From Archivesica marissinica (taxonomy: Eukaryota > Mollusca > Bivalvia > Venerida > Vesicomyidae), in assembly GCA_014843695.1 (NCBI GenBank), contig CM026390.1, positions 56,909,010 to 56,973,009 of the forward strand: DNA of 64,000 nucleotides. The letters run 5' to 3'. Below, piece by piece: positions 1-64,000 of the stretch. Made by a program: the position numbers and the translations under genes. The notes beneath the pieces were generated by a model. It was not told where the DNA came from. It did not search any database and saw nothing but the letters and a program-made list of their open reading frames with translations. The first letter of the stretch is position 1. Every line of letters begins with the position of its first letter.

Positions 1-1230
1 ATAAGTGATTGTGTGTAGCTTAAATCCATTGTGGGAAGGAATAAGTGATTGTGTGTAGCTTAAATCCATTGTGGGGAGGAATAAGTGATTGTCTGTGGCT
101 TAAATCCATTGTAGGGAGGAATAAGTGATTGTGTGTAGCTTAAACCCATTGTGGGGAGGAATAAGTGATTGTTTGTGGCTTAAACCCATTGTGGGGAGGA
201 ATAAGTGATTGTGTGTAGCTTAAACCCATTGTGGGGAGGAATAAGTGATTGTGTGTAGCTTAAATCCATTGTGGGAAGGAATAAGTGATTGTGTGTAGCT
301 TAAATCCATTGTGGGGAGGAATAAGTGATTGTCTGTGGCTTAAATCCATTGTAGGGAGGAATAAGTGATTGTGTGTAGCTTAAACCCATTGTGGGGAGGA
401 ATAAGTGATTGTTTGTGGCTTAAACCCATTGTGGGGAGGAATAAGTGATTGTGTGTAGCTTAAACCCATTGTGGGGAGGAATAAGTGATTGTGTGTAGCT
501 TAAATCCATTGTGGGAAGGAATAAGTGATTGTGTGTAGCTTAAATCCATTGTGGGGAGGAATAAGTGATTGTCTGTGGCTTAAATCCATTGTAGGGAGGA
601 ATAAGTGATTGTCAGCGGCTTAAACCCATTGTGGGGAGGAATAAGTGATTGTCTGTAGCTTAAACCCATTGTGGGGAGGAATAAGTGATTGTGTGTGGCT
701 TAAACCCATTGTGGGAAGGAATAAGTGATTGTGTGTGGCTTAAACCCATTGTGGGGAGGAATAAGTGATTGTGTGTGGCTTAAACCCATTGTGGGAAGGA
801 ATAAGTGATTGTGTGTGGCTTAAGCCCATTGTGGGAAGGAATAAGTGATTGTGTGTGGCTTAAACCCATTGTGGGGAGGAATAAGTGATTGTCAGTGGCT
901 TAAACCCATGGTAGAGAGGAATAAGTGATTGTCTGTGGCTTAAACCCATTGTGGGGAGGAATAAGTGATTGTCTGTGGCTTAAACCCATTGTGGGGAGGA
1001 ATAAGTGATTGTCTGTGGCTTAAACCCATTGTGGGGAGGAATAAGTGATTGTCAGTGGCTTAAACCCATTGTGGGGAGGAATAAGTGATTGTCAGTGGCT
1101 TAAACCCATTGTGGGGAGGAATAAGTGATTGTGTGTGGCTTAAACCCATTGTGGGGAGGAATAAGTGATTGTCTGTGGCTTAAACAACCCATTGTGGGGA
1201 GGAATAAGTGATTTCTGCGGCTTAAACCGA
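1..1230. repeat. 40-bp minisatellite with 240-bp higher-order unit
   Basis: About 31 tandem copies of a 40-bp unit containing ATAAGTGATTGT and CCCATTGTGGGGAGGA. The first 600 bp show a second level of order: bases 1-240 (six variant units) are repeated identically at 241-480, and half of the block again at 481-600. After 600 the variants no longer follow that order. The array runs off the left edge of the window and ends in a degenerate unit near 1230. No coding potential is seen. Confidence 0.95.
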
Positions 1231-1315
1231 TAGTTGTGTTTGTCGCTTCATGTTGTGTTCCTGTAGGCCACTGCATCATAGGTAACTTTATGGACATATA
1301 CAACAACACACCTAT

Positions 1316-1519
1316 AGTAAAACCACTGGAATATGTGGCTTTAATACTGAATAGCCAGGTGGTGCATTTATAGTAGGGTGTGTGACCACTGAAATATGTG
1401 GCTTTAATACTGCATAGCCAGGTGGTGCATTTATAGTAGGATTTGTGACCACTGAAATATGTGGCTTTAATACTGCATAGCCAGGTGATGCATTTATAGG
1501 GTTTGTGACCACTGAAATA
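1316..1519. repeat. 63-bp tandem repeat, about three copies
   Basis: Three units with period 60-64 bp share ACCACTGAAATATGTGGCTT and GCATAGCCAGGTG. The last unit runs into single-copy sequence at 1509-1600 that resembles a dispersed element also present at 9500-9650, so this short array probably arose inside a copy of that element. Both small reverse-strand open frames here (1100-1512) are repeat artefacts. Confidence 0.85.
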
Positions 1520-1610
1520 AAGAATAAATAATTCCGTTCCGAGAGAATGTTCTAAAATCGGGGATGGTCTTAATGTAGTGAGTTTCTTTAAGAGTGTGTT
1601 TAATTATTGT
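1509..1610. repeat. Dispersed repeat, copy A
   Basis: Shares with 9529-9645 the ordered motifs GACCA(C/T)TGAAATA, AATTCCGTTC(C/T)GAGA, ATCGGGG and GGTCTTAAT(G/C)TAG, in the same orientation. It resembles a short dispersed element of unknown class. It lies immediately upstream of the exon at 1637. Confidence 0.65.
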
Positions 1611-1636
1611 TGAAGGCTAACATCTGTCTACTGTAG

Positions 1637-1933
1637 GATATTAAGGCTCCAGACATCGAGGACAGCGCCAAGAAACGAGATGTGCAAGACGGAATTCTCG
1701 ATGAAAATATCAAAATAAAGCAGCTACCAGCAGAGATAAATAAAGATCAAGAGGAGAAAGCTGGTGGTGAGACTTTAGACAAAGGTATGCAAGAGGAAAA
1801 TGGTAAAGAGAAACAAAAAGAAGCAGAGGAAAAACAAGATGTGATCCTTGCTAAGCTGGAGGAACAGCAAATACGGCAAGAGAAACTGATACAAGAACAG
1901 AAAGAGATACTAGAACAGTTGAAGCAACATCAG
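1637..1933 (+). CDS. Penultimate exon of a coiled-coil protein gene (partial)
   Basis: A 99-codon internal exon bounded by a plausible acceptor (TGTCTACTGTAG before 1637) and a donor CAG|GTGCGA after 1933, phase 0 at both ends. It encodes a strongly charged Lys/Glu-rich segment that becomes a heptad-like coiled coil at the end (around LAKLEEQQIRQEKL and QEQKEILEQLKQHQ). The open frame continues smoothly into the exon at 7668, which begins EQKHDQ. Earlier exons would lie left of the window. I do not recognise the protein securely. The charged coil followed by a long low-complexity tail brings to mind the cytoplasmic C-terminus of SLC38A10-like transporters or a Golgi coiled-coil protein, but this is a guess from memory. 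The exon itself is well supported; the family is not. Confidence 0.75.
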
Positions 1934-1939
1934 GTGCGA

Positions 1940-4900
1940 CATACATGATCGTTACCATACATGACCATACATTAAACATAAACTATACATGATCATACAT
2001 TAAACATAAACTATACATAACCATACATTAAACACAAACAATACATGACCATACATTAAACACAAACCATACATAACCATACATTAAACACAAACCATAC
2101 ATGACTATACATTAAACACAAACCATGCATGATTATACATTAAACACAAACCATACATGATTATACATTAAACACAAACCATGCATGATTATACATTAAA
2201 CACAAACCATACATGACCATACATTAAACACAAACCATGCATGATTATACATTAAACACAAACCATACATAATCATACATTAAACACAACCATACATGAC
2301 CATACATTAAACACAAACTATACATGACCATACATTAAACACAAACCATGCATGATCATACAATAAACACAAACCATGCATGATTATACATAAACCATAC
2401 ATGATCATACAATAAACACAAACCATGCATGATTATACATAAACCATACATGATTATACATTAAACACAAACCATGCATGATTATACATAAACCATACAT
2501 GATCATACAATAAACACAAACCATGCATGATTATACATTAAACACAAACCATGCATGATTATACATAAACCATACATGATCATACAATAAACACAAACCA
2601 TGCATGATTATACATTAAACACAAACCATGCATGATCATACAATAAACACAAACCATGCATGACCATACATTAAACACAAACCATGCATGATCATACAAT
2701 AAACACAAACCATTCATGATTATACATTAAACACAAACCATGCATGATTATATATTAAACACACACAATACATGATCATACAATAAACACAAACCATACA
2801 TTAAACACAAACCATACATGATTATACATTAAACACAAACCATGCATGACCATACATTAAACACACACAATACATGATCATACAATAAACACAAACCATA
2901 CATTAAACACAAACCATACATGATTATACATTAAACACACACAATACATGATTATACATTAAACACACACAATACATGATCATACAATAAACACAAACCA
3001 TACATTAAACACAAACCATACATGATTATACATTAAACACACACAATACATGATTATACATTAAACACACACAATACATGATCATACAATAAACACAAAC
3101 CATACATTAAACACAAACCATGCATGATTATACATTAAACACAAACCATACATGATTATACATTAAACACACACAATACATGATTATACATTAAACACAC
3201 ACAATACATGATCATACAATACACAAACCATACATTAAACACAAACCATGCATGACCATACAATAAACACAAACCGTACATTAAACACTAACCATACATG
3301 ACTATACATTAAACACAAACCATTCATGATTATACATTAAACACTAACCATACATGATTATACATTAAACACAAACCATACATGATTATACATTAAACAC
3401 ACACAATACATGACCATACATTAAACACAAACCATTCATGATTATACATTAAACACAAACCATACATGATTATACATTAAACACAAACCATACATGATTA
3501 TACATTAAACACACACAATACATGACCATACATTAAACACAAACCATTCATATTATACATTAAACACAAACCATACATTATACAAACAAACCATAAAACA
3601 CAAACCAACATGATTATACATTAAACACAAACCATACATGACCATACATTAAACACACACAATACATGACCATACATTAAACACACACAATACATGACCA
3701 TACAATAAACACAAACCAACAAATACATTAAACACACACAATACATGACCATACATTAAACACACACAATACATGATCATACAATAAACACAAACCATAC
3801 ATTAAACACAAACCATACATGATTATACAATAAACACAAACCATACATGATTATACATTAAACACAAACCATGCATGACCATACATTAAACACACACAAT
3901 ACATGACCATACAATAAACACAAACCATACATTAAACACAAACCATACATGATTATACATTAAACACAAACCATACATGATTATACATTAAACACAAACC
4001 ATGCATGACCATACATTAAACACACACAATACATGACCATACAATAAACACAAACCATACATTAAACACAAACCATACATGATTATACATTAAACACAAA
4101 CCATACATGATTATACATTAAACACAAACCATGCATGACCATACATTAAACACACACAATACATGACCATACAATAAACACAAACCATACATTAAACACA
4201 AACCATACATGATTATACATTAAACACAAACCATACATGATTATACATTAAACACAAACCATGCATGACCATACATTAAACACACACAATACATGACCAT
4301 ACAATAAACACAAACCATACATTAAACACAAACCATACATGATTATACATTAAACACAAACCATGCATGATTATACATTAAACACAAACCATACATGATT
4401 ATACATTAAACACAAACCATACATGATCATACAATAAACACAAACCATGCATGATTATACATTAAACACAAACCATACATGATTATACATTAAACACACA
4501 CACTACATGACCATACATTAAACACAAACCATACATGATTATACATTAAACACAAACCATACATGATTATACATTAAACACACACAATACATGATCATAC
4601 AATAAACACAAACCATACATTAAACACTAACCATACATGATTATACATTAAACACAAACCATGCATGATCATACAATAAACACAAACCATGCATGACCAT
4701 ACATTAAACACAAACCATGCATGATTATACATTAAACACAAACCATGCATGATTATACATTAAACACACACAATACATGATCATACAATAAACACAAACC
4801 ATACATTAAACACAAACCATGCATGACCATACATTAAGCACTAACCATACATGATTATACATTAAACACAAACCATACATGATCATACAATAAACACAAA

Positions 4901-5295
4901 CCATACATTAAACACAAACCATACATGATTATACATTAAACACAAACCATACATGATTATACATTAAACACAAACCATGCATGAGTATACATTAAACACA
5001 AACCATGCATGATTATACATTAAACACAAACCATACATTAAACACAAACCATACATGATTATACATTAAACACAAACCATACATGAGTATACATTAAACA
5101 CACACAATACATGACCATACATTAAACACACACAATACATGACCATACATTAAACACACACAATACATGACCATACATTAAACACACACAATACATGACC
5201 ATACATTAAACACACACAATACATGACCATACAATAAACACAAACCATGCATGATTATACATTAAACACAAACCATGCATGATTATACATTAAAC
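1940..5295. repeat. 28-bp minisatellite filling the intron
   Basis: About 3.35 kb built from the modules CATACATTAAACACAAAC and CATACATGA(C/T)(C/T)AT, mostly with 28-bp spacing plus shortened and lengthened variants. The array begins within about ten bases of the splice donor at 1934. Between about 3870 and 4390 a 130-bp higher-order block recurs four times (the same variant order is seen at 3901, 4031, 4161 and 4291). It ends abruptly against the hAT-like terminus at 5296. Confidence 0.95.
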
Positions 5296-5720
5296 TAGGG
5301 ATGGCAACGAATAGCGATTTCACTATCCGAATATCCGGTCAGTAAGGTATTCGAATATTCGAATATTTGGTGTAATTCTATTAAAAACTCATAATCACTC
5401 AAACTCTTATAAGAAATGCCAAATTAAGCTACTTTTAAATTACTAAACGTCATCTTCTTCCTGTACGGCCATGCAAATATGAAGACGATTCATTCAGTTA
5501 TTGTTATCGGCCACTGTACATTTATGGGCGTTTTCACAAATGAAGTTGATGTCACTTGAACTGCTTTCCGTTGAAGTGTGTTTGTTTTTCAAATGATTAT
5601 TCAGATTGATCTTGTACCCAAATCTGTTAAATCCAATTTGCACCTAGCAGTTTTCTTATTCCCTGCACGATTGTAGTCTTTCCAAACGTATGACTGAGTT
5701 GGCGGCATTTTTTTGAGGAC
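5296..5720 (-). mobile_element. hAT-like transposon relic with broken BED zinc finger
   Basis: The + strand starts TAGGGATGGCAACGAATA followed by ATTCGAATATTCGAATATTT, which resembles hAT termini. On the - strand from 5708 down to about 5500 there is a degenerate N-terminus: MPPTQSYVWKDYNR, then a region with one remaining Cys, then (after a frame change) GYKINLNNHLKNKHTS. The W-K-x-Y, Cys, and H-L-x(3)-K-H pattern is that of a BED zinc finger, the usual N-terminal DNA-binding domain of hAT transposases. A frameshift and stop, and a missing second Cys, make it non-functional. I found no matching right terminus, so the element is partial. Confidence 0.65.
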
Positions 5721-5944
5721 AACATCATAAAGATCGTATTTTATATAGTACTTTTGGGTAATATTGTGCAGTTAATTATAAATTTAAGAAACACGGGGTG
5801 GATGTTGCAGCTTGTCTGTAATATTTCAAAGGAATTTTCTCGTCTAAACAGTTTTGACATCATAATTAAACACCTTAGCACCTACTGTAATTATCCAATT
5901 ACATGGCAGAGTGTCAATTAACACTTACCATGGATGCGACCATA

Positions 5945-6671
5945 ACATTAATAAAGTGAACCTGTCTAGAATCTTAATATAGTGAACCTGTCTAGAATCT
6001 TAATATAGTGAACCTGTCTAGGATCTTAATATAGTGAACCTGTCTAGAATCTTAATATAGTGAACCTGTCTAGAATCTTAATATAGTGAACCTGTCTAGA
6101 ATCTTAATATAGTGAACCTGTCTAGGATCTTAATATAGTGAACCTGTCTAGAATCTTAATATAGTGAACCTGTCTAGGATCTTAATATAGTGAACCTGTC
6201 TAGAATCTTAATATAGTGAACCTGTCTAGAATCTTAATATAGTGAACCTGTCTAGAATCTTAATATAGTGAACCTGTCTAGGATCTTAATATAGTGAACC
6301 TGTCTAGAATCTTAATATAGTGAACCTATCTAGAATCTTAATAAAGTGAACCTGTCTAGAATCTTAATAAAGTGAACCTGTCTAGGATCTTAATAAAGTG
6401 AACCTGTCTAGGATCTTAATATAGTGAACCTGTCTAGGATCTTAATAAAGTGAACCTGTCTAGAATCTTAATATAGTGAACCTGTCTAGAATCTTAATAT
6501 AGTGAACCTGTCTAAAATCTTAATATAGTGAACCTGTCTAGAATCTTAATATAGTGAACCTGTCTAGGATCTTAATAAAGTGAACCTGTCTAGAATCTTA
6601 ATATAGTGAACCTGTCTAGAATCTTAATATAGTGAACCTGTCTAGAATCTTAATATAGTGAACCTGTCTAC
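5945..6671. repeat. 26-bp minisatellite
   Basis: About 28 copies of a 26-bp unit (CTTAATATAGTGAACCTGTC plus TAGAAT), with two recurring variants (ATAAAG for ATATAG, AGGAT for AGAAT). It lies in the same intron as the 28-bp array. The phrase TCTTAATATAGTGA resembles part of the dispersed repeat at 1509 (GGTCTTAATGTAGTGAG), a possible seed. Confidence 0.95.
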
Positions 6672-6939
6672 TTTGCATGTACATGTACCAGGTGCTTCGA
6701 CGTAGGCGGCTAACTTCTTATTCGCCAGGTATGATCATCTGCTCATGACTTCATTTATGCAATTAGTATAATAACGTGTTTGACATGTGTCCGTGAGTGA
6801 GTAAATCTCAACAAGTTCTAGTATTAAAGTGACTTAATTTCATCATATCAACATGATCTTGAGACAGTTTCATTATTGTCATGGCAATGTCACGGGGATA
6901 TTAATCACCCTCTGTTCTAGTTTAGAATAACTAAATTAA

Positions 6940-7372
6940 CCCGTAACCTGCCAACCAATGGAGTCCTACTTGAGTAGGTCACCTCAGCCAAATACCTTGG
7001 TGTGGATATCTCAAATAACATGTCGTGGGACACTCACATAAAAAGGTCAACTAAGAAAGCAAACCAAACATTAGGATTTCTACGTAGAAACCTCCAGGTC
7101 AAATCCGCACCCCTTAAGTCCATGACTTACCAGGCACTAGTGAGACTCCAGCTTGAATATGGCTCCGAGATCTGGTCGCCCCATACCCAAACATTGATTG
7201 ACCAAATTGAAGGTGTCCAGCGAAGAGCAGCCCATTGGATAAAGGATATCGTACCTCTAGTGTTACAGACATGCTACATTCCCTAAATCTACGCAGACTA
7301 GATCAACGGCGTATTGACAATAGGTTATCCCTTATGTATAAAATTAATAATGATCTTGTTGCTATTCCCATT
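6940..7372 (+). pseudogene. LINE reverse transcriptase C-terminal fragment, frameshifted
   Basis: The translation contains SAKYLGVDISNNMSWDTHI, TLGFLRRNL, LEYGSEIWSP and VQRRAAHWIK, the familiar thumb and C-terminal region of jockey/CR1-type non-LTR retrotransposon polymerases. Near 7240-7250 the frame must shift to continue as YRTSSVTDMLHSLNLRRLDQ and then NNDLVAI. There is also an in-frame stop just before VTSAKYLG. The coding similarity stops at about 7372, exactly where a 23-bp array begins. It lies in sense orientation within the intron of the coiled-coil gene and resembles the fragment at 39940. Confidence 0.85.
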
Positions 7373-7373
7373 T

Positions 7374-7648
7374 ATCCCAGATTGTACTCAAACCATATCC
7401 CAGATTGTACTCAAACCATATCTCAGATTGTACTCAAAACATATCCCAGATTGTACTCAAAACATATCCCAGATTGTACTCAAACCATATCCCAGAGTTG
7501 TACTCAAACCATATCCCAGATTGTACTCATAACATATCCCAGATTGTACTCAAACCATATCCCAGATTGTACTCAAACCATATCCCAGATTGTACTCAAA
7601 ACATATCCCAGATTGTACTCAAAACATATCCCAGATTGTACTCAAAAT
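7374..7648. repeat. 23-bp minisatellite next to a splice acceptor
   Basis: Twelve copies of a 23-bp unit (TCCCAGATTGTACTCAAA plus variable end). The last unit ends about 20 bp before the acceptor AG of the next exon (7666-7667), so the branch-point region of this intron would have to lie within or beside repeat units. The overlapping open frames here are artefacts. Confidence 0.95.
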
Positions 7649-7667
7649 GTTGCAAATGTATTTTCAG

Positions 7668-8414
7668 GAGCAGAAACATGACCAACTTTCTAACGACAAA
7701 CATTTGAATGCACCAGTTCAGCAACAACAAGGCCAACTGCTGGCAGGTCTTCAGATAAATGCTAACAAACCTAATCAACTTCCACAAAATCTGGGTCCAG
7801 ATCCACCAGTTCTTGATCAACAACAAATGCCACAAGCTGACCATCTTGCAGGACAAGGTGCAGTTCCAGTGGTACAAGATGCTGTACATAATAACCCAAA
7901 GATAGATGTAAACCCAAAGATAGCTGTAAAACCTGTACAGATTCAGCAAGGACATGTAAATCAACCCGTAAAGGACATCAATAACAATCCTAATAACATG
8001 TCTATAGCCAAGCAGAATCTACCCAAAGCAAATGATATACAACTAAATCAGGGTCTAGATAAACAGCAGGTGAATCTGAATAATGTGCCTATAGATAGTC
8101 AACAGAATCCAGGCAACATTGCTGCAGATCAAGTAATCCCCGTGAAAAAGGTTGCTAATGTGGCAGATAATCATGGCAAAGTTCAGAATGTAGCTGTGGG
8201 TGCTGGTGATATTGACCACAGAGTTAAAAGAGACACAGGTATTGATAAGCACGAAAATCTGCAAGACATTGTTGGGAAACATCCAGACAATGTTATAAAT
8301 GCAGAAATACCTGCCAAAAATCGAGACAAAATAGAGGGGTTAGTTGATAAAGGTGGACAAAGGGATTTACCTGTGGTACAAGAGAGATTTAATAGGGACC
8401 AAAGTGTAGATTAA
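7668..8414 (+). CDS. Terminal exon, Asn/Gln-rich tail of the coiled-coil protein
   Basis: Exon of 248 codons plus a TAA stop, starting after the acceptor TGTATTTTCAG. Phase 0 continues the frame of the exon at 1637 without a break. The first residues (EQKHDQLSNDK) finish the coiled coil. The rest is a low-complexity tail rich in Asn, Gln, Val, Pro and Asp with loosely repeated NPK, QQ and PV motifs, no cysteines and no predicted membrane segment. A basic motif HRVKRDT lies about two thirds along. The composition suggests an intrinsically disordered cytosolic or lumenal tail. The family is not securely recognised (an SLC38A10-like tail is one low-confidence possibility). An open frame reported from further upstream (7590) is only repeat sequence reading into the exon. 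Confidence 0.75.
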   Translation, partial: EQKHDQLSNDKHLNAPVQQQQGQLLAGLQINANKPNQLPQNLGPDPPVLDQQQMPQADHLAGQGAVPVVQDAVHNNPKIDVNPKIAVKPVQIQQGHVNQPVKDINNNPNNMSIAKQNLPKANDIQLNQGLDKQQVNLNNVPIDSQQNPGNIAADQVIPVKKVANVADNHGKVQNVAVGAGDIDHRVKRDTGIDKHENLQDIVGKHPDNVINAEIPAKNRDKIEGLVDKGGQRDLPVVQERFNRDQSVD

Positions 8415-9142
8415 GTAGATGAATTGTTGGACGGGATGAAGTAACCAATGGCTGACAACATTCATGCGTTGCTATTACCTTGGCAACAGTGATAGATGGT
8501 GCATGTTGAATATCTAGGCTACCTGTTAATTATAGGTGCAAGTGAACTAGATACGGGTATTAGAAAATTGAAGTAGTGTGTATGTGGGGGTGGGGAGAAG
8601 AGGCAGTGCAGGCGAAAGCATTTGTTTTCAACTGCCTGTAAAATGGAATGGAGGGTTAAACAGTTAAAGTTTCATTTTTAGTGCCATATAGTAATATATG
8701 TAATATAAATAATGCAAAATTTAGTAAACATTCTAAATTATAATGTACCATGCCTCGAGGTTATAAAACTTTTCTCCAATCTCCAAACTCAGTCTCAAGC
8801 ATCTGATTGGTTCAGCTGACAGTAGCACTCAGAATCAACCAATCAGATCATTTGAGCTTGAGATCTGAGAAAAGTTTTATAACCACGCGGCCATGTCTTA
8901 TTAGCGAGGTGGTCTCATAACTGAGTTCACCGCCATATTACAATAATGGAAGGAGATATAAAATGTGTTATATTTACCAGGAATAACTTGCTTTAAAACT
9001 TCAGAGAAATCAAGAATTATTTCATTATTTTGAAAAATGCACATACATTATAAATATTAAATAATTTAATGCATGTTTTACAGCATTTCTATAATGATAA
9101 TTGTTGGTTATTAACATGTTCATATCAATTGTATGAAATAAA
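8415..9142 (+). other. Probable 3' untranslated region
   Basis: AT-rich non-repetitive sequence after the TAA stop, interrupted by the palindromic element at 8751-8895. AATAAA at 9137-9142 is a candidate polyadenylation signal. The true transcript end cannot be set from sequence alone. Confidence 0.35.
8751..8895. mobile_element. Palindromic MITE-like element
   Basis: Two long imperfect inverted arms face each other: GGTTATAAAACTTTTCTC (8759-8776) against its complement at 8868-8884, and CTGATTGGTT against AACCAATCAG. The whole ~145 bp can fold into one hairpin. If the 3' UTR above is right, the mRNA would contain this foldback. Confidence 0.75.
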
Positions 9143-9235
9143 TTCAACTTTCACACACATATGAGATATGAGATGACATACTACACAGAATTAAGTAGAC
9201 CTCTTGAATAAGTGTCAGATAAGACTTGCTAAATT

Positions 9236-9300
9236 TGTGTGTTTTACGTTTATTTATCGTCGCTACCGGTTGCCCATATGAGCGACACCTCCTGAAGAGA
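9236..9300 (-). mobile_element. SINE-2 3'-end fragment
   Basis: TCGTCGCTACCGGTTGCCCA and TATGAGCGAC match the 3' tail of the SINE-2 family seen in full at 32340-32600 (there in + orientation). Only about 60 bp of tail is present. The following sequence to 9450 includes ACAAGACCTCGGCTTAATGT, which looks like another dispersed-repeat domain. The 128-aa reverse open frame over 9144-9530 is therefore not considered a gene. Confidence 0.6.
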
Positions 9301-9499
9301 TTAGTCATTTTAGATTTTTGGAGGATAGTGCAATGATACAGACAGAGACCCATTCCAGAGTCTCCTCTGGTTATTTTACGTTCACAGTGTAAAGCACCGA
9401 CACAAGACCTCGGCTTAATGTCCCATCTGAAAGACTTGCAAATTGGTCTAAAACTGGTCCTATTTCTGGAGTGTATCATTTGGGATGAAATAGGTTGTC

Positions 9500-9650
9500 T
9501 TACTACTGAATAACTGGGTTGTCCTATCATAGGGATTAATAGTGACCATTGAAATATAGAAGAAACAATTCCGTTCTGAGAAAAACTGGTCCGAATATCG
9601 GGGCGGTCTTAATCTAGGGTTGGTCTTTATGAGGGTTTTTACTGTACTAT
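9500..9650. repeat. Dispersed repeat, copy B
   Basis: Same ordered motifs as 1509-1610 (GACCATTGAAATATA, AATTCCGTTCTGAGA, ATCGGGGCGGTCTTAAT). Its left part (ACTGAATAACTGGGTTGTCC) also aligns with the 63-bp unit of 1316-1519, here as a single copy. Confidence 0.65.
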
Positions 9651-9699
9651 ATTTTATGTCATTTAAAAATGTATGAATTAAGATATCTATTTAATGTTG

Positions 9700-9905
9700 C
9701 AGTTCCGATTAGCGCGCTCGCTTCTCACTAATACAACCCAGGTTCGATCTTCGGAACGGGAAGTATGTGAGATGGTACAGTGGTCACCAGATCGGACAGG
9801 TGGATTTTCTCTGGATACTCCCACATTTATGCTTTCATCCGCACCAATGAGAGTGATTAATATAAGTTGTTAAAACTTGCTTCGCAATCGTTGTAAAATA
9901 AATAA
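9700..9905 (+). mobile_element. SINE-1, tRNA-derived SINE (sense copy)
   Basis: Starts GTTCCGATTAGCGC, has a B-box-like GGTTCGATC, then a body with CAGTGGTCACCAGATC and GGACAGGTGGATTTTCTC, and ends TTGCTTCGCAATCGTTGTAA followed by an A-rich AATAAATAAAA tail. Compared with its partner at 10100-10323 it lacks about 13 bp covering the A box. Flanking direct repeats were not clear. Confidence 0.8.
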
Positions 9906-9954
9906 AATTTAAATGAATTATCCAACACAGCACAATTACCGTAATAACCAAAGT

Positions 9955-10026
9955 CGATCATTGTAAATGGATAATATATATGTATGTTGTTTTATTGTAA
10001 ATGGATAATATATATGTATGTTGTTT
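9955..10026. repeat. Short tandem duplication
   Basis: A 34-bp segment containing ATGGATAATATATATGTATG is present twice in a row, between the two SINE-1 copies. Confidence 0.85.
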
Positions 10027-10099
10027 CAGAAACAACTTCTGTCACATTTTATGGAAGACTGCGAGCAAACAACTGCAACTTTAAAAAAAAAGGTTTAAA

Positions 10100-10323
10100 C
10101 TTTTAACGATTGCGAAGCAAGTTTTAACAACTTATATTAATCACTCTCGTTGGCGCAGATGAAAGCATAAATGTGGTCATTCGTGTGGGAAGAAACCGGA
10201 GTACCCCCACCTGTCAGATCTGGCGACCACCATACTATCACCCGTACTTTCCGGTCAGAGGATCATATCAGGGTTGCATTGGTGAGAAGCGAGCATGCTA
10301 ACCACTGCGCTAATCGGACAGCC
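10100..10323 (-). mobile_element. SINE-1, tRNA-derived SINE (inverted copy)
   Basis: Read on the - strand it starts GGCTGTCCGATTAGCGCAGT. TAGCGCAGTGG fits the pol III A-box consensus TRGYNNARNNG exactly, and GATATGATCC stands where the B box should be (degenerate). The body and the TTGCTTCGCAATCGTT end match the copy at 9700. It is a full-length partner in opposite orientation, about 200 bp away. Confidence 0.85.
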
Positions 10324-10916
10324 GATTAATAATAATTAATATTAATTAGATTTATAAGATTTGCAGTGTTACTGAGTGCAACTAGTAGGTGATACGAAAT
10401 CTTTCAATTGATATTTAAGGCAGTTTATAAGTGGCTAGAGAGAGAAGAACAGAGCAGATCGATTACTCTGTGTCTTAAGGGATAAGACCCCTTTTGTCTG
10501 TGAATGGGAAATTGTGAAAAGTGGAAATCGCCCAAAACACTGAAAACAAAAGAGATCGTCCCCACCTAAAAAGTGAAATAATATCTTTTCTGAACAGCTT
10601 CGACCAAATCTAAGGACCAAAAAGGAGGACATCCTCTAAATGATGGAAGATTCACAAGCTTTTGGGTCTTACAAGAAATATTACTGCTCTAAATATAACA
10701 TAAGTACAAGATTAATTAATAATAAGTAAATTGTTTGTGTTGAGATGATAATGAACAATGATTCAACGTTACTTGGTACCAAGTTTAGCGGAGCACATTA
10801 CACATAATGTGTCGCAGCCGGGCACGGTCTGCTATGTGCCACTGCAACACAAGTGTGTTTTGGCGCTGTTTCACCAGGATTAAAAAATCAAACATAACAC
10901 GAAGCAAGATGAATAT
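10324..10916. other. Unassigned sequence
   Basis: No repeat unit, recognisable domain or convincing exon. A reverse 65-codon frame at 10435-10632 has no recognisable content. Confidence 0.5.
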
Positions 10917-12866
10917 ACATGTATATAGCAGGTATCAGTTCTTTACTGTAGATAGCAGGTACCAGTTCTTTACTGTATATAGCCGGTATCAGTTCTTTAC
11001 TGTAGATAGCAGGTACCAGTTCTTTACTGTAGATAGCAGGTACCAGTTCTTTACTGTAGATAGCAGGTACCAGTTCTTTACTGTATATAGCAGGTATCAG
11101 TTCTTTACTGTAGATAGCAGGTACCAGTTCTTTACTGTAGATAGCAGGTACCAGTTCTTTACTGTATATAGCAGGTATCAGTTCTTTACTGTAGATAGCA
11201 GGTACCAGTTCTTTACTGTAGATAGCAGGTACCAGTTCTTTACTGTATATAGCAGGTATCAGTTCTTTACTGTAGATAGCAGGTACCAGTTCTTTACTGT
11301 AGATAGCAGGTACCAGTTCTTTACTGTATATAGCAGGTATCAGTTCTTTACTGTAGATAGCAGGTACCAGTTCTTTACTGTAGATAGCAGGTACCAGTTC
11401 TTTACTGTATATAGCAGGTATCAGTTCTTTACTGTAGATAGCAGGTACCAGTTCTTTACTGTAGATAGCAGGTACCAGTTCTTTACTGTATATAGCAGGT
11501 ATCAGTTCTTTACTGTAGATAGCAGGTACCAGTTCTTTACTGTAGATAGCAGGTACCAGTTCTTTACTGTATATAGCAGGTATCAGTTCTTTACTGTAGA
11601 TAGCAGGTACCAGTTCTTTACTGTAGATAGCAGGTACCAGTTCTTTACTGTAGATAGCAGGTACCAGTTCTTTACTGTAGATAGCAGGTACCAGTTCTTT
11701 ACTGTAGATAGCAGGTACCAGTTCTTTACTGTATATAGCAGGTACCAGTTCTTTACTGTAGATAGCAGGTACCAGTAATTTACTGTAGATAGCAGGTACC
11801 AGTTCTTTACTGTAGATAGCAGGTACATGTTCTTTACTGTAGATAGCAGGTACCCGTTCTTTACTGTAGATAGCAGGTACACATTCTTTACTGTAGATAG
11901 CAGGTACACATTCTTTACTGTAGATAGCAGGTAACCGTTCTTTACTGTATATATCAGATACCAGTTCTTTACTGTAGATAGCAGGTACCCGTTCTTTACT
12001 GTAGATAGTAGGTACACGTTCTTTACTGTAGATAGCAGGTACACATTCTTTACTGTAGATAGCAGGTACACATTCTTTACTGTAGATGGGCAGGTACCAA
12101 TTCTTTACTGTAGATAGCAGGTACACATTCTTTACTGTAGATAGCAGGTACCAGTTCTTTACTGTAGATAGCAGGTACCAGTTCTTTACTGTAGATAGCA
12201 GGTACACGTTCTTTACTGTAGATAGCAGGTACACATTCTTTACTGTAGATAGCAGGTACACATTCTTTACTGTAGATAGCAGGTACCAATTCTTTACTGT
12301 AGATAGCAGGTACACATTCTTTACTGTAGATAGCAGGTACACGTTCTTTACTGTAGATAGCAGGTACACGTTCTTTACTGTAGATAGCAGGTACACGTTC
12401 TTTACTGTAGATAGCAGGTACACATTCTTTACTGTAGATAGCAGGTACCAGTTCTTTACTGTAGATAGCAGGTACACATTCTTTACTGTAGATAGCAGGT
12501 ACCAGTTCTTTACTGTATATAGCAGGTACACATTCTTTACTGTAGATAGCAGGTACCAGTTCTTTACTGTAGATAGCAGGTACCAGTTCTTTACTGTAGA
12601 TAGCAGGTACCAGTTCTTTACTGTATATAGCAGGTACACGTTCTTTACTGTAGATAGCAGGTACATGTTATTTACTGTAGATAGCAGATACACGTTCTTT
12701 ACTGTAGATAGCAGGTACACGTTCTTTACTGTAGATAGCAGGTACACGTTCTTTACTGTAGTTAGCAGGTACCAGTACTTTACTGTAGATAGCAGATACC
12801 AGTTCTTTACTGTAGATAGCAGGTACCAGTTCTTTACTGTAGATAGCAGGTACCAGTTCTTTACTT
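10917..12866. repeat. 27-bp minisatellite with 81-bp higher-order unit
   Basis: About 72 copies of a 27-bp unit (TACTGTAGATAGCAGGTACC plus AGTTCTT). Because 27 is divisible by 3 and the unit has no stop in several frames, open frames up to 619 codons exist on both strands; they are pure repeats of nine residues and should not be annotated as proteins. From about 10980 to 11600 units alternate GATAG, GATAG, TATAG, giving an 81-bp trimer repeated about eight times. After 11800 the ACCAGTTC module is partly replaced by ACACATTC and ACACGTTC. Confidence 0.97.
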
Positions 12867-13283
12867 AATGCTGCTAATAATGTCAGTACAAATATTTATT
12901 TTCTTTTTGAAAGAATGAAATTTATATGGCTATTGATGTTAATTAATTGTTAATTCTTATGTACTAAATATTACCAGTTAAAATTTATAAATGTTAATAT
13001 TTGAATTAAGAGGTCACTTAGTTTAAACAATATTTTATTTCTTTAAATATACATAGACTTATACATAGTATGTACATACATGTAGGATTGAGGAGAAAGC
13101 AACTTGCTTATATGGTTACCTCTTTCCTAGAGGTCACTTCTAAGGTCATTATTATATAATGCAATGTAGCAGTTATACAGTATAACTGTTCATTGTGGGA
13201 GACATATTTAAAGCTTAGGGATGCCTTTGTAGAAGTTTACTGTTTTGGGATACCTTGGTAGATGCTTCAAGTATATGGGTACC
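12867..13283. other. Unassigned AT-rich sequence
   Basis: Single-copy sequence between the 27-bp array and the TTAA MITE. Nothing recognisable on either strand. Confidence 0.5.
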
Positions 13284-13528
13284 TTAACCCTTTCAACACC
13301 ACAGACCTCTAAATTGGCTTACAAAAAAGTGTAGATCCAGATGAGCCGGCTCGTGATGAGCCGTCTCATCAGGATCTGCACTTTTTTCAAGTAATATAAC
13401 TATTTTTAGAGAAAAAAAATACCCATTTTGATAAATGAACTGATCCAAATGTAATTTTGTTATTAATTTATTGGTCTAAAAATATCATGGACCAGTCCAT
13501 GTCAGTTACTTGGTGTTGAATGGGTTAA
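13284..13528. mobile_element. TTAA-flanked MITE (piggyBac-like)
   Basis: Element 13288-13524 (237 bp) flanked by TTAA on both sides (13284-13287 and 13525-13528). Terminal inverted repeats CCCTTTCAACACCA and, read on the other strand, CCCATTCAACACCA differ at one of 14 positions. TTAA target duplications and CCC...GGG ends are typical of piggyBac-type elements. There is no room for a transposase. An internal hairpin (13323-13388) pairs AAAAAAGTGTAGATCC with its near-complement and includes GAGCCGGCTC. Confidence 0.85.
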
Positions 13529-15328
13529 TGTATGTTTACAGTTCAACTATCATGTAGTTAGTATATAGAACATATATTTTTTACAAAAATCACATAGTTG
13601 TTGTGGTGTGATTTGGTAAGATATGATGATTTTCTTTTTTAATTGTGTTTGGTGCATGCAGTATACACGTGTAATTAACTACCTGTATTATGGTAGTACG
13701 TATGTAGCGTGTACATTTATGTTGTTAGAGATAGAAGAATGATATTGTAATGCCTTGAGTTTACCAGTGATGCTCAACATACATTTTTGTTTATAAACTA
13801 TGGGTGGCAATGTGCATATTCCGAGTTACAATGTGCATATTCCGAGTTACAATGTGCATATTCCGAGTTACAATGTGCACATATTGTCAGTTAATCCTTG
13901 AAATGCATGGCAGGTTAAAATATTTGTGACTTATGGCAGCCATTGTTTTAGAAGTACTTTGATCGACAATCGCATTGCATTGTGGGTAGCACATTAATAC
14001 ACTTGTCATCTCAAGGCAACAGTAATGTAATATAGTGTTTATATATGAATGAAGCAAAGCCTCAAACCAAGCTCATGCATAGATATTGTCATTTGGAGTA
14101 GTTATAAGTATCTAAATAACATGAAATAGGCACTACATATCTACGGGGGAACCAATTAATGGTTGATGTCAAAATCATTTACTGAACTAGACATTATAGG
14201 AGAAATATGACTAGATCCCCGCGAGTGGTTTGACATCTAAGGACGATAGACTGATGACAATGATTTTCTTGTGGTCGTCGAGTGTGCAGGTGCGCATGCA
14301 TGGTTGCTAAGTGTTGACTGTTCTGTAAACAGAATAAAAATGAAATGGCGGCCATTTTCTCTCGATTCAAAATGGATACGTTTTCAATTGCGATTATCCA
14401 AAATAAACTATTTCCAACAATGTGTTAAACCAATAGTGTTAAACCAATGTGTTATTGCATTTGTTCAATTGTCATGTATTTTATTTGCTGAAAAATGTTT
14501 ATACTGTACCATAATATTGTAGATAATCTGCAACAATTGGAGTCAAAACCATAATTACCATATCAATTAGAACTGGGAAACCCTAATGTGTATTTATGTG
14601 TCGGTGAATCTCATTTGATTTAAGATGACATGGATTTATTTTATCTAGCGCCATGTAGATGCTAGTTCTTTTCAAGAAATCAAACTTCCGGTAAACGAAT
14701 ATTATTTTTTTGTATAAATAGACTTGGGAGCGTTGCATACGGTACAATACCGATTTTTGGTTACTTTAAAAATTATTATTTATAGTGACCATTATAAATA
14801 TTGGGACCGATTAATAGATAGCCAGAGTATTATTGGCCAGAGTAATATATTTAATCCTATGCGTAAATGCACGAAATGAACAATTTTAATTAGTAAGATA
14901 TTGTTATATAAGTGTGTTTTAATTAAGATATAAGCCTCAAACTGATCCAATATGTAACATATTGGCTCTGTATTTGGCGCTACGTGCCTCACAGTCTAAT
15001 ATTTTAAATATTGGATCGTTTTCGACTTATATCCTAGACATACTGGTAGTAGCAGAATCCATTTTAATGATATGTGCAGAATATACAACTGTTTTGGTGT
15101 ATTGAAGAGTTTGATTAGGGTGTAAATACCTTGCACGATTAGTTGATAAACTAGAACTTGATACGTGAAACTAAACATTTTTACCATTCATGATACTGAA
15201 GCATTACTTTAGTCAGTATTGCTCTTCAATTAAATTGTTGTCGTTATTGAATAAATTTTATTGAAGCATTTAAATCTTTATCTCAGTAAACATTGTTGTA
15301 CTTCCACTCCGATTATATATGTCTGTTG
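13529..15328. other. Unassigned intergenic sequence
   Basis: No exon recognised. It contains three tandem copies of a 21-bp unit (CAATGTGCATATTCCGAGTT, 13808-13877). AAATGGCGGCCATTTT at 14341-14358 resembles a YY1-type promoter motif but has no gene evidence next to it. Confidence 0.5.
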
Positions 15329-15586
15329 CAGGGATCATTCTAGAGGGCGATGTGTGGGCGACATCGTCCTCTGGGGGCCCCACTTCTCCTTTTTGGTTTT
15401 TATGATTTTGTCTAGTAAGATACACTGGCCCGTTATAAAGCACCTCTTCTATTCAAATGTTATATTTAATGGTTGTACTGTGCATTTTAACCCTATTTTG
15501 CAGAAGTATATTAAAGAACACCATTTAAGGAAGCGATCACGCGCTTTCTCACTTCTCCCAAATATTCTGACCTAGAATGAACCCTG
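15329..15586 (+). mobile_element. CAGGG-TIR non-autonomous transposon, copy 1
   Basis: 258-bp element with inverted ends CAGGGATCATTCTAGAGG and (other strand) CAGGGTTCATTCTAGGTC. The same internal sequence occurs inverted at 24223-24459 (shared: GCACCTCTTCTATTCAAATG in related form, GGAAGCGATCACGCGCTTTC). CTGTTG directly flanks both ends here, a probable target duplication. CAGGG ends are hAT-like, but the flank is shorter than the usual 8 bp, so the superfamily is left open. Confidence 0.8.
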
Positions 15587-15699
15587 CTGTTGGCCTTTGG
15601 TCAGAGTCGACTTTTGTTCATTGTTGAGTTGGCAGACTGACTATGTTAGTAGCTGGTCTGAAGTGGCAAGAGCCAAGGAAATAGAACGCTACCATCTTT

Positions 15700-15835
15700 T
15701 CTACTTTTTTTTTATTTTTAACGTCGCTATCGGTAGCCCATTTGAGCATCAGGCAGTTTACCTAACAACACCTTTCCTGGACAGGCTCCTGCAGTTAACC
15801 AGTACTTGGTACATCAATCTCCGTAACAAACTTCT
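15700..15835 (-). mobile_element. SINE-2, 5'-truncated copy
   Basis: On the - strand the body (GTTAACTGCAGGAGCCTGTC, AGGAAAGGTGTTGTTAGGTA) and tail (GGGCTACCGATAGCGACGTT, then A-rich AAAATAAAAAAAAA) match SINE-2. The tRNA-like head is absent, as expected for 5' truncation. Confidence 0.75.
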
Positions 15836-16269
15836 TTTCTACTCTCAGATCTTTTATACTTCAAAACTTTTGATTCAGAAACGAAGCAAGGTGTCCTTCA
15901 AAATAACAGAGGTTACAGTATATCAAGACGATACGACCTGGTCGCTATAACCAAGAATCTGTACATGGTCTAAACTCTTCATATCTGGTCACCTTCCCTA
16001 CGTCCCCAGTAATGTGGGTCAACGTTTGGGTGTCCCGCGAAGAAACCGTCTAACCTCTTGTGTAATCTACGCTGTCACCATAGTGTCATCTTAACGTTGT
16101 TCGTATTCGCCTCGATGCCCCTTCTTGTGATCATTGTGTATGGTCATGATCTACAGGAGTCGACTGGCAGCAGCGACCCCATTATCGCTGATCCTGCGCT
16201 TGCACAGCTACGTCTTTGCTGTTTGTTTATGAAGAAAATGGTGTCAAGTAAAAATAGACCCGAAAGGTA
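15836..16269 (+). other. Unassigned sequence with an open frame and donor-like site
   Basis: A + frame from about 16013 to 16267 stays open, contains ATGCCCCTTCTTGTGATC and a hydrophobic run (LTLFVFASMPLLVIIVYG), and ends at a good donor motif GAAAG|GTATGT (16268). It could be a signal-peptide exon of an unknown gene, but I see no partner exon, and the donor lies beside a dispersed repeat. Treated as unproven. Confidence 0.2.
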
Positions 16270-16273
16270 TGTT

Positions 16274-16366
16274 GTTATTAACATATTTATTTTCTATCAT
16301 GTACATGATTACTTACAACAATTCAATTAAGGAATTGGACAGAAAGCAGCTTACGGTTGTCCTCTC
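16274..16366 (-). mobile_element. Dispersed 3'-end fragment (unknown SINE/LINE), copy 1
   Basis: AACATATTTATTTTCTATCA followed by TTACAACAATT, AAGGAATTG, ACAGAAAGC and GGTTGTCCTCTC recurs at 33839-33945. On the - strand it ends in GAAAATAAATATGTT, like the A-rich 3' end of a retroposon. Confidence 0.65.
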
Positions 16367-16712
16367 CTCGAAGACGGAATGATGTTGTCTGTCCCCATGT
16401 TCTATGTAGTGCCTACTAGTGATGTGCACACCTCGGAGGATCTGAGTGGAACTTTCATGAGAATGTGACTTGCCAGTCAGATTTTGAGAAAGATGTTAGT
16501 TTCTCAGCAGAGACAGATTTCCTTTTCCCAATGGAGAGTTTCAGTTTCCAATGTTATAAAACCTAATATCGGTAGTAACTATTGTGTTGTCGTTAAATAA
16601 AATCAATATATAGAATAAATAAAACTAAAATATAAAATACAAGGCTGATTGGGGTCTGCTGTGCAAACAAAAGACAATGTCAACATTTTAAATATATTTT
16701 ATTTCCATATAT

Positions 16713-18145
16713 GATCTCCATCTGTCTATTGCAAATATACATTACAGCTAGTGATAAACCAATTATCGCTAAGTCGCCGACAATCGTTCGCTGGCATTGA
16801 CGGTAATCGATTATAATCGACGAGTCTTTTTTTGTCTCTTACTTTTATGTTTGTTTATACCTCAAATAAAACCACGATTTACTATTGGCTGTATTTTATT
16901 AGCAAAAAAAATTGCACGTTTGCAACAACAATTCTAACTGTATCTAGTACTAGACTTTTCACTAGTATGTCACTAAGCGTTCTGTCCTCCATTAACTAAA
17001 CACTAATTTTATATCAGATGGCAGTCTACTAACTTAAAGTCTAGTACTCAGATATAACTGAGTAACTAATTTGTCGAAACTAGTAACTTGTAAGTAATTT
17101 ATTAGTACTAAATAGATTGTACAAATTAGATGGAATGATTTTGATTTATAACTATATCAATTGCCCGATTAATAATCAATTATCTAATCGGTTTACCCGT
17201 CGATTATGGAAACCGATGCACATCACTAATTACAGCGTCCATCTTGACTTTCGATCTCCATCTGTCTATAGCAAATATATATTACAGCATCCATTTTGAC
17301 TTGCGATCTTCATCTGTCTATAGCAAATATACATTACAGCGTCCATCTTGACTTGCGATCTCCATCTGTCTATGGCAAATATACATTACAGCGTCCATCT
17401 TGACTTGCGATCTCCATCTGTCTATGGCAAATATACATTACAACGTCCATCTTGACTTGCGATCTCCATCTGTCTATAGCAAATATACATTACAGCGTCC
17501 ATCTTGACTTGCGATCTCCATCTGTCTATGGCAAATATACATTACAGCGTCCATCTTGACTTTCGACCTTCATCTGTCTATGGCAAATATACATTACAGC
17601 GTCCATCTTGACTTTCGATCTCCATCTGTCTATGGCAAATATACATTACAGCGTCCATCTTGACTTGCGATCTCCATCTGTCTATAGCAAATATACATTA
17701 CAGCGTCCATCTTGACTTGCGATCTCCATCTGTCTATAGCAAATATACATTACAGCGTCCATCTTGACTTGATCTTCATCTGTCTATAGCAAATATACAT
17801 TACAGCGTCCATCTTGACTTGCGATCTGTCTATGGCAAATATACATTACAACGTCCATCTTGACTTGCGATCTCCATCTGTCTATAGCAAATATACATTA
17901 CAGCGTCCATCTTGACTTGCGATCTCCATCTGTCTATGGCAAATATACATTACAGCGTCCATCTTGACTTGCGATCTCCATCTGTCTATGGCAAATATAC
18001 ATTACAGCGTCCATCTTGACTTGCGATCTCCATCTGTCTATAGCAAATATATATTACAGCGTCCATCTTGACTTGCGATCTCCATCTGTCTATAGCAAAT
18101 ATACATTACAGCGTCCATCTTGACTTGCGAACTCCATCTGTCTGT
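16713..18145. repeat. 52-bp minisatellite, split by a hAT insertion
   Basis: About 18 copies of a 52-bp unit (CATCTTGACTTGCGATCTCC, CATCTGTCTATAGCAAATAT). The first unit is interrupted at 16749-17228 by the transposon listed separately; the repeat resumes in register after it. Small variants (TATGGC for TATAGC, TTTCG for TTGCG) are scattered. Confidence 0.95.
16741..17236. mobile_element. hAT-type MITE with perfect 8-bp target duplication
   Basis: Element 16749-17228 (480 bp) begins TAGTGATAAACC and ends GATGCACATCACTA, so the outer seven bases are exact inverted repeats. Subterminal AATTATCG/AATCGGTTTACC motifs recur inverted. ATTACAGC is duplicated exactly at 16741-16748 and 17229-17236. 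Removing the element and one copy restores the 52-bp repeat seamlessly, which proves insertion into a pre-existing array. An 8-bp duplication with these ends is diagnostic of the hAT superfamily. No transposase frame is present. Confidence 0.93.
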
Positions 18146-18275
18146 AACGATTACATATTAGATTGTCCATTTTGACATTAAATGTCGAGCTTTCTATAGT
18201 AATTATATCATATCATCCATTTTGACATTCAATGTCCAGTTTTCTATAGCATATATTCCTGGTATCACCCGTTAT
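18146..18275. repeat. Degenerate edge of the 52-bp array
   Basis: TGTCCATTTTGACATTAAAT and ATCATCCATTTTGACATTCA with TTTCTATAGTAATTATAT repeat the order of modules of the 52-bp unit at lower identity, suggesting older units at the array edge. Confidence 0.6.
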
Positions 18276-18295
18276 GCCATGTCGAGGTTTAAATA

Positions 18296-18495
18296 TTTCA
18301 TTAAATATACATTACCGGTAGATCACCAAATGTTAACATTCAATGTATATAGTAACATTTCATTAAATATACATTACCGGTAGATCACCAAATGTTAACA
18401 TTCAATGCATATAGTAACATTTCATTAAATATACATTACCGGTAGATCACCAAATGTTAACATTCAATGCATATAGTAACATTTCATTACATCAA
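18296..18495. repeat. 62-bp tandem repeat, three copies
   Basis: Three nearly identical units (AAATATACATTACCGGTAGA, TCACCAAATGTTAACATTCA). It shares the phrases AAATATACATTAC and ACATTCAATG with the neighbouring 52-bp family, so it may be a secondary expansion of it. Confidence 0.9.
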
Positions 18496-18553
18496 CCATT
18501 TTGACACTCGTGATAAAAATATTCATTACACACACACATTTGTCTTTAAATCT

Positions 18554-18559
18554 TTTATT
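18554..18559 (-). promoter_or_regulatory. Candidate JMJD8 polyadenylation signal
   Basis: AATAAA on the - strand about 500 nt past the JMJD8 stop codon. It is the nearest one I noticed; use is not proven. Confidence 0.3.
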
Positions 18560-19057
18560 TATCACATAATTGTTCTTGTATTCAGTGTAATACAGCCATC
18601 ACATATTTTCTTGTAAGCACACGCGTGTAATACAACCTGAAAGGATTCCGATTGGTCGCATTATTTAACACATTCCGATTCGACCTATAGTTTGCAACTA
18701 TCCTTCGTGTCTTCTTTGTTGAAAATCATTCAAATGCTAAATATGCACTAGCAGACACAGTATAGTGATTACAAGTGTTGTGTTGATTATTTGCATGGTG
18801 TTGTTTGATTCTCAGGGATTATTTACTACGGCGTATGGAAGCACCATACCGATGTCGTGGAATGTAATATGGCTCAACAGTATACTGGCAATCAGAATTG
18901 TTTCTTTTCTAATTTATGCTTGTTGTTACTGTGGTAATGTGATAAACTTGTTTCATAAAATATGGTATGAAATCACCATGAGTGTAAGATCCTATATACA
19001 TATATATTGCTTTAGCATGAAACATTTAAAATATGTCGACAAGATTGTTGAAAGCTG

Positions 19058-19138
19058 TCATCCAAGGAATGTAGATATAAAAACACTAGTGTCAATATTC
19101 AATGTACCATGCCACCATCGGTCTGGAAAATATATGAT
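19058..19138 (-). CDS. JMJD8: JMJD8 exon 9 (terminal)
   Basis: 26 codons plus TGA; acceptor TTCTGTTTCAG. Starts IIYFPDRWWHG (distal His252) and ends FISTFLG. The 125-codon + strand frame at 18765-19142 is a shadow of this exon and its 3' UTR. Confidence 0.94.
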   Translation of the reverse strand: MIYFPDRWWHGTLNIDTSVFISTFLG

Positions 19139-22100
19139 CTGAAACAGAAATATTCAACATCTATAGTTATAGGACATAAAACAGAGTGCCAAGCTTACAT
19201 ACAATATATCAATAAGTTATAACTGGTCACCAGAGTACCAAGCTTACATACAATATATCAATAAGTTATAACTGGTCACCAGAGTACCAAGCTTACATAC
19301 AATATATCAATAAGTTATAACTGGTCACCAGAGTACCAAGCTTACATACAATATATCAATAAGTTATAACTGGTCACCAGAGTACCAAGCTTACATACAA
19401 TATATCAATAAGTTATAACTGGTCACCAGAGTACCAAGCTTACATACAATATATCAATAAGTTATAACTGGTCACCAGAGTACCAAGCTTACATACAATA
19501 TATCAATAAGTTATAACTGGTCACCAGAGTACCAAGCTTACATACAATATATCAATAAGTTATAACTGGTCACCAGAGTACCAAGCTTACATACAATATA
19601 TCAATAAGTTATAACTGGTCACCAGAGTACCAAGCTTACATACAATATATCAATAAGTTATAACTGGTCACCAGAGTACCAAGCTTACATACAATATATC
19701 AATAAGTTATAACTGGTCACCAGAGTACCAAACTTACATACAATATATCAATAAGTTATAACTGGTCACCAGAGTACCAAGCTTACATACAATATATCAA
19801 TAAGTTATAACTGGTCACCAGAGTACCAAGCTTACATACAATATGTCAATAAGTTATAACTGGTCACCAGATTACCTATCTTTGGTTCCTGCATATTATT
19901 GCTGCCCAGTGAGTATACATACAGTCTACATCTGTTATGTCAAAGTCGGTTATGTCGAATTCTCCGGTTATCTCGAAGTCGGATTAAAGTCCCGTTTCAG
20001 ACACTATCATTTTACATATAACTGGCTCCGTTTATAAATTTTGGTTATGTCAAAGTATTTTGCTCGGTCCGACGGAATTCGACATAGTGGTTGTAGACTG
20101 TACTCAGCTTGGAGCAACTAGCTATGTATACAGAATGCAGCATTTATATCCATATTACAATATTGAAACTTCCATACAAAATATGTCGATGCATCCATCT
20201 AATAACTGCTTACTAATGAGCACTGTACATAGTTGTATATGAGTAGTAAATTGATTCTACCAGTTCTCCTCCAATGACTGACAAATTGATGAATGATAAT
20301 AAGTATTGAAGAACTGATGTCCAGTGGAAGATGACATTTTCTCTGTCACTGCTTGAGTTGCATATTCCTCCGCGGTTGTACTTGTGTATTTTAGCTATTT
20401 TCTGACAATCATGAAGAGTTAATTATGAAGTAATATATTCTAATGAATTTGTTTAGTCTGTAGTTAATTTTGACAGTAAACAGAAACTAACTTGAAAATT
20501 ATACCGGAACCATTTCTTATAACGGACGTTAACATCAGTGGGTGTGCGGCTGTGTATTGTAGTGATATTTGTGTTTATTAGTGTAAGATAAGATTTTATT
20601 TCATCTCTGGCAAACATCATTCATGGAAATACAAATTTCGGTCACCATTCGATGAAATAAAATATCCTATCTTACACTAATAAAAACACATATCCTCTAA
20701 ATCTATAATGGTACATTCCAAGCTGCAATACCTACCTCTACTCAGTTAATGGTACATTCCAAAATTGGATTACCTACCTCGCCTTGGTTAATGGTACATT
20801 CTGAGATGGATTACCTACCTCTCCTCAGTTAATGGTACATTCCAAGATGGGATTACCTACCTTGCCTTGGTTAATGGTACATTCCAAGATGGGATTACCT
20901 ACCTCTCCTTGGTTAATGGAACATTCTGAGATGGATTACCTACCTCTCCTCAGTTAATGGTACATTCCAAGATGGGATTACCTACCTTGCCTTGGTTAAT
21001 GGTACATTCCAATATGGGATTACCTACCTCGCCTTGGTTAATGGTACATTCCAAGATGGGATTACCTACCTCTCCTCAGTTAATGGTACATTCCAAGATG
21101 GGATTACCTACCTCCCTTGGTTAATGGTACATTCCAAGATGGGATTACCTACCTCTCCTTGGTTAATGGTACATTCCAAGATGGGATTACCTACCTCGCC
21201 TTGGTTAATGGTACATTCCAATATGGGATTACCTACCTTGCCTTGGTTAATGGTACATTCCAAGATGGGATTACCTACCTCTCCTTGGTTAATGGAACAT
21301 TCCAAGATGGGATTACCTACCTCACCTTGGTTAATGGTACATTCCAATATGGGATTACCTACCTCTCCTTGGTTAATGGTACATTCCAAGATGGGATTAC
21401 CTACCTCGCCTTGGTTAATGGTACATTCCAAGCTGCAATACCTACCTCTCCTCAGTTAATGGTACATTCCAAAATTGGATTACCTACCTCGCCTTGGTTA
21501 ATGGTACATTCTGAGATGGATTACCTACCTCTCCTCAGTTAATGGTACATTCCAAGATGGGATTACCTACCTCTCCTTGGTTAATGGTACATTCCAATAT
21601 GGGATTACCTACCTTGCCTTGGTTAATGGTACATTCCAAGATGGGATTACCTACCTCGCCTTGGTTAAGGTACATCCAAGATGTACCTACCTCCCTGTTA
21701 ATGGTACATTCCAAGATGGGATTACCTACCTCGCCTTGGTTAATGGTACATTCCAAGCTGCAATACCTACCTCTCCTCAGTTAATGGTACATTCCAAGAT
21801 GGGATTACCTACCTTGCCTTGGTTAATGGTACATTCCAAGATGGGATTACCTACCTCGCCTTGGTTAATGGTACATTCCAAGATGGGATTACCTACCTCG
21901 CCTTGGTTAATGGTACATTCCAAGATGGGATTACCTACCTCGCTTGGTAATGGTACATTCAGTGATACCACTCCTGTTAATGTACGGATTACCTACCTCC
22001 TTGGTTAATGGTACATTCCAAGATGGGATTACCTACCTCTCCTCAGTTAATGGTACATTCCAAGATGGGATTACCTACCTTGCCTTGGTTAATGGTACAT

Positions 22101-25100
22101 TCCAATATGGGATTACCTACCTCGCCTTGGTTAATGGTACATTCCAAGATGGGATTACCTACCTCTCCTTGGTTAATGGTACATTCCAATATGGGATTAC
22201 CTACCTCGCCTTGGTTAATGGTACATTCCAAGATGGGATTACCTACCTCTCCTTGGTTAATGTACATTCCAGATGATACCTACCCCTGTTAATGGTACAT
22301 TCCAAGATGGGATTACCTACCTCGCCTTGGTTAATGGTACATTCCAATATGGGATTACCTACCTCTCCTTGGTTAATGGTACATTCCAAGATGGGATTAC
22401 CTACCTCTCCTTGGTTAATGGTACATTCCAATATGGGATTACCTACCTCTCCTTGGTTAATGGTACATTCCAAGATGGGATTACCTACCTCTCCTTGGTT
22501 AATGGTACATTCCAAGATGGGATTACCTACCTCGCCTTGGTTAATGGTACATTCCAATGGTTTATCAGATGGATGTAAATTATGATATTCTTCCATCAGC
22601 CAGTGAAGTGTAGTTTTGTCAGGGTTGAATGCAGGCTGTTTATCCGGAGGGTACATAAACCAGCGCTGGTGATACAAAAATAAATATGCATACACAATAT
22701 TAGTATAATTGCAATGAGCGTTCTAAAAAATTTCAAAAATAAATAGCAAGCAGGCAGGTTACCTAGCAACACCTTTCCTGGGCAGGCTGCAGCGGTTAAC
22801 CAGTACTAAGTGTGCCAACCTCCATAAAAAACTGCCAACATTTTCATATAAATAGAACCAGTGACCATCAGTGATGATAGGTTAGAGTGGTATACAAGTC
22901 AGCGACCGTAACCATGCGACCACGGAGGCAGATATATTACCCTAGATGTTCTGAAACTACCCTAGATGTTCTGAAACTACTCTAGATGCTCTGAAACTAC
23001 CCTAGATGCTCTGAAACTACTATAGATGCTCTGAAACTACCATAGATGCTCTGAAACTACTCTAGATGCTCTGAAACTACCCTAGATGTTCTGAAACTAC
23101 TCTAGATGTTCTGAAACTACCCTAGATGATCTGAAACTACCCCAGATGCTCTGAAACTACTCTAGATGCTCTGAAACTACCCTAGATGCTCTGAAACTAT
23201 CCTAGATGCTCTGAAACTACCCTAGATGTTCTGAAACTACCCTAGATGCTCTGAAACTACCCTAGATGTTCTGAAACTACCCTAGATGCTCTGAAACTAC
23301 CCTAGATGCTCTGAAACTACAATAGATGCTCTGAAACTACTCTAGATGCTCTGAATCTACCCTAGATGCTCTGAAACTACCCTAGATGCTCTGAAACTAC
23401 TCTAGATGCTCTGAAACTACCCTAGATGCTCTGAAACTACCCTAGATGCTCTGAAACTACCCTAGATGCTCTGAAACTACCATATATGCTCTGAAACTAC
23501 CCTAGATGCTCTGAAACTACCCTAGATGCTCTGAAACTACCCTAGATGCTCTGAAACTACCCTAGATGCTCTGAAACTACCCTAGATGCTCTGAAACTAC
23601 TTAGATGCTCTGAAACTACTAGATGCTATGCTCTAAACCCCTAGATGCTCTGAAACTACCCTAGATGCTCTGAAACTACCCTAGATGCTCTGAAACTACC
23701 TAGCTCTGAATCTCATTTGAAAAGATGCTCTGAAACTACCCTAGATGCTCTGAAATTACCCTAGATGCTCTGAATCTCATCTAGATGTTTGAAACTACCC
23801 TAGATGCTCTGAAACTACCCTAGATGCTCTGAAACTACCATAGATGCTCTGAATCTAATCTATATGCTCTGAAACTACCCAGATGCTCTGAAACTACCAT
23901 AGATGCTCTGAAACTACTCTAGATGCTCTGAAACTACTCTTAGACAGAATTTAACCGAAGTAGGTCAGGATCATCGACTTTCACAAGGTTTGTTTGAGCA
24001 AAACAATGCAATTTCAGATTTTATACGCAATGAAGGATGTACAGACCGCGAAAACATATGACAGGAACTGTAGATCACCTTGACACTATTTGAATTGAAA
24101 CGGTAACACCGTACCAAATAAAGAATTCATTGTACAAATACTGGTTTACATATCAGAAACAAAAAGTATTAAACCAGATGTGTGTTTCAGGTACAATGGA
24201 TGAGAATAAATCAATTGGTATGCAGGGTTCATTCTAGGTCAGAATTTTTGGGAGAAGTGAGAAAGCGCGTGATCGCTTCCTTAAATGGTGTTCTTTAATA
24301 TACTTCTGCAAAATAGGGTTAAAATGCACAGTATAACCATTAAATACAACATTTGAATAGAAGGAGTGCTTTATAATGGGCCAGTGTATCTTACTAGACA
24401 ATATTTTGTTTGAAAATCATAAAAAGCCAAAAAAAAACAGCCCTCTAGAATGATCCCTGCCTGGTATGCAAATGTAGCACCACTATAATTACGTATTAGT
24501 ACACATACAGCAAAAACGTAAGTCTCCCCCAAGCACTCCACCAATATCGAGGTAGAATTATTCATCATTTACATTGTGTTACCTTTCTGCCAAAAATAAC
24601 TTCACCGAATCCTGGTCCATGGAAGTGAAAGGGTACCCCAGTCCCTGCAGCTGAGAACCAATAAAAATAATGTTAGGAATTGCTCACTTAAGTATTGTTT
24701 GCTTAGACTGGTGGCCATTAGTTGAATATCCAAGTATTGTTTGTTTATGGTCCTTAGTTGAATATCCAAGTATTGTTTGTTTATGGTCATTAGTTGAATA
24801 TCCAAGTATTGTTTGTTTATGGCCATTAGTTGAATATCCCAATTATTGTTTGTTTATGGTTCTAAGTTGAATATCCAAATAGTATTTGTCTATGGCCATT
24901 AGTTGAATATCCAAGTATTGTTTGTCTATGGCCATTAGTTGAATATCCAAGTATTGTTTGTCTATGGCCATTAGTTGAATATCCAAGTATTGTTTGTTTA
25001 TGGTCCGTAGTTGAATATACAAGTATTGTTTGTTTATGGTCCGTAGTTGAATATACAAGTATTGTTTGTTTATGGTCCGTAGTTGAATATACAAGTATTG

Positions 25101-28100
25101 TTTGTTTATGGTCCATAGTTGAATACACAAGTATTGTTTGTTTATGGTACTTAGTTGAATATCCAAGTATTGTTTGTTTATGGTCCTTAGTTGAATACCC
25201 AAGAATTGTTGCATAGACTGATGGCCCTGTTTTGACTACCCATCGGGCAAGTATTGTTCGGGAAGATAACACCTAGGCTATGCTATCATCATTGCCTACT
25301 TGAATACTCATGCAATTGTGTACAAAACATTAATCTTAGCAATTCTAAGATAGAACTTTATGTTAACGTAACACTAGTTGGATAACCAATGGCGCAATGG
25401 TGTCGAGTGGCGGATCAATGGTCCAGTGGTGTCGAGTGGCGGATCAATGGTCCAGTGGTGTCGAATCAATGGTCCAGTGGTGTCGAGTGGCGGATCAATG
25501 GTCCAGTGGTGTCGAGTGGCGGATCAATGGTCCAGTGGTGTCGAGTGGCGGATCAATGGTCCAGTGGTGTCGAGTGGCGGATCAATGGTCCAGTGGTGTC
25601 GAGTGGCGGATCAATGGTCCAGTGGTGTCGAATCAATGGTCCAGTGGTGTCGAGTGGCGGATCAATGGTCCAGTGGTGTCGAGTGGCGGATCAATGGTCC
25701 AGTGGTGTCGAGTGGCGGATCAATGGTCCAGTGGTGTCGAGTGGCGGATCAATGGTCCAGTGGTGTCGAGTGGCGGATCAATGGTCCAGTGGTGTCGAGT
25801 GGCGGATCAATGGTCCAGTGGTGTCGAGTGGCGGATCAATGGTCCAGTGGTGTCGAGTGGCGGATCAATGGTCCAGTGGTGTCGAGTGGCGGATCAATGG
25901 TCCAGTGGTGTCGAGTGGTGGATCAATGGTCCAGTGGTGTCGAGTGGCGGATCAATGGTCCAGTGGTGTCGAGTGGCGGATCAATGGTCCAGTGGTTAAC
26001 ACATTCGACTACATATCCATCCCACCATAATAATATTCCACTTTCGGATGGGATTAAAAAACAAGGTCCTGTGTATTGGTGATATGCTCCGGGTATGTAA
26101 GACAAGCCAGAAATGCTTCCGAACTTGCACTATCCTTCAAACGTCCTCCAAAGTGTAAAATGACTAAATGTGTAAACTCAAATACACCTAACTATATATA
26201 GCACACACCTGCTAGTCCGAAGCTGTAAATGCACCTAACTATATATAGCACACACCTGCTAGTCCGAAGCTGTAAATGCACCTAACTATATATAGCACAC
26301 ACCTGCTAGTCCGAAGCTGTAAATGCACCTAACTATATATAGCACACACCTGCTAGTCCGAAGCTGTAAATGCCATGCAGGTTTGGCAATCTGTACGGTG
26401 GTGGCTTGTATTCATCAAATAGTACATGGAAATCTTCATGATCATTATCTCCAAACCAATAAAACGTTTCTGAAATCAGTGTTATATCCATTTTACAAAG
26501 AAAACAATACCGGTATTTAATGCTAGTTATTTTTAGGGTAGTCGGTATTGCTAGAATCCTAGTTATATATATGTATACATTTTTATTTATATTTCCATAT
26601 ATTATTGTCATGTGTAAATGTTTAAATTTGCATCTGTAATGGTAAAAGCGCAATAGAATAACTTTAATTTTTGCGCTATATAAATGCTATGTATTTGTAT
26701 TATTGCCGCAGGTGTAGCTGATGTATGCTTACAAACTTTTAAACATACACAATTTATAATGTAATAGTGTTTCAAATTAAGAAATAATATCTGTTTTTCA
26801 GTTATTTATTGGTACATAAAACATGGTTTGAGGAATTAACCAAGTAGGCATACGGTGCGGAGAACGACAAACCATGTTTTATTTGACCATAAATAACGCA
26901 AATATTAATTTGATTCTAACATGACCAAAATATCTAACTGTGTGAATAACATCACAAAACTACAAAAATGTTAGTAAAATGAGGCCATGTTTGACGTCCC
27001 TTACTAAACAATGTTTTATTGCAGATTTAAACATGGTAAATTCCTTCTTTGCATATACAGACAAAATGCTGAGTCATGTTAGAATTCTATATAAATTTGA
27101 GACGTAATATCAATATTGACAAGGAAGCAACAATCTTAGTAATATTACCAAGACAAATGCCTGTCACAAGCCCTCCCTATGTCTGCCTTGGGGGCGAGCT
27201 CAAGAGCATGGAAATTGGACATTATTTATCCTACCAGTATATGTGCTATGTAATGCCATTGTTTATTTCCAGTATGAAATCTCACCATTTCCCATGGTAT
27301 CTAGCGTCTGTGGCTTCATTATCTCATTCACATATCGTGTTAACTTCACGTCTCCTGTAACACGAATACAACCACACATATTTACACGTTATATTCTATG
27401 CATGATTTATATTGAAGGCTTTGAAATATCCGTCTCAAACATGCAGCATAAACAACACACATTTATTTATTCATTACAAGAAACAAGATGCTACCACTGC
27501 GCCATCACGACTTCCACTGTAGGGTTTATTGTAGAGTGGAAAAAATGGCATGAAAAGGGGCAGGGTTGGTAAAAAAAATAAGGCAGATTTCATTTTGAGC
27601 TGTGAAGGGGATAAGTGCGGGAGGGAGGGGGTATTTGGGGGTTGCCCCCTACAACATTTTGCTAACTTACGGTGATTGACAGCTAATTATGCTTGATCAA
27701 AGAGTCAGTTGGGTGCTACATATCAATCAAAAGGGCAGACAAGTTCTAATTTATGTAGGTCTGCCCGCCAAAAAGGTTTTTAAAAAAAGGTTTAACGGGC
27801 GGGGCTAAAATGGCAGGACAGGGCGTCCTGTCATTCCGCTCTAGAAAAACCCTACATTGCGACAATGACTAAATTTTGACAATAAATATATGGGTCATTG
27901 CCCGGATACATCAGAACAAATGAAGAATATCAACCAATGGATGCTCCCTGAAATGTGTGTGTGACAGAAATACGTACTGTACGTACCACCCTGTATTGAT
28001 TCATTCAAACATAGACCCATGAAGCAGTACCAGCAAGAATCAAAAGACATTTTGTAGGTGGCAAGAATCAAAAGACATCTTGTAGGTGGCAAGAATCAAA

Positions 28101-31100
28101 AGACATCTTGTAGGTGGCAAGAATCAAAATACATCTTGTAGGTGGCATGAATCAAAAGACATCTTGTAGGTGGCAAGAATCAAAAGACATCTTGTAGGTG
28201 GCATGAATCAAAAGACATCTTGTAGGTGGCATGAATCAAAAGACATCTTGTAGGTGGCAAGAATCAAAAGACATCTTGTAGGTGGCATGAATCAAAAGAC
28301 ATCTTGTAGGTGGCAGGTAGCAAGACATATTGTAGGTGGCAAGAAGCAAGACATCTTGTAGGTGGCAAGAATCAAAAGACATCTTGTAGGTGGCAAGAAG
28401 CAAAAGACATATTGTAGGTGGCAAGAAACAAAGTACATCTTGTAGGTGGCAAGAATCAAAAGACATATTGTAGGTGGCAAGAAACAAAGTACATCTTGTA
28501 GGTGGCAAGAATCAAAGTACATCTTGTAGGTGGCAAGAAGCAAGACATTGTGTAGGTGGCAAGAAACAAAAGACATATTGTAGGTGGCAAGAAACAAAAG
28601 ACATCTTGTAGGTGGCAAGAATCAAAGTACATCTTGTAGGTGGCAAGAATCAAAAGACATCTTGTAGGTGGCAAGAAACAAAAGATATCTTGTAGGTGGC
28701 AAGAAACAAAAGACATCTTGTAGGTGGCAAGAAACAAAAGATATCTTGTAGGTGGCAAGAAACAAAAGATATCTTGTAGGTGGCAAGAAACAAAAGACAT
28801 CTTGTAGGTGGCAAGAAGCAAGACATCTTGTAGGTGGCAAGAAACAAAAGACATCTTGTAGGTGGCAAGAATCAAAAGACATCTTGTAGGTGGCAAGAAT
28901 CAAAAGACATCTTGTAGGTGGCAAGAATCAAGACATCTTGTAGGTGGCAAGAAACAAGACATCTTGTAGGTGGCAAGAAACAAAAGACATCTTGTAGGTG
29001 GCAAGAAACAAGACATCTTGTAGGTGGCAAGAAACAAGACATCTTGTAGGTGGCAAGAAACAAAAGACATCTTGTAGGTGGCAAGAATCAAAGTACATAT
29101 TGTAGGTGGCAAGAAACAAAAGACATCTTGTAGGTGGCAAGAGGCAAAAGACATCTTGTAGGTGGCAAGAGGCCATAGACATATTGTAGGTGGCAAGAAT
29201 CAAAAGACATCTTGTAGGTGGCAAGAAACAAAAGACATCTTGTAGGTGGCAAGAAACAAAAGACATCTTGTAGGTGGCAAGAATCAAAAGACATCTTGTA
29301 GGTGGCAAGAAACAAGACATCTTGTAGGTGGCAAGAAACAAAATACATCTTGTAGGTGGCAAGAAACAAAAGACATCTTGTAGGTGGCAAGATACAAAAG
29401 ACATCTTGTAGGTGGCAAGAATCAAGACATCTTGTAGGTGGCAAGAAACAAAAGACATCTTGTAGGTGGCAAGAACTCGCAGGCATATGAAAAGCTCACT
29501 CACTTTTGGTATAAGAGTGTGTGTTAGCAGAGCTCAGACGCACTGTTTTCTCTCCATACATCTGCATTAACGTTGATTTCTCACATAGTTTCTGAAACCC
29601 CTGCAAGTAAAGTAGCAATGAATAAACACAATAACCTAGTACTAGGAACATTTCAACATCTACACGTAAACATTGTCATAAGTGTGGGATCTATGTTCCA
29701 GTGGTACAGCACCGGATTTGATATCGAGAGGTTCCGGGTTCAATACTTGATGAAGGTATGGATTGAGAAACACACCTTATACTTAGTAATACCAACTGGT
29801 AGAACTGCCTAGCTGCTTAGGTTTGCTAAGTCAAATGAGGAAAACAATAATCATATTTGTATTTGGTAAATACATAAAAATGGGGCCACAACTGCACTAA
29901 GATTAGCAGCTAGCCACAGACTGAGAGAGTAACTATGGTAACAACTAGAATCTTAATTATCAATTAAAATACAAAAATCCACTAGTCCACGACCTTGAAG
30001 GCTCGATATAGTAATATAGAGATACATGTACTTACAGAGTTATCTGTAGCTCCCTTTATAATCACAGGCTTGTTAAATGCATAGCTGTAAATAAATTAAG
30101 GATACATTCAACTTTGATGAGACTGTTCGCTATCTTACCATGGCACAGTTAGCTACAGGTAGTACTAGGGTATGGTTTGGTAGAACTGAATAAGTGGTCT
30201 TGAAAAGAGGAGTTTAATGATATCGCAATATTTTTGACTGTACATCAATTTAATTTAAGCTTTATTTATAGAGTTTTTTATATACAAACAACTAACAATT
30301 TTTAGCATTATAGTTATTTAGTGACATATTATGTAGTATTCCCATAAAACCAGTCGACAACTCACTACATGTGCAATCATTTACATTCTTCAATAATTCA
30401 TAATAGATCATTTCCATAGATCACTTCAATAGATCACTTCAATAGATCACTTCCATAGATCACTTCCATAGATAACTTCAATAGATCATTGCTATAGATC
30501 ACTTCCATAGATCACTTCAATAGAGCACTTCCACAGATCACTTCAATAGATCACTTCCAACAGATCACTTCCATAGATCACTTCAATAGATCATTTCAAT
30601 AGATCACTTCCATAGATCACTTCCATAGATCACTTCCATAGATCACTTCCATAGATCACTTCCATAGATCATTTCCATAGATAACTTCAATAGATCATTG
30701 CTATAGATCACTTCCATAGATCACTTCTGTGACAACAAGGTAGAAAGCAAACTCGTACTTATCCTCAAACTGGCGTTGTGTTAGTGACTGTGTGCCAACA
30801 TCTACAACATCTATGTTGCATGGCCCTGCTTCAGCCAACATACTGCTGTCATCTGTCTCCCTGTTAACAGTTCAAATAGCACTTAATGTATTAAAAATTC
30901 AATCATTATTATTGCCATCTTGAAGTTTATATATTTCATAAAGGTTCTTATCAAGATGATCTGATGAGGATGCAGATAATATTAAGAAGGAACACTGATT
31001 GTACACCCATTTTATATACTGTCTGTAAATGTAGGTACACACATTTTATATACTGTCTGTAGGTACCCACATTATATATACTGTCTGTAGACACACACAT

Positions 31101-31956
31101 TATATATACTGTCTGTAGGCACCCACATTATACATACTGTCTGTAGGTACACCCATTTTATATACTGTCTGTAGGTATACCCATTTTATATACTGTCTGT
31201 AGGTACACACATTTTATATACTGTCTGTAGGCACATACATTTTATATACTATCTGTAAATGTAGGTACACACATTTTATATACTGTCTGTAAGTACACCC
31301 ATTTTATATACTGTCTGTAGGCACATACATTTTATATACTGTCTGTAGGTACACCCATTTTATATACTGTCTGTAAATGTAGGTACACACATTTTATATA
31401 CTGTCTGTAAGTACACCCATTTTATATACTGTCTGTAGGCACATACATTTTATATACTGTCTGTAAATGTAGGTACACCCATTTTATATACTGTCTGTAG
31501 GTACACCCATTTTATATACTGTCTGTAAATGTAGGTACACCCATTTTATATACTGTCTGTAGGTACACCCATTGTATATACTGTCTGTAGGCACACACAT
31601 TTTATATACTGCCTGTAGGCACACACATTTTATATACTGTCTGTATATACATAGTTGGTATGGTAGATAAATATATGGTTACATAATTTGTCATAATACT
31701 AATTAATATACAATCAGTATACAACTAATAACTACTTGAATAATGCGAACTAGATTAGGCCTGGTCAATTATTAAATAACTTCTTAATGGAAATTAGGTA
31801 CGAGTTTATTTGGTACGAATCGACTACACAGGGAGAATTAAAATAATCTATAATTATAACAGCAAATTACCATCCTCCTGTGTATGTATTAGAAACACTA
31901 TGTGTGTTCTGAAGCAAATGAATACAGAGATAAATACAGAAATGGACGTATTTCAT
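19058..31956 (-). CDS. JMJD8: JmjC domain-containing protein 8 (complete, nine exons)
   Basis: Joining complement(31871-31956, 30759-30860, 30036-30084, 29504-29600, 27286-27354, 26350-26469, 24583-24650, 22531-22665, 19058-19138) gives 807 nt: 268 residues plus TGA. Every junction is GT-AG and every phase fits. The protein starts with a hydrophobic signal-like segment (MKYVHFCIYLCIHLL), then GGW, NYAFNKPVIIKGATDNS, VRLSSANTHSYTK, ETFYWFGDND, VPFHFHGPGFGEVIFGRK, RWFMYPPDK, PLECTINQGE and YFPDRWWHGTLNIDTSVF. These run collinear with vertebrate JMJD8 to the final FISTFLG; human JMJD8 is about 264 aa. The family is an ER-lumenal cupin of the JmjC fold. The usual metal-binding HxD is H183-F-H185 here, as in JMJD8 generally, with H252 as the distal His. 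Upstream exons lie in ordinary sequence; most introns hold minisatellites. No frameshift or stop was seen, so the gene looks intact. Confidence 0.94.
19186..19873. repeat. 49-bp minisatellite, highly homogeneous
   Basis: About 14 copies of a 49-bp unit (ACCAAGCTTACATACAATAT, ATCAATAAGTTATAACTGGT) with only single-base differences in a few units, so the expansion or homogenisation is recent. It lies in JMJD8 intron 8, starting about 50 bp from the exon 9 acceptor. Confidence 0.97.
19920..20102. mobile_element. pogo/Tigger-like MITE with TA target duplication
   Basis: Element 19922-20100 (179 bp) with inverted ends CAGTCTACATCTGTTATGTC and (other strand) CAGTCTACAACCACTATGTC, flanked by TA on both sides. 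Internal GGTTATGTCGAA, TCTCGAAGTC and GGTTATGTCAAAG repeats are the subterminal style of pogo/Tigger elements. No transposase. It lies in JMJD8 intron 8. Confidence 0.87.
20103..20567. other. Intronic sequence, nothing recognised
   Basis: Single-copy part of JMJD8 intron 8 between two MITEs. Confidence 0.5.
20568..20692. mobile_element. Palindromic MITE in JMJD8 intron 8
   Basis: Inverted arms of about 34 bp: TTATTAGTGTAAGATA(A/G)GAT and ATTTTATTTCAT on each side of a ~50-bp centre (CTCTGGCAAACATCATTCAT). It lies directly beside the distal end of the 42-bp array. Confidence 0.8.
20709..22558 (-). repeat. 42-bp minisatellite made of the JMJD8 exon 8 end and its splice donor
   Basis: About 44 units of 42 bp. 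On the - strand each unit is the last 27 nt of exon 8 (codons for LECTINQGE) followed by GTAGGTAATCCCATC, that is the 5' splice site and first intron bases. The proximal unit is the real exon end. The unit has no stop in the exon frame, so the frame stays open across long stretches (reads LECTINQGEVGNPI). Variants include CCCATA for CCCATC, AACTGAGGAG, and a few shortened units. A segment near 20715-20860 recurs at about 21425-21560. Confidence 0.96.
22531..22665 (-). CDS. JMJD8: JMJD8 exon 8
   Basis: 45 codons, phase 0 at both ends; acceptor GTATCACCAG, first donor GAG|GTAGGT. Encodes RWFMYPPDK through LECTINQGE. The end given is the first of about 44 tandem copies of the same donor; use of a later one would lengthen the exon by multiples of 42 nt in frame. 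Confidence 0.9.
22735..22927 (-). mobile_element. SINE-2 in JMJD8 intron 7
   Basis: On the - strand: tRNA-like head CCTCCGTGGTCGCATGGTTA, CTATCATCACTGATGGTCAC, then body ATGTTGGCAGTTTTTTATGG, AGTACTGGTTAACCGCTGCA, AGGAAAGGTGTTGCTAGGTA, and an A-rich end. It matches 32340-32600 over its length except for tail differences. Confidence 0.8.
22938..23943. repeat. 20-bp minisatellite
   Basis: About 50 copies of CTGAAACTACCCTAGATGCT. Exact 20-bp spacing holds to about 23600, then indels accumulate toward 23943. It starts within a few bases of the head end of the SINE-2 copy. It lies in JMJD8 intron 7. Confidence 0.97.
24223..24459 (-). mobile_element. CAGGG-TIR non-autonomous transposon, copy 2
   Basis: 237 bp, inverted relative to the copy at 15329-15586, with the same CAGGGTTCATTCTAGGTCAG and CAGGGATCATTCTAGAGGG ends. 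TGGTATG(C) occurs just outside both ends, a probable target duplication. It sits about 125 bp from JMJD8 exon 7. Confidence 0.8.
24583..24650 (-). CDS. JMJD8: JMJD8 exon 7 (metal-site strand)
   Basis: 68 nt; acceptor GGTTCTCAG, donor GTAACA. Encodes AAGTGVPFHFHGPGFGEVIF then GRK, holding H183 and H185 at the JmjC metal-site position. Confidence 0.94.
24675..25215. repeat. 36-bp minisatellite
   Basis: About 15 copies of a 36-bp unit (AGTTGAATATCCAAGTATTG, TTTGTTTATGGTCCTT). It starts about 25 bp from the exon 7 acceptor in JMJD8 intron 6. Open frames across it are artefacts of the period being divisible by 3. Confidence 0.95.
25389..25997. repeat. 29-bp minisatellite carrying an A-box-like motif
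   Basis: About 21 copies of a 29-bp unit (ATCAATGGTCCAGTGGTGTC, GAGTGGCGG), two of them shortened. TGGTCCAGTGG in each unit fits the pol III A-box consensus TRGYNNARNNG. The last unit continues as TGGTCCAGTGGTTAACACAT, tRNA- or SINE-head-like, so the array may have grown from a SINE head. All three + frames are open, but no protein is implied. It lies in JMJD8 intron 6. Confidence 0.93.
26186..26373 (-). repeat. 47-bp repeat of the JMJD8 exon 6 end and its splice donor
   Basis: Four copies at exact 47-bp spacing (exon-end positions 26350, 26303, 26256, 26209). On the - strand each has CATTTACAGCTTCGGACTAG then CAG|GTGTGTGCTATATATAG. The proximal copy is the real exon 6 end. Reading past the first donor reaches TAG within 15 nt, so the distal donors would give truncated products. 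Confidence 0.96.
26350..26469 (-). CDS. JMJD8: JMJD8 exon 6
   Basis: 120 nt; acceptor CTGATTTCAG, donor GTGTGT. Encodes ETFYWFGDNDHEDF through YSFGLA. Its last 23-24 bases plus the donor are tandemly repeated downstream (see 26186-26373). Confidence 0.94.
26801..26897. mobile_element. Palindromic MITE in JMJD8 intron 5
   Basis: Arms GTTATTTATTGGTACATAAA + ACATGGTTTG and the near-exact complement CAAACCATGTTTTATTTGAC + CATAAATAAC enclose about 37 bp. Confidence 0.8.
27286..27354 (-). CDS. JMJD8: JMJD8 exon 5
   Basis: 69 nt; acceptor GTGTTACAG, donor GTGAGA. Encodes DVKLTRYVNEIMKPQ and MGN. This exon is too short to show in an open-frame scan and was found by phase and homology. Confidence 0.88.
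27516..27859. mobile_element. TIR element in JMJD8 intron 4
   Basis: About 340 bp with inverted ends CACTGTAGGGTTTATTGTAG and (other strand) CAATGTAGGGTTTTTCTAGA, continuing AGTGGAA/AGCGGAA. The interior is GC-richer than its surroundings (GGGAGGGAGGGGGTATTTGG; CGGGCGGGGC). A clear target duplication was not found. There is no coding frame. Confidence 0.7.
28035..29473. repeat. 28-bp minisatellite
   Basis: About 52 copies of a 25-28-bp unit (GACATCTTGTAGGTGGCAAG plus AA(T/A)CAAAA). Shortened units lacking AAAA shift the frame, which gives many overlapping spurious reverse frames. It fills JMJD8 intron 4 from about 30 bp after the exon 4 donor. Confidence 0.96.
29504..29600 (-). CDS. JMJD8: JMJD8 exon 4
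   Basis: 97 nt; acceptor ACTTGCAG, donor GTGAGT. Starts GFQKLCEK, ends VRLSSANTHSYTK. A second AG nine bases downstream (TTTCAG) would drop GFQ; the first is preferred because it keeps the family spacing. Confidence 0.92.
30036..30084 (-). CDS. JMJD8: JMJD8 exon 3
   Basis: Only 49 nt. Acceptor ATTTACAG, donor GTAAGT. Encodes YAFNKPVIIKGATDNS, which matches the RPVI...G.TDNS signature of the family. Confidence 0.92.
30402..30729. repeat. 13-bp minisatellite
   Basis: About 25 copies of ATAGATCACTTCC with C/A and A/T variants. It lies in JMJD8 intron 2, ending about 30 bp from the exon 2 donor. Confidence 0.95.
30759..30860 (-). CDS. JMJD8: JMJD8 exon 2
   Basis: Acceptor GTTAACAG, donor GTACGA; phases 2 in, 2 out. 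Encodes about residues 29-62, including CNIDVVDVG and the helix LTQRQFEDN that leads into the JmjC fold. Confidence 0.88.
31000..31648. repeat. 26-34-bp minisatellite
   Basis: About 23 copies of a roughly 28-bp unit (ACACATTTTATATACTGTCT + GTAGGT), some with an added AAATGTA. It lies in JMJD8 intron 1. Confidence 0.95.
31871..31956 (-). CDS. JMJD8: JMJD8 exon 1 (signal peptide)
   Basis: ATG at 31956-31954; 28 codons plus two bases. The hydrophobic N-terminus fits an ER signal peptide. It ends GGA GGA TG|GTAATT, so the split codon makes Trp29 of the conserved GGW. Confidence 0.85.
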
Positions 31957-32339
31957 ATTTTGGTGCTGTGAGAGTTACCCCGCTGTACGAAATATATCTA
32001 ATTCTCGTACATTATCCGTACTGTACCGGATCAATATGCTGTACCTGTATACGTGGCACAATCTAATTCTGGTATACGTGTGTAGCCTGTGTTCCAGTCT
32101 GTCGATTTTTCAATAATTTACTTTACGGCCCAATTAATGGTCTCGATGTTAAACCATATTTAATTGGCCTACCAGGCAAAATATATCAACACCTGTTCCC
32201 AGGCTAATACGTGTGTTGTATGCTATGCAATGTATCGGTGCACATTTATAATAATGATAAATAGTTTTTGAATGTGATTAATGGACTATGTATATTTGAT
32301 TGCCTTACTTTTCTATACGAGCTTCCTCTTTTCATTTAA
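31957..32339 (-). other. Region upstream of the JMJD8 start codon
   Basis: Presumed 5' UTR and promoter. I see no TATA box or CpG-rich block that I can defend. ATCTAATTCT(C/G)G recurs twice. Confidence 0.35.
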
Positions 32340-32600
32340 TGACACGACTCCAGTGTTATCGAGTAGTTACGGTCACTGACTTGTCACTGGTTCACTGCAA
32401 CCTATCATCACTGATAGTTAACGGTTCGAGCCTCGTCAGACCGTGTCTCTTTATATGAAAAAGTTGGCAGTTTCTTACGGAGGTTGGTGCACCAAGTACT
32501 GGTCAACCGCTGTAGGCTGTCCAGGAAAGCTGTTGTTGGGTAAACTGCCCGTCGCTCATATGGGTAACCGGTAGAGACATTAAGTAATCTTTTTAAAAAG
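32340..32600 (+). mobile_element. SINE-2, full-length tRNA-derived SINE
   Basis: Head: GTTATCGAGTAGTTACGG (A-box position; degenerate) and a perfect-looking B box GGTTCGAGCCT at 32423-32433. Body: AGTTGGCAGTTTCTTACGGA, GTACTGGTCAACCGCTGTAG, TGTCCAGGAAAGCTGTTGTT. Tail: CTCATATGGGTAACCGGTAG. This copy defines the orientation of the family (others at 9236, 15700 and 22735, all -). It lies about 400 bp upstream of the JMJD8 start. Confidence 0.85.
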
Positions 32601-33759
32601 TTGGAGTGAACATTGTCCTTGCATAGGTGGGTGGCTATAGAATCATCCCTACCAATACAGTTAAAGGCGAGTTGGGATACTAATGTACAGCTAAGACTAT
32701 TAAAACTCGTCTACACTGAGGACACATCTCGAGATGGAGTGCAGCATTGAAACCGTCAATGCCAGATATGTATGTGGTACCTGCTGGTAGCAATGTTTAC
32801 ATTACACGTGACTCTTTGCCTGAAAACACATTGTGTCTAACGACCGACTACGTTCCTGCTCATGTTTATTAGTGTAGGCCTATATTGCATCTTCGAATGC
32901 CACTGTGGATTTCGAATGATCTATGTTAGGAAGCTATTCAACTGGCTTGGGGTAGATCGGTGGTTCTACCCGGATGCTCGTACATGGTTTTCGGAGAGGC
33001 GCCCGGGGTCATCCTCCACGAAAACTAGCTGGAGAATCGTCAAATGAGCTAAGCTGTCTGTGCGACTTTAAGCCCACAACACAACATTAATGTTGATCGG
33101 GTATCTGTATCAATTCATAGCCTATGCTTATTTCTATTTCTCTGCTTTTAAGTTAGCTGCAGTACTTGTACTCTCTGGTCGCACATATGTCTTTCTGTTT
33201 TCATGGATGTTGTGATTTTCATTAATGCAGGTAAATACATGCATGGTCTAATAAACTGATCGCCATATATCATAATACCATTACAACCTACTTACCATTA
33301 ATAATGTATTTATACGGTTTCACCGTCATCAGCTCTGAACTATTTCTCGAATCGGCATTCTGGGTTTTCATCCATTAATCATAGTTGGAGAGTCGCTATA
33401 CGACCTATGCTGTCAAACAATTTATATAAGCAATTCACCCCATCCAATCTCCTTTGCAATTATTTATTGTGTTATTAAAGTTGATGTATTGACTAAGATT
33501 CAATTGTGATTATTGTCCTTACTAGTGCTCACTCTCCAACTTTGAATGTTGCAATAACCTTAATAGTTAATTGAATGGGTATTTATGGTGGTTCGGGTGT
33601 CCATTACTGTTACACTATAGATGACAGAACTTAATTGAGACAGGGTAGAGCTGTTTGAATTAAGGGTCCTAAATTGCCATATCTTGACCAATATAAGGAC
33701 AGTATGGATCACTACTTGTCCATATTCGATTCATATGCAACAGCAGAGGAGTGACCTAT
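32601..33759. other. Unassigned sequence
   Basis: No recognised exon. A + frame of 61 codons (32862-33047) is GC-richer than its surroundings but has no recognisable motif. A - strand segment ending AATG|GTAAGTAGG near 33294 is donor-like only. Confidence 0.4.
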
Positions 33760-36340
33760 ACTCAATGTTTGTTATTGGTCCTACCTTTCCTCAATGTTTG
33801 TCACTGATGCAACATTTCCTCAATGTTCGTCATTGGTTTAAACATATTTATTTTCTATCATGTAGGCGACATGCTTATTTACAACAATTGAAGTAAGGAA
33901 TTGAACAGAAAGCTATACACCTTATGGTTGTCCTCTCATTAATGTACAACTTCATCTCAATGTTCGACATTGGTGCACGTTCCTCTTCAATGTTCCTCAT
34001 TGGTGCAACTTCTCCTCAGTGTTTGTCATTGGTGCAACTTATCTTCAGTGTTTGTCATTGGTGCAACTTATCTTCAATGTTTGTCATTGGTGCAAATTTC
34101 ATCTCAATGAATGCTATTAGTTAACTCCCCAATATTCGTCAGTGGTGCAACTTCTCCTCAATGTTTGTCATTGGTGCAACTTCTCTTCACTGTTTGTCAT
34201 TGGTGCACGTTCCTCTTCAATGTTCGTCATTGGTGCAACTTCTTTTCAATGTTTGTCATTGGTGCAAGTTCCTCTTCAATGTTTGTCATTGGTGCAACTT
34301 CTCTTCAATGTTTGTCATTGGTGCAACTTCTCTTTAATGTTTGTCATTGGTGCAAGTTCCTCTTCAATGTTTGTCATTGGTGCAACTACTCTTCAATGTT
34401 TGTCATTGGTGCAAGTTCCTCTTCAATGTTTGTCATTGGTGCAACTTCTCTTCAATGTTTGTCATTGGTGCAACTTCTCTTCAATGTTTGTCATTGGTGC
34501 AAGTTCCTCTTCAATGTTTGTCATTGGTGTAACTTCTTTTCAATGTTTGTCATTGGTGCAAGTTCCTCTTCAATGTTTGTCATTGGTGCACGTTCCGCTT
34601 CAATGTTTGTCATTGGTGCACGTTCTCTTCGATGTTTGTCATTCGTGCAAGTTCCTCTTCAATGTTTGTCATTGGTGCACGTTCCTCTTCACTGTTTGTC
34701 ATTGGTGCAAGTTCTCTTCATTGTTTGTCATTGGTGCACGTTCCTCTTCACTGTTTGTCATTGGTGCAACTTCTCTTCAATGTTTGTCATTGGTGCAACT
34801 TCTCTTCAATGTTTGTCATTGGTGCAAGTTCCTCTTCAATGTGTGTCATTGGTGCAAATTCCTCTTCAATGTTTGTCATTAGTGAACGTTCCTCTTCAAT
34901 GTTTGTCATTGGTGCACGTTCCTCTTCACTGTTTGTCATTGGTGCAAGTTCTCTTTAATGTTTGTCATTGGTGCAAGTTCCTCTTCAATGTTTGTCATTG
35001 GTGCAAGTTCCTCTTCAATGTTTGTCATTGGTGCAACTTCTCTTCAATGTTTGTCATTGGTGCACGTTCCTCTTCAATGTTTGTCATTGGTGCAAGTTCC
35101 TCTTCACAATGTTTGTCATTGGTGCAAGTTCCTCTTCAATGTTTGTCATTGGTGCAACTTCTCTTCAATGTTTGTCATTGGTGCACGTTCCTCTTCAATG
35201 TTTGTCATTGGTGCAAGTTCCTCTTCAATGTTTGTCATTGGTGCAAGTTCTCTTCAATGTTTGTCATTGGTGCACATTTCATTTCAATGAATGCCATTGG
35301 TTATCTGGTGCAACTACTCCAGTGTTCGTCAGTGGTACAACATTTGCTCAAAGGCTCTCATTGGTGCACCTTCTCCTCAATGTTCGTCATTGGTGCAACT
35401 TCACCTCATATCCGTTATTGATGTAACTTCTCCTCATATCCGCCATTGATGCAACTTATCCTCATATCCGCCATTGAAGCAACTTCTCCTCATATCCGCC
35501 ATTGATGCAACTTCTCCTCATATCCGTCATTGATGCAACTTCTCCTCATATCCGCGTTTGATGCAACTTATCCTCATATCCGTCATTGATGCAACTTCTC
35601 ATCATATCCGCCATTGATGCAACTTATCCTCATATCCGCCATTGATGCAACTTCACCTCATATCCGCCATTGATGCAACGTCTCCTCATATCCGCCATTG
35701 ATGCAACTTATCCGCCATTGATGCAACTTCTCCTCATATCCGTCATTGATGCAACTTCTCCTCATATCCACCATTGATGCAACTTCTCCTCATATCCGCC
35801 ATTGATGCAACTTCTCCTCATATCCGCCATTGATGCAACTTCTTCTCAATGTTCGTCATAGATTCAACGTTTCCTCAGTGTTTGTCATTGGTGCAACTTC
35901 ATCTCAATGTTCGTGTAATTAGTGTAACTTCATCTCGATGTTTGTCATCAGTGCAACGTTTCCTCAATATTTCTCATTAGCAACTTCTCATTAATGTTCG
36001 TCATTCATTGCAACTTCTCCACAATGTTCGTCATTCATTGCAACTTCTCCACAATGTTCGTCATTAGTGCAGCTTCTTCTCAATGTTTGTCATCGGTGTA
36101 AATTTTCCTCAATGCCATTCGTGCAACTTCTCCACAATGGTCATCATTTGTGCAACTTCTCCACAATATTCGCCGTTCATGCAACTTCTCTACAACGTTC
36201 ACCATTGGTGCACATTCTACACAATGTACATAATTGATAGAAAACTTCTCAACACTTCGCCGTTGGTTCCACAATGTTTGTCGTTCATACAACTTCTCAC
36301 AATGTTTGTTATTGGTATAACTAGTTGCTCTCTCACAATG
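33760..36340. repeat. 28-30-bp minisatellite with three sub-families
   Basis: Main block 33950-35290: 29/30-bp units with TGTTTGTCATTGGTGCAA and (C/G)TTCCTCTTCAA. Second block about 35390-35840: 28-bp units with TATCCGCCATTGATGCAACT. The edges (33760-33838, 35850-36340) are degenerate. The + 436-codon frame and its companions are artefacts. A retroposon-like fragment sits at 33839-33945. Confidence 0.95.
33839..33945 (-). mobile_element. Dispersed 3'-end fragment, copy 2
   Basis: AACATATTTATTTTCTATCA, TTACAACAATTGAAGTAAGG, AATTGAACAGAAAGC and GGTTGTCCTCTC match 16274-16366. It interrupts the 29/30-bp array. Confidence 0.7.
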
Positions 36341-39300
36341 CATTTTCTTTAGATATACATTTCTATTGACAATTTTAGTTTGATAAACTTAGATTAGAGA
36401 TACTTTGATGTTGATATCACACAATACAGTTTGGTTAGAGATACTTTCATGTTGCTCTCACATAATACAGATTGGTTGGAAATACTTTCATGTTGCTATC
36501 ACAAAATACAGTTTGGGTAGAGATACTTTCATGTTGATATCACACAATACAGTTTGGTTGGAGATACTTTCATGTTGCTACCACATAATACAGTTTGGTT
36601 GGAGATACTTTGATGTTGCTATCACACAATACAGTTTGGTTAGAGATACTTTCATGTTGCTACCACATAATACAGTTTGGTTGGAGATACTTTCATGTTG
36701 CTATCACACAATACAGTTTGGTTAGAGATACTTTCATGTTGCTATCACACAATACAGTTTGGGTAGAGATACTTTCATGTTGCTATCACACAATACAGTT
36801 TGTTTAGAGATACTTTCATGTTGCTATCACACAATACAGTTTGGTTGGATATACTTTCATGTTGCTATCACACAATACAGTTTGGTTAGAGATACTTTGA
36901 TGTTGCTATCACACAATACAGTTTGGTTAGAGATACTTTGATGTTGCTATCACACAATACAGTTTGGTTGGAGATACTTTGATGTTGCTATCACACAAAA
37001 CAGTTTGGTTGGAGATACTATCACACAATACAGTTTGGTTAGAGATACTTTCATGTTGCTATCACACAATACAGTTTGGGTAGAGATACTTTGATGTTAC
37101 TATCACACAATACAGTTTGGGTAGAGATACTTTGATGTTGCTATCACACAATACAGTATGGGTAGAGATACTTTGATGTTGCTCTCACATAATACAGTTT
37201 GGTTAGAGATACTTTGATGTTGCTATCACACAATACAGTTTGTGTAGAGATACTTTGATGTTACTATCACACAATACAGTTTGGTTGGAGATACTTTGAT
37301 GTTGCTATCACACAATACAGTTTGGGTAGAGATACTTTGATGTTGCTATCACACAATACAGTTTGGTTGGATATACTTTCATGTTGCTATCACACAATAC
37401 AGTTTGGGTAGAGATACTTTGATGTTACTATCACACAATACAGTTTGGTTAGAGATACTTTCATGTTGCTATCACACAATACAGTTTGGGTAGAGATACT
37501 TTGATGTTGCTATCACACAATACAGTTTGGGTAGAGATACTTTCATGTTGCTATCACACAATACAGTTTGGGTAGAGATACTTTGATGTTACTATCACAC
37601 AATACAGTTTGGTTAGAGATACTTTCATGTTGCTATCACACAATACAGTTTGGGTAGAGATACTTTGATGTTACTATCACACAATACAGTTTGGTTAGAG
37701 ATACTTTCATGTTGCTATCACACAATACAGTTTGGGTAGAGATACTTTCATGTTGATATCACACAATACAATTTGGGTAGAGATACTTTGATGTTACTAT
37801 CACACAATACAGTTTGGGTAGAGATACTTTCATGTTGATATCACACAATACAGTTTGGTTGGAGATACTTTGATGTTGCTATCACACAATACAGTTTTGG
37901 TAGAGATACTTTGATGTTGCTCTCACACAATACAGTTTGGGTAGAGATACTTTGATGTTACTATCACACAATACAGTTTGGGTAGAGATACTTTGATGTT
38001 GCTCTCACACAATACAGTTTGGTTGGAGATACTTTGATGTTGCTATCACACAATACAGTTTGGTTAGAGATACTTTGATGTTGCTATCACACAATACAGT
38101 TTGGTTGGAGATACTTTGATGTTGCTATCACACAAAACAGTTTGGTTGGAGATACTATCACACAATACAGTTTGGTTAGAGATACTTTCATGTTGCTATC
38201 ACACAATACAGTTTGGGTAGAGATACTTTGATGTTACTATCACACAATACAGTTTGGGTAGAGATACTTTGATGTTGCTATCACACAATACAGTATGGGT
38301 AGAGATACTTTGATGTTGCTCTCACATAATACAGTTTGGTTAGAGATACTTTGATGTTGCTATCACACAATACAGTTTGTGTAGAGATACTTTGATGTTA
38401 CTATCACACAATACAGTTTGGTTGGAGATACTTTGATGTTGCTATCACACAATACAGTTTGGGTAGAGATACTTTGATGTTGCTATCACACAATACAGTT
38501 TGGTTGGATATACTTTCATGTTGCTATCACACAATACAGTTTGGGTAGAGATACTTTGATGTTACTATCACACAATACAGTTTGGTTAGAGATACTTTCA
38601 TGTTGCTATCACACAATACAGTTTGGGTAGAGATACTTTGATGTTGCTATCACACAATACAGTTTGGGTAGAGATACTTTGATGTTGCTATCACACAATA
38701 CAGTTTGGGTAGAGATACTTATGTTGCTATCACACAATACAGTTTGGGTAGAGATACTTTCATGTTGCTATCACACAATACAGTTTGGGTAGAGATACTT
38801 TATGTTGCTACACACAATACAGTTTGGTTGGAGATACTTTCATGTTGCTATCACACAATACAGTTTGGGTAGAGATACTTTGATGTTGCTATCACACAAT
38901 ACAGTTTGGTTAGAGATACTTTCATGTTGCTATCACACAATACAGTTTGGGTAGAGATACTTTGATGTTACTATCACACAATACAGTTTGGTTAGAGATA
39001 CTTTCATGTTGCTATCACACAATACAGTTTGGGTAGAGATACTTTCATGTTGATATCACACAATACAATTTGGGTAGAGATACTTTGATGTTACTATCAC
39101 ACAATACAGTTTGGGTAGAGATACTTTCATGTTGATATCACACAATACAGTTTGGTTGGAGATACTTTGATGTTGCTATCACACAATACAGTTTTGGTAG
39201 AGATACTTTGATGTTGCTCTCACACAATACAGTTTGGGTAGAGATACATTGATGTTACTATCACACAATACAGTTTGGGTAGAGATACTTTGATGTTGCT

Positions 39301-39939
39301 CTCACACAATACAGTTTGGTTGGAGATACTTTGATGTTGCTATCACACAATACAGTTTGGTTGGAGATACTTTGATGTTGCTCTCACATAATACAGTTTG
39401 GTTGGAGATACTTTGATGTTGCTCTCACACAATACAGTTTGGGTAGAGATACTTTGATGTTGCTCTCACACAATACAGTTTGGGTAGAGATACTTTGATG
39501 TTACTATCACACAATACAGTTTGGGTAGAGATACTTTGATGTTGCTCTCACACAATACAGTTTGGGTAGAGATACTTTCATGTTTGTTGCTATCACACAA
39601 TACAGTATGGGTAGAGATACTTTCATGTTGCTATCACACAATACAGTTTGGTTAGAGATACTTTCATGTTGCTATCACACAATACAGTTTGGGTAGAGAT
39701 ACTTTGATGTTGCTCTCACACAATACAGTTTGTGTAGAGATACTTTAATGTTGCTATCACACAATACAGTTTGGTTGGAGATACTTTCATGTTGCTATCA
39801 CACAATACAGTATGGGTAGAGCTACTTTGATATCACACAATACAGTTTGGGTAGAGATACTTTGATGTTGCTCTCACACAATACAGTTTGGTTGGAGATA
39901 CTTTCATGTTGCTATCACACAATACAGTTTGGGTAGAGA

Positions 39940-40430
39940 AGGCAGTTTGGGCAGTGTCACAGAAATGTTGAACTCCTTAAATTGGAGACGCCTTGACCTT
40001 CGTCGCATCGACCAAAGATTGGTTATGTTCCACAACATCCTCCATAACCAAGTCGCCATTCAAGCTGAAAACTACCTTACCCCAAATACAAGATCTTCCA
40101 GAACATCCCATTCCCAAGCAGCATTCCGACAGATCCAAACAGTGACTGACTACCATAAATATTCCTTCTTTCCAAGAACCATTGTCCACTGGAATGCTTT
40201 GCCCCCAGATATTGTCACCTTGTCTGGCCCACAGTTCAGTCTGGCTGTAAGTCGGATTGAACATGTTTCTCCCTAAATAAACCTGCCCTGTTCTTAACCT
40301 GTTTTTAACCAACCTAACATCATTCTTTTATCATCTTTTATTTCATTTTTTACTAACATTCTTGTCAGATGACGCGCGACAAAGTCTAAGGTCCCCATCA
40401 GGGGTTTGACTTATAGGAAGATAGATAGAT
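39940..40430 (+). mobile_element. 5'-truncated LINE inserted in the satellite
   Basis: Open frame to 40276 reads GSVTEMLNSLNWRRLDLRRI, then YSFFPRTIVHWNALPPDIV, the C-terminal end of a jockey/CR1-type ORF2, followed by a stop, a 3' UTR (GGTCCCCATCAGGGGTTTGA) and a GATAGATAGATA tail. The 41-bp unit breaks at GGGTAGAGA (39939) and resumes as TACTTTGATG after the tail, in register. The sequence is collinear with the fragment at 7235-7372 (both have SVT(D/E)ML(H/N)SLN and VAI). It is a single 5'-truncated retrotransposition event. Confidence 0.9.
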
Positions 40431-43400
40431 AGATACTTTGATGTTGCTCTCACACAATACAGTTTGGGTAGAGATACTTTGATGTTACTATCACACAATA
40501 CAGTTTGGGTAGAGCTACTTTGATGTTGCTCTCACACAATACAGTTTGGGTAGAGATAATTTGATGTTACTATCACACAATACAGTTTGGGTAGAGATAC
40601 TTTCATGTTGCTATCACACAATACAGTATGGGTAGAGATACTTTGATGTTGCTATCACACAATACAGTTTGGGTAGAGATACTTTCATGTTGCTATCACA
40701 CAATACAGTTTGGTTGGAGATACTTTCATGTTGCTATCACACAATACAGTATGGGTAGAGATACTTTGATGTTGCTCTCACACAATAGAGTTTGGTTGGA
40801 GATACTTTCATGTTGCTATCACACAATATAGTATGGGAGGAGCTACTTGGATATCACACAATACAGTTTGGGTAGAGATACTTTGATGTTGCTATCACAC
40901 AATACAGTTTGGTTGGAGATACTTTGATGTTGCTATCACACAATACAGTTTGGGTAGAGCTACTTTCATATCACACAATACAGTTTGGGTAGAGATACTT
41001 TGATGTTGCTCTCACACAATACAGTTTGGTTGGAGATACTTTCATGTTGCTATCACACAATACAGTATGGGTAGAGCTACTTTGATATCACACAATACAG
41101 TTTGGGTAGAGATACTTTGATGTTGCTCTCACACAATACAGTTTGGTTGGAGATACTTTCATGTTGCTATCACACAATACAGTATGGGTAGAGCTACTTT
41201 GATATCACACATACAGTTTGGGTAGAGATACTTTGATGTTGCTCTCACACAATACAGTTTGGTTGGAGATACTTTCATGTTGCTATCACACAATACAGTT
41301 TGGGTAGAGATACTTTCATGTTGCTATCACACAATACAGTTTGGTTGGAGATGCTTTCATGTTGCTATCACACAATACAGTTTGGGTAGAGATACTTTCA
41401 TGTTGCTATCACACAATACAGTTTGGGTAGAGATACTTTCATGTTGCTATCACACAATACAGTTTGGGTAGAGATACTTTCATGTTGCTATCACACAATA
41501 CAGTTTGGGTAGAGATACTTTGATGTTGCTATCACACAATACAGTTTGGGTAGAGATACTTTTATGTTGCTCTCACACAATACAGTTTGGTTGGAGATGC
41601 TTTCATGTTGCTATCACATAATACAGTTTGGTTGGAGATACTTTCATGTTGCTCTCACACAATACAGTTTGGGTAGAGATACTTTCATGTTGCTACCACA
41701 CAATACAGTTTGGTTGGAGATACTTTCATGTTGCTATCACACAATACAGTTTGGTTGGAGATACTTTCATGTTGCTATCACACAATACAGTTTGGGTAGA
41801 GATACTTTCATGTTGCTATCACACAATACAGTTTGGTTGGAGATACTTTCATGTTGCTATCACACAATACAGTTTGGTTGGAGATACTTTCATGTTGCTC
41901 TCACATAATACAGTTTGGTTGGAGATACTTTGATGTTGCTATCACACAATACAGTTTGGTTAGAGATACTTTCATGTTGCTATCACACAATACAGTTTGG
42001 GTAGAGATACTTTGATGTTGCTATCACACAATACAGTTTGGGTAGAGATACTTTCATGTTGCTATCACACAATACAGTTTGGGTAGAGATACTTTCATGT
42101 TGCTATCACACAATACAGTTTGGGTAGAGATACTTTCATGTTGCTATCACACAATACAGTTTGGTTGGAGATACTTTGATGTTGCTATCACACAATACAG
42201 TTTGGTTGGAGATACTTTGATGTTGCTATCACACAATACAGTTTGGTTGGAGATACTTTGATGTTGCTATCACACAATACAGTTTGGTTGGAGATACTTT
42301 GATGTTGCTATCACACAATACAGTTTGGTTAGAGATACTTTGATGTTGCTATCACACAATACAGTTTGGGTAGAGATACTTTCATGTTGCTCTCACACAA
42401 TACAGTATGGGTAGAGCTACTTTGATATCACACAATACAGTTTGGGTAGAGATACTTTCATGTTGCTCTCACACAATACAGTTTGGTTGGAGATACTTTC
42501 ATGTTGCTATCACACAATACAGTATGGGAGGAGCTACCTGGATATCACACAATACAGTTTGAGTAGAGATACTTTGATGTTGCTATCACACAATACAGTT
42601 TGGTTGGAGATACTTTCATGTTGCTATCACACAATACAGTTTGGGTAGAGATACTTTGATATCACACAATACAGTTTGGTTAGAGATACTTTGATGTTGC
42701 TATCACACAATACAGTTTGGGTAGAGATACTTTCATGTTGCTATCACACAATACAGTTTGGTTAGAGATACTTTCATGTTGCTATCACATAATACAGTTT
42801 GGTTGGAGATACTTTCATGTTGCTATCACACAATACAGTTTGGGTAGAGATACTTTCATGTTGCTATCACACAATACAGTTTGGGTAGAGATACTTTGAT
42901 GTTGCTCTCACACAATACAGTTTGGTTAGAGATACTTTGATGTTGCTATCACACAATACAGTTTGGGTAGAGATACTTTCATGTTGCTTCACACAATACA
43001 GTTTGGGTAGAGATACTTTGATGTTGCTATCACACAATACAGTTTGGGTAGAGATACTTTGATGTTGCTCTCACATAATACAGTTTGGGTAGAGATACTT
43101 TGATGTTGCTATCACACAATACAGTTTGGGTAGAGATACTTTGATGTTGCTATCACACAATACAGTTTGGGTAGAGATACTTTCATGTTGCTATCACACA
43201 ATACAGTTTGGGTAGAGATACTTTCATGTTGCTATCACACAATACAGTTTGGGTAGAGATACTTTGATGTTGCTATCACACAATACAGTTTGGTTAGAGA
43301 TACTTTCATGTTGCTATCACACAATACAGTTTGGGTAGAGATACTTTCATGTTGCTATCACACAATACAGTTTGGTTGGAGATACTTTCATGTTGCTATC

Positions 43401-46400
43401 ACACAATACAGTTTGGGTAGAGATACTTTCATGTTGCTATCACACAATACAGTTTGGGTAGAGATACTTTCATGTTGCTATCACACAATACAGTTTGGGT
43501 AGAGATACTTTCATGTTGCTATCACACAATACAGTATGGGTAGAGCTACTTTGATGTTGATATCACACAATACAGTTTGAGTAGAGATACTTTGATGTTG
43601 CTCTCACACAATACAGTTTGGTTGGAGATACTTTCATGTTGCTATCACACAATACAGTTTGGGTAGAGATACTTTCATGTTGCTATCACACAATACAGTT
43701 TGGGTAGAGATACTTTGATGTTACTATCACACAATACAGTTTGGGTAGAGATACTTTCATGTTGCTATCACACAATACAGTTTGGTTGGAGATACTTTGA
43801 TGTTGCTATCACACAATACAGTTTGGGTAGAGATACTTTGATGTTGCTCTCACACAATACAGTTTGGGTAGAGATACTTTGATGTTGCTATCACACAATA
43901 CAGTTTGGGTAGAGATACTTTGATGTTGCTCTCACACAATACAGTTTGGTTGGAGATACTTTCATGTTGCTATCACACAATACAGTATGGGAGGAGCTAC
44001 TTGGATATCACACAATACAGTTTGGGTAGAGATACTTTGATGTTGCTATCACACAATACAGTTTGGTTGGAGATACTTTGATGTTGCTATCACACAATAC
44101 AGTTTGGGTAGAGCTACTTTGATATCACACAATACAGTTTGGGTAGAGATACTTTGATGTTGCTCTCACACAATACAGTTTGGTTGGAGATACTTTCATG
44201 TTGCTATCACACAATACAGTATGGGTAGAGCTACTTTGATATCACACAATACAGTTTGGGTAGAGATACTTTGATGTTGCTCTCACACAATACAGTTTGG
44301 TTGGAGATACTTTCATGTTGCTATCACACAATACAGTATGGGTAGAGCTACTTTGATATCACACAATACAGTTTGGGTAGAGATACTTTGATGTTGCTCT
44401 CACACAATACAGTTTGGTTGGAGATGCTTTCATGTTGCTATCACACAATACAGTTTGGGTAGAGATACTTTCATGTTGCTATCACACAATACAGTTTGGT
44501 TGGAGATGCTTTCATGTTGCTATCACACAATACAGTTTGGGTAGAGATACTTTCATGTTGCTATCACACAATACAGTTTGGTTGGAGACACTTTCATGTT
44601 GCTCTCACATAATACAGTTTGGTTGGAGATACTTTGATGTTGCTATCACACAATACAGTTTGAGTAGAGAAACTTTCAAGTTGCTATCACACAATACAGT
44701 TTGGGTAGAGATACTTTGATGTTGCTCTCACACAATACAGTTTGGTTGGAGATACTTTCATGTTGCTATCACACAATACAGTTTGGGTAGAGATACTTTG
44801 ATGTTGCTATCACACAATACAGTTTGGGTAGAGATACTTTGATGTTGCTCTCACACAATACAGTTTGGTTGGAGATACTTTCATGTTGCTATCACACAAT
44901 ACAGTTTGGGTAGAGATACTTTGATGTTGCTATCACACAATACAGTTTGGGTAGAGATACTTTGATGTTGCTATCACACAATACAGTTTGGGTAGAGATA
45001 CTTTGATGTTGCTATCACACAATACAGTTTGGGTAGAGATACTTTCATGTTGCTATCACACAATACAGTTTGGTTAGAGATACTTTCATGTTGCTATCAC
45101 ACAATACAGTTTGGGTAGAGATACTTTGATGTTGCTATCACACAATACAGTTTGGGTAGAGATACTTTGATGTTGCTCTCACACAATACAGTTTGGTTGG
45201 AGATACTTTCATGTTGCTATCACACAATACAGTTTGGGTAGAGATACTTTCATGTTGCTATCACACAATACAGTTTGGGTAGAGATACTTTGATGTTGCT
45301 ATCACACAATACAGTTTGGGTAGAGATACTTTGATGTTGCTATCACACAATACAGTTTGGGTAGAGATACTTTCATGTTGCTATCACACAATACAGTTTG
45401 GGTAGAGATACTTTCATGTTGCTATCACACAATACAGTTTGGGTAGAGATACTTTCATGTTGCTACCACACAATACAGCTTGGTTGGAGATACTTTGATG
45501 TTGCTATCACACAATACAGTTTGGTTGGAGATACTTTGATGTTGCTACCACACAATACAGTTTGGTTGGAGATACTTTGATGTTGCTATCACACAATACA
45601 GTTTGGTTGGAGATACTTTGATGTTGCTATCACACAATACAGTTTGGTTAGAGATACTTTGATGTTGCTATCACACAACACAGTTTGGGTAGAGATACTT
45701 TCATGTTGCTCTCACACAATACAGTATGGGTAGAGCTACTTTGATATCACGCAATACAGTTTGGGTAGAGATACTTTCATGTTGCTCTCACACAATACAG
45801 TTTGGTTGGAGATACTTTCCTGTTGCTATCACACAATACAGTATGGGAGGAGCTACCTGGATATCACACAATACAGTTTGAGTAGAGATACTTTGATGTT
45901 GCGATCACACAATACAGTTTGGTTGGAGATACTTTCATGTTGCTATCACACAATACAGTTTGGGTAGAGATACTTTGATATCACACAATACAGTTTGGTT
46001 AGAGATACTTTGATGTTGCTATCACACAATACAGTTTGGGTAGAGATACTTTCATGTTGCTATCACACAATACAGTTTGGTTGGAGATACTTTCATGTTG
46101 CTCTCACATAATACAGTTTGGGTAGAGATACTTTCATGTTGCTCTCACATAATACAGTTTGGGTAGAGATACTTTGATGTTGCTCCAACATAATACAGTT
46201 TGGGTAGAGATACTTTGATGTTGCTCTCACATAATACAGTTTGGGTAGAGATACTTTGATGTTGCTATCACACAATACAGTTTGGGTAGAGATACTTTCA
46301 TGTTGCTCTCACACAATACAGTTTGGGTAGAGATACTTTCATGTTGCTATCACACAATACAGTTTGGGTAGAGATACTTTGATGTTGCTCTCACACAATA

Positions 46401-47959
46401 CAGTTTGGTTGGAGATACTTTCATGTTGCTATCACACAATACAGTTTGGGTAGAGATACTTTCATGTTGCTATCACACAATACAGTTTGGTTGGAGATAC
46501 TTTCATGTTGCTATCACACAATACAGTTTGGGTAGAGATACTTTCATGTTGCTATCACACAATACAGTTTGGGTAGAGATACTTTCATGTTGCTATCACA
46601 CAATACAGTTTGGGTAGAGATACTTTCATGTTGCTATCACACAATACAGTTTGGTTGGAGATACTTTCATGTTGCTATCACACAATACAGTTTGGGTAGA
46701 GATACTTTCATGTTGCTATCACACAATACAGTTTGGTTAGAGATACTTTCATGTTGCTATCACACAATACAGTTTGGGTAGAGATACTTTCATGTTGCTA
46801 TCACACAATACAGTTTGGTTGGAGATACTTTCATGTTGCTATCACACAATACAGTTTGGGTAGAGATACTTTCATGTTGCTATCACACAATACAGTTTGG
46901 TTGGAGATACTTTCATGTTGCTATCACACAATACAGTTTGGGTAGAGATACTTTCATGTTGCTACCACACAATACAGTTTGGTTGGAGATACTTTCATGT
47001 TGCTATCACACAATACAGTTTGGGTAGAGATACTTTCATGTTGCTATCACACAATACAGTTTGGTTAGAGATACTTTCATGTTGCTATCACACAATACAG
47101 TTTGGTTGGAGATACTTTGATGTTGCTATCACACAATACAGTTTGGTTAGAGATACTTTCATGTTGCTATCACACAATACAGTTTGGGTAGAGATACTTT
47201 GATGTTGCTATCACACAATACAGTTTGGGTAGAGATACTTTGATGTTGCTATCACACAATACAGTTTGGGTAGAGATACTTTGATGTTGCTATCACACAA
47301 TACAGTTTGGGTAGAGATACTTTCATGTTGCTATCACACAATACAGTTTGGGTAGAGATACTTTCATGTTGCTATCACACAATACAGTTTGGTTAGAGAT
47401 ACTTTCATGTTGCTATCACACAATACAGTTTGGGTAGAGATACTTTCATGTTGCTATCACACAATACAGTTTGGGTAGAGATACTTTCATGTTGCTATCA
47501 CACAATACAGTTTGGGTAGAGATACTTTGATGTTGCTATCACACAATACAGTTTGGGTAGAGATACTTTCATGTTGCTATCACACAATACAGTTTGGGTA
47601 GAGATACTTTGATATCACACAATACAGTTTGGGTAGAGATACTTTCATGTTGCTATCACACAATACAGTTTGGGTAGAGATACTTTGATATCACACAATA
47701 CAGTTTGGGTAGAGATACTTTCATGTTGCTATCACACAATACAGTTTGGTTAGAGATACTTTCATGTTGCTATCACACAATACAGTTTGGGTAGAGATAC
47801 TTTCATGTTGCTATCACACAATACAGTTTGGGTAGAGATACTTTCATGTTGCTATCACACAATACAGTTTGGGTAGAGATACTTTCATGTTGCTATCACA
47901 CAATACAGTTTGGGTAGAGATACTTTCATGTTGCTATCACACAATACAGTTTGGTTGGA

Positions 47960-48959
47960 NNNNNNNNNNNNNNNNNNNNNNNNNNNNNNNNNNNNNNNNN
48001 NNNNNNNNNNNNNNNNNNNNNNNNNNNNNNNNNNNNNNNNNNNNNNNNNNNNNNNNNNNNNNNNNNNNNNNNNNNNNNNNNNNNNNNNNNNNNNNNNNNN
48101 NNNNNNNNNNNNNNNNNNNNNNNNNNNNNNNNNNNNNNNNNNNNNNNNNNNNNNNNNNNNNNNNNNNNNNNNNNNNNNNNNNNNNNNNNNNNNNNNNNNN
48201 NNNNNNNNNNNNNNNNNNNNNNNNNNNNNNNNNNNNNNNNNNNNNNNNNNNNNNNNNNNNNNNNNNNNNNNNNNNNNNNNNNNNNNNNNNNNNNNNNNNN
48301 NNNNNNNNNNNNNNNNNNNNNNNNNNNNNNNNNNNNNNNNNNNNNNNNNNNNNNNNNNNNNNNNNNNNNNNNNNNNNNNNNNNNNNNNNNNNNNNNNNNN
48401 NNNNNNNNNNNNNNNNNNNNNNNNNNNNNNNNNNNNNNNNNNNNNNNNNNNNNNNNNNNNNNNNNNNNNNNNNNNNNNNNNNNNNNNNNNNNNNNNNNNN
48501 NNNNNNNNNNNNNNNNNNNNNNNNNNNNNNNNNNNNNNNNNNNNNNNNNNNNNNNNNNNNNNNNNNNNNNNNNNNNNNNNNNNNNNNNNNNNNNNNNNNN
48601 NNNNNNNNNNNNNNNNNNNNNNNNNNNNNNNNNNNNNNNNNNNNNNNNNNNNNNNNNNNNNNNNNNNNNNNNNNNNNNNNNNNNNNNNNNNNNNNNNNNN
48701 NNNNNNNNNNNNNNNNNNNNNNNNNNNNNNNNNNNNNNNNNNNNNNNNNNNNNNNNNNNNNNNNNNNNNNNNNNNNNNNNNNNNNNNNNNNNNNNNNNNN
48801 NNNNNNNNNNNNNNNNNNNNNNNNNNNNNNNNNNNNNNNNNNNNNNNNNNNNNNNNNNNNNNNNNNNNNNNNNNNNNNNNNNNNNNNNNNNNNNNNNNNN
48901 NNNNNNNNNNNNNNNNNNNNNNNNNNNNNNNNNNNNNNNNNNNNNNNNNNNNNNNNNNN
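47960..48959. other. Assembly gap of exactly 1000 N
   Basis: The round length indicates a placeholder gap of unknown real size inside the satellite. Open frames of 368 codons spanning it are meaningless. Confidence 0.99.
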
Positions 48960-51900
48960 GTTGGAGATACTTTGATGTTGCTATCACACAATACAGTTTG
49001 GTTGGAGATACTTTGATGTTGCTATCACACAATACAGTTTGGTTAGAGATACTTTGATGTTGCTATCACACAACACAGTTTGGGTAGAGATACTTTCATG
49101 TTGCTCTCACACAATACAGTATGGGTAGAGCTACTTTGATATCACACAATACAGTTTGGGTAGAGATACTTTCATGTTGCTCTCACACAATACAGTTTGG
49201 TTGGAGATACTTTCATGTTGCTATCACACAATACAGTATGGGAGGAGCTACCTGGATATCACACAATACAGTTTGAGTAGAGATACTTTGATGTTGCTAT
49301 CACACAATACAGTTTGGTTGGAGATACTTTCATGTTGCTATCACACAATACAGTTTGGGTAGAGATACTTTGATATCACACAATACAGTTTGGTTAGAGA
49401 TACTTTGATGTTGCTATCACACAATACAGTTTGGGTAGAGATACTTTCATGTTGCTATCACACAATACAGTTTGGTTGGAGATACTTTCATGTTGCTCTC
49501 ACATAATACAGTTTGGGTAGAGATACTTTCATGTTGCTATCACACAATACAGTTTGGGTAGAGATACTTTGATGTTGCTCTCACACAATACAGTTTGGGT
49601 AGAGATACTTTGATGTTGCTATCACACAATACAGTTTGGGTAGAGATACTTTCATGTTGCTATCACACAATACAGTTTGGGTAGAGATACTTTGATGTTG
49701 CTATCACACAATACAGTTTGGTTGGAGATACTTTCATGTTGCTATCACACAATACAGTTTGGGTAGAGATACTTTCATGTTGCTATCACACAATACAGTT
49801 TGGGTAGAGATACTTTCATGTTGCTATCACACAATACAGTTTGGGTAGAGATACTTTGATGTTGCTATCACACAATACAGTTTGGGTAGAGATACTTTGA
49901 TGTTGCTATCACACAATACAGTTTGGGTAGAGATACTTTCATGTTGCTATCACACAATACAGTTTGGGTAGAGATACTTTCATGTTGCTATCACACAATA
50001 CAGTTTGGGTAGAGATACTTTCATGTTGCTATCACACAATACAGTTTGGGTAGAGATACTTTGATGTTGCTATCACACAATACAGTTTGGTAGAGATACT
50101 TTCATGTTGCTATCACACAATACAGTTTGGGTAGAGATACTTTCATGTTGCTATCACACAATACAGTTTGGTTAGAGATACTTTCATGTTGCTATCACAC
50201 AATACAGTTTGGGTAGAGATACTTTCATGTTGCTATCACACAATACAGTTTGGTTGGAGATACTTTCATGTTGCTATCACACAATACAGTTTGGGTAGAG
50301 ATACTTTCATGTTGCTATCACACAATACAGTTTGGTTGGAGATACTTTCATGTTGCTATCACACAATACAGTTTGGTTGGAGATACTTTGATGTTGCTAT
50401 CACACAATACAGTTTGGTTGGAGATACTTTCATGTTGCTATCACACAATACAGTTTGGGTAGAGATACTTTGATGTTGCTATCACACAATACAGTTTGGG
50501 TAGAGATACTTTGATGTTGCTATCACACAATACAGTTTGGGTAGAGATACTTTGATGTTGCTATCACACAATACAGTTTGGGTAGAGATACTTTGATGTT
50601 GCTATCACACAATACAGTTTGGGTAGAGATACTTTGATGTTGCTATCACACAATACAGTTTGGGTAGAGATACTTTCATGTTGCTATCACACAATACAGT
50701 TTGGTTAGAGATACTTTCATGTTGCTATCACACAATACAGTTTGGGTAGAGATACTTTCATGTTGCTATCACACAATACAGTTTGGGTAGAGATACTTTG
50801 ATGTTGCTATCACACAATACAGTTTGGGTAGAGATACTTTGATGTTGCTATCACACAATACAGTTTGGGTAGAGATACTTTCATGTTGCTATCACACAAT
50901 ACAGTTTGGGTAGAGATACTTTGATGTTGCTATCACACAATACAGTTTGGGTAGAGATACTTTGATGTTGCTATCACACAATACAGTTTGGGTAGAGATA
51001 CTTTCATGTTGCTATCACACAATACAGTTTGGGTAGAGATACTTTGATGTTGCTATCACACAATACAGTTTGGTAGAGATACTTTCATGTTGCTATCACA
51101 CAATACAGTTTGGGTAGAGATACTTGTTGCTATCACACAATACAGTTTGGTAGAGATACTTTATGTTGCTATCACACAATACAGTTTGGGTAGAGATACT
51201 TTGTTGCTATCACACAATACAGTTGGGTAGAGATACTTTCATGTTGCTATCACACAATACAGTTTGGGTAGAGATACTTTCATGTTGCTATCACACAATA
51301 CAGTTTGGGTAGAGATACTTTGATGTTGCTATCACACAATACAGTTTGGGTAGAGATACTTTGATGTTGCTATCACACAATACAGTTTGGGTAGAGATAC
51401 TTTCATGTTGCTATCACACAATACAGTTTGGGTAGAGATACTTTCATGTTGCTATCACACAATACAGTTTGGGTAGAGATACTTTCATGTTGCTATCACA
51501 CAATACAGTTTGGTTAGAGATACTTTCATGTTGCTATCACACAATACAGTTTGGGTAGAGATACTTTCATGTTGCTATCACACAATACAGTTTGGTTGGA
51601 GATACTTTCATGTTGCTATCACACAATACAGTTTGGGTAGAGATACTTTCATGTTGCTATCACACAATACAGTTTGGGTAGAGATACTTTGATGTTGCTA
51701 TCACACAATACAGTTTGGTTGGAGATACTTTCATGTTGCTACACACAATACAGTTTGGTTAGAGATACTTTCATGTTGCTATCACACAATACAGTTTGGG
51801 TAGAGATACTTTGATGTTGCTATCACACAATACAGTTTGGGTAGAGATACTTTGATGTTGCTATCACACAATACAGTTTGGGTAGAGATACTTTGATGTT

Positions 51901-54900
51901 GCTATCACACAATACAGTTTGGGTAGAGATACTTTCATGTTGCTATCACACAATACAGTTTGGGTAGAGATACTTTCATGTTGCTATCACACAATACAGT
52001 TTGGGTAGAGATACTTTGATGTTGCTATCACACAATACAGTTTGGGTAGAGATACTTTCATGTTGCTATCACACAATACAGTTTGGGTAGAGATACTTTC
52101 ATGTTGCTATCACACAATACAGTTTGGTTGAGATACTTTCATGTTGCTATCACACAATACAGTTTGGGTAGAGATACTTTCATGTTGCTATCACACAATA
52201 CAGTTTGGGTAGAGATACTTTCATGTTGCTATCACACAATACAGTTTGGTTGGAGATACTTTCATGTTGCTCTCACATAATACAGTTTGGGTAGAGATAC
52301 TTTCATGTTGCTCTCACATAATACAGTTTGGGTAGAGATACTTTGATGTTGCTCTCACATAATACAGTTTGCGTAGAGATACTTTGATGTTGCTCTCACA
52401 TAATACATTTTGCGTAGAGATACTTTCATGTTGCTCTCACACAATACAGTATGGGTAGAGCTACTTTGATGTTGATATCACACAATACAGTTTGAGTAGA
52501 GATACTTTGATGTTGCTCTCACACAATACAGTTTGGTTGGAGATGCTTTCATGTTGCTAACACACAATACAGTTTGGGTAGAGATACTTTCATGTTGCTC
52601 TCACATAATACAGTTTGGGTAGAGATACTTTGATGTTGCTCTCACATAATACAGTTTGCGTAGAGATACTTTATGTTGCTCTCACACAATACAGTATGGG
52701 TAGAGCTACTTTGATGTTGATATCACACAATACAGTTTGAGTAGAGATACTTTGATGTTGCTCTCACACAATACAGTTTGGGTAGAGATACTTTCATGTT
52801 GCTATCACACAATACAGTTTGGGTAGAGATACTTTGATGTTGCTATCACACAATACAGTTTGGGTAGAGATACTTTGATGTTGCTATCACACAATACAGT
52901 TTGGGTAGAGATACTTTGATGTTGCTATCACACAATACAGTTTGGGTAGAGATACTTTCATGTTGCTATCACACAATACAGTTTGGTAGAGATACTTTAT
53001 GTTGCTATCACACAATACAGTTTGGGTAGAGATACTTTCATGTTGCTATCACACAATACAGTTTGGTAGAGATACTTTCATGTTGCTATCACACAATACA
53101 GTTTGGGTAGAGATACTTTGATGTTGCTATCACACAATACAGTTTGGGTAGAGATACTTTGATGTTGCTCTCACACAATACAGTTTGGTTAGAGATACTT
53201 TCATGTTGCTATCTATCACACAATACAGTTTGGGTAGAGATACTTTGATGTTGCTATCACACAATACAGTTTGGTTGGAGATACTTTCATGTTGCTATCA
53301 CACAATACAGTTTGGGTAGAGATACTTTCATGTTGCTATCACACAATACAGTTTGGGTAGAGATACTTTCATGTTGCTATCACACAATACAGTTTGGGTA
53401 GAGATACTTTCATGTTGCTATCACACAATACAGTTTGGGTAGAGATACTTTCATGTTGCTATCACACAATACAGTTTGGGTAGAGATACTTTCATGTTGC
53501 TATCACACAATACAGTTTGGGTAGAGATACTTTCATGTTGCTATCACACAATACAGTTTGGGTAGAGATACTTTCATGTTGCTATCACACAATACAGTTT
53601 GGGTAGAGATACTTTCATGTTGCTATCACACAATACAGTTTGGTTGGAGATACTTTCATGTTGCTACCACACAATACAGTTTGGTTGGAGATACTTTGAT
53701 GTTGCTATCACACAATACAGTTTGGTTGGAGATACTTTGATGTTGCTATCACACAATACAGTTTGGTTAGAGATACTTTGATGTTGCTATCACACAATAC
53801 AGTTTGGGTAGAGATACTTTCATGTTGCTATCACACAATACAGTTTGGGTAGAGATACTTTGATGTTGCTATCACACAATACAGTTTGGGTAGAGATACT
53901 TTCATGTTGCTCTCACACAATACAGTTTGGGTAGAGATACTTTCATGTTGCTATCACACAATACAGTTTGGGTAGAGATACTTTCATGTTGCTATCACAC
54001 AATACAGTTTGGGTAGAGATACTTTCATGTTGCTATCACACAATACAGTTTGGGTAGAGATACTTTCATGTTGCTATCACACAATACAGTTTGGGTAGAG
54101 ATACTTTCATGTTGCTATCACACAATACAGTTTGGGTAGAGATACTTTGTATCACACAATACAGTTTGGGTAGAGATACTTTGATGTTGCTCTCACACAA
54201 TACAGTTTGGGTAGAGATACTTTCATGTTGCTATCACACAATACAGTTTGGGTAGAGATACTTTCATGTTGCTATCACACAATACAGTTTGGTTAGAGAT
54301 ACTTTCATGTTGCTATCACACAATACAGTTTGGGTAGAGATACTTTCATGTTGCTATCACACAATACAGTTTGGGTAGAGATACTTTCATGTTGCTATCA
54401 CACAATACAGTTTGGGTAGAGATACTTTGATGTTGCTATCACACAATACAGTTTGGGTAGAGATACTTTCATGTTGCTATCACACAATACAGTTTGGTGA
54501 GATACTTTATGTTGCTATCACACAATACAGTTTGGGTAGAGATACTTTGATGTTGCTATCACACAATACAGTTTGGGTAGAGATACTTTCATGTTGCTAT
54601 CACACAATACAGTTTGGTTGGAGATACTTTCATGTTGCTATCACACAATACAGTTTGGGTAGAGATACTTTCATGTTGCTATCACACAATACAGTTTGGG
54701 TAGAGATACTTTGATGTTGCTATCACACAATACAGTTTGGGTAGAGATACTTTCATGTTGCTATCACACAATACAGTTTGGGTAGAGATACTTTCATGTT
54801 GCTATCACACAATACAGTTTGGGTAGAGATACTTTCATGTTGCTATCACACAATACAGTTTGGTTGGAGATACTTTCATGTTGCTATCACACAATACAGT

Positions 54901-57900
54901 TTGGGTAGAGATACTTTCATGTTGCTATCACACAATACAGTTTGGGTAGAGATACTTTCATGTTGCTATCACACAATACAGTTTGGTTGGAGATACTTTG
55001 ATGTTGCTACCACACAATACAGTTTGGTTGGAGATACTTTGATGTTGCTATCACACAATACAGTTTGAGTAGAGATACTTTCATGTTGCCATCATACAAT
55101 ACAGTTTGGTTGGAGATACTTTCATGTTGCTATCACACAATACAGTTTGGGTAGAGATACTTTCATGTTGTTATCACACAATACAGTTTGGGTAGAGATA
55201 CTTTCTTGTTGCTATCACACAATACAGTTTGGTTGGAGATACTTTCATGTTGCTACCACACAATACAGTTTGGTTGGAGATACTTTGATGTTGCTATCAC
55301 ACAATACAGTTTGGTTGGAGATACTTTGATGTTGCTATCACACAATACAGTTCGGTTAGAGATACTTTGATGTTGCTATCACACAATACAGTTTGGGTAG
55401 AGATACTTTGATATCACACAATACAGTTTGGTTAGAGATACTTTGATGTTGATATCACACAATACAGTATGGGTAGAGGTACTTTGATGTTGATATCACA
55501 CAATACAGTTTGAGTAGAGATACTTTGATATTGCTCTCACACAATACAGTTTGGTTGGAGATGCTTTCATGTTGCTATCACATAAAACAGTTTGGTTGGA
55601 GATACTTTCATGTTGCTATCACACAATACAGTTTGGTTAGAGATACTTTGATGTTGCTATCACACAATACAGTTTGGGTAGAGATACTTTGATGTTGCTA
55701 TCACACAATACAGTATGGGTAGAGATACTTTCATGTTGCTCTCACATAATAGTTTGGGTAGAGATACTTTCATGTTGCTATCACACAATACAGTTTGGGT
55801 AGAGATACTTTGATGTTGCTCTCACATAATACAGTTTGGGTAGAGATACTTTCATGTTGCTATCACACAATACAGTTTGGTTGGAGATACTTTGATGTTG
55901 CTCTCACATAATACAGTTTGGGTAGAGATACTTTTATGTTGCTCTCACACAATACAGTTTGGGTAGAGATACTTTCATGTTGCTATCACACAATACAGTT
56001 TGGGTAGAGATACTTTCATGTTGCTATCACACAATACAGTTTGGGTAGAGATACTTTCATGTTGCTATCACACAATACAGTTTGGTTGGAGATACTTTCA
56101 TGTTGCTATCACACAATACAATTTGGGTAGAGATACTTTCATGTTGCTATCACACAATACAGTTTGGGTAGAGATACTTTCATGTTGCTATCACACAATA
56201 CAGTTTGGTTGGAGATACTTTCATGTTGCTACCACACAATACAGTTTGGTTGGAGATACTTTGATGTTGCTATCACACAATACAGTTTGGTTGGAGATAC
56301 TTTGATGTTGCTATCACACAATACAGTTTGGTTAGAGATACTTTGATGTTGCTATCACACAATACAGTTTGGGTAGAGATACTTTCATGTTGCTCTCACA
56401 CAATACAGTTTGGGTAGAGATACTTTCATGTTGCTATCACACAATACAGTTTGGGTAGAGATACTTTCATGTTGCTATCACACAATACAGTTTGGGTAGA
56501 GATACTTTGATGTTGCTATCACACAATACAGTTTGGGTAGAGATACTTTCATGTTGCTCTCACACAATACAGTTTGGGTAGAGATACTTTCATGTTGCTA
56601 TCACACAATACAGTTTGGGTAGAGATACTTTCATGTTGCTATCACACAATACAGTTTGGTTAGAGATACTTTCATGTTGCTATCACACAATACAGTTTGG
56701 GTAGAGATACTTTCATGTTGCTATCACACAATACAGTTTGGTTGGAGATACTTTCATGTTGCTCTCACATAATACAGTTTGGGTAGAGATACTTTCATGT
56801 TGCTCTCACATAATACAGTTTGGGTAGAGATACTTTGATGTTGCTCTCACATAATACAGTTTGGGTAGAGATACTTTGATGTTGCTCTCACATAATACAG
56901 TTTGGGTAGAGATACTTTCATGTTGCTATCACACAATACAGTTTGGGTAGAGATACTTTGATGTTGCTATCACACAATACAGTTTGGGTAGAGATACTTT
57001 GATGTTGCTATCACACAATACAGTTTGGTTGGAGATACTTTCATGTTGCTATCACACAATACAGTTTGGGTAGAGATACTTTCATGTTGCTATCACACAA
57101 TACAGTTTGGGTAGAGATACTTTCATGTTGCTATCACACAATACAGTTTGGGTAGAGATACTTTGATGTTGCTATCACACAATACAGTTTGGGTAGAGAT
57201 ACTTTCATGTTGCTATCACACAATACAGTTTGGGTAGAGATACTTTCATGTTGCTATCACACAATACAGTTTGGGTAGAGATACTTTCATGTTGCTATCA
57301 CACAATACAGTTTGGTTGGAGATACTTTCATGTTGCTATCACACAATACAGTTTGGGTAGAGATACTTTCATGTTGCTATCACACAATACAGTTTGGGTA
57401 GAGATACTTTCATGTTGCTATCACACAATACAGTTTGGTTGGAGATACTTTCATGTTGCTACCACACAATACAGTTTGGTTGGAGATACTTTGATGTTGC
57501 TATCACACAATACAGTTTGGTTGGAGATACTTTGATGTTGCTATCACACAATACAGTTTGGTTAGAGATACTTTGATGTTGCTATCACACAATACAGTTT
57601 GGGTAGAGATACTTTCATGTTGCTATCACACAATACAGTTTGGGTAGAGATACTTTGATGTTACTATCACACAATACAGTTTGGGTAGAGATACTTTCAT
57701 GTTGCTCTCACACAATACAGTTTGGGTAGAGATACTTTCATGTTGCTATCACACAATACAGTTTGGGTAGAGATACTTTCATGTTGCTATCACACAATAC
57801 AGTTTGGTTAGAGATACTTTCATGTTGCTATCACACAATACAGTTTGGGTAGAGATACTTTCATGTTGCTATCACACAATACAGTTTGGTTGGAGATACT

Positions 57901-60900
57901 TTCATGTTGCTCTCACATAATACAGTTTGGGTAGAGATACTTTCATGTTGCTCTCACATAATACAGTTTGGGTAGAGATACTTTCATGTTGCTCTCACAT
58001 AATACAGTTTGGGTAGAGATACTTTCATGTTGCTCTCACATAATACAGTTTGGGTAGAGATACTTTGATGTTGCTATCACACAATACAGTTTGGGTAGAG
58101 ATACTTTGATGTTGCTATCACACAATACAGTTTGGTTGGAGATACTTTCATGTTGCTATCACACAATACAGTTTGGGTAGAGATACTTTGATGTTGCTAT
58201 CACACAATACAGTTTGGGTAGAGATACTTTCATGTTGCTCTCACACAATACAGTATGGGTAGAGATACTTTGATGTTGATATCACACAATACAGTTTGGG
58301 TAGAGATACTTTGATGTTGCTCTCACACAATACAGTTTGGTTGGAGATACTTTCATGTTGCTATCACACAATACAGTTTGGGTAGAGATACTTTGATGTT
58401 GCTATCACACAATACAGTTTGGGTAGAGATACTTTGATGTTGCTATCACACAATACAGTTTGGGTAGAGATACTTTGATGTTGCTATCACACAATACAGT
58501 TTGGGTAGAGATACTTTCATGTTGCTATCACACAATACAGTTTGGGTAGAGATACTTTCATGTTGCTATCACACAATACAGTTTGGGTAGAGATACTTTC
58601 ATGTTGCTATCACACAATACAGTTTGGTTGGAGATACTTTCATGTTGCTATCACACAATACAGTTTGGGTAGAGATACTTTCATGTTGCTATCACACAAT
58701 ACAGTTTGGGTAGAGATACTTTGATGTTGCTATCACACAATACAGTTTGGTTGGAGATACTTTCATGTTGCTATCACACAATACAGTTTGGGTAGAGATA
58801 CTTTGATGTTGCTATCACACAATACAGTTTGGGTAGAGATACTTTCATGTTGCTATCACACAATACAGTTTGGGTAGAGATACTTTATGTTGCTATCACA
58901 CAATACAGTTTGAGAGATACTTTGATGTTGCTATCACACAATACAGTTTGGTTGGAGATACTTTCATGTTGCTATCACACAATACAGTTTGGGTAGAGAT
59001 ACTTTCATGTTGCTATCACACAATACAGTTTGGGTAGAGATACTTTGATGTTGCTATCACACAATACAGTTTGGGTAGAGATACTTTGATGTTGCTATCA
59101 CACAATACAGTTTGGGTAGAGATACTTTGATGTTGCTATCACACAATACAGTTTGGGTAGAGATACTTTCATGTTGCTATCACACAATACAGTTTGGGTA
59201 GAGATACTTTCATGTTGCTATCACACAATACAGTTTGGGTAGAGATACTTTGATGTTGCTATCACACAATACAGTTTGGTTGGAGATACTTTCATGTTGC
59301 TATCACACAATACAGTTTGGGTAGAGATACTTTCATGTTGCTATCACACAATACAGTTTGGTTGGAGATACTTTCATGTTGCTATCACACAATACAGTTT
59401 GGGTAGAGATACTTTCATGTTGCTATCACACAATACAGTTTGGGTAGAGATACTTTCATGTTGCTATCACACAATACAGTTTGGGTAGAGATACTTTCAT
59501 GTTGCTATCACACAATACAGTTTGGGTAGAGATACTTTCATGTTGCTCTCACACAATAGTTTGGGTAGAGATACTTTGATGTTGCTATCACACAATACAG
59601 TTTGGTTGGAGATACTTTGATGTTGCTCTCACACAATACAGTTTGGGTAGAGATACTTTCATGTTGCTATCACACAATACAGTTTGGTTAGAGATACTTT
59701 GATGTTGCTATCACACAATACAGTTGGGTAGAGTACTTTATGTTGTATCACACAATACAGTTTGGGTAGAGATACTTTGATGTTGCTCTCACACAATACA
59801 GTTTGGTTGGAGATACTTTCATGTTGCTATCACACAATACAGTTTGGGTAGAGATACTTTCATGTTGCTCTCACACAATACAGTTTGGGTAGAGATACTT
59901 TCATGTTGCTCTCACATAATACAGTTTGGGTAGAGATACATTGATGTTGCTCTCACATAATACAGTTTGGGTAGAGATACTTTGATGTTGCTATCACACA
60001 ATACAGTTTGTTTGGAGATACTTTCATGTTGCTATCACACAATCCAGTTTGGGTAGATATACTTTGATGTTGCTATCACACAATACAGTTTGGGTAGAGA
60101 TACTTTCATGTTGCTCTCACACAATACAGTTTGGGTAGAGATACTTTCATGTTGCTATCACACAATACAGTTTGGGTAGAGATACTTTCATGTTGCTATC
60201 ACACAATACAGTTTGGTTGGAGATACTTTCATATTGCTCTCACATAATACAGTTTGGGTAGAGATACTTTGATGTTGCTCTCACATAATACAGTTTGGGT
60301 AGAGATACTTTGATGTTGCTCTCACACAATACAATTTGGGTAGAGATACTTTCATGTTGCTCTCACACAATACAGTTTGGTTGGAGATGCTTTCATGTTG
60401 CTATCACACAATACAGTTTGGTTGGAGATACTTTCATGTTGCTCTCACATAATACAGTTTGGTTGGAGATACTTTCATGTTGCTATCACACAATACAGTT
60501 TGGTTAGAGATACTTTGATGTTGCTATCACACAATACAGTTTGGGTAGAGATACTTTCATGTTGCTCTCAAACAATACAGTTTGGGTAGAGATACTTTCA
60601 TGTTGCTATCACACAATACAGTTTGGGTAGAGATACTTTGATGTTACTATCACACAATACAGTTTGGGTAGAGATACTTTGATGTTGCTCTCACAGAATA
60701 CAGTTTGGGTAGAGATACTTTCATGTTGCTATCACACAATACAGTATGGGTAGAGCTACTTTGATATCACACAATACAGTTTGGGTAGAGATACTTTGAT
60801 GTTGCTCTCACACAATACAGTTTGGGTAGAGATACTTTCATGTTGCTACCACACAATACAGCTTGGTTGGAGATACTTTCATGTTGCTATCACACAATAC

Positions 60901-61394
60901 AGTTTGGTTGGAGATACTTTCATGTTGCTATCACACAATACAGTTTGGGTAGAGATACTTTCATGTTGCTATCACACAATACAGTTTGGGTAGAGATACT
61001 TTCATGTTGCTCTCACATAATACAGTTTGGGTAGAGATACTTTCATGTTGCTATCACACAATACAGTTTGGTTGGAGATACTTTGATGTTGCTATCACAC
61101 AATACAGTATGGGTAGAGCTACTTTGATATCACACAATACAGTTTGGGTAGAGATACTTTCATGTTGCTATCACACAATACAGTATGGGTAGAGCTACTT
61201 TGATATCACACAATACAGTTTGGGTAGAGATACTTTCATGTTGCTATCACACAATACAGTATGGGTAGAGCTACTTTGATATCACACAATACAGTATGGG
61301 TAGAGCTACTTTGATATCACACAATACAGTTTGGTTGGAGATACTTTGATGTTGCTATCACACAATATAGCTTGGTTAGAGATACTTTGATGTA

Positions 61395-61652
61395 CCAACA
61401 TGTGTTACTAAGTAGGACAGTACCAACATGTGTTACTAAGTAGGACAGTACCAACATGTGGTACTAAGTAGGACAGTACCAACATGTGTTACTAAGTAGG
61501 ACAGTACCAACATGTGTTACTACGTAGGACAGTACCAACATGTGGTACTAAGTAGGACAGTACCAACATGTGTTACTAAGTAGGACAGTACCAACATGTG
61601 TTACTACGTAGGACAGTACCAACATGTGTTCTACAGTACCAACATGTGTTTC
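61395..61652. repeat. 28-bp minisatellite
   Basis: About nine copies of a 28-bp unit (GTACCAACATGTGTTACTAA, GTAGGACA), directly joined to the end of the 41-bp satellite. Confidence 0.95.
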
Positions 61653-62459
61653 TAAGATGCAACTCACAACAATTTATCGGATGGATTAAACATTTTATTA
61701 TTGATAATGTAACAAAAGAAAAACACGATATTAGTGCAATAATAAATTTTGAATACTAGTACATGATTGCATAAGCACAGCAGATTTATTAGTTCCAACA
61801 TAGCAACTGTTATATAGCACCATACATGTAGATATGTGTATATATACATATTAATTATATACGACTTGTGAATGTATTGTTAATGTACTGAATGAGAATA
61901 TGGATTTCAGATTAAGCAAACACCATATGGTCATAAGCACCTAGCGATTGTTGTGAAGGGAAAATCTAGATGTCAGTAAACGTAAAAACAAGCTGAAGCA
62001 AAACACTGATGCTATAAAATATAAATGTCTGTACTGCCTACCAGCTTTATCTTATGTTATATTATCTCATTGAAGTGCAGGGCTCAAGCTAAGCCAAAAC
62101 TCTAAAGAGAAGCCACTTCCCCCTCCAAAAGAATTAGGGAGAAGTGGGAAGATTTAGGGAGAAGTTGGAGACACTTGACCTGTCCACGGCTGCAAAAAGT
62201 GAAACCGTATTTAAAATATGTTTGCAGGATAATTATAGGGACAATTGTATGAGAAAAGCCAAGGCAAAAATAATGTAGCATTGGGTTCATGAAATGCTGC
62301 ATATATTATCAACTTTGATCATAATCAGAACTTTACATGAATCCAACATAACATTACATTTTATCAGTTTTTATCTTGTTGAAATTTTAATTTTTGTACA
62401 TCATCTGGAAATGGTGCATTTGTGTCAGTTATTTCAAAATTGGACATCATGGATGGACT

Positions 62460-62460
<1 letters not shown>
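61653..62460. other. Unassigned AT-rich sequence
   Basis: No exon recognised. TGCAGGGCTCAAGCTAAG at 62078-62095 resembles a transposon end of the CAGGG type, and two GGGAGAAGT(G/T)GG phrases follow, but no partner end was found. Confidence 0.4.
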
Positions 62461-62498
<38 letters not shown>

Positions 62499-62503
62499 TG
62501 ACA
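62461..62503. repeat. (ACAG)n microsatellite
   Basis: About ten GACA/GATA tetranucleotides in a row. The 93-codon frame over it is not a gene. Confidence 0.95.
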
Positions 62504-62789
62504 TTCATGCAGAAAACAATATGCATCCCCTCTACAAGACGAGGGGAAGGGAGGAGACAGGATTATATCAGGTACTGGGAATGGTTTACAAGGCAGTAAA
62601 TCAGGAGCCAAATCCTAGCACAGATTACATTATTATCTATCATCACCAAACCCTGAATAAAAATGCAAAACATACCACTAGATTGCTAAAATGTAAATTA
62701 TAGACCCTGAACTACATAAACGTTTGAATCAATGAAAAGAATATTGAACATAAAAGTAAAAAACAATTTTCTTTTGAGCTTTCCAAAAA
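62504..62789. other. Unassigned sequence
   Basis: Nothing recognised on either strand. Confidence 0.4.
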
Positions 62790-62908
62790 TCGATGTTAGT
62801 GTTCCTTCCGAAAATGGTGACCCTGTATAACATCGACCAGTGTTCTTTCCGAAAATGGTGACCCTGTCTAAATTGGACTAGGGTGTTCTTTCTGAAAATG
62901 GTGATCCT
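62790..62908. repeat. Imperfect ~45-bp tandem repeat, three copies
   Basis: GTTC(C/T)TTC(C/T)GAAAATGGTGA followed by (C/T)CCTGTAT occurs three times with diverged spacers. Confidence 0.75.
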
Positions 62909-63149
62909 GTATACAATTAATGATAGTCTTCAAAAGTTGAGAATATTTTTAATTTATCGAAATAGTATAATCTTCGATAAAATATCATCGAGTTTGAAAC
63001 ATATATCATAGGAATGATGGGAGATATCATCTGGTTTTATACCAAACTCAGTTTGCTATCATTAGTAATTCATGAGTTCTGTACATGTAAAAGCACATTG
63101 TTATTTGTCAAGACATGCTTCAAATTTAATGAACACAGTACTAGTGACA

Positions 63150-63575
63150 AAACCTCCATCTGTAGCAATGAGCTTCACACTAGATGTTAGCAACAAAACC
63201 TCCATCTGTAGCAATGAGCTTCATTATAGATGTTAGCAACAAAACCTGCCATCTGTAGCAATGAGCTTCACACTAGATGTTAGCAACAAAACCTCCATCT
63301 GTAGCAATGAGCTTCATTATAGATGTTAGCAACAAAACCTCCATCTGTAGCAATGAGCTTCATTATAGATGTTAGCAACAAAACCTGCCATCTGTAGCAA
63401 TGAGCTTCATTATAGATGTTAGCAACAAAACCTCCATCTGTAGCAATGAGCTTCATTATAGATGTTAGCAACAAAACCTCCATCTGTAGCAATGAGCTTC
63501 ATTATAGATGTTAGCAACAAAACCTCCATCTGTAGCAATGAGCTTCATACTAGATGTTAGCAACAAAACACAGAA
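63150..63575. repeat. 46-bp minisatellite
   Basis: About nine copies of a 46/47-bp unit (GTTAGCAACAAAACCTCCAT, CTGTAGCAATGAGCTTCA). Variants are CTGCCATC for CTCCATC and CACACTAGATG/CATTATAGATG. Reverse frames are artefacts. Confidence 0.95.
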
Positions 63576-63824
63576 TATATCCAATGTAATACGTGGCAAA
63601 AGGAATGTAAAACAACACTGCAAATAATGTAAATAACACAGCAAATAAACTGCCAAAACAATGTACAAAAACAATCAGTATATACATACATACATTTCTA
63701 CTACTTTTCTACGGGTAAATATGCTATAAAAATATTGAGATTATCAGGTCATGAGCTGAATATAAACATTCCATTTCAAAATCAATGCTAGCTACTACCT
63801 ATATATATACTGGCACACAATCCA

Positions 63825-64000
63825 ACGCACAAGAGTGTTAGAGACACAAGTGCGCTAGAGGAACATGATTGCCAAAGGCACAAGAGTGCTTGTTAGAGAC
63901 ACAAGAGTGCTAGAGGCACATGATTGCTAGATGCACAAGAGTGCTAGAGGCACATGATTGTTAGAGATACAAGTGCGCTAGAGGAACATGATTGTTAGAG
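63825..64000. repeat. 17/34-bp minisatellite running off the window
   Basis: Alternating ~17-bp modules such as GCTAGAGGCACATGATT and GTTAGAGACACAAGTGC. Truncated by the window end. Confidence 0.85.

Follow-up and report, generated by a model that had tools for sequence, protein, structure and literature searches.

The window, by which we mean the whole 64,000-bp stretch of DNA analysed, carries on its minus strand a gene that we assign to JMJD8, set among 22 merged TRF arrays that together occupy 44,513 bp; outside one 25-kb array, TRF arrays cover 19,269 of 38,756 bp. Eight JMJD8 exons were placed, under a numbering that presumes the existence of an exon 1, which was looked for in the window and not found. 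Exons 2 to 7 were recognised by AG/GT junctions and an open spliced frame, and exons 8 and 9 on the grounds given with them:

30759..30860, minus strand: JMJD8 exon 2
30036..30084, minus strand: JMJD8 exon 3
29504..29600, minus strand: JMJD8 exon 4
27286..27354, minus strand: JMJD8 exon 5
26350..26469, minus strand: JMJD8 exon 6
24583..24650, minus strand: JMJD8 exon 7
22531..22665, minus strand: JMJD8 exon 8, authentic, 135 nt (AG acceptor, GT donor, open spliced frame)
19058..19138, minus strand: JMJD8 exon 9, the last coding exon, ending IIYFPDRWWHGTLNIDTSVFISTFLG* (FLG-stop; AG acceptor and open spliced frame)

With exon 8 spliced at the first of its candidate donors, exons 2–9 yield 239 open codons with AG and GT at all internal junctions, and the matching part of Mercenaria JMJD8, from ETDD to its end, likewise has 239 residues. 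A 194-residue join drew JMJD8 of the clam Mercenaria mercenaria as the top of 631 matches (120 of them listed), at 70% identity and an E value of 2.8e-100, and the exon 8 region is 83% identical to the same protein over 47 codons. The profiles PF13621 (Cupin_8) and PF08007 (JmjC_2) score above their cut-offs when exon 4 is joined to exons 6–9 (166 residues), and homology in the conserved region, taken with these family profiles, places the predicted product in JMJD8 (JmjC/cupin). The uninterrupted frame and the match to Mercenaria uphold the earlier note in its assignment to JMJD8 exon 8, and exon 9 does begin at 19138 as it had proposed. Elsewhere in the window, Pfam returned no match for the left-hand coding segments or for a reverse-transcriptase-like piece.

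Tandem arrays at the exons of JMJD8

Four arrays lie across or close behind the donors of JMJD8 exons, and the largest donor-spanning one, at exon 8, contains the splice sites with which we are chiefly concerned:

20706..22557, minus strand: 42-bp donor-spanning minisatellite at exon 8, 45 units and a 16-nt stub (TRF and wrap-around alignment)
22525..22530, minus strand: authentic 5' splice site GAG|GTAGGT, first of 44 (site count and splice frame)
20730..22488, minus strand: 43 further GTAGGT sites, candidate decoy donors (site count)
20564..20694, no strand assigned: inverted repeat with 34-nt arms (88%), MITE-like by look, just past the distal array end
26180..26373, minus strand: second donor-spanning array, 47 bp x 4.1, at exon 6 (TRF)
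28033-29475: 28-bp array starting 28 nt behind the exon 4 donor
30403-30727: 13-bp array starting 31 nt behind the exon 2 donor

Each unit of the exon 8 array consists of the final 27 nt of exon 8 (LECTINQGE) and the initial 15 nt of intron 8, GT included, and alignment confirms this anatomy as it was first described. Unit 1 (22557-22516) is the genuine exon 8 end (27 nt, 22531-22557) followed by GTAGGTAATCCCATC. TRF reported the array in two rows (20706-21960 and 21986-22557), with a 126-bp higher-order row spanning the whole. The earlier note had claimed a row of dozens of near-identical donors, which is what we find (44 GTAGGT in 45 units); its span of 20709-22665 takes in the array and exon 8 together, the array proper being 20706-22557, and its 'about 44 units' agrees with the 44 GTAGGT sites, the units counted by alignment being 45, followed by a partial one of 16 nt. 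In the exon 6 array, the unit combines approximately 24 nt of exon 6 with 23 nt of intron, and the donor CAG|GTGTGT is present in 4/4 units. The inverted repeat beyond the exon 8 array is linked to it by adjacency only.

The copied exon part is conserved across the orthologs compared, reading ECT...GE in 9/10 and DCTINQGE in 1/10, and therefore the segment spread from exon to intron and not the reverse. Among the units themselves, a search for conservation of the exon part found no contrast, the substituted cells numbering 51 across the 27 columns of exon origin and 21 across the 15 of intron origin. Two other classes were considered and rejected. A dispersed satellite is ruled out, since all 22 matches listed for an 84-nt two-unit probe against the same genome fall within the array (such match counts being lower bounds), and a coding tandem repeat is ruled out by a TGA in the exon frame in 8/45 units, the earliest being unit 13, and by frameshifting deletions in others.

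By wrap-around alignment, 31/45 units lack deletions and 14/45 contain at least one, unit 15 being reduced to 24 nt; alignment shows no insertion. The deletions are clustered in patches (units 7-8, 14-16 and 22-23) that look like unpolished sequence, and the exact copy number is uncertain for this reason. Such clustering, together with a 1,000-N gap inside the neighbouring 25-kb array, is what might be expected had the assembly collapsed, expanded or built the array from read errors, but the 31 deletion-free units comprise 11 distinct types, a 126-bp higher-order period runs through the array, and arrays of the same kind occur at other loci, so that we regard an artefact of assembly as very unlikely.

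Donor sites and reading frame in exon 8

The 44 GTAGGT sites, the authentic one included, comprise 37 GAG|GTAGGT, six AAG|GTAGGT and one GGG|GTAGGT. Scored with a donor matrix, 36 of the decoys share the context of the authentic donor, six (AAG|GTAGGT) score higher and one lower. That six decoys outscore the authentic donor on this matrix counts against use of the first donor.

Exon 8 was ended at each of the 44 donors in turn and joined to exon 9. Donors 1–6 maintain the frame and would add from none to five copies of a 14-residue insert, VGNPILECTINQGE; at donors 7–44, as assembled, the frame is lost and a premature or shifted stop follows, and the break that starts at unit 7 may be sequence error. 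Because the product of the first donor has the length of the ortholog and donors 7–44 are out of frame, we infer, as the best reading of the sequence, that the donor nearest exon 8 is the one used; minor isoforms with in-frame insertions, spliced at donors 2–6, are possible.

The array could instead be a source of protein variation, donors 2–6 at times inserting one to five copies of the 14-residue stretch before the strand that bears the WWHGT motif, and it is true that the full reading frame is obtained from all of donors 1–6. Against this, a third of all unit lengths would be divisible by three by chance, as 42 bp is, 38/44 donors are out of frame as assembled, the ten orthologs compared (out of 631 matches) have no insertion at the exon 8/9 joint (10/10), and the sister arrays described below show no preference for periods divisible by three; we consider this explanation improbable. 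A bank of U1 sites that restrains premature polyadenylation in intron 8, or that sets the level of JMJD8 through unproductive splicing, has in its favour that 43 donor-like sites precede two AATAAA hexamers (20600 and 20579), but the window is packed with arrays of other units (44,513 of its 64,000 bp), and we give this role very little credence. The two hexamers occur in 3,392 nt. In our reading, the exon 8 array is very probably a minisatellite of the 'mirage' type known from amphioxus, in which the first donor would be used and the other 43 copies would be silent.

Donor-spanning arrays elsewhere in the genome

Exons of three unrelated families (myosin head, TCP1 chaperonins and kinesin) were sampled from the same 1.54-Gb genome, using the best 30 of 74 myosin-head matches, the best 30 of 57 TCP1 matches and, from 125 kinesin matches, 26 (the 28 at the head of the list less two skipped as apparent duplicates). 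From these 86 exon loci, 16 were dropped to leave 70 donors: eight because their scores and splice contexts marked them as apparent copies of other loci, and eight because they had no clear or internal donor (L012, L067, L071, L072, L073, L076, L080 and L086). L018 and L022, two paralogs that resemble each other, stayed in the count. Donors and acceptors were called with a scoring matrix, and 7/70 donors were placed manually on reading. Arrays were counted at 2.5 or more copies and a score of 100, with edges as TRF defines them.

Arrays span 6/70 donors and 0/63 acceptors (Fisher p = 0.029), or 5/70 and 0/63 (p = 0.06) when the marginal L074 is excluded, these being tests picked after the first loci had been seen and applied to a small sample. 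The six donor-spanning arrays are:

L017: 96 bp, 3 units; GT in 1/3 units
L031: 35 bp, 7 units; GT in 6/7 units
L051: 42 bp, 26 units; GT in 26/26
L069: 76 bp, 10 units; GT in 10/10
L088: 58 bp, 7 units; GT in 7/7
L074: 31 bp, 25 units, marginal, with 2 exon nt in the unit; GT in 26/26 contexts, read by eye

Small as the sample is, this suggests that donor-spanning arrays are not rare in this genome. The acceptor-spanning form exists too, since a kinesin gene (L075) was read that carries one of 113 bp and six units, with AG changed to AT in 3/6; L075 was chosen for its repeated-looking matches, as L039-L044 were for their long open frames, and all of these stand outside the counts.

Counting the two in JMJD8, there are eight donor-spanning arrays, with periods of 42, 47, 96, 35, 42, 76, 58 and 31, of which 3/8 are divisible by three; this is the chance level, selection for in-frame units is accordingly rejected, and the periods do not favour a use of the copies that would keep the frame. 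Were the copied donors harmful, GT-less units would be expected to spread, and were they useful, unit lengths in multiples of three would be expected. The decoy GT is mostly retained, L017 being the exception, and high retention with no multiple-of-three preference fits silent decoys and predicted use of the first donor. Loss of the signal in 2/3 units of L017 and 3/6 of L075 may indicate that decoys do harm in some cases. The suggestion in the earlier note that the exon 8 array acts as a splice decoy or a source of exon-length variation does not appear to be supported, given that the frame is kept by 6/44 donors only and that 3/8 periods are multiples of three.

Array edges are also unevenly placed with respect to exons. 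Between -70 and +10 nt of the 70 donors, 11 array starts were observed against 2.0 expected, and between 0 and +100 there were 12 against 2.5, the expectation being taken from the density deeper in introns (22 in 61,377 bp, or 0.36 per kb). Array ends number 17 against 5.7 expected between -165 and -25 of acceptors, and none against 3.9 between -25 and +70 (arrays of at least 2.5 copies, 63 acceptors). These figures, too, come from the small sample and from edges set by the program, with a test settled on once the first cases were known. The gap before acceptors has exceptions, three arrays ending within it: two below threshold, L025 (2.0 copies, ending 6 nt before its acceptor) and L100 (2.3 copies, 4 nt before), and that of L032. 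The acceptor of L032 was at one point taken as spanned; this was rejected, the true acceptor being at 1522 and the array end at 1503, 19 nt short, and the locus was excluded from the count.

Two readings fit these edges. Arrays may arise at intron starts with higher frequency; alternatively, they may be born, or may creep, close to exons of any kind of edge, donor or acceptor, with selection setting the points at which they stop. On the second reading, the stopping points lie a few bases behind the donor and mostly at least about 25 bases before the acceptor. We propose, tentatively and with rather more doubt than confidence, that intron starts in this genome are birth or resting places of minisatellites, and that a sizeable share of its genes would consequently carry rows of duplicated donors among which the first is chosen by position and not by sequence.

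Origin, tolerance and known parallels

The array may have begun with the tandem duplication of a segment of approximately 42 bp that by chance lay across the junction of exon 8 and intron 8. Copies would then have multiplied and been homogenised within the intron through unequal exchange or slippage, as the types of unit and the higher-order period of 126 bp suggest, unit 1 remaining the exon end and all other units being intronic. Under exon definition, U1 and U2AF pair across the exon. Pairing across the 135-nt exon 8, and the fact that the first donor is transcribed first, would together lead to its choice, and the 43 downstream copies would be silent and removed with the intron. Arrays of this kind would be tolerated because a donor-spanning duplication spares the exon and its first donor.

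The choice of a 5' splice site is usually tested with two or three competing donors. Here a natural gene presents 44, of which 37 share one nine-base site and the right one appears to be the first, so that the weight of position and of sequence in donor choice is directly testable through copy number. The nearest comparison is with competing 5' splice sites such as those of DOK7 intron 4 (PMC5585400), where, as here, several donors could compete for U1 before one acceptor; our sites differ in being 44 from one array and not two, and in that the extra sites are candidate donors. According to the same paper, DOK7 splicing prefers the downstream, intron-proximal donor of the pair, which there has the greater strength too, and intron-proximal donors are said to be favoured by SRSF1 (PMC5585400). 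A downstream preference like that of DOK7 would mean the wrong donor at exon 8, and silence of the 43 copies thus needs a positional rule. Exon definition and first-transcribed-first-bound are the candidates.

Repetition of an exon-intron junction to this extent had been called unusual in the earlier note; in kind it is not, given a second array in JMJD8, six of 70 sampled donors spanned, and the 'mirages' of amphioxus. These are minisatellite-like tandem duplications across exon-intron boundaries (PMC3087553), reported from Adh3, the globins BflGb6 and BflGb9, TnC and PGBD5 (PMC3087553, PMC3902484), those of PGBD5 and troponin C being added by PMC3902484. In mirages, many units retain the splice signal and both donor and acceptor forms occur (PMC3087553), splicing is reported as regular and undisturbed (PMC3087553; for Adh and troponin C, PMC3902484), and it is suggested that mirages may be general among cephalochordates (PMC3087553, PMC3902484). 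The exon 8 array resembles them in that its units cross the exon-intron boundary and in retention of the splice signal (44 GTAGGT in 45 units), and differs in that the host is a bivalve and not a cephalochordate. It has 45 units, in contrast to the 6 and 3 given for the two haplotypes of BflGb6.

There is a likeness, too, to intron gain by tandem duplication. In the model of Rogers, as cited in PMC3087553, the duplication involves a splice signal or an exon-intron boundary, and in potato a new intron arose from duplication across an intron-exon boundary (PMC4974935). The duplicated stretch in JMJD8 holds a splice signal and crosses such a boundary, but nothing here points to a new intron, and what has changed is the content of an intron.

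No molluscan mirage appeared among the titles and abstract openings listed from the literature searched, which mostly lay outside subscription papers, nor in passages of two papers on molluscs and repeats (PMC3862624, PMC5405514). The exon 8 array is a real, high-copy case of the known mirage kind, one little studied in that literature, and as far as the searches show, what is new is the host group and the estimate of frequency. What deserves to be followed up is how frequent such arrays appear to be in this genome. Should that of the sample hold, the genome would offer many such natural experiments, along with raw material for change of exon ends and for the gain of introns, and it would set a trap for programs that predict genes or assemble genomes. 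It is in this estimate, 6/70 sampled donors, that the present observations go beyond the mirages of amphioxus.

Further arrays at or just behind the splice donors of JMJD8

A second donor-spanning minisatellite, besides that of exon 8, was located by TRF in JMJD8, a minus-strand gene, and has 4.1 copies of a 47 bp unit with 99% matches.

26180-26373: minisatellite whose unit joins the end of exon 6 to its 5' splice site

Two other arrays lie just behind donors of this gene, one (30403-30727) starting 31 nt behind that of exon 2 and the other (28033-29475) starting 28 nt behind that of exon 4. The distal end of the exon 8 array is adjoined by a MITE-like inverted repeat at 20564-20694, with arms of 34 nt and 88% complementarity.

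A 25-kb array, possibly in the first intron

36395-61393: 41-bp array, 25 kb long, approximately 614 copies

A gap of 1,000 N interrupts this array at 47960-48959. Exon 1 of JMJD8 was not found, and the array may lie within intron 1.

An acceptor-spanning array in a kinesin gene

Elsewhere in the genome, the repeat unit of a locus chosen for its repeated-looking matches crosses a 3' splice site, and the acceptor AG has been lost in three of the six copies.

G000:C6:90884200-90885299: L075, kinesin gene; six copies of a 113 bp unit that spans the acceptor

A coding-like segment and an open stretch in the left-hand part

A coding-like segment at 1637-1933 (+), for which the GT at 1934 is a possible donor, had no match in Pfam; a 3.3-kb array (1954-5295) begins 20 nt after it. 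The open stretch 6978-7283 (+), likewise without a Pfam match, resembles by eye part of a non-LTR reverse transcriptase, and a 23-bp array (7373-7646) lies a short way past it.
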